Positions 1 to 32,787 of a stretch of 32,787 bases of DNA are shown here, in pieces. The DNA is from an uncultured Spirochaetia bacterium (GTDB lineage: Bacteria; Spirochaetota; Brachyspiria; Brachyspirales; Brachyspiraceae), in NCBI GenBank assembly GCA_947038115.1, contig CAMQVF010000014.1, forward strand, positions 1 to 32,787, in the 5' to 3' direction. Under the pieces are notes generated by a model. It did no database searches, was not told where the DNA came from, and saw nothing but the letters and a program-made list of their open reading frames with translations. Numbering within the stretch: the stretch's first letter is position 1; each line of letters begins with the position of its first letter. The position numbers and the translations under genes are program-made.

Positions 1-146
1 GCTATTATTTTTATCGATACAAACTTCATTGTTCGATTTATTGTCGCTATTATTTTTATCGACACAAACTTCATTGTTCGATTTATTGTCACTATTATTT
101 TTATCGATACAAACTTCATTATTCGATTTATTGTCACTATTATTTT
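1..146. repeat. 45-bp in-frame tandem repeat at the contig edge
   Basis: Three consecutive 45-bp units (1-45, 46-90, 91-135) and the first ~11 bases of a fourth (136-146) differ at only a few positions (for example g/a at the first base of a unit and c/t in the GATACA/GACACA segment). The period is exactly 15 codons and the array is read on the minus strand as part of the coiled-coil gene, where each unit encodes an Asn/Asp/Lys/Ser-rich stretch with one cysteine (NNSDNKSNNEVCIDK). There are no unique spacers, so it is not a CRISPR array. The array runs off the window, so the copy number is unknown. Confidence 0.95.
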
Positions 147-435
147 CAACAATCTGTCGACTTGGAACATCACTAAGCTCAGCTGTCGAAATTATATTTT
201 TAAACATATCGATAAGGTTTCTATATTCTAATTCAACACCCTCGACATTTTTAACATTTAAACGTAATTCGTTATTTTCTTTTTTTAATACTTCTTGTTC
301 TTCGATAAAAAGCTCAAGTTCTGAAGTTTTTTGTTCTAATTGAGTTTTGAAACGTAAGTTCTCTTCTTTCAATAAATTATACTTTTCAACTAAAGCCCTA
401 ATCTCTTTTTCTAAAACTAATGCATTTTCTACCAC
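1..435 (-). CDS. Coiled-coil protein with 15-aa C-terminal repeats (3' part beyond the window)
   Basis: A minus-strand frame of 145 codons stays open from GTG at 435 down to base 1 and continues outside the window. The start is well supported: AGGGG lies 7 nt before the GTG, and a near-consensus promoter lies upstream at 467-494. Residues about 1-80 form a heptad-like, Glu/Lys/Leu-rich coiled coil (segments such as LEKEIRALVEKYNLLKEEN). After a short linker come three 15-residue repeats (NNSDNKSNNEVC[IV]DK), each with a single Cys. No signal peptide or membrane segment is visible. I do not recognise the family; the coiled-coil start recalls small cell-division or scaffold proteins such as ZapB, but that is only a resemblance. 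Plus-strand frames over this stretch are low-complexity shadows of the repeat. Confidence 0.75.
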   Translation of the reverse strand, partial: MVENALVLEKEIRALVEKYNLLKEENLRFKTQLEQKTSELELFIEEQEVLKKENNELRLNVKNVEGVELEYRNLIDMFKNIISTAELSDVPSRQIVENNSDNKSNNEVCIDKNNSDNKSNNEVCVDKNNSDNKSNNEVCIDKNNS

Positions 436-466
436 GATATCGCCCCTAAAGTATTTATTTTTAATA

Positions 467-494
467 ATTATATCACAAATATTCGAATTGTCAA
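467..494 (-). promoter_or_regulatory. Sigma-70-type promoter for the coiled-coil gene
   Basis: On the minus strand there is a perfect -35 TTGACA (489-494), a 16-nt spacer and a perfect -10 TATAAT (467-472), giving a predicted start near 460 and a leader of about 25 nt that contains AGGGG before the GTG at 435. This is one of the best matches to the consensus in the window. Confidence 0.75.
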
Positions 495-557
495 AACAAA
501 TAATTATACTAGCCTTAATATATACCGACAAAATAACCTTATATATAACTCAATTAT

Positions 558-586
558 TTGTTAAATAATTTAAATTATGATAATAT
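558..586 (+). promoter_or_regulatory. Probable promoter for the 622-1719 gene
   Basis: TTGTTA (558-563), a 17-nt spacer and TAATAT (581-586) give a plausible sigma-70 promoter, with transcription starting near 593, about 29 nt before the ATG. The region is very AT-rich, so chance matches are likely; the correct spacing and the divergent position to the 467-494 promoter support it. Confidence 0.45.
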
Positions 587-621
587 AATTAAATGTTGGC
601 ATAAAAAACCATAATAAAATA

Positions 622-1719
622 ATGAAAAAAATACTTATTATCATTTTAATATTAAAAACTACTTTGTTTTCGCAGTCGCCTTATACAACAGAGGACCAAC
701 AAGTTATTAATAATTTCATAAAAATTTATCCCTACATAGGTCGTGAACATGCAAGAACGACAAAACAGCTTATAAATTATGACTACATACATGATAATTA
801 TAAACGAGTAGAAAAAAAAAGAGATACAAATAGAACAGAATTGCAATATCAATTGTCGACAATAAAAGTTCACATGGACTTGCAAATTCAGGCAAATTTT
901 GATAGAGGAACAGTTTCACTACCACATGCATATTTATCGGTAGAGAAAACTTTTTTCCCACTTTGGGCATTACAAATAACCCCATTCATTACTGCCGACT
1001 TTAGATATGATAATTTAAAGCCAAATGAAAAACAAAAACCTCAAATAAATCTTTATGATGCTGGTATTCAAATGATAGGAATGTCAAGAATACTACTTTC
1101 AATGCGTACAAGGGCTGTCAATGACGTGAGTGCGACAACATTCATGCTCATGCCTTCAGTAGTACATTATGACTCAGTTTCTCAAAACACTCCGCACTGG
1201 TACTTGCCAAGAGTCGATAATGCGCCGGGTATTCGAGCTGGTTTTATAAGCCATTATTATGAATTAGTTTACTCGCAAGGTTTCACAGAGGATTATTCGC
1301 CTTTGGCAGCAATTATGAGTTTTAATTTATCACACCTTAAAGTTTCAGCGCTTTATCAATATGCAAATCAACAAAGATTTTTAGATATCGATAATAAAAC
1401 TGAAAAGAATGGACATTTGTTTCAATTATCAGCTGCAACTAAAATACCATTCTTAAATGAAAAATTATGGTTTAATGTCTTAGCAGAATACACATTTACT
1501 TCAGAAGTTGTTCACTATATACGCACCGAATTCGCAGTGGAATACTCGATATTTAATTTAGCAATAAGACCAATGTTCTATATAACACAAGACGAAAATG
1601 ATGCGAAAGATTTATTTTTATTTGAATATAGTGCATTTATAAAGTATAATTATTTCAGTTTTGGTTTTCAAGGTTCGACAGACGGCAGATATAATATTGC
1701 AGGAAAAGTAATTTTTTAG
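622..1719 (+). CDS. Secreted protein, probable outer-membrane beta-barrel
   Basis: This is a 365-aa protein beginning with a classic signal peptide (MKKILIIILILKTTLFSQS, positive start then hydrophobic core, cleavage near residues 17-19). The mature part has no long hydrophobic helix. Instead it shows many short alternating amphipathic strands rich in Tyr/Phe and ends in an aromatic residue (VIF), the pattern of outer-membrane barrels that use a C-terminal Phe for BAM recognition. I cannot assign it to a named family. No strong ribosome site precedes the ATG, only A-rich sequence. It is followed after 41 nt by trmB, so the two could be cotranscribed. Outer-membrane location is inferred from composition, not from a recognised domain. 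Confidence 0.7.
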   Translation: MKKILIIILILKTTLFSQSPYTTEDQQVINNFIKIYPYIGREHARTTKQLINYDYIHDNYKRVEKKRDTNRTELQYQLSTIKVHMDLQIQANFDRGTVSLPHAYLSVEKTFFPLWALQITPFITADFRYDNLKPNEKQKPQINLYDAGIQMIGMSRILLSMRTRAVNDVSATTFMLMPSVVHYDSVSQNTPHWYLPRVDNAPGIRAGFISHYYELVYSQGFTEDYSPLAAIMSFNLSHLKVSALYQYANQQRFLDIDNKTEKNGHLFQLSAATKIPFLNEKLWFNVLAEYTFTSEVVHYIRTEFAVEYSIFNLAIRPMFYITQDENDAKDLFLFEYSAFIKYNYFSFGFQGSTDGRYNIAGKVIF

Positions 1720-1760
1720 ATATTAATCTAAACCATATAAAAAAAATTAAGGGGTTCGTT

Positions 1761-2396
1761 ATCCGTAACAATATACTACTTACAGAAGAGATATTAAGCT
1801 CATATATATTAAATGCATTCGAGAGTGATATTAGCATTGAATTAGAAAAAAGATTAAAAGATTGTAATAATCTAGAAATCGAAATAGGCTCAGGCAATGG
1901 CAAATTTATAGTTGAGCATGCACTTGAACGCCCAGAAGTCCACTTTGTAGGAATTGAATATTCTTACAAGGCAGCAAAAAAAGCAGTTTCTAAAGCATAT
2001 AAAAGATCGATAGAAAACATTACCATAATATTTGGTGAAGCGAATGATACTATTGATAAATTCTTAAAAGATAAATATTATTTCGACAAAGCATATCTAA
2101 ACTTTCCAGATCCTTGGCCAAAAAAACGTCATGGACATAGAAGAATATTTACGCATGATTTCTTAAAAAGAGTTCACACAATACTTAAACCTAATTCGAT
2201 TTTGCATGTCGTTACAGATGACGCTGTTTATGCCAAAGAAATAATGTCCCCTATTTTTGAGGAATCAGAAATTTTTAAAAATGCATTAAATGAAAAATAT
2301 GTGCATACTTTAGAAAATTATAAACAGACATTATATGAAAATAAAATGAGAGCTAAAGGGCTTGATATTCATTTTTTCGTGTATAATAAAATTTAA
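1761..2396 (+). CDS. trmB: tRNA (guanine-N7-)-methyltransferase TrmB, apparent ATC start
   Basis: This enzyme methylates G46 in the variable loop of tRNAs using S-adenosylmethionine. The reading frame encodes a full-length ~211-aa TrmB: the SAM-binding segment LEIEIGSGNGKF, then FVGIEYSYKAA, the family hallmark YLNFPDPWPKKRHGHRR, and the C-terminal LHVVTDD. The frame is open from just after a TAA at 1692 but has no ATG, GTG or TTG before TTG 2202, which lies beyond the SAM-binding and PDPWPK motifs. The best start is ATC at 1761: AAGGGG (1749-1754) sits 6 nt upstream and the resulting start, [I]RNNILLTEE, suits the family length. Either the gene uses a rare AUC start or a base is wrong in the assembly. 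It lies 41 nt after the barrel gene. Confidence 0.9.
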   Translation: MRNNILLTEEILSSYILNAFESDISIELEKRLKDCNNLEIEIGSGNGKFIVEHALERPEVHFVGIEYSYKAAKKAVSKAYKRSIENITIIFGEANDTIDKFLKDKYYFDKAYLNFPDPWPKKRHGHRRIFTHDFLKRVHTILKPNSILHVVTDDAVYAKEIMSPIFEESEIFKNALNEKYVHTLENYKQTLYENKMRAKGLDIHFFVYNKI

Positions 2397-2408
2397 CAAA
2401 AACACTAG

Positions 2409-2423
2409 CAAACAACTTGTTTG
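2409..2423. repeat. Short palindrome CAAACAA-C-TTGTTTG
   Basis: Perfect 7-bp inverted repeat with a single central base, just downstream of trmB. The loop is too short for an RNA hairpin, so if it is functional a protein-binding site is more likely. No regulator is known. Confidence 0.3.
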
Positions 2424-2461
2424 TATAAAACGTATAACAAAATTCTATTACTAGTTAGAAT

Positions 2462-2490
2462 TAACTACTTATTTATTGTAAAAGTAGTTA
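2462..2490. repeat. Inverted repeat (9-bp stem) upstream of the hemolysin-III gene
   Basis: TAACTACTT (2462-2470) and AAGTAGTTA (2482-2490) are perfect complements around an 11-nt loop; the stem can extend a few pairs with G-U wobble. No T-run follows, so this is not a typical rho-independent terminator. It could be an operator or an mRNA leader hairpin. Confidence 0.4.
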
Positions 2491-2534
2491 GTTTAAGTCA
2501 TATCGTTATTACAAAAAAGGTGTAGCATACCTTT

Positions 2535-3194
2535 ATGATTAAAAATAAAATTGTAAAAAAGAAAAAACTAGGCGAAGTTCCATCAGCAATATCTCATACA
2601 GTGGGTGTGGCGATTGGGCTGTTTTCACTTGTAGTTATGATATTAAAAACTGATGATAAAACATTTGCAAATTTAATGCCTGTAATAGTATATAATATTG
2701 GTTTTATAATGCTCTATACTTTTAGCTCGCTCTATCACTTTTTTCCATTTGGTAAAGTTAAATCTATTTTTAGAAAATTTGATCACATAAGTATATATAT
2801 TTTTATAGCAGCAAGTTACACACCTATATGTTTGGTGTTAGACAACAAAGTTCTCGGTTATGGGCTTCTAATATTTGTATGGATTTGCGCATTAGCAGGC
2901 ACTATCTACAAAGGCTTGAGCATAACTAAAAATGCTATATTCAGCAGTGGTTTATACTTGGGCATGGGATGGGTTGTCGTCGTCGCTATGCGTCCACTTA
3001 TTTCACAATTTGGACTTGGCAATTTAATTTGGTTTTTTATGGGCGGTATATTTTACACCATTGGTGCTTTAATATATTCATTCGGTAAAAAGTATTCTAA
3101 AAAAATAGAACTATTCACTCATGATGTATTTCATATTTTTGTACTTGGTGGCACACTTTCACATTTTTGGTTTATATACAGATACATAGTTTAA
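2535..3194 (+). CDS. Hemolysin III / PAQR-family membrane protein
   Basis: This is a 219-aa polytopic protein with about seven membrane segments, matching the usual length of bacterial HlyIII/YqfA proteins. Conserved family features are present in order: SAISHTVGV near residue 19, SSLYHFF (~65), FRKFDHISIYIFIAASYTP (~80-100) and the C-terminal HDVFHIFVLGGTLSHF (~195-212), with the His/Asp residues that form the presumed intramembrane metal site of the PAQR fold. The biochemical function of bacterial members is not settled; the 'hemolysin' name comes from one early observation and should not be read as evidence of toxicity. The ATG lacks a well-spaced ribosome site (AAAAGG is about 14 nt away). 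Confidence 0.9.
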   Translation: MIKNKIVKKKKLGEVPSAISHTVGVAIGLFSLVVMILKTDDKTFANLMPVIVYNIGFIMLYTFSSLYHFFPFGKVKSIFRKFDHISIYIFIAASYTPICLVLDNKVLGYGLLIFVWICALAGTIYKGLSITKNAIFSSGLYLGMGWVVVVAMRPLISQFGLGNLIWFFMGGIFYTIGALIYSFGKKYSKKIELFTHDVFHIFVLGGTLSHFWFIYRYIV

Positions 3195-3227
3195 AACAAA
3201 TACTTTTCGAATAGTATATTATAAATT

Positions 3228-3254
3228 TTGACTTTTTTATAAAATAAATATAAC
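3228..3254 (+). promoter_or_regulatory. Weak promoter candidate before the acetyltransferase gene
   Basis: TTGACT (3228-3233) and TATAAC (3249-3254) are separated by 15 nt, shorter than ideal. An alternative -10, TAACCT at 3251-3256, has 17-nt spacing. Either would give a very short leader before ATG 3267. Confidence 0.3.
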
Positions 3255-3266
3255 CTTGAACAACTT

Positions 3267-3785
3267 ATGTTAAATGTCTCAATAAGAAAAGCCAAAATAA
3301 CTGATGCTAACATTATGATTAACTTTGTAAATAAAGTATCAGACGAAACCGACTACCTCACCGCTCCATCTAACGAGCGGAATATTACTCTTGATACAAA
3401 ATCGAGACTTCTAGGTGGAATTAGTAAAAATAAAAAAAGTGTGATGTTTATAGCTTTGTGCAATGATGAAATTGTGGCGTCATGTCATATGCATGCTCAT
3501 AATGCTAGCAGAGTTAATCATCGAGCAGAATTTGGTCTCAGTGTCTTAAAAAAATATTGGGGACGTGGTATTGGTAGTGCATTAATAATCAATGCTATAA
3601 ATTATGCCAGAAATAATGATATAACTAAAATAGATTTAATTGTTCGTGAAGATAATAAAAGAGCTATTGCTTTATATAAAAAATTTAATTTCGAACTTGA
3701 AGGCAGAATAAAAAATTACTTCTACCTAAATAATAGATACTATGATGCTTATTTTATGGGAATAATATTAAAAAAAATTGATTAA
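3267..3785 (+). CDS. GNAT-family N-acetyltransferase
   Basis: This 172-aa protein transfers acetyl from acetyl-CoA to an amine. The core is clear: the beta4/motif A segment FGLSVLKKYWGRGIGSALI (residues ~89-107) carries the acetyl-CoA pyrophosphate loop R/Q-x-x-G-x-G/A as R-G-I-G, and the following IDLIVREDNKRAIALYKKF with the NFELEG turn is the usual motif B of RimI/RimJ-like and aminoglycoside/diamine-type members. The length and the YFYLNNRYYDAYFM tail resemble RimL/SpeG-like enzymes, but the substrate cannot be read from sequence. It sits alone, 72 nt after the hemolysin-III gene and about 140 nt before the flagellar operon. Confidence 0.85.
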   Translation: MLNVSIRKAKITDANIMINFVNKVSDETDYLTAPSNERNITLDTKSRLLGGISKNKKSVMFIALCNDEIVASCHMHAHNASRVNHRAEFGLSVLKKYWGRGIGSALIINAINYARNNDITKIDLIVREDNKRAIALYKKFNFELEGRIKNYFYLNNRYYDAYFMGIILKKID

Positions 3786-3810
3786 TTATTATATTTTTAG
3801 AGCAAGAAAC

Positions 3811-3899
3811 TAAATATAGTAATTAGGTAGAAGATACTCTACATCTATCGGAATAATTTAGAATTAATGCTTGATATTTTTTTGTAAATATGTTAACTT
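3811..3899 (+). promoter_or_regulatory. Promoter candidates for the flagellar export operon
   Basis: Two weak candidates lie upstream of fliP. One is sigma-70-like: TTGATA (3871-3876), 17 nt, then TAACTT (3894-3899). The other resembles a flagellar sigma-28 site: TAAA (3811-3814), 15 nt, then GAAGATAC (3830-3837) against the known GCCGATAA-type -10. A short inverted repeat, GTAGA/TCTAC (3827-3831 and 3838-3842), overlaps the latter. None is strong. Confidence 0.25.
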
Positions 3900-3925
3900 A
3901 TCCTCTGACTAATAATGGGGGAAGC

Positions 3926-4729
3926 ATGCGTATCGCTAGAAAAGTAAATATTGTTTACATATTAATATTAATGCTTGTATTCACATCAGGAAGTATTTTT
4001 GCTCAAGGTGCAACTCAAATACCAATTCCTACAATAGGTCTTAATATTCAAGAAGCACAAACGCCTCAAGAAGTGAGTATGGGGCTACAAATAATATTTT
4101 TACTAGCTATACTTTCATTATCACCGTCAATAATTATAATGACTACGAGTTTTTTAAGGGTTTCTATTGTATTAAGTTTCATACAAAGGGCATTATCTCT
4201 ACAAGACACTCCGCCTCGAACATTAATTATGGGACTTTCGCTCTTTCTAACTTTTTTTATAATGATGCCAACAATTACAGAGGTTAATCAAACAGCTCTT
4301 CAGCCCTACTTGCAAGGAAATATGGGTGTTAATGATTTTTACACAACTGGGATGAAACCAGTACGCAATTTTATGTTTAATACACTTCGTGGTGAAAATG
4401 GTATGAAAAGTCTTGATTTGTTTTTAAGTATAAGTGATACAAATATTAGACTTAGAGAAATTGAAACTGCAGCAGACTTGGATAAAATACCTACTATCGT
4501 TCTTATACCAGCATTTATTATTAATGAACTTACAATAGCTTTCAAAATGGGTATATATTTATTCGTTCCGTTTATTGTTATAGATTTAGTTGTCGCTTCA
4601 ATATTGATGGCTATGGGTATGATAATGCTTCCCCCTGTTATGATATCGTTACCGCTCAAACTGATACTTTTTGTTTCGGTTGACGGTTGGAAATTATTGA
4701 TTCTACAAATAGTTGAGAGTTTTAAATAG
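3926..4729 (+). CDS. fliP: Flagellar export gate protein FliP
   Basis: FliP forms, with FliQ and FliR, the membrane export gate of the flagellar type III secretion apparatus. I place the start at ATG 3926, not at the in-frame ATG 3890, because GGGGGA lies directly before 3926 and translation from there gives a proper cleavable signal peptide (MRIARKVNIVYILILM..., cleavage near IFAQ), as is usual for FliP; the product is 267 aa, the family length. Typical features are the segment SPSIIIMTTSFLRVSIVLSF, the LSLQDTPPRTLIMGLSLFLT region and the C-terminal hydrophobic pair of helices containing MGMIMLPPVMISLPLK. fliO is not seen upstream, and fliP is the first gene of this operon. fliQ follows after 29 nt. 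Confidence 0.97.
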   Translation: MRIARKVNIVYILILMLVFTSGSIFAQGATQIPIPTIGLNIQEAQTPQEVSMGLQIIFLLAILSLSPSIIIMTTSFLRVSIVLSFIQRALSLQDTPPRTLIMGLSLFLTFFIMMPTITEVNQTALQPYLQGNMGVNDFYTTGMKPVRNFMFNTLRGENGMKSLDLFLSISDTNIRLREIETAADLDKIPTIVLIPAFIINELTIAFKMGIYLFVPFIVIDLVVASILMAMGMIMLPPVMISLPLKLILFVSVDGWKLLILQIVESFK

Positions 4730-4758
4730 TTTAATACTATTATATTTAGGAGTTTTTT

Positions 4759-5028
4759 ATGTCTCAAACAGCAATAGCGGTTTTAGTCCAACAAGCTTTG
4801 TGGGCTTTTATGATACTTGCAATGCCTGTACTTACGGTTTCTATCGTTGTAGGTTTACTAGTATCAATTTTGCAAGCGACTACTAGTATTCAAGAGCAGA
4901 CTCTTACTTTCGTGCCAAAAATGCTTGCGATGATTGGAATAATTTATTACCTAGCTACATGGATGCTTTCGTATCTAAGTAGTTACACAATAAGTCTTTT
5001 TAATGTTTTACCAAGTTTAGCTAGATAA
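4759..5028 (+). CDS. fliQ: Flagellar export gate protein FliQ
   Basis: This 89-aa protein has two transmembrane helices (about residues 15-38 and 52-78) flanking the conserved cytosolic loop LQATTSIQEQTLTFVPKM, which is diagnostic of FliQ. It packs around the FliP/FliR core of the export gate. AGGAG at 4748-4752 precedes the ATG. The length is exactly that of the family, and the gene lies between fliP and fliR as in most flagellated bacteria. Confidence 0.97.
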   Translation: MSQTAIAVLVQQALWAFMILAMPVLTVSIVVGLLVSILQATTSIQEQTLTFVPKMLAMIGIIYYLATWMLSYLSSYTISLFNVLPSLAR

Positions 5029-5074
5029 TATATAGAATAAAGTATTAGAAAAAATAAGATAAAGGAGAAAAATA

Positions 5075-5878
5075 GTGAATAATTTTGTTAATTATTTTCA
5101 AATATATTTACTTATAATGGTTAGAATATTCGCTGTTTTAGCGATAGCTCCCATGTTTTCATCTAATATTATTCCTAATACAATAAAAATGTCACTAGCA
5201 TTCATAACAACTGCTGTAATGTTTCCTATGGTTGCGAATACTTATGTACAAGCAGCACCGACTGTCGTTGAATATATTATATCGATAGTTAATGAGGCTT
5301 TAATTGGAATATTTATAGGCTTTTTAATGTCTATTTTATTTGTTGCTTTCCAAGTAATGTCTAGTTTCTTTGAAGTTCAAATGGGTTTCAGTATTTCAGA
5401 GACAATCGACCCACTTACTCAAGCGAGTGTGGCTGTAATGGGGCAGTTTCAAAGTTTAATTGCAATATTAATATTTTTTGCGATAGATGGTCAACATTTA
5501 GTAATAAGGACAATTTATTATAGCTTTAAAGTTCTACCAGTTTTGAGTGAGGCTTCTAAAACAGTATTCACTTCTGGCTTACAGGGTGTTTATGAAAGAG
5601 TAATATATTATATGAGCTCACTTTTTAGCGTAGCATTGTCACTGGCACTTCCTGTAATATTTACACTATTCTTACTTACAATAAGTTTAGGCTTGTTAGC
5701 AAAAGCAGCACCGCAAATGAACGTCTTGATGCTAGGTTTTCCTATGCAGATTTCTTTAGGTATGATTACATATTTTTTATTAACTCCAATTTTAATTAAA
5801 AATTTCGCATTTATATTACAAACTATGTTTAGCGATATAAGTACTTTGATAAACTTTTTAGGCACTAGGGCTTTATAA
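5075..5878 (+). CDS. fliR: Flagellar export gate protein FliR
   Basis: This 267-aa integral membrane protein of the flagellar export gate begins with GTG, supported by AAGGAG at 5062-5067. Family features include MVRIFAVLAIAPMFSSNIIPNTIKMSLAF near the N terminus, the segment VQMGFSISETIDPLTQASV (~108-126) and the terminal region AAPQMNVLMLGFPMQISLGM (~209-229). FliR contributes one subunit to the FliP5-FliR1 core and binds FlhB. It ends 3 nt before the first ATG of the flhB frame. Confidence 0.97.
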   Translation: MNNFVNYFQIYLLIMVRIFAVLAIAPMFSSNIIPNTIKMSLAFITTAVMFPMVANTYVQAAPTVVEYIISIVNEALIGIFIGFLMSILFVAFQVMSSFFEVQMGFSISETIDPLTQASVAVMGQFQSLIAILIFFAIDGQHLVIRTIYYSFKVLPVLSEASKTVFTSGLQGVYERVIYYMSSLFSVALSLALPVIFTLFLLTISLGLLAKAAPQMNVLMLGFPMQISLGMITYFLLTPILIKNFAFILQTMFSDISTLINFLGTRAL

Positions 5879-5881
5879 ATT

Positions 5882-7102
5882 ATGAGAATATTTTTATTTT
5901 TCAGCCATATAAAACTTTATTTTTTAAGTTTACACAATAATACTAGATATCTAATTACTAAAACTATTTTAAATCTAAAAGGTGAAAGTTATGTACTAAC
6001 ACTTTTCTCGGCTGAAGACGAAGGCCGAACAGAATTACCTACAGAGCAAAAAAAACGCCGTGCAAGAGAAGACGAAGGCCGTGTTGTAAACTCGAATGAG
6101 ATTAATCAGACTTTAGTTTTAGCGGCAACTGTCGCTGTGTTAGCATTGCTTATGAGTTATTATGCTAAACTTATACAAACATATACAAAGGATATATTTT
6201 CACGCATTTCGAATGCTGATAAAACAATAGATATAATTAATATACCTGACTTATTCCTTGATGCATTATTATTAGTCACTCAAATTTCTGGTATTGTTTT
6301 ACTTGTAGCTTTAATTGTTGGAGTAAGTGCGAATCTTTATCAAACTAAGTTTTTATTTACTATGAAAAAGATAAAACTCGACTTTAAAAGAATTGCACCG
6401 ACTTGGAAGAATTTTAAAGACAGAGCTTTTTTATCGGCTCAAAACATGATGAACTTAGTTAAAATTTTGTTTAAGATGACTGTTGTTGCGAGTATTACCT
6501 ACTTCACAATAAGAGCTCGATATGAACAAATACTTACACTAGGTAATGTCTCGCTAGCAAGTGCTACTTTTACATTTTTTTATATTGCTTTAGAAATGGT
6601 AGCTAAAGTAATTATATTTTTAGCAATAATATCAATAATCGATTATTTCTTTCAAAAGAAGCAATATGTTGAAAGTTTAAAGATGAGTAAATTTGAGATG
6701 AAACAAGAGTTTAAAGAAATGGATGGAGACCCTTTGGTTAAAGCGAAATTACAAGAGATGTCACATAATATTGCTAATCGTAATATGTTTCGATCTGTGC
6801 CTGAAGCCGATGTCATCATCACTAACCCGACTCACTTTGCTGTTGCGTTAAAATATGACAATGCGACTATGCAGGCTCCAACAGTTACAGCTAAGGGAGC
6901 TGATCATATCGCTTTCAAGATAAGAGAGATTGCTAAGGAAAATGGGGTTCAAATTATCGAAAACAAGCCCCTGGCACGTGAATTATATTTCAATGTTGAG
7001 GTTGGTAAATATATACCCGAGAAATTATTTTTTGTTATATCAAGAATACTCGGTGCTATATATAGTATGAAACAAAATAAAATAAAAAATGTTATCAATT
7101 AG
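5882..7102 (+). CDS. flhB: Flagellar export switch protein FlhB (start uncertain)
   Basis: FlhB switches export from rod/hook to filament substrates and cleaves itself at NPTH, present here as VIITNPTHFAVALKYD (N315-H318 counted from ATG 5882). The conserved family start AEDEGRTELPTEQKKRR is near residue 44, preceded by about 36 residues that look like translated non-coding sequence, and ATG 5882 has no ribosome site. A good one (AAAGGTGAAAG, 5978-5987) instead precedes ATG 5991, but that ATG is out of frame and meets a stop at once (ATG TAC TAA). The real start is therefore probably about 5984-5993, by a non-standard codon, a frameshift or a sequence error; the coordinates given use the only canonical in-frame start. 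Four membrane helices precede the cytosolic domain. Confidence 0.9.
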   Translation: MRIFLFFSHIKLYFLSLHNNTRYLITKTILNLKGESYVLTLFSAEDEGRTELPTEQKKRRAREDEGRVVNSNEINQTLVLAATVAVLALLMSYYAKLIQTYTKDIFSRISNADKTIDIINIPDLFLDALLLVTQISGIVLLVALIVGVSANLYQTKFLFTMKKIKLDFKRIAPTWKNFKDRAFLSAQNMMNLVKILFKMTVVASITYFTIRARYEQILTLGNVSLASATFTFFYIALEMVAKVIIFLAIISIIDYFFQKKQYVESLKMSKFEMKQEFKEMDGDPLVKAKLQEMSHNIANRNMFRSVPEADVIITNPTHFAVALKYDNATMQAPTVTAKGADHIAFKIREIAKENGVQIIENKPLARELYFNVEVGKYIPEKLFFVISRILGAIYSMKQNKIKNVIN

Positions 7103-7118
7103 TTTGAGGAATTATTAA

Positions 7119-9242
7119 ATGGCTACAACGACTGTAAAATCCATATTAAATGCTATAAAAATGCCTAAAAATTTAGGTAAGCATAATGACGTATTATTCG
7201 CTATAGCTTCTGTTCTAGTGATAATGATGCTTATCATTCCTTTGCCGACATTTTTACTCGACTTTCTTTTAATAGTTAATATTACATTAAGTCTTCTTAT
7301 TCTTTTACTAGTATTAAATATTAAAAATACAAAAGAGTTTAGTGTCTTCCCTTCTCTACTTTTAATAATGACTGCTTTTAGACTTGCATTAAATGTATCG
7401 ACCACAAGAGCAATTCTTACTCAAGGTACTGGTTTTAATGTACAAGTAATTATGGCATTTGCCGACTTCGTTGTCGCAGGTAATTTTGTTGTAGGTATTA
7501 TCATATTTACTATTCTTATTGTTGTTCAATTCGTAGTAATAACAAAAGGTGCTACAAGAGTCGCTGAAGTTGCTGCTCGTTTCTCATTAGACAGTATGCC
7601 TGCAAAAATGATGTCTATTGAAAGTGAATTACAAGCAGGTGCTATTACTGATAAAGAAGCTGAGAAAAAAAGACGTGAAGTTCGAAGTGAAAGTGATTTT
7701 TACGGAACTATGGACGGAGCTTCTAAATTTGTACAAGGTGACGTTATTGCGAGTATAATAATCACATTAATAAACATAGTCGGCGGACTTATTATTGGTA
7801 TGCTTATGCGTGGTGAAACACTTGAACAAGCTATAAATATATATATTCGTTTCACTGTTGGTGATGGACTTGTAGCTCAAATACCTTCTTTTTTCATGAG
7901 TTTTGCTACTGGTTTATTACTTACTCGTGGAACTAGTGAACAGAATCTTTCATCTGAATTTAAAACGCAGATTTTCGAAAAACCAAAAGTATTATATATT
8001 GCCGCTGGTTTTTGTCTATTCTTAATGATATTACCGGGTTTCCCTAAAATAACATTGCTTTTCATTGCTCTAGTTTTATGGTTTTTAGGATTTTCTAAAA
8101 ATAAACAAAATAAAGAAGAAGGTTTGTCTGAAGATGGGACACCTCTTAGTAAAGAACAAATGTCTAAACCTACAGGCCCTCTTGATGTAAGCCCACTTCT
8201 TAAAGTTGAACGTATCGAACTTTCTATAGGAACTATGCTAATACCTTTGGTTGATGAAAGTCAAGGTGGTGATTTGCTTAGCCGTGTAACAAGCATTAGA
8301 CGAGAATTAGCACTTGATATGGGTATTATTGTACCACCTATAAGAATTACAGATAATAATATCATCGAACAAGAAGAATATTCTATAAGTATTAATGGAA
8401 CTGAAGTTGCCAAGGCATTCGTCAGACCAACTATGCTTTTAGCTTTTAATCAAATGGATAATGAGCCACCGACTGAGGAGTGTGAGAAAACTAATGAGCC
8501 AGCATTTGGACTACCTGCTTTTTGGATAAATGCAGATACAAAAGAGCAGGCTGAAAATAAAGGCTTTATGATATTTGGGTCAACTGCTGTTATAGCAACT
8601 CATCTTACTCAAGTTATAAGAAATAATGCAAATGTATTACTTGGTCGTGAAGAAGTTCAAAATATATTGAATGTCTTAAAAGAAACTCACCCTTCTCTAA
8701 TCAGTGAAGTATTGAGTGCTCAGGGGACAAAAGAAAGCCCATTAGGATATATACAGAAAATACTTCAAAATTTGTTACAAGAGGGTGTTGCTATTAGAAA
8801 CTCTATAGCTATACTTGAAGCGGTGGCAGATGCTATTGGAAATGTTAGAAGTGAACAGGCGACAGAACTTGTACGAAGCAGGTTATCACAACAGATATCA
8901 CAGCGAATTGCTGATGCAGATAAAAGTATCAAAGTAATAATTTTCTCACAACAATTACAAAATGATATAGCAAGTAGCCTTATCGACTCGGGTGATCTTC
9001 AAGGAACACAAACCATAGCATTGAGTTATGATGTTATGCAACAAGTGATGAAGAGAACTAAAGAGTCAAGCAGCATTGTAAATGAGCAAGGGTATGAACC
9101 AGTATTTTTGGTTTCTTCGGCGATAAGAAGATCGATGTATAATTTCATTTCTAAAAACATCGGTAAATATATAGTTATTTCAAATACAGAAGTAGCACAG
9201 GGCTATAAGGTCGAGTCACTGGCTATAATAAACATAAATTAA
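7119..9242 (+). CDS. flhA: Flagellar export protein FlhA
   Basis: This is a 707-aa export gate protein that binds export chaperones and couples secretion to the proton motive force. About eight membrane helices occupy the first ~310 residues, followed by a charged linker and the cytosolic ring-forming domain. The FHIPEP-family signature lies at ~147-170 (RVAEVAARFSLDSMPAKMMS), but it departs from the usual ...MPGKQM.ID: Ala162 replaces Gly, Met164 replaces Gln and Glu168 occupies the position of the Asp that is functionally critical in Salmonella FlhA (D208). TGAGGA at 7105-7110 precedes the ATG. The gene is 16 nt after flhB and 19 nt before the microprotein. Confidence 0.97.
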   Translation: MATTTVKSILNAIKMPKNLGKHNDVLFAIASVLVIMMLIIPLPTFLLDFLLIVNITLSLLILLLVLNIKNTKEFSVFPSLLLIMTAFRLALNVSTTRAILTQGTGFNVQVIMAFADFVVAGNFVVGIIIFTILIVVQFVVITKGATRVAEVAARFSLDSMPAKMMSIESELQAGAITDKEAEKKRREVRSESDFYGTMDGASKFVQGDVIASIIITLINIVGGLIIGMLMRGETLEQAINIYIRFTVGDGLVAQIPSFFMSFATGLLLTRGTSEQNLSSEFKTQIFEKPKVLYIAAGFCLFLMILPGFPKITLLFIALVLWFLGFSKNKQNKEEGLSEDGTPLSKEQMSKPTGPLDVSPLLKVERIELSIGTMLIPLVDESQGGDLLSRVTSIRRELALDMGIIVPPIRITDNNIIEQEEYSISINGTEVAKAFVRPTMLLAFNQMDNEPPTEECEKTNEPAFGLPAFWINADTKEQAENKGFMIFGSTAVIATHLTQVIRNNANVLLGREEVQNILNVLKETHPSLISEVLSAQGTKESPLGYIQKILQNLLQEGVAIRNSIAILEAVADAIGNVRSEQATELVRSRLSQQISQRIADADKSIKVIIFSQQLQNDIASSLIDSGDLQGTQTIALSYDVMQQVMKRTKESSSIVNEQGYEPVFLVSSAIRRSMYNFISKNIGKYIVISNTEVAQGYKVESLAIININ

Positions 9243-9261
9243 TAAAACAAGGAGATTTGTT

Positions 9262-9435
9262 ATGCAACGTATCACAATTTTTGCTAAAAACAGAGAACAT
9301 GCTGAAAAGCTAGCTAAGGGTAAATATGGCGAAAGATATTTTATCATTAGTATTAAACCTTCTTTAAGAAAGAATTTTTTTGGAGTTGTTAAGAAAGAGT
9401 ATCGTGTTTCTATAGGTGTATTAGAACAGTACTAA
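9262..9435 (+). CDS. 57-aa stand-alone FlhF-N / Jag-N-like microprotein
   Basis: A short gene between flhA and flhF is preceded by a strong AAGGAG (9249-9254, 7 nt from the ATG). The product begins MQRITIFAKNREHAEKLAKG and ends KKEYRVSIGVLEQY. It aligns by eye along nearly its whole length with the N terminus of the next gene, FlhF (RTIEAKSQTEALATARIEYG ... GILGIGAKKKHQLRIMLLDS): same IxAK..E.A...A...YG...F.I beginning, an F/LG turn in the middle, and a basic strand before the end. It therefore looks like a free copy of the FlhF N-terminal, Jag-N-like alpha/beta module. Coupled translation with flhA and flhF suggests a role in FlhF function or stoichiometry, but this is inference; no function is known to me. 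Confidence 0.8.
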   Translation: MQRITIFAKNREHAEKLAKGKYGERYFIISIKPSLRKNFFGVVKKEYRVSIGVLEQY

Positions 9436-9468
9436 AATATTAATCTAGCTTTAGGGAGTTATTAAAAC

Positions 9469-11058
9469 ATGGTAGATATAAGAACTATAGAGGCAAAGAG
9501 TCAGACAGAAGCATTAGCCACGGCACGCATAGAATATGGTACTAATTTTACTATTTTAGGCAGTAAAGAAGTTGCCACTAAAGGTATTCTAGGCATTGGT
9601 GCTAAGAAAAAACATCAACTCCGAATTATGCTTCTCGATTCTATTTATGATAATAGAAAAAAAGAAGAAGAACGTGATGATGATAATAATAATTCTGACA
9701 CTACTAAAGAATTATCTAAACATTCGGACACCATTGACGGCAAAGAAATTGGTGAACGAGTTGTTGCATTAACTAAAATGTTGCAGCAGTCAGCAAAAGA
9801 ACGTTCTATGCAACAAAATAATCAACAAAATTTCCATGAAAATGATACTGTTAAGATTGGTTCTATCGAGATGAAAAAACCTCAAACAGATGAAAATAAA
9901 GAAATTGAAATTGATAAAAAAGTAGCTGAACTAGTTGAAGATAAAATGAAAAATATGATGAAAGATTATATGGATATTCGATCATCAAATAATGAAACTT
10001 CAAGAAGTAAAAATACTAATACTGAAAATAAACAGAGAAATAAACTTACTGACTACTTAGAAAGAAGTATTATAAAAAATAATGACTATGATCAAGAATC
10101 TTCTAAAAGCACTAGAGAAGTTAGAAAAACAGAGAATATAGAATCACTTCATTCTAAAAAAGATAGAAATAAAAGAGATAGAGTGAAAAGTGCTGACAGT
10201 AGCATGACGCCTAGAGAAGCATTAAGAAGAAAAAAATTAAGAAAGAAAAACCTTGCCAAAAAAAATAGATATGAAGGCATCGAAGAAAGCATGAAGTATT
10301 TAAGACTGCGTGAATTTCCAGAGGCTATAGTTGACGAGATGAAAGAATATCTTCTGACTAAAAGCAATGCACGTTTTTTTCAATCGCCTGAAGTTATTCA
10401 AGAAGAAGTTATCGAATACTTTTCAAATAATATTAAACTTTTAGACGGCATTGAAATTACTTCTAAAAAGAAAATAATAGTTTTAGTTGGGCCTACTGGC
10501 GTTGGAAAAACTACTACAATACCTAAAATAGCTGCTGTTCATTTGAAAAGCGGAAAGAAGGTATCATTTGTAACTATTGATAATTATAGAATTGCTGCTG
10601 TTGATCAGTTAAATAAATATGCTGATATAATGAAAGTACCTTTTGCATCGGCTAGCACTCCAGAAGCTTTGAGAGCTGAAATTCGAAAAATGGAGCAAAG
10701 TTCGATACTATTTGTAGATACAATGGGGCGTTCACCTAAGGGAGCTGAGGATATTATCGCATTATCTAAATATTTTTCCACTGTTGGGAGGTTTGATATC
10801 GATATACAGCTTGTAATGAGTTCAACAGTAAAGTATAATGATGCCTTAAGCATACTAGATGCTTTTAAACTTACAAACTATAAAGGTGTTATTCTCACTA
10901 AATTAGATGAAACTGATTATCTAGCATCTTCTGTTTCAGCACTATATAAAAGAGAAGTACCTATAACTTATGCAACTTTTGGACAGCGAGTGCCACAAGA
11001 CATCGCTACTGGTGTTAATGCGAAAGAAAATATACTAAACGGACTTTATGGAAAATAG
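9469..11058 (+). CDS. flhF: Flagellar positioning GTPase FlhF
   Basis: FlhF is an SRP-family GTPase that determines where and whether flagella are built. The 529-aa product has three parts: an N-terminal Jag-N-like domain (residues ~1-58, with KGILGIGAKKK), a long charged, low-complexity linker (~60-270), and the NG GTPase domain. G1 is GPTGVGKTT (341-349), followed by VSFVTIDNYRIAAVDQL, the Walker-B/G3 region ILFVDTMGRSPKG, and the G4-like VILTKLDETDYL, then GQRVPQDI near the end, all typical of FlhF. AGGGAG at 9453-9458 precedes the ATG. flhG follows after 5 nt, so the partner ATPase is made from the same message. Confidence 0.96.
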   Translation: MVDIRTIEAKSQTEALATARIEYGTNFTILGSKEVATKGILGIGAKKKHQLRIMLLDSIYDNRKKEEERDDDNNNSDTTKELSKHSDTIDGKEIGERVVALTKMLQQSAKERSMQQNNQQNFHENDTVKIGSIEMKKPQTDENKEIEIDKKVAELVEDKMKNMMKDYMDIRSSNNETSRSKNTNTENKQRNKLTDYLERSIIKNNDYDQESSKSTREVRKTENIESLHSKKDRNKRDRVKSADSSMTPREALRRKKLRKKNLAKKNRYEGIEESMKYLRLREFPEAIVDEMKEYLLTKSNARFFQSPEVIQEEVIEYFSNNIKLLDGIEITSKKKIIVLVGPTGVGKTTTIPKIAAVHLKSGKKVSFVTIDNYRIAAVDQLNKYADIMKVPFASASTPEALRAEIRKMEQSSILFVDTMGRSPKGAEDIIALSKYFSTVGRFDIDIQLVMSSTVKYNDALSILDAFKLTNYKGVILTKLDETDYLASSVSALYKREVPITYATFGQRVPQDIATGVNAKENILNGLYGK

Positions 11059-11063
11059 AAACT

Positions 11064-11927
11064 ATGAAAGATCAAGCAGACGAACTTAGAAAAATGATGC
11101 GTAAAAAAAATATGCGCAAACAACGTGTAATTGCTGTAGCAAGTGGAAAAGGCGGTGTGGGTAAAACCAATTTATCTATAAATCTAGCCATAGCATTAAG
11201 CAGATTAAATCAAAATGTTTTAGTCTTAGATGCTGACTTAGGACTTGCTAATGTAAATATTATCCTCGGAAGCACACCCGAGTTTAATTTACTACATGTT
11301 GTTCGTGGAGTCAAAACTCTTCCACAAATTATTATGAATACACCTTTTGGTATAAAATATATTGCGGGAGCTTCTGGATTTTCAGAACTTGCTAATATGT
11401 CTGAGCAAGGTTTAACTCGATTAATTACTGGACTTGAATATTTAAATAATACTGATATCATAATAGTAGACACTAGTGCTGGTATATCTGATAGTGTTTT
11501 ATATTTTATATTAGCAGCCGATGAAAGCTTAATAATTACAACGCCAGAGCCTACAGCAATGCTCGACGCTTATGGAATGATAAAAACGATAACAAGTGAA
11601 AAAAAGAATGCAGACATTAAACTTATAGTAAACCGAGTAAGCAAAAAATCGGATGTAAATAAAGTTGGAAATAGAATAGTATCGATAAGCAAGGAATATC
11701 TTGATATTGATGTAGATTATATTGGGCATGTTTTTGATGATAATACAGTTCCCTACTCTGTCTTAAGACAAGTTCCATTTTATGCCTATGATAACAAATG
11801 TGGTGCGAGTGTATGTTTAGACAATATTGCTCGTAAGATAATAGACCCTAAAAATGAAAAAGAAAAAAAACCTGAGGGACTTGGTGGCTTTTTTGGAAAT
11901 CTAATGAATATGTCTAAAAAAATATAA
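11064..11927 (+). CDS. flhG: MinD-type ATPase FlhG (YlxH), FlhF regulator
   Basis: FlhG is a 287-aa ParA/MinD-family ATPase that controls flagellar number by stimulating the FlhF GTPase. The N terminus carries MKDQADELRKMM, which matches the known DQAxxLR activator motif (residues 3-9). The deviant Walker A is SGKGGVGKT (27-35), followed by VLVLDADLGLANVNIILG and the Walker B IIIVDTSAGISDSV. A C-terminal membrane-targeting segment (~270-287, GGFFGNLMNMSKKI) is plausibly amphipathic, as in MinD. It starts 5 nt after flhF, indicating translational coupling. ylxH is an alternative gene name. Confidence 0.96.
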   Translation: MKDQADELRKMMRKKNMRKQRVIAVASGKGGVGKTNLSINLAIALSRLNQNVLVLDADLGLANVNIILGSTPEFNLLHVVRGVKTLPQIIMNTPFGIKYIAGASGFSELANMSEQGLTRLITGLEYLNNTDIIIVDTSAGISDSVLYFILAADESLIITTPEPTAMLDAYGMIKTITSEKKNADIKLIVNRVSKKSDVNKVGNRIVSISKEYLDIDVDYIGHVFDDNTVPYSVLRQVPFYAYDNKCGASVCLDNIARKIIDPKNEKEKKPEGLGGFFGNLMNMSKKI

Positions 11928-11949
11928 TATATATTATGGAGGTTTGAAA

Positions 11950-12645
11950 GTGAATAGTAGTGAATTATTAAATAAACTTAGAGAAAAATTGTTATCGGCA
12001 AATGGTAAAATAATGATGTTAGTATTTGGATTTTCGTCTTCTATCACATTTTTTATCACAATGTCTAATAATAATACATTGTCATTTTCTTTTTTTAGAG
12101 CACTATCTTCAGGCTTAATTGCTTCTTTTATCCTATATATAATATATTTAGTTTTATCTCTAGTCTTAGGTAAAGATATGTTGAACTTTGACAAGAATAC
12201 CACAAATAAAAATTCCAATGAAAGTGGTAATCCTTATATGGATAATTTAGATCCTGAAATTGATGTTGACGCTGAAAATATTTATAATCAAATGCAAGAG
12301 AGCACTAAAATACGAAAAAATGACCACGATTTGGATAATGATGATATAAGTGGTGATATAGGTGATCTTTTATCTGATTCTAGTCTAAAAGAAGATGACT
12401 CTAGTGTTGATATAAATTCTGATTTGAGTTATCATAATGAGAGTAATAATGAGGAAGCAAAAGAGGCTGGCATAGGTTCGATTATCGCTAATAAAGCAGA
12501 TAACAACTCGAAAGCTATTACCGATGATTTTTTTATAGATTTCTCGGCACCTGTTGATGCTGACCCTATTAAGATGATAGCTAAATCAGACCCTGAAACT
12601 GCTGCTAAGGCAATTAGAACTATTCGGTCTAAGGATGATAAATAG
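11950..12645 (+). CDS. Unrecognised acidic membrane protein of the flagellar operon
   Basis: The start is GTG 11950, with GGAGG at 11938-11942 seven nt upstream (a TTG at 11944 is too close to that site). The 231-aa product has a short N-terminal segment, two membrane helices (about residues 20-40 and 50-75), then a long, strongly acidic Asp/Asn/Ser-rich tail of about 130 residues and a conserved-looking basic end, DPETAAKAIRTIRSKDDK. I do not recognise a family. Its place between flhG and the flagellar sigma factor, with in-operon spacing, argues for a flagellar role. The C-terminal ~20 residues, after an unstructured linker, look like a short binding motif; the partner is unknown. Confidence 0.8.
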   Translation: MNSSELLNKLREKLLSANGKIMMLVFGFSSSITFFITMSNNNTLSFSFFRALSSGLIASFILYIIYLVLSLVLGKDMLNFDKNTTNKNSNESGNPYMDNLDPEIDVDAENIYNQMQESTKIRKNDHDLDNDDISGDIGDLLSDSSLKEDDSSVDINSDLSYHNESNNEEAKEAGIGSIIANKADNNSKAITDDFFIDFSAPVDADPIKMIAKSDPETAAKAIRTIRSKDDK

Positions 12646-12704
12646 TATTTTATTGCTTTAATATAGATAGAGAAAAAAACATTTCGATGGACTAAGTATA
12701 AATT

Positions 12705-13526
12705 ATGACACCTAAAAGAAGACCGCCAAGACAAAAAAGACCTCTAATTACAGAGGAAAATGAAAAAGAATATTGGGTTGAGTATAAAAAGACAAATTCG
12801 CCTTTAATTCGTGAGGCTTTGGTCGTTAAATATTCTCCTTTGGTAAAATATGTGGCGAACAAAATGCATGTAAAAATAGGCACTCATAAAAGCATCAATT
12901 TTGATGACCTAGTAAGCTCTGGTGGATTCGGTCTTTTAGATGCTATTGAAAAATATAATCCTAATTTGAATACAAAATTTAACACTTATGCAATGACAAG
13001 AATTAGTGGATCTATTTTGGATGAACTTAGAAAGCAAGATTCACTTCCTCGTTCTGTTAGGCAAGAAGCTAAAGAAATTGAGAGAACAAGAGAAATTTTA
13101 GAATCTCATTATACTAGAAATGTCACTTCACAAGAAATATGTGAAAAACTAGGCATTCCTATGAGTAAATATAATGACATAATGAAGAAAGTTACAGAAT
13201 CTTCACCCACTTCATTAAACGACATCAGATATGTAGACACTGAAGCTACAGGGATATCGATAGCAGATACTCTGAAGGCAAGCGAAAAAACAAGCCCGGG
13301 ATATATTGTCGAAAGAGAACATGTTAAAAAGAAAATTGTCGAGGCTATAAAAAATCTGCCAGAGAAAGAGCAACAAGTTTTAATATTATATTATTATGAT
13401 GACCTTACTCTAAAAGAAATTGGTGCTATTTTTGAGGCGACAGAAAGCCGAATATCGCAAATACATACTAAAGCACTTCAGGCATTAAGATACAGCCTAT
13501 CAGAGATAAAAAAGCAATTATTATAA
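12705..13526 (+). CDS. fliA: Flagellar RNA polymerase sigma factor FliA/WhiG (sigma-28)
   Basis: This is a 273-aa sigma factor of the FliA/WhiG/SigD group, which directs late flagellar and motility gene transcription. Region 2 runs from about residue 30 (LVVKYSPLVKYVANKM...FDDLVSSGGFGLLDAIEKYNP...FNTYAMTRISGSILDELRKQD), region 3 follows (SLPRSVRQEAKEIERT), and region 4 is LPEKEQQVLILYYYDDLTLKEIGAIFEATESRISQIHTKAL near the C terminus, with the helix-turn-helix. The group-specific start of region 3 (D.LPR..R) is intact. No good ribosome site precedes the ATG. The gene lies 59 nt after the acidic membrane protein and 28 nt before the FapA gene, as part of the flagellar operon. whiG is the alternative name used in some spirochetes. 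Confidence 0.95.
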   Translation: MTPKRRPPRQKRPLITEENEKEYWVEYKKTNSPLIREALVVKYSPLVKYVANKMHVKIGTHKSINFDDLVSSGGFGLLDAIEKYNPNLNTKFNTYAMTRISGSILDELRKQDSLPRSVRQEAKEIERTREILESHYTRNVTSQEICEKLGIPMSKYNDIMKKVTESSPTSLNDIRYVDTEATGISIADTLKASEKTSPGYIVEREHVKKKIVEAIKNLPEKEQQVLILYYYDDLTLKEIGAIFEATESRISQIHTKALQALRYSLSEIKKQLL

Positions 13527-13554
13527 ATATTTTTGATAATTATAAGGAGTGGCT

Positions 13555-15540
13555 ATGAATGATCTTAGAAAAAAAATATTAAAAAGTGATTTTTATAAGG
13601 ATGCTTATGCAAATCAAAGTTTAGATTCTACAGATTTATATGTACCATCAATACAAGCAGGGCTCGAAGAGGCTTCTGCTATTTTTCAATGCCCTCTATA
13701 TGAAGTTAGCTATGAAGTGCTTGAAAGTGCCAGTAGTGGTGTTTTTGGCATGGGTAATAAACTTCATTATGTTAGATATACAAGAATTACATATGCAAAA
13801 AAAATGCTCGTAAAAGCTGACAGAATATATGACTATATCGATTCGACAACTTCATCGAGTTTGAACATTCATGATGAAACATTAAGCAAGTCTACTGAAA
13901 TTAGCGTCCGTGTTAAAAGAGATGGAATATTTATAAAAGTATCGCCTCCTCAAGGAGACGGAAAAAAAATAACAAATATAGCGATTATAGAAAAAGAACT
14001 TAATGATGTTCAAGCGCTAGACTATGATATCAATATAATAAAACAAGCATTGAGTGAACAAACTAGTGAGTATATTAAAGTTTCTGATTGGAATGAGGGT
14101 AATTCATTAAATAATGGTTCAGTAAGAGTAAATGTTAGTAACGACTATATGAGAGTTTTTATGAACATTACGCCACCTACCATAAGTGGACGTGAAATGG
14201 ACTTACAAGATGTTAAAGAATTACTTAATATTGAAGAAGTTATATTTGGAATAAAAGAAGATGTAATTGAAGAGGCATTAGAAAATCGAATTTATAAATC
14301 TCCAATTATTATTGCGGAAGGCACTGCCCCTACTAATGGTAAAAATGCGAAAATTGAATATTTGATCAATATGGACAAGGAATCTATGGCAAGATATATT
14401 GACGATGTTCAAAGTATTGACTATAAAAATATGAGTATAGTAGAAAACATAGCGAAAGATCAAACTATAGCTAAAAAAATAGATGTTCAATATGGTGAGG
14501 AAGGATACACGGTACTGGGCAAAACTATCGAAGTTGTTGACGGCAAAGAAATAGAGATAGCCGATTATTTGGGTAACAATGTAGTATTTGATGAAGCAAC
14601 ATCTTCTATATTATCGACAGCCGATGGACAAGTCGTTATTACTGGAAAAAAAATTAATGTTGAACCACTACTTGAAATCGCTAGTGATGTCGGGCCTGAA
14701 ACTGGAAATATTGACTTCTTAGGTAGTGTTCTTATACGTGGTAGTGTTCTTGATAACTACTCTGTTCGAGCCAATGGAAATATTGAAGTTTTAGGCTCTG
14801 TGGAAAAATGTAATATTGAAGCCAAGGGTGATATTATTGTAAAACTTGGTATACAAGGACATGGAGAAGGTAAAATTAAATCAGAAGGCGATGTTATTGC
14901 CAAGTTTATACAATTTGCTAATATCCATGCTGGCGGAAATGTTATTGTAAGTGAGGCTATATTAAACTCTAATGTCGATGCCGATGACAGTATTTTACTT
15001 ACGGGTAAGAAAGCTATGGCTAGTGGTGGACATTTAAGAGCTTATAAAGAAGTTAATGCTAAAACTTTGGGCTCACCTTCATCGGTAAAAACTATTATTG
15101 AAACTGGCGTTTTACCAGCTACTCGAAGAAAAATTGAAAAACTAAGATTAGAAAAAACAGAAATTGATGAAATGCTTGAAGAGCTTAATAAAAATATAAA
15201 ATCTTTAGAAAAACTTGAAAAATATGACAAGTTAGATGAAGATCAAAAAGTTGTACTTAAAGAGTCAAGAGAAACAAATAGTGACTCTATGATTAGAATA
15301 AAAGAAATATCTGAAGAAAAAAGCAAACTAATACTTGAGATTCAAAGCACTGATGTAAATTCAAAAGTATCTGCTGGCAAAGAAGCACTACCCGGTGTAA
15401 CAATATCGATTAGAAATGCTGATATTTCACTAAGAGACTCTTATAAATCTACAACATTCTATGAAGAGGGAGGAATGATACAATTAGGCAATTATCAGGA
15501 ATCGAAAACTAAAGTAGACGTGGATTCTAAAAGTGAATAA
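13555..15540 (+). CDS. FapA/DUF342 polymer-like beta-helix protein with Jag-N-like N-terminal module
   Basis: The start is ATG 13555, with AAGGAG (13544-13549) 5 nt upstream; GTG 13549 overlaps the ribosome site. The 661-aa product belongs to the FapA (DUF342) family of unknown molecular function. Residues about 30-80 (SIQAGLEEASAIFQCPLYEV ... ESASSGVFGMGNK) read like a Jag-N domain, including the G-[VL]-[FL]-G-[MI]-G turn. Residues about 395-500 form an imperfect right-handed beta-helix of repeated G-x-[IV]-x-V turns (GNIEVLGSVEKCNIEAKGDI), the FapA core. A coiled coil (~520-600) precedes the tail. It is common downstream of flagellar sigma factors in several phyla. A regulatory or scaffolding role is inferred from context only. 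Confidence 0.9.
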   Translation: MNDLRKKILKSDFYKDAYANQSLDSTDLYVPSIQAGLEEASAIFQCPLYEVSYEVLESASSGVFGMGNKLHYVRYTRITYAKKMLVKADRIYDYIDSTTSSSLNIHDETLSKSTEISVRVKRDGIFIKVSPPQGDGKKITNIAIIEKELNDVQALDYDINIIKQALSEQTSEYIKVSDWNEGNSLNNGSVRVNVSNDYMRVFMNITPPTISGREMDLQDVKELLNIEEVIFGIKEDVIEEALENRIYKSPIIIAEGTAPTNGKNAKIEYLINMDKESMARYIDDVQSIDYKNMSIVENIAKDQTIAKKIDVQYGEEGYTVLGKTIEVVDGKEIEIADYLGNNVVFDEATSSILSTADGQVVITGKKINVEPLLEIASDVGPETGNIDFLGSVLIRGSVLDNYSVRANGNIEVLGSVEKCNIEAKGDIIVKLGIQGHGEGKIKSEGDVIAKFIQFANIHAGGNVIVSEAILNSNVDADDSILLTGKKAMASGGHLRAYKEVNAKTLGSPSSVKTIIETGVLPATRRKIEKLRLEKTEIDEMLEELNKNIKSLEKLEKYDKLDEDQKVVLKESRETNSDSMIRIKEISEEKSKLILEIQSTDVNSKVSAGKEALPGVTISIRNADISLRDSYKSTTFYEEGGMIQLGNYQESKTKVDVDSKSE

Positions 15541-15549
15541 TCTAATAAA

Positions 15550-15567
15550 ACAGATTAAAACATCTGT
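15550..15567. repeat. Small inverted repeat between convergent genes
   Basis: ACAGAT (15550-15555) and ATCTGT (15562-15567) can pair around a 6-nt loop, between the ends of the FapA gene (+) and mglB (-). There is no clear T-run, so terminator activity is doubtful. Confidence 0.25.
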
Positions 15568-15589
15568 GAATAATTGTAATTTTTATATG

Positions 15590-16606
15590 TTAATCTTTAA
15601 AGTAAGCGTCTTCAGCTAAACTTACGTTTTCTTCTGTTATAATTTTATATGGCAAACGTATCGATTTACCGTCATCAAAAACCCACTTGGTGTTTTCTAA
15701 AGGCTCAATACCATTGGCAACATTAAACAAAACTTCGACAATAGCAGTCGCATGCTCTTTAGGATCTTGCAAAACTGTTCCAACAGCTGCACCATATTTA
15801 ATCTCTTTTACAAAATCAGGCAGCCCATCCACACCAACTATAGGAATAAACTTGTCAGGGTCTCCCAAATTATACCCGCTATCACGAATTGCCATCAAAG
15901 CACCTAAAGCCATAGCATCATTATTCGATATAATATACTCGATTTTATCACCATATTCATCAAGCCATTTTTTCGTAATATTATTTGCTCTCGCTTTCTC
16001 CCAAAAAGCTACTTCTTTATCAAGCTCTTTTATTTTCACACCATTATTTATTAGATAATTAGTTACAAAATGGCTTCTGTATAAAGTATCATTATGTTCC
16101 AAGTCGCCTTGAAGCATTACATATTGAATTATTCCGTCTTTATTTTTATCATAAGAAGGTTTTTTCTTTAGACTATTAGCTATAATCTTCCCTTGCATAG
16201 TACCAGCATCTTCAGGTTTACCGCCGATATACCAAGCGTTTTTATAACTGCCAAGCTCCCCTCTCAAAGGCTCACGATTAAAAAACACTATTGGAATATT
16301 TCTAGCCTTAGCTTGTTCTATTATATATTTGCTTGAATTACGATTAACTAAATTGACAGCCAAAGCATCAACATTTTTATCAAGCATCATATCGACTAAA
16401 TCATTTTGCATAGCCTGACTATTTTGCGAATTACGTATTAGTATATTCGCTTTACTTTTCGCTATATCATCAATAGACTTTCTAACATAATAGATAAAGT
16501 TGTCGTCATATCTATAAATAACAACTCCAATATTAGGTTTTGGTTTAGAAATTAAACTAATACTAAAAATAAAAGTTAAAATAAAAACAAAAATTATCTT
16601 ATTCAT
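15590..16606 (-). CDS. mglB: MglB-like galactose/glucose-binding periplasmic protein
   Basis: This 338-aa periplasmic binding protein captures galactose/glucose for an ABC importer or a chemoreceptor. The start is ATG at 16606, preceded by AAGGGG; an in-frame upstream start would spoil the signal peptide MNKIIFVFILTFIFSISLIS. The E. coli MglB calcium loop is present (DKNKDGIIQ, from residue 153), as are ligand positions H171/D173/R177 (LEHNDTLYR), W202, the NNDAMALGA block (228-236) and D260 (VGVDGLPD). The ligand Asn of the GTVLND motif is Gln280 here (GTVLQD). Unlike the MglB lipoproteins I know of from spirochetes, no lipobox cysteine is seen. No mglA/mglC permease genes are adjacent. It is divergent to the XRE regulator, a possible repressor. 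Confidence 0.9.
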   Translation of the reverse strand: MNKIIFVFILTFIFSISLISKPKPNIGVVIYRYDDNFIYYVRKSIDDIAKSKANILIRNSQNSQAMQNDLVDMMLDKNVDALAVNLVNRNSSKYIIEQAKARNIPIVFFNREPLRGELGSYKNAWYIGGKPEDAGTMQGKIIANSLKKKPSYDKNKDGIIQYVMLQGDLEHNDTLYRSHFVTNYLINNGVKIKELDKEVAFWEKARANNITKKWLDEYGDKIEYIISNNDAMALGALMAIRDSGYNLGDPDKFIPIVGVDGLPDFVKEIKYGAAVGTVLQDPKEHATAIVEVLFNVANGIEPLENTKWVFDDGKSIRLPYKIITEENVSLAEDAYFKD

Positions 16607-16645
16607 TAATTTACCCCTTATCCTTAAATATTCCACATGCTATAT

Positions 16646-16673
16646 AGTATAGACAATATCACTCTTAAGTCAA
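16646..16673 (-). promoter_or_regulatory. Promoter of mglB
   Basis: On the minus strand TTGACT (16668-16673), a 16-nt spacer and TATACT (16646-16651) match the sigma-70 consensus well. Transcription would start near 16639, with a ~33-nt leader carrying AAGGGG before the ATG at 16606. Confidence 0.7.
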
Positions 16674-16839
16674 GAATTATATGAAGTGTAAACAAAGTAT
16701 AACAAGAACTTTAAATATTTAATATACTAAATAAATTAAAAATATTAATTTTAGCAACCGATTACAATATATATATGGTTTAATCTTTTAATCTTACTTA
16801 TTACTATCATCGAACACTAGCTTTTCTCGGAGGTTTATT

Positions 16840-17238
16840 ATGAATAGCAGTACTTTGTTGAACAATTTAGGGTCAAATATCAGATCCTATAGAAAGCGTA
16901 AAGGTCTAACAATAGACGAACTCGCTGAGATGTCGAGTCTTTCCGGTAAATATTTACAAGGAGTGGAAGTTGGAATTAGAAATATATCAATTAAAAACCT
17001 GAACAAGGTTGCTATATCTCTAAATATTTCACCAGACATACTTTTAAATATTGATACGAAATCTTTAGAGAACAAGGAGGAAAAAATATTTACTATATCT
17101 GAAAAACTTAAACATTTTGAAATTACCAAGCTTGATTTTATCGGTAACATGCTTGATAATTTGGGAGATGTTATGACTTCTTCAGGTAAAGAAATTAAAG
17201 TTGAGAAAACAACTAAAAAAATCAAGGATAATAAATAA
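16840..17238 (+). CDS. XRE-family (HTH_3) DNA-binding regulator
   Basis: This is a 132-aa protein with a single Cro/CI-type helix-turn-helix at residues ~11-70 (LGSNIRSYRKRKGLTIDELA ... YLQGVEVGIRNISIKNLNKVA). The remaining half is short, charged and Lys-rich at the end, with no visible sensor domain. GGAGG just before the ATG is a strong ribosome site. It is transcribed away from mglB, with 233 nt between the two starts, so control of mglB or of itself is plausible but not shown. No clear -35/-10 was found for it; TACTAT near 16802-16807 with a poor -35 is the best candidate. Confidence 0.85.
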   Translation: MNSSTLLNNLGSNIRSYRKRKGLTIDELAEMSSLSGKYLQGVEVGIRNISIKNLNKVAISLNISPDILLNIDTKSLENKEEKIFTISEKLKHFEITKLDFIGNMLDNLGDVMTSSGKEIKVEKTTKKIKDNK

Positions 17239-17277
17239 GATTTAACTTCATTGTTTCAACTTTTAAATTTGATACTC

Positions 17278-17306
17278 TTTACAAATTTCGAAAATATTGA
17301 TAGAAT
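17278..17306 (+). promoter_or_regulatory. Promoter of the ABC-transporter/uvrD operon
   Basis: TTTACA (17278-17283), exactly 17 nt, then TAGAAT (17301-17306): a good sigma-70 promoter with a predicted start near 17313 and a ~20-nt leader containing AGAAGGA before ATG 17334. Confidence 0.6.
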
Positions 17307-17333
17307 ATATTTCAAGTATATAGAAGGAAAAAC

Positions 17334-18290
17334 ATGATAAAAATCGAAAATTTAGTAAAATTCTATGGTGAGTATCAAGCATTAAAAGGTATATCATGTA
17401 CTATTAATAAAGGCGAAATAGTAGGTTTTCTAGGGCCAAATGGTGCTGGAAAAAGTACTATGATGCGTATTATTACTGGATACTTGCCTGCAACAAGTGG
17501 TTATGTACATTTAGACGAATTTGAGGTTTATGAAAACCCTATTGAAGTTAAACGACGTATTGGATATACTCCTGAAAACGTCTCACTTTATAATGAGATG
17601 AGCGTTTCGGAGTATCTTAAATTTTGTTCAATGCTTAAAGGCATAAAAAACAAAGATAGAAAAAAAAGAATCGATGAAACTATTCAACTCACAGGCTTAA
17701 CGGAATATCGAAATAGACTAATCGGACATTTATCAAAAGGCTATAAACAACGTACAGGAATAGCACAGGCGATATTGAGTGATCCTGATGTTTTAATTTT
17801 GGATGAGCCAACTAGTGGTCTTGACCCTAATCAACTTATAGATATAAGGGCATTGATAAAAAATTTAGCTGGAAAACGTACTGTTATATTATCAACTCAC
17901 ATTCTTAGTGAGGTAGAAGAGATGTGCGAAAGAGCTTTGATAATTGACCAAGGTGTGCTTATCGCCGAAGACACAATTGAAGGCTTAAAAGTCGCTATGG
18001 ATAAAGAAATTTTAGGTGCTAATATTGAACTTAAAGTTGACGGTAAAAGAGAAAAAGAAGCGCTTCAAGCAATAAGAGAAGTTGAAGGCGTTGTGCAAGC
18101 TTATGAAGGCACTAGAGGCAATATAATTGTTGAAGGTGAAAGAGGGCTTGACATTAGACCTATCATTGCACGTCATATCATAAATAAAGGCTTTAACCTA
18201 GTTGAGCTTAAAAGTCTTGAACGTAGTCTTGAAGATGTCTTCATATACTTCACCGACAAAAAGAAAAACGAAAATAAGGATCAAGAGTAA
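17334..18290 (+). CDS. ABC transporter ATPase, GldA/CcmA type
   Basis: This 318-aa ATPase energises an ABC-2 type exporter. Motifs are complete: Walker A GPNGAGKST (34-42), signature LSKGY (133-137), Walker B VLILDEP with catalytic E158, D-loop SGLD and switch H189 (STH). Residues ~215-318 form the extra C-terminal domain seen in GldA/ABC-2 exporters (AIREVEGVVQAYEGTRGNII). Its stop overlaps the start of the permease gene by one base (TAATG), so the two are translationally coupled. The substrate is unknown. In Bacteroidetes, GldA acts in gliding; in spirochetes the same architecture occurs without gliding, so the name only indicates family. Confidence 0.93.
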   Translation: MIKIENLVKFYGEYQALKGISCTINKGEIVGFLGPNGAGKSTMMRIITGYLPATSGYVHLDEFEVYENPIEVKRRIGYTPENVSLYNEMSVSEYLKFCSMLKGIKNKDRKKRIDETIQLTGLTEYRNRLIGHLSKGYKQRTGIAQAILSDPDVLILDEPTSGLDPNQLIDIRALIKNLAGKRTVILSTHILSEVEEMCERALIIDQGVLIAEDTIEGLKVAMDKEILGANIELKVDGKREKEALQAIREVEGVVQAYEGTRGNIIVEGERGLDIRPIIARHIINKGFNLVELKSLERSLEDVFIYFTDKKKNENKDQE

Positions 18291-18997
18291 TGAACAATAT
18301 ATTCGCAATATTCACAAGGGAAATAAAGTCATTTTATGTATCCCCTCTTTATTATATATTAGGCTTTATATATTTAGCACTCACTGGTTATTTTTTCACA
18401 GTAGAAATATATTACAGCCGATTAGCCGTTATGGAAAATAGCATATATAATATTGGATTTTTTACAATTTTATTTCTTTCAATACTCTGTATGAAATTAA
18501 TTGCCGAAGAACGTTCGACTGGAACATTTGAACTTATAATGACTTCGCCTATAACATCGCTTCAATATGTCATAGGTAAATATTTATCTGTTCTTTTAGT
18601 TTACACATCTTTACTTGCAATGACTTTAATTTATCCTATTTTGCTTATGTCTTTTGGTAAACCCGACATTGGTATTATACTTAGTGGATATTTAGGTTTG
18701 TTTCTACTGGGTGCTGCCATTTTAGGACTTGGCTTAATTGCGACAAGTATATCAAAAAGTCAATTAGTTGCTGCCATTTTAGGTGTATCTATGGCTTTAT
18801 TCGCTTATATTCTAAATTGGCTTAGCGAAATGTTTAATAATGCACGTGGATTTCTTAATGCTGTTTCTATTACGACATATTTTTCTGACTTCACTCGTGG
18901 TTTAATCGATGTTCAAAATATATTATTTTTTGTAATATGGATTATCGTTTGCATTGCAATTGCCACAATGTTTGTTGAATCATATAAATGGCAATAA
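18290..18997 (+). CDS. ABC-2 type permease, GldF-like
   Basis: This is a 235-aa integral membrane protein with about six transmembrane helices; the N-terminal half carries the typical ABC-2 block TREIKSFYVSPLYYILGFIY ... AEERSTGTFELIMTSPITSLQYVIGKY, which is the GldF-family signature. The start ATG overlaps the ATPase stop. In many bacteria GldF is followed by, or fused to, a large auxiliary GldG protein (DUF4350/ABC-type uncharacterised transport component); here the next gene is a DNA helicase 9 nt downstream, so the usual third component is absent from the locus. The transported substrate cannot be inferred. Confidence 0.9.
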   Translation: MNNIFAIFTREIKSFYVSPLYYILGFIYLALTGYFFTVEIYYSRLAVMENSIYNIGFFTILFLSILCMKLIAEERSTGTFELIMTSPITSLQYVIGKYLSVLLVYTSLLAMTLIYPILLMSFGKPDIGIILSGYLGLFLLGAAILGLGLIATSISKSQLVAAILGVSMALFAYILNWLSEMFNNARGFLNAVSITTYFSDFTRGLIDVQNILFFVIWIIVCIAIATMFVESYKWQ

Positions 18998-19006
18998 AAA
19001 AATAGA

Positions 19007-21010
19007 ATGAATACAGAAGATAATATATTCTCTAATATAAGTGAAGTGCAAGAAAATGCCATAAAACATAATGACTCGACACTGCTTCTTTTGGCTGGTG
19101 CTGGCAGTGGAAAAACTCTTGTTATAACAAAAAAAATTGCCTATTTAGTTCAAGTGCTTCATGTGCCACCTGAAAATATTATGGCTGTAACTTTTACAAA
19201 TAAGTCCGCTAAAGAAATGAAAGAAAGAGCATCTCATTTGCTTAAAAACATTCATCCTTACAGGCTTAATATACGCACATTCCATTCGCAAGCTTTGAGA
19301 ATACTTAAAACTGATTATGCCCAAATTGGCTATAAAGCTAATTTTACTATTGTTGATGAGCAAGATAAATTGACAATAATGAAAAATGCTATTAAATTTA
19401 ATAATATCGAAGTTCCTAAAGATATAAATATTAAAGCTTGTTTGAAATTAATATCTAAAGCTAAAAATAGCGAATATGATGTTTATGAATATTTAAAAGA
19501 AGTAGAAAAATATGGCGATATATTTACTCGACTTTATAGAGCATATAGTGAATATTCATTAACTGAAAATGTTATGGATTTTGACGACTTGATTATTAAT
19601 GTCATAAAATTATTTGAGCAAGAAAATGATGTTTTGGAATTTTACAGAAGACAATGGCGATATATTTTAGTTGATGAATTTCAAGACACAAATTATTTAC
19701 AATATAAATTTATCAATCTATTAACTCAAAATAATGATAATCAACTCACTGTAGTCGGCGATGATGACCAGAGTATTTACGCTTTTCGTGGCGCTAAAGT
19801 TTCTAATATACTAGACTTCAAAACTGACTATCCTGACACTTTTACTGTAAAACTTGAAGAAAATTATCGATGCCCCAAAGATATTGTCGAAGCGGCATTA
19901 AGTGTAATTAGACATAATAAAAACCGACATGATAAAAATGTATTTTCAAATAAAGAAAACGAAAACAAAATTCAAAACTGGATTTTCGCAAGCGACTTAG
20001 ACGAAGCTAAAAAAGTTGCCGAAGAAATCGAATGCTTATTTGATGATGGATTTCAAGCTAAAGATATAGTAATTTTATTTAGAACTAATAGCCAGTCGAG
20101 GCTTTATGAAAAAGAATTACTCGCTCATAATATTGATTATAAAATTGTTGGTGGCACTGGATTTTTCGAGCGGGCAGAAATTAAAGATGCTATCGCTTTT
20201 TTAAGATTATTTGCTTCACTTTTTGATAATGTAAGCTTTAGACGAATTATAAATAAACCACCTAGGTCAATAGGTGAAAAAACTTTGTCGACAATCGAGC
20301 TATTTGCCTATGAAAATAATATAGCTTTATATGAAGCAATTGAGCAATTAGACAATATAAAAGTAACTAAAAAAACAAAAGAAAAATTAATCGACTTTAA
20401 AAATCTAATTGAAGCTACAAGAGAAAAAATAGAAAATAATTTAAAAGATATTGAATTAATTTTCACTTCATTTCTTTTAAGCATCGATTATTATAGCATA
20501 TATAAAGGCGATGAAGACCTTCGAAGTGTGATTGCGACTGATAATATTAAAGAACTTTTTAGAGCATTTTACGACTATAAAGCAGCACATGCTGAAATTG
20601 ATGAGAATTCTATGCTTATATCATTTTTAGAAGAATTAACACTAACAAGAGATGTAGAAAACGCCAATGATGACGTTGTAACATTAATGACAGTTCATAA
20701 TGCTAAAGGTTTAGAATATGAAACTGTATTCCTCACTGGTCTTGAAATGGGAGTATTCCCTCATTATTTTTCACTTGAAGAAGAAAACGGCATTGATGAA
20801 GAAAGAAGACTTTGCTATGTCGCTATAACAAGAGCTAAAAGACGGCTTTATCTAACTCAATCATCAAGACGAAGAAATGCAATGGGTATTGAATATAATA
20901 AACCGTCAATTTTCTTAAATGATATTCCTAAAAAACTACTTGAAACTAAATATATCGAAAGTTATAACCCGAATTATATAGATATTGATGACGATGCTTT
21001 TCATTATTAA
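19007..21010 (+). CDS. UvrD/PcrA/Rep-family superfamily-1 DNA helicase
   Basis: This 667-aa 3'-5' helicase acts in DNA repair and replication restart. SF1A motifs occur in order: motif I LAGAGSGKT (Walker A, 29-37), Ia VTFTNKSAKEM, motif II LVDEFQDTN, motif III VVGDDDQSIYAFRGA, motif IV FRTNSQSR, motif V TVHNAKGLEYETVF and motif VI CYVAITRAKRRLYLT. The protein is shorter than most PcrA/UvrD (~720 aa) and ends soon after motif VI, lacking the C-terminal tail that in PcrA binds RNA polymerase; the length is close to Rep. The gene starts 9 nt after the permease with no clear ribosome site, suggesting coupling to it, an unusual pairing. pcrA, uvrD and rep are all possible names. Confidence 0.94.
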   Translation: MNTEDNIFSNISEVQENAIKHNDSTLLLLAGAGSGKTLVITKKIAYLVQVLHVPPENIMAVTFTNKSAKEMKERASHLLKNIHPYRLNIRTFHSQALRILKTDYAQIGYKANFTIVDEQDKLTIMKNAIKFNNIEVPKDINIKACLKLISKAKNSEYDVYEYLKEVEKYGDIFTRLYRAYSEYSLTENVMDFDDLIINVIKLFEQENDVLEFYRRQWRYILVDEFQDTNYLQYKFINLLTQNNDNQLTVVGDDDQSIYAFRGAKVSNILDFKTDYPDTFTVKLEENYRCPKDIVEAALSVIRHNKNRHDKNVFSNKENENKIQNWIFASDLDEAKKVAEEIECLFDDGFQAKDIVILFRTNSQSRLYEKELLAHNIDYKIVGGTGFFERAEIKDAIAFLRLFASLFDNVSFRRIINKPPRSIGEKTLSTIELFAYENNIALYEAIEQLDNIKVTKKTKEKLIDFKNLIEATREKIENNLKDIELIFTSFLLSIDYYSIYKGDEDLRSVIATDNIKELFRAFYDYKAAHAEIDENSMLISFLEELTLTRDVENANDDVVTLMTVHNAKGLEYETVFLTGLEMGVFPHYFSLEEENGIDEERRLCYVAITRAKRRLYLTQSSRRRNAMGIEYNKPSIFLNDIPKKLLETKYIESYNPNYIDIDDDAFHY

Positions 21011-21097
21011 ATAAAAAAGTATAGTTTTAGACTAAAAAGAGAACATTAAGAAGTGGTGTAATAGCCATTTTAAACGATAATAAACAACGTAGGGTTT

Positions 21098-21166
21098 TTA
21101 AAGCCTATTATTAATAAACCCTAGCGAAGAATGATCATCTGTATTTTGGTCGATGATTTTTTTCAT
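21098..21166 (-). CDS. Possible 22-aa peptide, antisense in the gap
   Basis: An ATG at 21166 on the minus strand is preceded by an excellent ribosome site (AAAAAGGAGG ending 6 nt upstream). The product begins MKKIIDQNTDDHSSLG and ends FINNRL, and the codons (ATC, GAC, TCG) suit the genome. A leader hairpin (the reverse of the 21185-21215 terminator stem) lies upstream, but no good minus-strand promoter was seen. It could be a leader peptide, a toxin-like small ORF or chance. Confidence 0.3.
   Translation of the reverse strand: MKKIIDQNTDDHSSLGFINNRL
21134..21163 (+). terminator. Possible weak terminator after uvrD
   Basis: A 6-bp stem ATCATC (21134-21139) / GATGAT (21152-21157) with a 12-nt loop is followed directly by seven T residues. 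The stem is short and AT-rich, so efficiency is doubtful; it may be part of the candidate small RNA. Confidence 0.35.
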
Positions 21167-21184
21167 TACGTCCTCCTTTTTGTG

Positions 21185-21220
21185 AGCCTGCTATAAGTGT
21201 CTCCTTTAGCAGGCTTTTTT
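21185..21220 (+). terminator. Strong rho-independent terminator
   Basis: AGCCTGCTA (21185-21193) pairs with TAGCAGGCT (21207-21215) around a 13-nt loop, followed by a run of six T. It ends the upstream uvrD/small-RNA transcript just before the promoter of the hydrolase gene. Confidence 0.85.
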
Positions 21221-21234
21221 ATTTATAAATATAA

Positions 21235-21263
21235 TTGAAAAAAATAATTAAATCTGATACTAT
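21235..21263 (+). promoter_or_regulatory. Promoter of the metallo-hydrolase gene
   Basis: TTGAAA (21235-21240), 17 nt, then TACTAT (21258-21263) gives a good sigma-70 promoter with a predicted start near 21270, right after the upstream terminator. CAGGAG before ATG 21314 is the ribosome site. Confidence 0.65.
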
Positions 21264-21313
21264 TAATCTGGTAATTTAATACCAAATAATTCTATTTTTC
21301 AGGAGAAATTAAA

Positions 21314-21937
21314 ATGAATGATTTAGAAATATATGCAGTAAATAGAAATGTATATGCCATGAACTCATACTTAGTGATATCAGAAGGTGAAGGCATGATA
21401 ATAGACACACCATCAGACCCTTTTGATATAAAAAAATATGATGAACTACTTAACGGTCGAAAACTAAAATATGTTATCTACACTCATGGACATTATGACC
21501 ATATTGCAGGTAGCATTGAAGCAAGAGAACATTATAAAAACGCGATACACTTGGCTCATCCAACAGAATATATATACTTCACCGATTCAACATATAATTT
21601 AAGCAATGAATTTGGCAAAGGTGCAGGCTATCCTATTCCAGATAAACCAATAAAAGAAAATGACACAATCGAAATTGGTCGCCACTCATTTAAAGTTATA
21701 GACACCCCAGGGCATACTTTGGGTGGAATATCATTATATAACAGCGAAGGACATTTGTTTACTGGCGATACATTATTCTCTTTTGGACTTGGACGAACTG
21801 ACTTCAAAGGTGGAGATTTCAACACAATTAAAAAAAGTATTGAAAAATTATTCACATACCCTGATAATACATTAATATATCCAGGGCATAATGAATACGC
21901 CACGAAGTTATCACAAAGAAAACAAATGGGGATATAA
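21314..21937 (+). CDS. Metallo-beta-lactamase-fold hydrolase (glyoxalase II-like)
   Basis: This 207-aa protein has the full dinuclear metal-site set of the glyoxalase II-like branch: THGHYDH (H58, H60, D62, H63), H134 in DTPGHTLGG, D152 in FTGDTLF and H192 in YPGHNEY. The N-terminal MNSYLVISEGEGMIIDTPSD is the usual fold start. At ~207 aa it lacks the long C-terminal substrate-binding extension of true glyoxalase II (~250 aa), so it belongs to the small YcbL/GloB-like hydrolases; the thioester or other substrate is unknown. It is transcribed alone from its own promoter, and its stop lies 1 nt from the end of the convergent tail-like gene. Confidence 0.93.
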   Translation: MNDLEIYAVNRNVYAMNSYLVISEGEGMIIDTPSDPFDIKKYDELLNGRKLKYVIYTHGHYDHIAGSIEAREHYKNAIHLAHPTEYIYFTDSTYNLSNEFGKGAGYPIPDKPIKENDTIEIGRHSFKVIDTPGHTLGGISLYNSEGHLFTGDTLFSFGLGRTDFKGGDFNTIKKSIEKLFTYPDNTLIYPGHNEYATKLSQRKQMGI

Positions 21938-21938
21938 T

Positions 21939-24017
21939 CTATAAAGTGATAAAATTTATTTTTTCAGATTTATAATTATTTCCATCTTCGTCATATAGCC
22001 TAAGAATATCATAATTGATGCTGTCGTCATATTCGATGTTTGTTTCATCTCTATTAACGCTTTCAAATATGATATTCATTTGCCTTGTTTGTCTCGAGAA
22101 GTTATAACGAATTTCTGTTACAATAAAAGTTTTAGATCTGTTTATACTCGGTGCTATAATTTTACAAGCATCATTCAATTTTAATGTTGGAATAATCCCA
22201 CCCATCACAAGGCTGCATTCCACTCTCGTTATAGGCATAGAACGGCATTCAACTATTGCTCTAGCCACTTTTTGAGCCATGACACTCGAGGTTATAAAAT
22301 CATTCTCTATTTTTTTACCCTCTTTTTTGCCATATCTTTCGATGCTTGCTTGGCTGCGATGCTCTCCAATATAGGTCTCAGTAAGGGACAAAGGCGTCGC
22401 ACGTACAATTAAAGAAGTGTTAACATCGATAACTGGTAGCCACTGGAAAGTCTTATTTCTAGCAACTAAGGCAAGCTCTCCACATTTTTTTGTGTCATTA
22501 AACGAGACTCTCGACACTCCCCCTTCTAATTGAGTTTCATCCTCCGCTAGCGATATAAAACTCTGATTGATATATTTATAATTAATATGAGCAACAGGAC
22601 GTCTGTCTGGATTTTGAGTAATTAAGTCGATAATAAACTTTTTTTCAGGCTCTGTGGCACTAACCTCTAAAACAACACGAGCAACATCTTGTTCTACAAA
22701 GTGTTCGGTTTCAGTTCTACCAAAAACAGATTGTGAGTTTATAAGTTTGTTTGTATCTGTAAATATAGTCATCTCTCTGATATTATTACTGCTCGATATC
22801 GTATATTTAGTTTTTTCATTAGGATTTGAACGCATAAAATGAATACGTCCATACATATCATCAAATAGTCGATAAAACACCGCCTCTCCTCTACTCTCAT
22901 CTATGTCATAGGCGATTTCTAAAATCATATTAAAATAATCTCTGATAGTTTTACCATCCGATATAATAATAGGCTCTTTTGGTTTTATGATAATATTAGT
23001 TGTTTCAAACACTCCTAAAATATCATCGCTATAAAACTCAGACTTCTTCAAAACCGACAAAATAATATCTTCAATTTTATGCTCACCTTCAAAACTTAAA
23101 GACCCCAATGATTCATCTAAAATAGATTTAAATATTGTCTGTGCCGTAATAGATATTGTGTGTTCTTTATTCGATATAACAACTCTTGGACTTTCGATAG
23201 TACCCAAAAAAACAGGATGAGTGTCAAAGTTTTGGCTTGTATTAATAGTTATCGATTTTAATGGCGATGAAGTTTCATTTTTGGCGAGTATAATATATTG
23301 AATACTTTTTGCTTTTTTATTTATAGCAATAGTTTTTGAAAGTGGTATCATATCAGAGAAAGCTTTCTCATCGATATTTTCATCTTCCAAACATACTCTA
23401 TATGCAAAAAATAAATTATCAAAAGCGTCAATATCAATTTCAATAGTTTTTACAAATGACAACTCGGTAAGCGAATCATTAAGCGAAACATTTATAACTT
23501 TTGAAAGATAAACTCCACAATATTCAATGTCAGCGAAATATTTACTAGTGGCATTAGGTATTAAATCTTTTGATATTCCACCATAGGCAAAAAATAAAAA
23601 ACCATCAGAATTAAATTTTATATTATTATAATAATAGCTTTCATTAAAATCATTATGATAATTATCTATATTGTTAATAAAATTTTCGCTAGCAGTAATA
23701 TATTTCTTATTTGTTTTATTTATTTTATACCCTAAAAATATTCTTATTTTCGAGTCGGGCAAAATATGCACTATATCTATATTATTATTATTTTCATCAA
23801 TAGAATAGTTATTATTAAAATTATTAAGTTTAATGCTCGCCGTAGACATCGGTGGCATAACCGAATATATTAGAGTTCTATTATCATCACGAGAAATCGC
23901 CACATCAAAGCTAACAACATCTTTGAGCGTCACCCATGACAATATATTTTTATCGAAAATTTCAATTAATGCGACAACATGATTATTCGTTTTGTTAATC
24001 TCTTCAAGTAAAGACAT
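21939..24017 (-). CDS. Phage-tail-like structural protein (tentative), lone gene
   Basis: A 692-aa protein without signal peptide or long membrane helix. Its N-terminal third contains a block typical of phage tail/baseplate proteins: STASIKLNNFNNNYSIDENN followed by HILPDSKIRIFLGYKI (compare the common 'ATITLxNxDGxFSP ... PGxxVRI' pattern). The C-terminal part has KVARAIVECRSMPITRVECS, a GGIIPTLKLNDACKI segment and TFIVTEIRYNFSRQTRQMN, which resemble the end of tail-tip and late-control proteins. No other tail, capsid or integrase gene is nearby; the neighbours are a hydrolase and mnmE. It may be a remnant or a domesticated component (Brachyspira carry a gene transfer agent, VSH-1). AAGGTG precedes the ATG. 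The assignment rests on pattern recall only. Confidence 0.5.
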   Translation of the reverse strand: MSLLEEINKTNNHVVALIEIFDKNILSWVTLKDVVSFDVAISRDDNRTLIYSVMPPMSTASIKLNNFNNNYSIDENNNNIDIVHILPDSKIRIFLGYKINKTNKKYITASENFINNIDNYHNDFNESYYYNNIKFNSDGFLFFAYGGISKDLIPNATSKYFADIEYCGVYLSKVINVSLNDSLTELSFVKTIEIDIDAFDNLFFAYRVCLEDENIDEKAFSDMIPLSKTIAINKKAKSIQYIILAKNETSSPLKSITINTSQNFDTHPVFLGTIESPRVVISNKEHTISITAQTIFKSILDESLGSLSFEGEHKIEDIILSVLKKSEFYSDDILGVFETTNIIIKPKEPIIISDGKTIRDYFNMILEIAYDIDESRGEAVFYRLFDDMYGRIHFMRSNPNEKTKYTISSSNNIREMTIFTDTNKLINSQSVFGRTETEHFVEQDVARVVLEVSATEPEKKFIIDLITQNPDRRPVAHINYKYINQSFISLAEDETQLEGGVSRVSFNDTKKCGELALVARNKTFQWLPVIDVNTSLIVRATPLSLTETYIGEHRSQASIERYGKKEGKKIENDFITSSVMAQKVARAIVECRSMPITRVECSLVMGGIIPTLKLNDACKIIAPSINRSKTFIVTEIRYNFSRQTRQMNIIFESVNRDETNIEYDDSINYDILRLYDEDGNNYKSEKINFITL

Positions 24018-24077
24018 ATATACACCTTATACAAAAAATATAATATATATATTTTATATAAGATTTTAGCAGTAAAA

Positions 24078-25466
24078 CTATTTACCTATACAAAAATTAG
24101 CGAAAATCTCATCGATAACTTCATTCGCCTCAATTTTACCATTCATACTAAAAAGCATATTATTAAGTATTCGTATTTCTTCAGCAATACTATCAAGCAT
24201 GTAGCAATCTTTTGACTGTCTAATGCACTCGTCAATAATATGAAGGCTCTCTTCCAAATAACCTTTTTCTCGAGCATTGACATAGCTTTCTTTGTTGAAT
24301 GTATCAAAATCAGACTTGCTAAAAATATTCTCTAAAAAACTTAAAATACTCTCTTTGCCATATTCAGTTTTAGTGCTCACTTCTATTGCATTTTCAAAAC
24401 TGGAAGAATCGATAATCTGTTTTTCATCTTGCTTATTTAGAATATATGCTATCTGTTTATTTTTAATATTAGATAAAAATTCAATTAAATGTTTATCATC
24501 ATAGTCAAGTTCACGAGTTCTATCAAATAAAGCAAAAATTATATCGGCTTCAGCTGCACATTCTTTGGTTCGTCGAATGCCTTCAATTTCAATTTCATTT
24601 GTACTTTCGAAGTGAAACCCTGCGGTATCGATTAAATAAAAAGCTATGGAATTAATATAAAAAACTTCATGAATAAAATCTCTAGTAGTTCCCGCAATGC
24701 TCGAAACTATTGCCCTGTCTTTAGAAACTAGCATATTAAATAAACTACTTTTACCAACATTAGTTTTACCCAGTATCGCAATTTTCACACCCGACATAAT
24801 TTTTTGAACAGTCTTCGAATTATCAAGCAGTTTTATAATATCACTTTTAAGCGACTCTAAATGATTAATAAGAATTGAATATGAAAAAGGCACAGTGTCA
24901 TCGTCAGGAAAGTCGATATCTCCCTCAACTAAAATAAGAATATCTTTTACAGTATTTTTCAGATTATCAATTTCACGACTCAAACGTCCTTTCATTTTAT
25001 AAATGCTAGCCTCAGCCATAAGCCTGTTATCTGACTCAATTAAATCATGAATAGCTTCAGCCTCGCTAATAGATATTTTACCATTAGCATAAGCTCGATA
25101 GGTAAACTCACCTCTATTTGCTAATCGTGCCCCATAACTAAGAATCAAACTGATAAGCCTTTCGATTACAATTAAACTTCCATGCGGATAAAACTCGATA
25201 ATATCTTCTGTAGTAAATGTAGATGGTGCTTTTGTTACCAAAATAACTAGCTCATCGACAATGCTTGAATTTTTATCTTTAATATTTACAAAATAAGATT
25301 TTCTATGTTCAAAATTAATAATTGCTTTATCAGTTGCAACAGAAAAACATATTTTACTCGCAATGTTTAATGCATCCACACCAGACATTCTAACAACACC
25401 CAATGCACTTTTTGCCATCGGTGTAGAGATTGTGACAATTGTATCATTTATATTATAATTACTCAT
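24078..25466 (-). CDS. mnmE: tRNA modification GTPase MnmE (TrmE)
   Basis: With MnmG, MnmE installs the cmnm5 group on U34 of tRNAs reading split codon boxes. The 462-aa length is standard. The N-terminal tetrahydrofolate-binding/dimerisation domain (residues 1-120, with FTTEDIIEFYPHGS and GEFTYRAYANGKISISEAEA) is followed by a helical domain interrupted by a G domain: G1 GKTNVGKSS (233-241), G2 IAGTTRD, G3 DTAG (280-283), G4 NKQD. The protein ends in FCIGK, carrying the conserved C-terminal cysteine. GAGGTAG precedes the ATG. It is 18 nt downstream of the SanA gene and 60 nt upstream of the tail-like gene on the same strand. Confidence 0.97.
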   Translation of the reverse strand: MSNYNINDTIVTISTPMAKSALGVVRMSGVDALNIASKICFSVATDKAIINFEHRKSYFVNIKDKNSSIVDELVILVTKAPSTFTTEDIIEFYPHGSLIVIERLISLILSYGARLANRGEFTYRAYANGKISISEAEAIHDLIESDNRLMAEASIYKMKGRLSREIDNLKNTVKDILILVEGDIDFPDDDTVPFSYSILINHLESLKSDIIKLLDNSKTVQKIMSGVKIAILGKTNVGKSSLFNMLVSKDRAIVSSIAGTTRDFIHEVFYINSIAFYLIDTAGFHFESTNEIEIEGIRRTKECAAEADIIFALFDRTRELDYDDKHLIEFLSNIKNKQIAYILNKQDEKQIIDSSSFENAIEVSTKTEYGKESILSFLENIFSKSDFDTFNKESYVNAREKGYLEESLHIIDECIRQSKDCYMLDSIAEEIRILNNMLFSMNGKIEANEVIDEIFANFCIGK

Positions 25467-25484
25467 TTCTAAAACTACCTCGAT

Positions 25485-26228
25485 TTATTTATTGCTATGT
25501 TCTAGCAAGTTATTACTATAAATAGACTCATGAAATTCATTATATTCACCCACAGAAACTTCTCGTCCCAAAAAATAAGGCTTTCTATTTATAAAAATAT
25601 CGCAAAGCATCAACATTCGAGAAGCAATCTCTCTAGGTTTTTGACATATTGCCCCTAAAGAACTAATGTTTTTTGCATTATAAGCTATAGTATCATAACC
25701 TTTGCTTTTTGCTATAAAAATTGCTCTTTCATTATGAAATTTTTGAGACACTATAGTAAAATTGGAAAGTCCAAAAACTTCACTTGCACGAATAACAGAA
25801 TCGAGAGTTCTAAAGCCTGCAAAGTCTAGATAAATATCTTTTGACGGCACTCCCAATTTAAGCAAGTCTTCTCTCATTTTTATAGGTTCATTATATGATT
25901 TATATCGATTATCACCACTCAAAAGTAAGTATTTAACTTTTTTATTTTTATATAATTCAAAAGCGGCATTTATTCTAAAATTAAAATATTTATTTTCACG
26001 CCCATTAGATAAATATTTACTAGTTCCTAAAACCAAAGCGACATCATTATATGGCAGTTTTTTAATATCATTGTATAAATATTTACTTGAACAAATAGAA
26101 ATTATTAGGTATAAAATTATAGGCATCATTAAAACTAGTATTATTTCAATATAAAAATTTCTTAATATAATTAAAAATAGTGAATAAGAAAGTTTTAATA
26201 TATCAAAAACAGTTCTATTATCTTTCAT
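25485..26228 (-). CDS. SanA/YdcF-like DUF218 membrane-anchored protein
   Basis: This 247-aa protein has one N-terminal membrane segment (~22-48) followed by a DUF218 domain facing the periplasm. The SanA pattern is clear: VALVLGTSKYLSNGRENKYFNFRINAAFELYKNKKVKYLLLSGDN, then MREDLLKLGVPSKDIYLDFAGFRTLDSVIRASEVFG and FTIVSQKFHNERAIFIAKSKG. E. coli SanA affects envelope permeability (vancomycin sensitivity at high temperature); the biochemical activity is not established. The membrane segment has extra basic residues at its start. It is 18 nt upstream of mnmE, so cotranscribed. No clear promoter was found upstream. Confidence 0.88.
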   Translation of the reverse strand: MKDNRTVFDILKLSYSLFLIILRNFYIEIILVLMMPIILYLIISICSSKYLYNDIKKLPYNDVALVLGTSKYLSNGRENKYFNFRINAAFELYKNKKVKYLLLSGDNRYKSYNEPIKMREDLLKLGVPSKDIYLDFAGFRTLDSVIRASEVFGLSNFTIVSQKFHNERAIFIAKSKGYDTIAYNAKNISSLGAICQKPREIASRMLMLCDIFINRKPYFLGREVSVGEYNEFHESIYSNNLLEHSNK

Positions 26229-26332
26229 TTTATAGGAACTAATTGCTTTTGAGAGTTTAAGCCTAATATTTATAAATCTTCTTTTTAATTTTAGAAAAGT
26301 GACTCTAAACAGAAATATAACCTCTTATATAA

Positions 26333-26857
26333 TTAAAACCAAAACCTGACACCGAGTTGCCCTTGAACTAAAAATAAATCCTCGCCAAATAAATGGCTTC
26401 TACCACCAGAAACTTCCAGCAATCTGAGTGCAGGTGCGACTTCTGTATAAATTTCGAAGTTAGCAATGATTACTGAAAAACCTAAAGGCAAACGAAATCC
26501 CAAAGTGAAATCAAAATTTTCTTTGTTGTCTTTGATGTCGAAACCATAATAAAGCCCAGCACCAAAGTAAAAAGCAAAAGGATTAGCAAATCTTGTCGAG
26601 AAAAAATGCCAGTCGCTAGTCGCTGTAACATCCAAAAAACTACCTTCTCGATAAGGCTTATTTACGCTAACACCAAACATTATAGGCAACTTTGCCATCT
26701 TAAATGTAATACCACCACCAACATTTGCAGGAAAACCACCCGAGGCATTGACACCAAAAGCTGAATCTCCATACTTGTCTGCGAACACATTATTAGAACA
26801 AAAAAACAATCCAACAAAAATAGTAAATACCGCAGTAATATACTTTAATTTAGACAT
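26333..26857 (-). CDS. Small outer-membrane beta-barrel protein
   Basis: This 174-aa protein has a clear signal peptide (MSKLKYITAVFTIFVGLFFC..., cleavage near NVFA-DK). The mature ~148 residues show eight or so amphipathic strands (GVNASGGFPANVGGGITF, PIMFGVSVNKP, FAFYFGAGLYYGFDI, FTLGFRLPLGFSV, IYTEVAPALRLLEV, FLVQGQLGVRFWF) and the C-terminal Phe of BAM substrates. The size suits an 8-strand barrel of the OmpW/BAPKO_0422-like class; I cannot pin the family. AAGGGTGG precedes the ATG, and a good promoter lies at 26907-26935. The Cys residue in the signal peptide is not in a convincing lipobox. Confidence 0.8.
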   Translation of the reverse strand: MSKLKYITAVFTIFVGLFFCSNNVFADKYGDSAFGVNASGGFPANVGGGITFKMAKLPIMFGVSVNKPYREGSFLDVTATSDWHFFSTRFANPFAFYFGAGLYYGFDIKDNKENFDFTLGFRLPLGFSVIIANFEIYTEVAPALRLLEVSGGRSHLFGEDLFLVQGQLGVRFWF

Positions 26858-26906
26858 AGTCCACCCTTGAATAATATAGCTAACAATAGAAACAAAATTA
26901 ATTCAC

Positions 26907-26935
26907 ATAGTATTTTGATATCAAATAAAAGTCAA
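26907..26935 (-). promoter_or_regulatory. Promoter of the small barrel gene
   Basis: On the minus strand TTGACT (26930-26935), 17 nt, then TACTAT (26907-26912): near-consensus sigma-70 promoter, predicted start near 26900. Confidence 0.65.
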
Positions 26936-26954
26936 TATAGAGACTGCCCCTTTT

Positions 26955-26977
26955 ATAATACTTTTCATAAGTATAAT
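26955..26977. repeat. Imperfect palindrome between divergent promoters
   Basis: ATACTT (26958-26963) and AAGTAT (26969-26974) pair around TTCAT; two further pairs extend it beyond one mismatch. It lies between the barrel and pckG promoters and could be an operator, but no regulator is known. Confidence 0.25.
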
Positions 26978-27011
26978 CTAAGGATTTTAATAGAATAAAA
27001 AATTAATTTGC

Positions 27012-27040
27012 TTGAAAAAATAATATCAATTAGATATAAT
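27012..27040 (+). promoter_or_regulatory. Promoter of pckG
   Basis: TTGAAA (27012-27017), exactly 17 nt, then a perfect TATAAT (27035-27040). Transcription from about 27047 leaves a ~20-nt leader with TGGAG before ATG 27068. Confidence 0.8.
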
Positions 27041-27067
27041 ATGGAATAATAAAAAATGGAGTTATGC

Positions 27068-28855
27068 ATGAAACTAGAACAACTTAGACATGATAAGCTT
27101 AAGGCTTGGGTAGAAGAGGTTGCTGCTATGTGTACGCCCAAAGATATTTATGTATGCGATGGTAGTACAAAAGAATACAATGATTGCATGAAGAAACTGA
27201 TTGACGATGGACTAGCAAAAGTACTTACAAAAAGAAAGAATAGTTTTTCTTTTAGAAGTGATCCTTCCGATGTCGCACGTGTCGAGGATAGAACTTATAT
27301 AAGTTATCCTAACAAAGAAGACGCAGGTCCAACCAATAACTGGATGGAACCAAATGAACTAAAAGAAATAATGAAAGGGCTTTATAAAGGCTCAATGAAA
27401 AACCGTACCATGTATGTTATTCCCTTTTCTATGGGGCCAGTTGGGTCTCATATTGCAAAAGTAGGAATAGAAATTACAGACAGCCCTTATGTTGTATGTA
27501 ATATGCACATAATGACTCGTGTGGGTTCTAAAGTGCTTGATGTTTTAGGAACTGACGGCGAGTATATTCCTTGTTTGCATTCGGTTGGTGCTCCACTTGC
27601 TGATGGAGAGATTGATACAAAATGGCCTTGTGCCCCAATAGAAAAAAAGTATATTTCACACTTTCCAAATGAAAACCTCATCTGGTCTTATGGATCTGGT
27701 TATGGTGGAAATGCTTTGCTTGGAAAAAAATGTTTGGCATTACGTATAGCAAGTGCCATTGCACGCCGTGAAGGTTGGATGGCTGAGCATATGCTTATTT
27801 TACGCCTTACAAATCCTGAAGGTAAAAGATTCCATATTGCAGCAGCATTTCCTAGTGCATGTGGAAAAACTAACCTTGCTATGCTTCAACCAACCATTGA
27901 AGGCTGGAAATGTGAATGTGTTGGTGATGATATTGCTTGGATGAAAATTGGAAAAGATGGCAGACTTTATGCTATAAACCCTGAAGCAGGTTTCTTCGGT
28001 GTAGCACCTGGAACTTCTTATGACTCTAACCCTATGGCTATGGAATCAATAAAAGAAAATAGCATATTTACAAACTGTCTTGAAACTGATGACGGTGATG
28101 TTTGGTGGGAGGGAAAAGATGAAGCTCCTAGTCATGGTATCGACTGGAAAGGTAATGACTGGACTCCGGGTAATGGTGAAAATGGTGCTCATCCTAATGC
28201 ACGTTTCACAGCCCCTGCTAGTCAATGCCCTGTAATATGCCCCGATTGGGAAAACCCTGATGGTGTGCCTATTGATATATTAATTTTTGGCGGACGTCGT
28301 GCCTCTACTGTACCATTGGTTCATGAAGCTTATGACTGGGATCATGGAGTATTTATGGGATCAATTGCTGCTAGTGAGACTACTGCTGCGAATATTGGAA
28401 GTGTTGGTAATTTACGTCGTGATCCATTCGCGATGCTTCCTTTCTGTGGCTATAACATGGGTGATTATTTTCATCATTGGCTTGAAATGGGTGATAAAAT
28501 TGGCGACAAAGCCCCTCGTATATTCTATGTCAATTGGTTTAGAAAAAGCCCTGATGGCAAATGGTTATGGCCAGGATTTGGTGAAAATGCAAGAGTATTA
28601 AAATGGATGTGTGAGCGAACTGAAGGAAAAGTTAATGCTTTAGATACAGCCATTGGAAAAATTCCTATCGAAAAAGATTTAGATTTAAAAGGGCTTGATA
28701 TAGCCGATAATGACTTAAAGGAATTATTAAAAGTTGATACTCAATCTTGGAATAATGAAATTTCAAGTATTGAAGAGCATTTTGCTAAATTTTCTCATTT
28801 ACCTGATAGACTAAAAAAACAATTAAACAATTTGAAGGATCGTTTGAAAAAATAG
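27068..28855 (+). CDS. pckG: Phosphoenolpyruvate carboxykinase, GTP-dependent
   Basis: This enzyme interconverts oxaloacetate + GTP and PEP + CO2 + GDP; in fermenters it often runs toward oxaloacetate. The 595-aa length and motifs identify the GTP class: RVEDRTYI near residue 71, the P-loop FPSACGKTN (~261-269) with the reactive cysteine of GTP-PEPCK, the kinase-2/metal segment VGDDIAWM and [14 protein letters not shown] 27068 is preferred over ATG 27056 because TGGAG (27057-27061) overlaps the latter. The codon choice looks highly expressed, in keeping with a strong promoter and terminator; it is transcribed as a single gene. Confidence 0.97.
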
Positions 28856-28874
28856 AAGTTTTTTTTATTGGTTT

Positions 28875-28912
28875 AAGGATAAGAGATTATTAAATACTCT
28901 TATCCTTTTTTT
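28875..28912 (+). terminator. Strong rho-independent terminator of pckG
   Basis: AAGGATAAGAG (28875-28885) pairs perfectly with CTCTTATCCTT (28897-28907) around an 11-nt loop, followed by a run of T to 28912. Confidence 0.9.
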
Positions 28913-28945
28913 ATGCCTTTTAATATATAAATAGGAATGTCTTTT

Positions 28946-30451
28946 ATGGAAACTTACGGTATTTTATCGATACTACCAATCATTTTAGCTATATCAATGG
29001 CTATTAAAACTAGAAATGTTATAATCTCACTTTTTGCGAGTTTATTTTTGGGCAAAATGATGCTCTTGAACTATAACCCAATTGAAACTACAAAAGAAGT
29101 AATTTTTGGATTTACAGCTCAATTAACTGATAGCTATAATGCAGGCGTTATCGTTTTAATGCTTTTTATTGGAGGCTTCATTGAAATTATGATGCACTCT
29201 GGTGGTGCTTATGCATTCGCTCAAAAAGCAGGGGTTTATATAAACTCAAAATTTAAAGCACAATTTTCCGCATATATCGCAGGAATTATGATATTCTTTT
29301 CCGATTTAGGTACTCCACTCATTGTAGGCCCAGTATTTTCGCCATTTTTCAAAAAATTTAGAGTATCAAAAGAAAAACTGGCATTCATTTTAGACTCAAC
29401 CGCTTCTCCAGTCGCCGTATTAGTACCGTTCATTGGATGGGGAGTTTTTATTATAGGGCTTATTCAAAAAGAATTCGAATTGCTAACAGTTCCTTACACC
29501 GACTATGAAGCTTTTATAAAGGCTATTCCTTTCAATATTTATCCCATTTTAGCCGTAACTATTATCCCCGTACTATTATCTCTTAAGTTAGATTTTGGTT
29601 TGATGAAAAAATTTGAAGACGATGCGGATAAAGAAGAAGTTTATAAAAATGATAATCAAAAAGAAGTGACTGTATCAAGTGATTATATAGAGTCTAATGC
29701 AAAGGCAATATTTGTATGGCTGCCTATTTTGGTTTTACTAGCAACACTTTTTTTAATGCTTGGTGTAAAATTTATTACAGGACAAGTACCTGGAAGTCAA
29801 TTTAGAGTGGCATTGAGTAGTGGTTATTTTTATGCGACTGTCGTTTTGATAGCTTTAATGCTTATAAATAAAACAAAAACTTTTAAAGAAATATTCAAGA
29901 CTTATATGTCAGGTATGTATAAAATGACAGATATCGCTGTTACATTAATTTTGGCATGGTCATTGGGTGCATTAAATAAAGACCTTGGAACTGCTTTATT
30001 TATTATAAACTTTATAAAAGATGCTCAATTAAACCCTGCTTTCATACCAATTATAACATTCGTCCTTGGTGCGATTATATCATTTGCAACTGGTAGCTCA
30101 TGGGGTACTTACAGCATTATGATACCAATAATTGTTCCTTTGGCTGTTGGTATTGACGCTCCATTACTCGTAACAATTGCCGCAGTTTTATCGGGTGGAT
30201 TATTTGGCGACCATGTCTCACCAATATCAGTAACAACTATTTTGTCTTCAGTTGGTGCTGGTTGTGATCATATAAACCATGTAAAAACTCAAATGCCTTA
30301 TGCTATATTAAATGCATTAATCGCTGGTATCACATTTATAGTCGCTGGGTTTTCACAAAACTATATTTATGCTTTAATAGCTGTGGCTGTTCAGATAGTA
30401 GTGCTAGTATCAATTAGTGTTAAGCAAAAAGTACAGTATAAAAAAGGATAA
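28946..30451 (+). CDS. NhaC-family Na+/H+ antiporter-like transporter
   Basis: A polytopic membrane protein of about 501 aa with 11-13 transmembrane helices. NhaC-family landmarks are the ATGSSWGTYSIMIPIIVPLA segment and SGGLFGDHVSPISVTTILSS near the C terminus, plus FFSDLGTPLIVGPVF in the first half. ATG 28946 is preferred to the in-frame ATG 28937, which abuts AGGA (28933-28936). Members of this superfamily exchange Na+/H+, malate-lactate or amino acids, so the substrate is not fixed. It lies upstream of argH with 4 nt between genes, which hints at an arginine/ornithine- or argininosuccinate-linked substrate, but only as a guess. Confidence 0.87.
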   Translation: METYGILSILPIILAISMAIKTRNVIISLFASLFLGKMMLLNYNPIETTKEVIFGFTAQLTDSYNAGVIVLMLFIGGFIEIMMHSGGAYAFAQKAGVYINSKFKAQFSAYIAGIMIFFSDLGTPLIVGPVFSPFFKKFRVSKEKLAFILDSTASPVAVLVPFIGWGVFIIGLIQKEFELLTVPYTDYEAFIKAIPFNIYPILAVTIIPVLLSLKLDFGLMKKFEDDADKEEVYKNDNQKEVTVSSDYIESNAKAIFVWLPILVLLATLFLMLGVKFITGQVPGSQFRVALSSGYFYATVVLIALMLINKTKTFKEIFKTYMSGMYKMTDIAVTLILAWSLGALNKDLGTALFIINFIKDAQLNPAFIPIITFVLGAIISFATGSSWGTYSIMIPIIVPLAVGIDAPLLVTIAAVLSGGLFGDHVSPISVTTILSSVGAGCDHINHVKTQMPYAILNALIAGITFIVAGFSQNYIYALIAVAVQIVVLVSISVKQKVQYKKG

Positions 30452-30455
30452 CAAT

Positions 30456-31874
30456 ATGCATGAATTTTCAGGCAGATTTAAAGAAAAAGCAGATAATATT
30501 TTACTAGATTTTCATAGCTCAATTCACTTCGACTCAAAGCTATATTTTTATGATATAGTCGGTAGCATCATACATGCTCGTGGGCTTGAAAAGGCTTCTG
30601 TTATTACAAAAGAAGAAAGGCAAACAATTGAAACTTCTCTTAAAGAAATATTAAAAGAAATTGAAAACGAAGAGATTATTTTTTCTATAGAATATGAAGA
30701 TATACATATGAATATCGAAAAAATATTAATAGATAAAATTGGCGATATCGGTAAAAAACTTCATACTGGCAGAAGTAGAAATGACCAAGTCGCATTAGAT
30801 ATGAGGCTTTTTGCAAGAGATAAAGTTAAAAGCGTTCAATCAAACCTTTTAGATATTATCAACGCCATTCATAAATTGGCTAAAAATAATACTAAAACAT
30901 ATATGCCCGGGTTTACTCATCTACAGAAAGCGCAACCGATTACATTCTCTCATTATATTTTAGCTTATGCCGAAATGTTTAGAAGAGATTATTCGAGGCT
31001 TGAAAATGCATACAAAATTATGAATATTTCACCGCTTGGAAGTGCGGCACTAGCTGGCACAAGTTATCCACTTGATAGACATTTCACGAGTAAAGAATTG
31101 GGTTTTGATGACCCTTGTTTTAATAGCATTGACGGTGTTAGCGATAGAGATTATCTCATTGAAATTATGAATGCATTTGCTATAATTATGATGCATTTAT
31201 CTCGCATGGCTGAAGAAATTATAATTTATAGTTCGTCTGATTTTGGATATCTCGAACTTAGCGATAGCTTCTCTACTGGTAGCAGTATTATGCCACAAAA
31301 GAAAAACCCAGACGCTGCAGAACTGGTGCGTGGTAAAACTGGACGAGTATACGGAAATCTCCTCGCATTACTCACAACAATGAAGGGCATACCTTTGGCG
31401 TATAATAAAGATATGCAAGAAGACAAAGAGTGTTTTTTTGACAGCGTCGACACAGTTACCGCTTCACTAAAAGTTACTACTGGAATGCTTGATACGTTAA
31501 AAATAAAAAATGAAAATCTACTAAAAGCATGCAATGATGGTTTTATAAATGCCACCGACATTGCTGATTATTTGACTGAAAAAGGTCTTAGTTTTAGAGA
31601 CGCCTATAAAATTGTTGGCTCGATAGTTGCTTATTGTATCGATAAAAATATAACCTTAGAGAGCATGAGTATCGAAGAATATAAAAATTTCTCCCCACTT
31701 TTTGGAGACGATATCTATGGAGCAATTGATATTAAAACATGTGTCGAAAAAAGAAAGACATTTGGAAGCACTAATATAGAAAGTATCGAAAACCATATTA
31801 AATTTTTAGCGAATTTTCTAGACACTGAAAAAGTAAAAATAAATGAGAACTCTTTATTCGATATAATAAAATAG
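30456..31874 (+). CDS. argH: Argininosuccinate lyase
   Basis: This enzyme cleaves argininosuccinate to arginine and fumarate, the last step of arginine synthesis. The product from ATG 30456 is 472 aa, the family size, and starts MHEFSGRFKEKADNI, as in other ArgH (..WGGRF..). AAGGAT overlaps the antiporter stop, giving tight coupling; a longer in-frame extension upstream would overlap the antiporter and is rejected. Diagnostic segments: HTGRSRNDQVALDMRLF, GFTHLQKAQPITFSHY and the fumarase/ASL signature GSSIMPQKKNPD at about 275-286, with the catalytic Ser in the mobile loop. No argG, argF or carAB is in the window. Confidence 0.96.
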   Translation: MHEFSGRFKEKADNILLDFHSSIHFDSKLYFYDIVGSIIHARGLEKASVITKEERQTIETSLKEILKEIENEEIIFSIEYEDIHMNIEKILIDKIGDIGKKLHTGRSRNDQVALDMRLFARDKVKSVQSNLLDIINAIHKLAKNNTKTYMPGFTHLQKAQPITFSHYILAYAEMFRRDYSRLENAYKIMNISPLGSAALAGTSYPLDRHFTSKELGFDDPCFNSIDGVSDRDYLIEIMNAFAIIMMHLSRMAEEIIIYSSSDFGYLELSDSFSTGSSIMPQKKNPDAAELVRGKTGRVYGNLLALLTTMKGIPLAYNKDMQEDKECFFDSVDTVTASLKVTTGMLDTLKIKNENLLKACNDGFINATDIADYLTEKGLSFRDAYKIVGSIVAYCIDKNITLESMSIEEYKNFSPLFGDDIYGAIDIKTCVEKRKTFGSTNIESIENHIKFLANFLDTEKVKINENSLFDIIK

Positions 31875-31886
31875 TATAAGCTCTAA

Positions 31887-32737
31887 TTAATTATTTGTGG
31901 CTTTATCATCGTCCATTACAAGTTTCGCGAGCATAAGTGGTAGCACTATACCTATAGACTTTGCGTCAGATTTTTCAAGCACAGCATAAGTTTCGTACAA
32001 CTCAACAACTTTTGCCTTTAATACAAATTCGCTTGCATAATCGTAAAGTCTATATTTATAAAGCCTCTCACTAGTAAACCAAATCTCGCCAAGTTCATTA
32101 GTTCTTATTGGCACATAGCCTTCATAGTGAATACCAGTTTTTGTATTAATATTATTAGTAGAAATTAAATTAGTGCTAATCAGTCGTTCTTGACTAAATA
32201 TGTCAAAACTATCACCAATTTTAATTCCGTGACTTGAGCCTAAGTCGATATAATAATTATTCTTTTCGACTCTAGTTATAAGTGCGGTGGATGCGGGAGT
32301 TCCAATTAGTGAATATACTTCATACGCCATAGTTTTAAGTGCTTTTTCTGTCGCCTTGCCTAGTGCTGTTTCTAAAAAAGCTGCATCCGATACTTTTATG
32401 GTATTTGTAGAACTAAACTTTTTCATAGTAAAAGTTGATGTGTTGTAAATTGTTTTTATATCATTAGTATTTTCTAAACTTATTATCTTCGCTTCAAAAG
32501 ATACACTCGCAACTTCATTTGTTTCTAAATCTATAGAAGAGAAATCTAAAATATTTCCCATTATTATATAATTAGCTTCAAAAACTTCATTCACAAAATC
32601 GACAGCAACCGACTCATTACTTGAAAGCATTTGATATGGAGTTAAAGTATCTTCAGCCCCAAAATATGCGACAACTAAGTCATAATCCTCGACATTAGCA
32701 AACAATTTAGTAGAAATTAAAGCCTCAGCAAAAAGCC
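31887..32737 (-). CDS. CsgG-like/FlgT-C-like envelope protein, 5' end missing
   Basis: The minus-strand frame ends at 31887 and stays open up to the adapter junction at 32737, so the N terminus (including any signal peptide) is missing; an apparent TTG start at 32705 is only an internal codon, because the open frame continues (LFAEALISTK...). At least 283 residues remain. The first part (NYIIMGNILDFSSIDLETNE ... AKIISLENTNDIKTIYNTST) resembles CsgG/curli-assembly-like lipoproteins, where a variant 'A-Y-[IV]-[IV]-x-G' strand is common. The segment ALITRVEKNNYYIDLGSSHGIKIGDSFDIFSQE is the FlgT C-terminal-type fold. It ends in a short acidic tail (DDDKATNN). Function unknown; an envelope location is inferred. 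It converges on argH with 12 nt between. Confidence 0.75.
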
Positions 32738-32787
32738 AGATCGGAAGAGCGTCGTGTAGGGAAAGAGTGTCTTCGCCTGTGTAGATC
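32738..32787. other. Illumina TruSeq adapter read-through (not genomic)
   Basis: The last 50 bases begin with AGATCGGAAGAGCGTCGTGT and continue as the standard Illumina Universal adapter (read-2 side). Bases 32771-32778 (CTTCGCCT) fill the 8-nt i5 index slot; its reverse complement, AGGCGAAG, is an index I recall from the dual-index kits (505). GTGTAGATC follows, as expected. Nothing after 32737 should be annotated. Confidence 0.98.

Follow-up and report, generated by a model that had tools for sequence, protein, structure and literature searches.

FlhF and FlhG determine the place and the number of flagella in many bacteria, and in spirochetes several flagella are built at both ends of the cell. 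In Shewanella, binding to FliG requires FlhF residues 1-60, which also suffice for it, and FliG bound to FlhF still binds FliF, but not FliM/N (PMC11236974). FlhF deprived of its first 44 residues reaches the pole, and the flagellum is uncoupled from it (PMC11236974). In Pseudomonas aeruginosa, polarity depends on the G domain of FlhF, and the B domain supports assembly (PMC12713375).

The short gene described here, called X, resembles the FliG-interacting domain of FlhF (FID; the N-terminal part of the B domain, 44-60 aa, solved in 9EN1 for Shewanella putrefaciens) in sequence, length and beta-alpha-beta-beta order of its elements, and is likewise encoded at flhF. X is however a separate protein, devoid of linker, N domain and GTPase domain, and is diverged from FlhF-FID (20-31% identity). 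FliG binding is known for Shewanella FlhF, and we infer it for X. A similar small fold is found in Jag_N/KHN domains (KhpB, FapA N-terminus), to which X is distantly linked via FlhF-FID; X has no significant match to the KhpB Jag_N profile, and in the fold search 3GKU came only 38th. FlgV (BB0268 family), a flagellar regulator, is like X a small protein of the spirochete flhF-flhG neighbourhood, but it is a two-transmembrane protein encoded 3' of flhG, and X is unrelated to it in sequence and position. No description of a stand-alone FID was found in the literature searched.

Organization of the locus

The window, that is, the whole stretch of DNA analysed, spans 32,787 nucleotides of a contig from an uncultured member of the Brachyspiraceae. 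X (9262-9435, forward strand, as all the flagellar genes mentioned below) is a 57-codon ORF starting with ATG, located 19 nt from flhA (7119-9242), which encodes the export gate protein (PF00771, E 1.5e-227), and 33 nt from flhF (9469-11058). Its Shine-Dalgarno sequence AGGAG (9250-9254, within AAGGAG), read in the sequence 7 nt 5' of the ATG, is distinct from the ribosome site of flhF, AGGGAG (9453-9458, also read in the sequence). An earlier note on this DNA, made from the letters alone, had singled out a 57-aa ORF with a strong ribosome site between flhA and flhF; coordinates, gene order and ribosome site are all borne out. FlhF (529 aa) is an SRP-type GTPase (PF00448, E 1e-34; NF009366, E 6.7e-49), which also matches TIGR03499 at E 3.6e-46, under the curated equivalog cut-offs. 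Its FID (residues 1-57, encoded by 9469-9639) is, judging from profile comparison and tree, the paralogous source of X.

The next gene, flhG (11064-11927), encodes a MinD-like ATPase with matches to ParA, CbiA and AAA_31. The FlhF-activating motif DQAxxLR described in PMC11236974 can be read in the FlhG N-terminus, MKDQADELR. Located 3' of flhG is an ORF with a TTG start (11944-12645), encoding 233 aa with a hydrophobic N-terminal half and an acidic tail. The protein has no Pfam match; the gene occupies the position of FlgV in Borrelia, and may be a FlgV relative. It is followed by a FliA/WhiG-type sigma-factor-like gene (12705-13526), whose name is based on the sequence rather than on a family scan, and by fapA (13549-15540). 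At the start of the contig (1-531, reverse strand) a tandem repeat of about 45 bp lies in a coiled-coil-like ORF, where it encodes repeated NNSDNKSNNEVC(I/V)DK units. At the opposite end, a complete 33-nt Illumina adapter is found in reverse complement (32738-32770), and the ORF running to the contig end opens with the adapter-derived residues LSLHDALPI.

Scans around X in the window detected neither a terminator-like site nor an Rfam match. As gaps are short and terminator-like sites are missing, co-transcription of X with its neighbours is likely, and on this reading of the sequence X apparently belongs to the flhF operon.

Relationship to the FlhF N-terminal domain

The earlier note had aligned X by eye with the N-terminal domain of FlhF. 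A pairwise BLASTP of the two window proteins gave no match, so the likeness is too weak for pairwise methods, but it is evident when profiles are compared. In hhalign comparisons, X matched the FlhF N-termini of Brachyspirales (probability 96.6%, E 5.9e-10) and those of other spirochete families (98.4%, E 5.8e-15, 56/57 columns) with, in the latter case, a score of 68.8; the maximum score in 100 column-shuffled controls per profile was 18.6. The NCBIfam FlhF model TIGR03499, built outside this analysis, matches 13 out of 14 X proteins with E values down to 8.6e-8, the only one under threshold being the copy of the window, and no other NCBIfam family is matched by the 14 proteins. The window X protein by itself yielded only sub-threshold chance matches in Pfam and NCBIfam, and matches to PHROGs are at chance level. 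Against PDB sequences, the X profile returned nothing relevant, and the FlhF-N profile reached 9EN1 only at E 0.44.

When 296 Spirochaetota genomes were searched with a profile made of X only, FlhF N-termini of several families were among the best non-X matches, to E 1.6e-9, and in the genome hosting the window the second-best match is the FlhF FID. Of 20 non-X places read, 14 are FlhF N-termini, identified as such from the length of the frame, a location at the start of the ORF and, on contigs that permit it, the P-loop. The other six, matches from other families in short frames or at internal positions (G261, G158 second match, G109, G096, G056, G129), proved on inspection to be something other than stand-alone FIDs. 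X is not a complete FlhF either: the NG GTPase domain is missing, the frame stops after 57 aa, and flhF is a separate downstream gene.

The profile comparison proposed by the earlier note involved also Jag-N, and on that side the outcome is negative. The score of X against KhpB Jag_N (16.5) falls within the range of the shuffled controls, and Jag_N PF14804 has no match in the window X, which rules out X as a Jag_N domain; against the FapA N-terminus the score (24.8) is just over the control range, and weak. FlhF-N matches FapA at 93.8% and KhpB at 82% probability, denoting a distant relation of FlhF-FID to those N domains. On profile evidence, X is firmly assigned as a homologue of FlhF residues 1-60, within the FID family.

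The AlphaFold2 model of the X family (pLDDT 86.4) features strands at residues 2-8, 26-37 and 43-53, and a helix at 11-22. The top PDB match of the model in Foldseek is 9EN1_G (probability 1.00, TM 0.68/0.79), with an E of 0.18, non-significant by itself, as the domain is small. X and the FlhF FID have also been modelled as a linked chain, in which the two domains are joined through the intergenic stretch and stops are read as Gly, and the order of elements in the FlhF FID is the same as in X. X is thus predicted to fold, most likely, as a small beta-alpha-beta-beta domain, like that of 9EN1.

Conservation and selection

X was found in 29/29 Brachyspiraceae genomes searched, one of which carries it with frameshifts that look like assembly errors, as well as in two sister-family genomes, hence in all the 31 Brachyspirales genomes. 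Of the two results that the earlier note had named as refuting its reading, neither an absence of the ORF from relatives nor an absence of profile similarity to FlhF-N/Jag-N was obtained. A first protein search identified it in all of 25 Brachyspiraceae genomes and, weakly, in the two genomes from the other family of Brachyspirales. Four Brachyspiraceae genomes were gained by a profile search, and in these the X and FlhF-N matches are near each other on one contig. The order flhA-X-flhF is found in 27/27 genomes whose loci were read, out of 31, both sister-family genomes included. Hosts of X include Brachyspira hampsonii, B. pilosicoli, B. innocens, B. alvinipulli and B. catarrhinii. Almost all relatives also have a GGAG-type site ahead of X.

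X is exactly 57 aa long across Brachyspiraceae; the sister-family proteins have 63 aa. Among 22 family members, X has a mean pN of 0.070 and a mean pS of 0.613 (pN/pS 0.114); the N-terminal 54 codons of FlhF are under weaker constraint in 22 family members (pN/pS 0.227). Pairwise differences among three close species amount to 24 synonymous and no non-synonymous changes. Strong purifying selection acts on X, which is more constrained than the FID of FlhF itself. Conserved residues fit the pattern KNRE, KYGE-YFII, RKNIFG, FEVSI, and the calculated pI is 10.1.

The ORF at 9262-9435 is confirmed as a real gene. That it could be a chance ORF, a leader peptide or a decaying relic is extremely improbable: X has remained free of indels across the family despite X-flhF gaps ranging from 17 to 323 nt among the loci read, the known domain fold speaks against such a reading, and the low pN/pS contradicts it. 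Partial extra copies do decay in some species (see below), and X is frame-shifted in Brachyspira sp. G79 (G010, locus L025). There, however, A's are missing from two A6 runs, a typical assembly error; this looks like the simplest explanation, and the frameshift could also be a real loss.

Distribution and origin

A joint FID profile identified, in the same 296 Spirochaetota genomes, two matches per Brachyspirales genome, three in G003, G007, G018 and G019. Outside Brachyspirales exactly one match was found in each of 233 genomes, and none in 32; among the matches listed, the non-Brachyspirales ones lie in long frames, as FlhF. These other genomes presumably include Treponema, Borrelia and Leptospira types. 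Within this sample X is confined to one order, Brachyspirales, and is not a trait of spirochetes in general, for which the earlier note had thought it perhaps important.

In a tree of limited resolution (59 columns) X proteins form one clade (94/79). X, together with the extra copy X2, is placed beside the FlhF-FID of Brachyspirales (93/83), and the extra copies called Y fall inside the latter. By profile, the FlhF N-termini closest to X are those of the f31 genomes (L039-L042, L052, L056), in which flhF lies away from flhA, near a divergent aldolase-like gene; the tree instead puts X beside Brachyspirales FlhF. The data fit a single event in the ancestor of Brachyspirales, by which the 5' end of flhF was duplicated, followed by local copies in some species. 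X2, found in G003 only, is a second tandem FID mini-ORF of 56 aa located between X and flhF (L023, 1693-1863). Y is an ORF of 83-84 aa, similarly located, which starts with a partial FlhF-FID duplicate and is found in three related Brachyspira (G019, L008 1716-1970; G018, L011; G007, L013). In these three genomes pN/pS is about 0.45 for Y and 0 for X, indicating that Y evolves loosely.

Putative function

The earlier note had considered the N-terminal domain of FlhF as needed for polar targeting, and a free copy of it as a potential competitor. The first 60 aa or so correspond to the FID, and, as Shewanella FlhF lacking the FID is still polar (PMC11236974), this premise has to be revised: the role of the FID is to bind FliG rather than to target the pole, so competition is expected for FliG, and not for the polar target. 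From the Shewanella and P. aeruginosa data, a free FID would be expected to bind FliG but leave it untethered from the pole. In each Brachyspirales genome where FliG_N matches were detected, they belong to a single fliG gene; G010 and G012 each have a further match, below the cut-off, and none was found in the fragmented G023. X and FlhF would consequently have one FliG in common. The idea of a second FliG paralogue, served by X, was considered, and rejected on the same count.

By analogy with FlhF, the following sequence of events may be envisaged. An ancestor would have acquired a free-standing FID when the 5' end of flhF was duplicated, and selection would have retained it. X would bind the middle/C-terminal region of FliG as the FID of FlhF does and, having no GTPase part, would leave FliG untied from the pole. 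Produced from the flhF operon, X would buffer FliG or compete for it and, by analogy with the FID, might keep FliG off FliM/FliN, so tuning the frequency of the flagellar starts nucleated by FlhF. We give an even chance to X being a trans-acting FliG ligand which competes with FlhF or buffers it; FliG binding, competition and the effect on flagellar number are all inferred. Less specifically, X probably tunes flagellar placement or number.

The divergence of X from FlhF-FID means that the binding surface may have changed, and X might have kept the fold and switched to another partner, such as FliF, FlhA, FlhG or a pole protein specific to Brachyspirales. The long divergence, a conserved pattern of its own and a constraint above that of the FID all accord with such a switch, but permanent linkage to flhF and the common fold make FliG the simplest partner, and we regard the switch as rather unlikely. 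Slightly less credit goes to a pairing of X with FlhF itself, through FID or linker, resulting in a two-FID unit or in the masking of the FlhF FID, instead of binding to FliG alone. Small paralogous domains often pair, and X adjoins flhF wherever gene order was read; yet the linked-chain AlphaFold2 model, crude and based on a shallow alignment, has both folds in no defined arrangement (pTM 0.36), and gives no support to the pairing with the FlhF domain that the earlier note had envisaged.

A basic pI and the distant relation of FlhF-FID to FapA/KhpB N domains could also suggest a nucleic-acid-associated protein of Jag/KHN type, regulating the mRNA of the operon. This is quite improbable, given that X is at control level against KhpB Jag_N and weak against FapA-N, and that neither Rfam matches nor terminators were found near X.

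The preferred reading, binding to FliG, can be tentatively extended, with somewhat less than even confidence, to the proposal that a dedicated trans-acting FID microprotein, derived from a duplicated interaction domain, is in competition with the parental FlhF over FliG and governs the initiation of flagella in Brachyspirales, as a third component of the FlhF-FlhG switch. If so, Brachyspirales would have a part of the switch controlling number and position of flagella without counterpart in other spirochetes. A free domain that plausibly grips FliG, and is more constrained than the copy from which it derives, suggests that a third player is hidden in one order.
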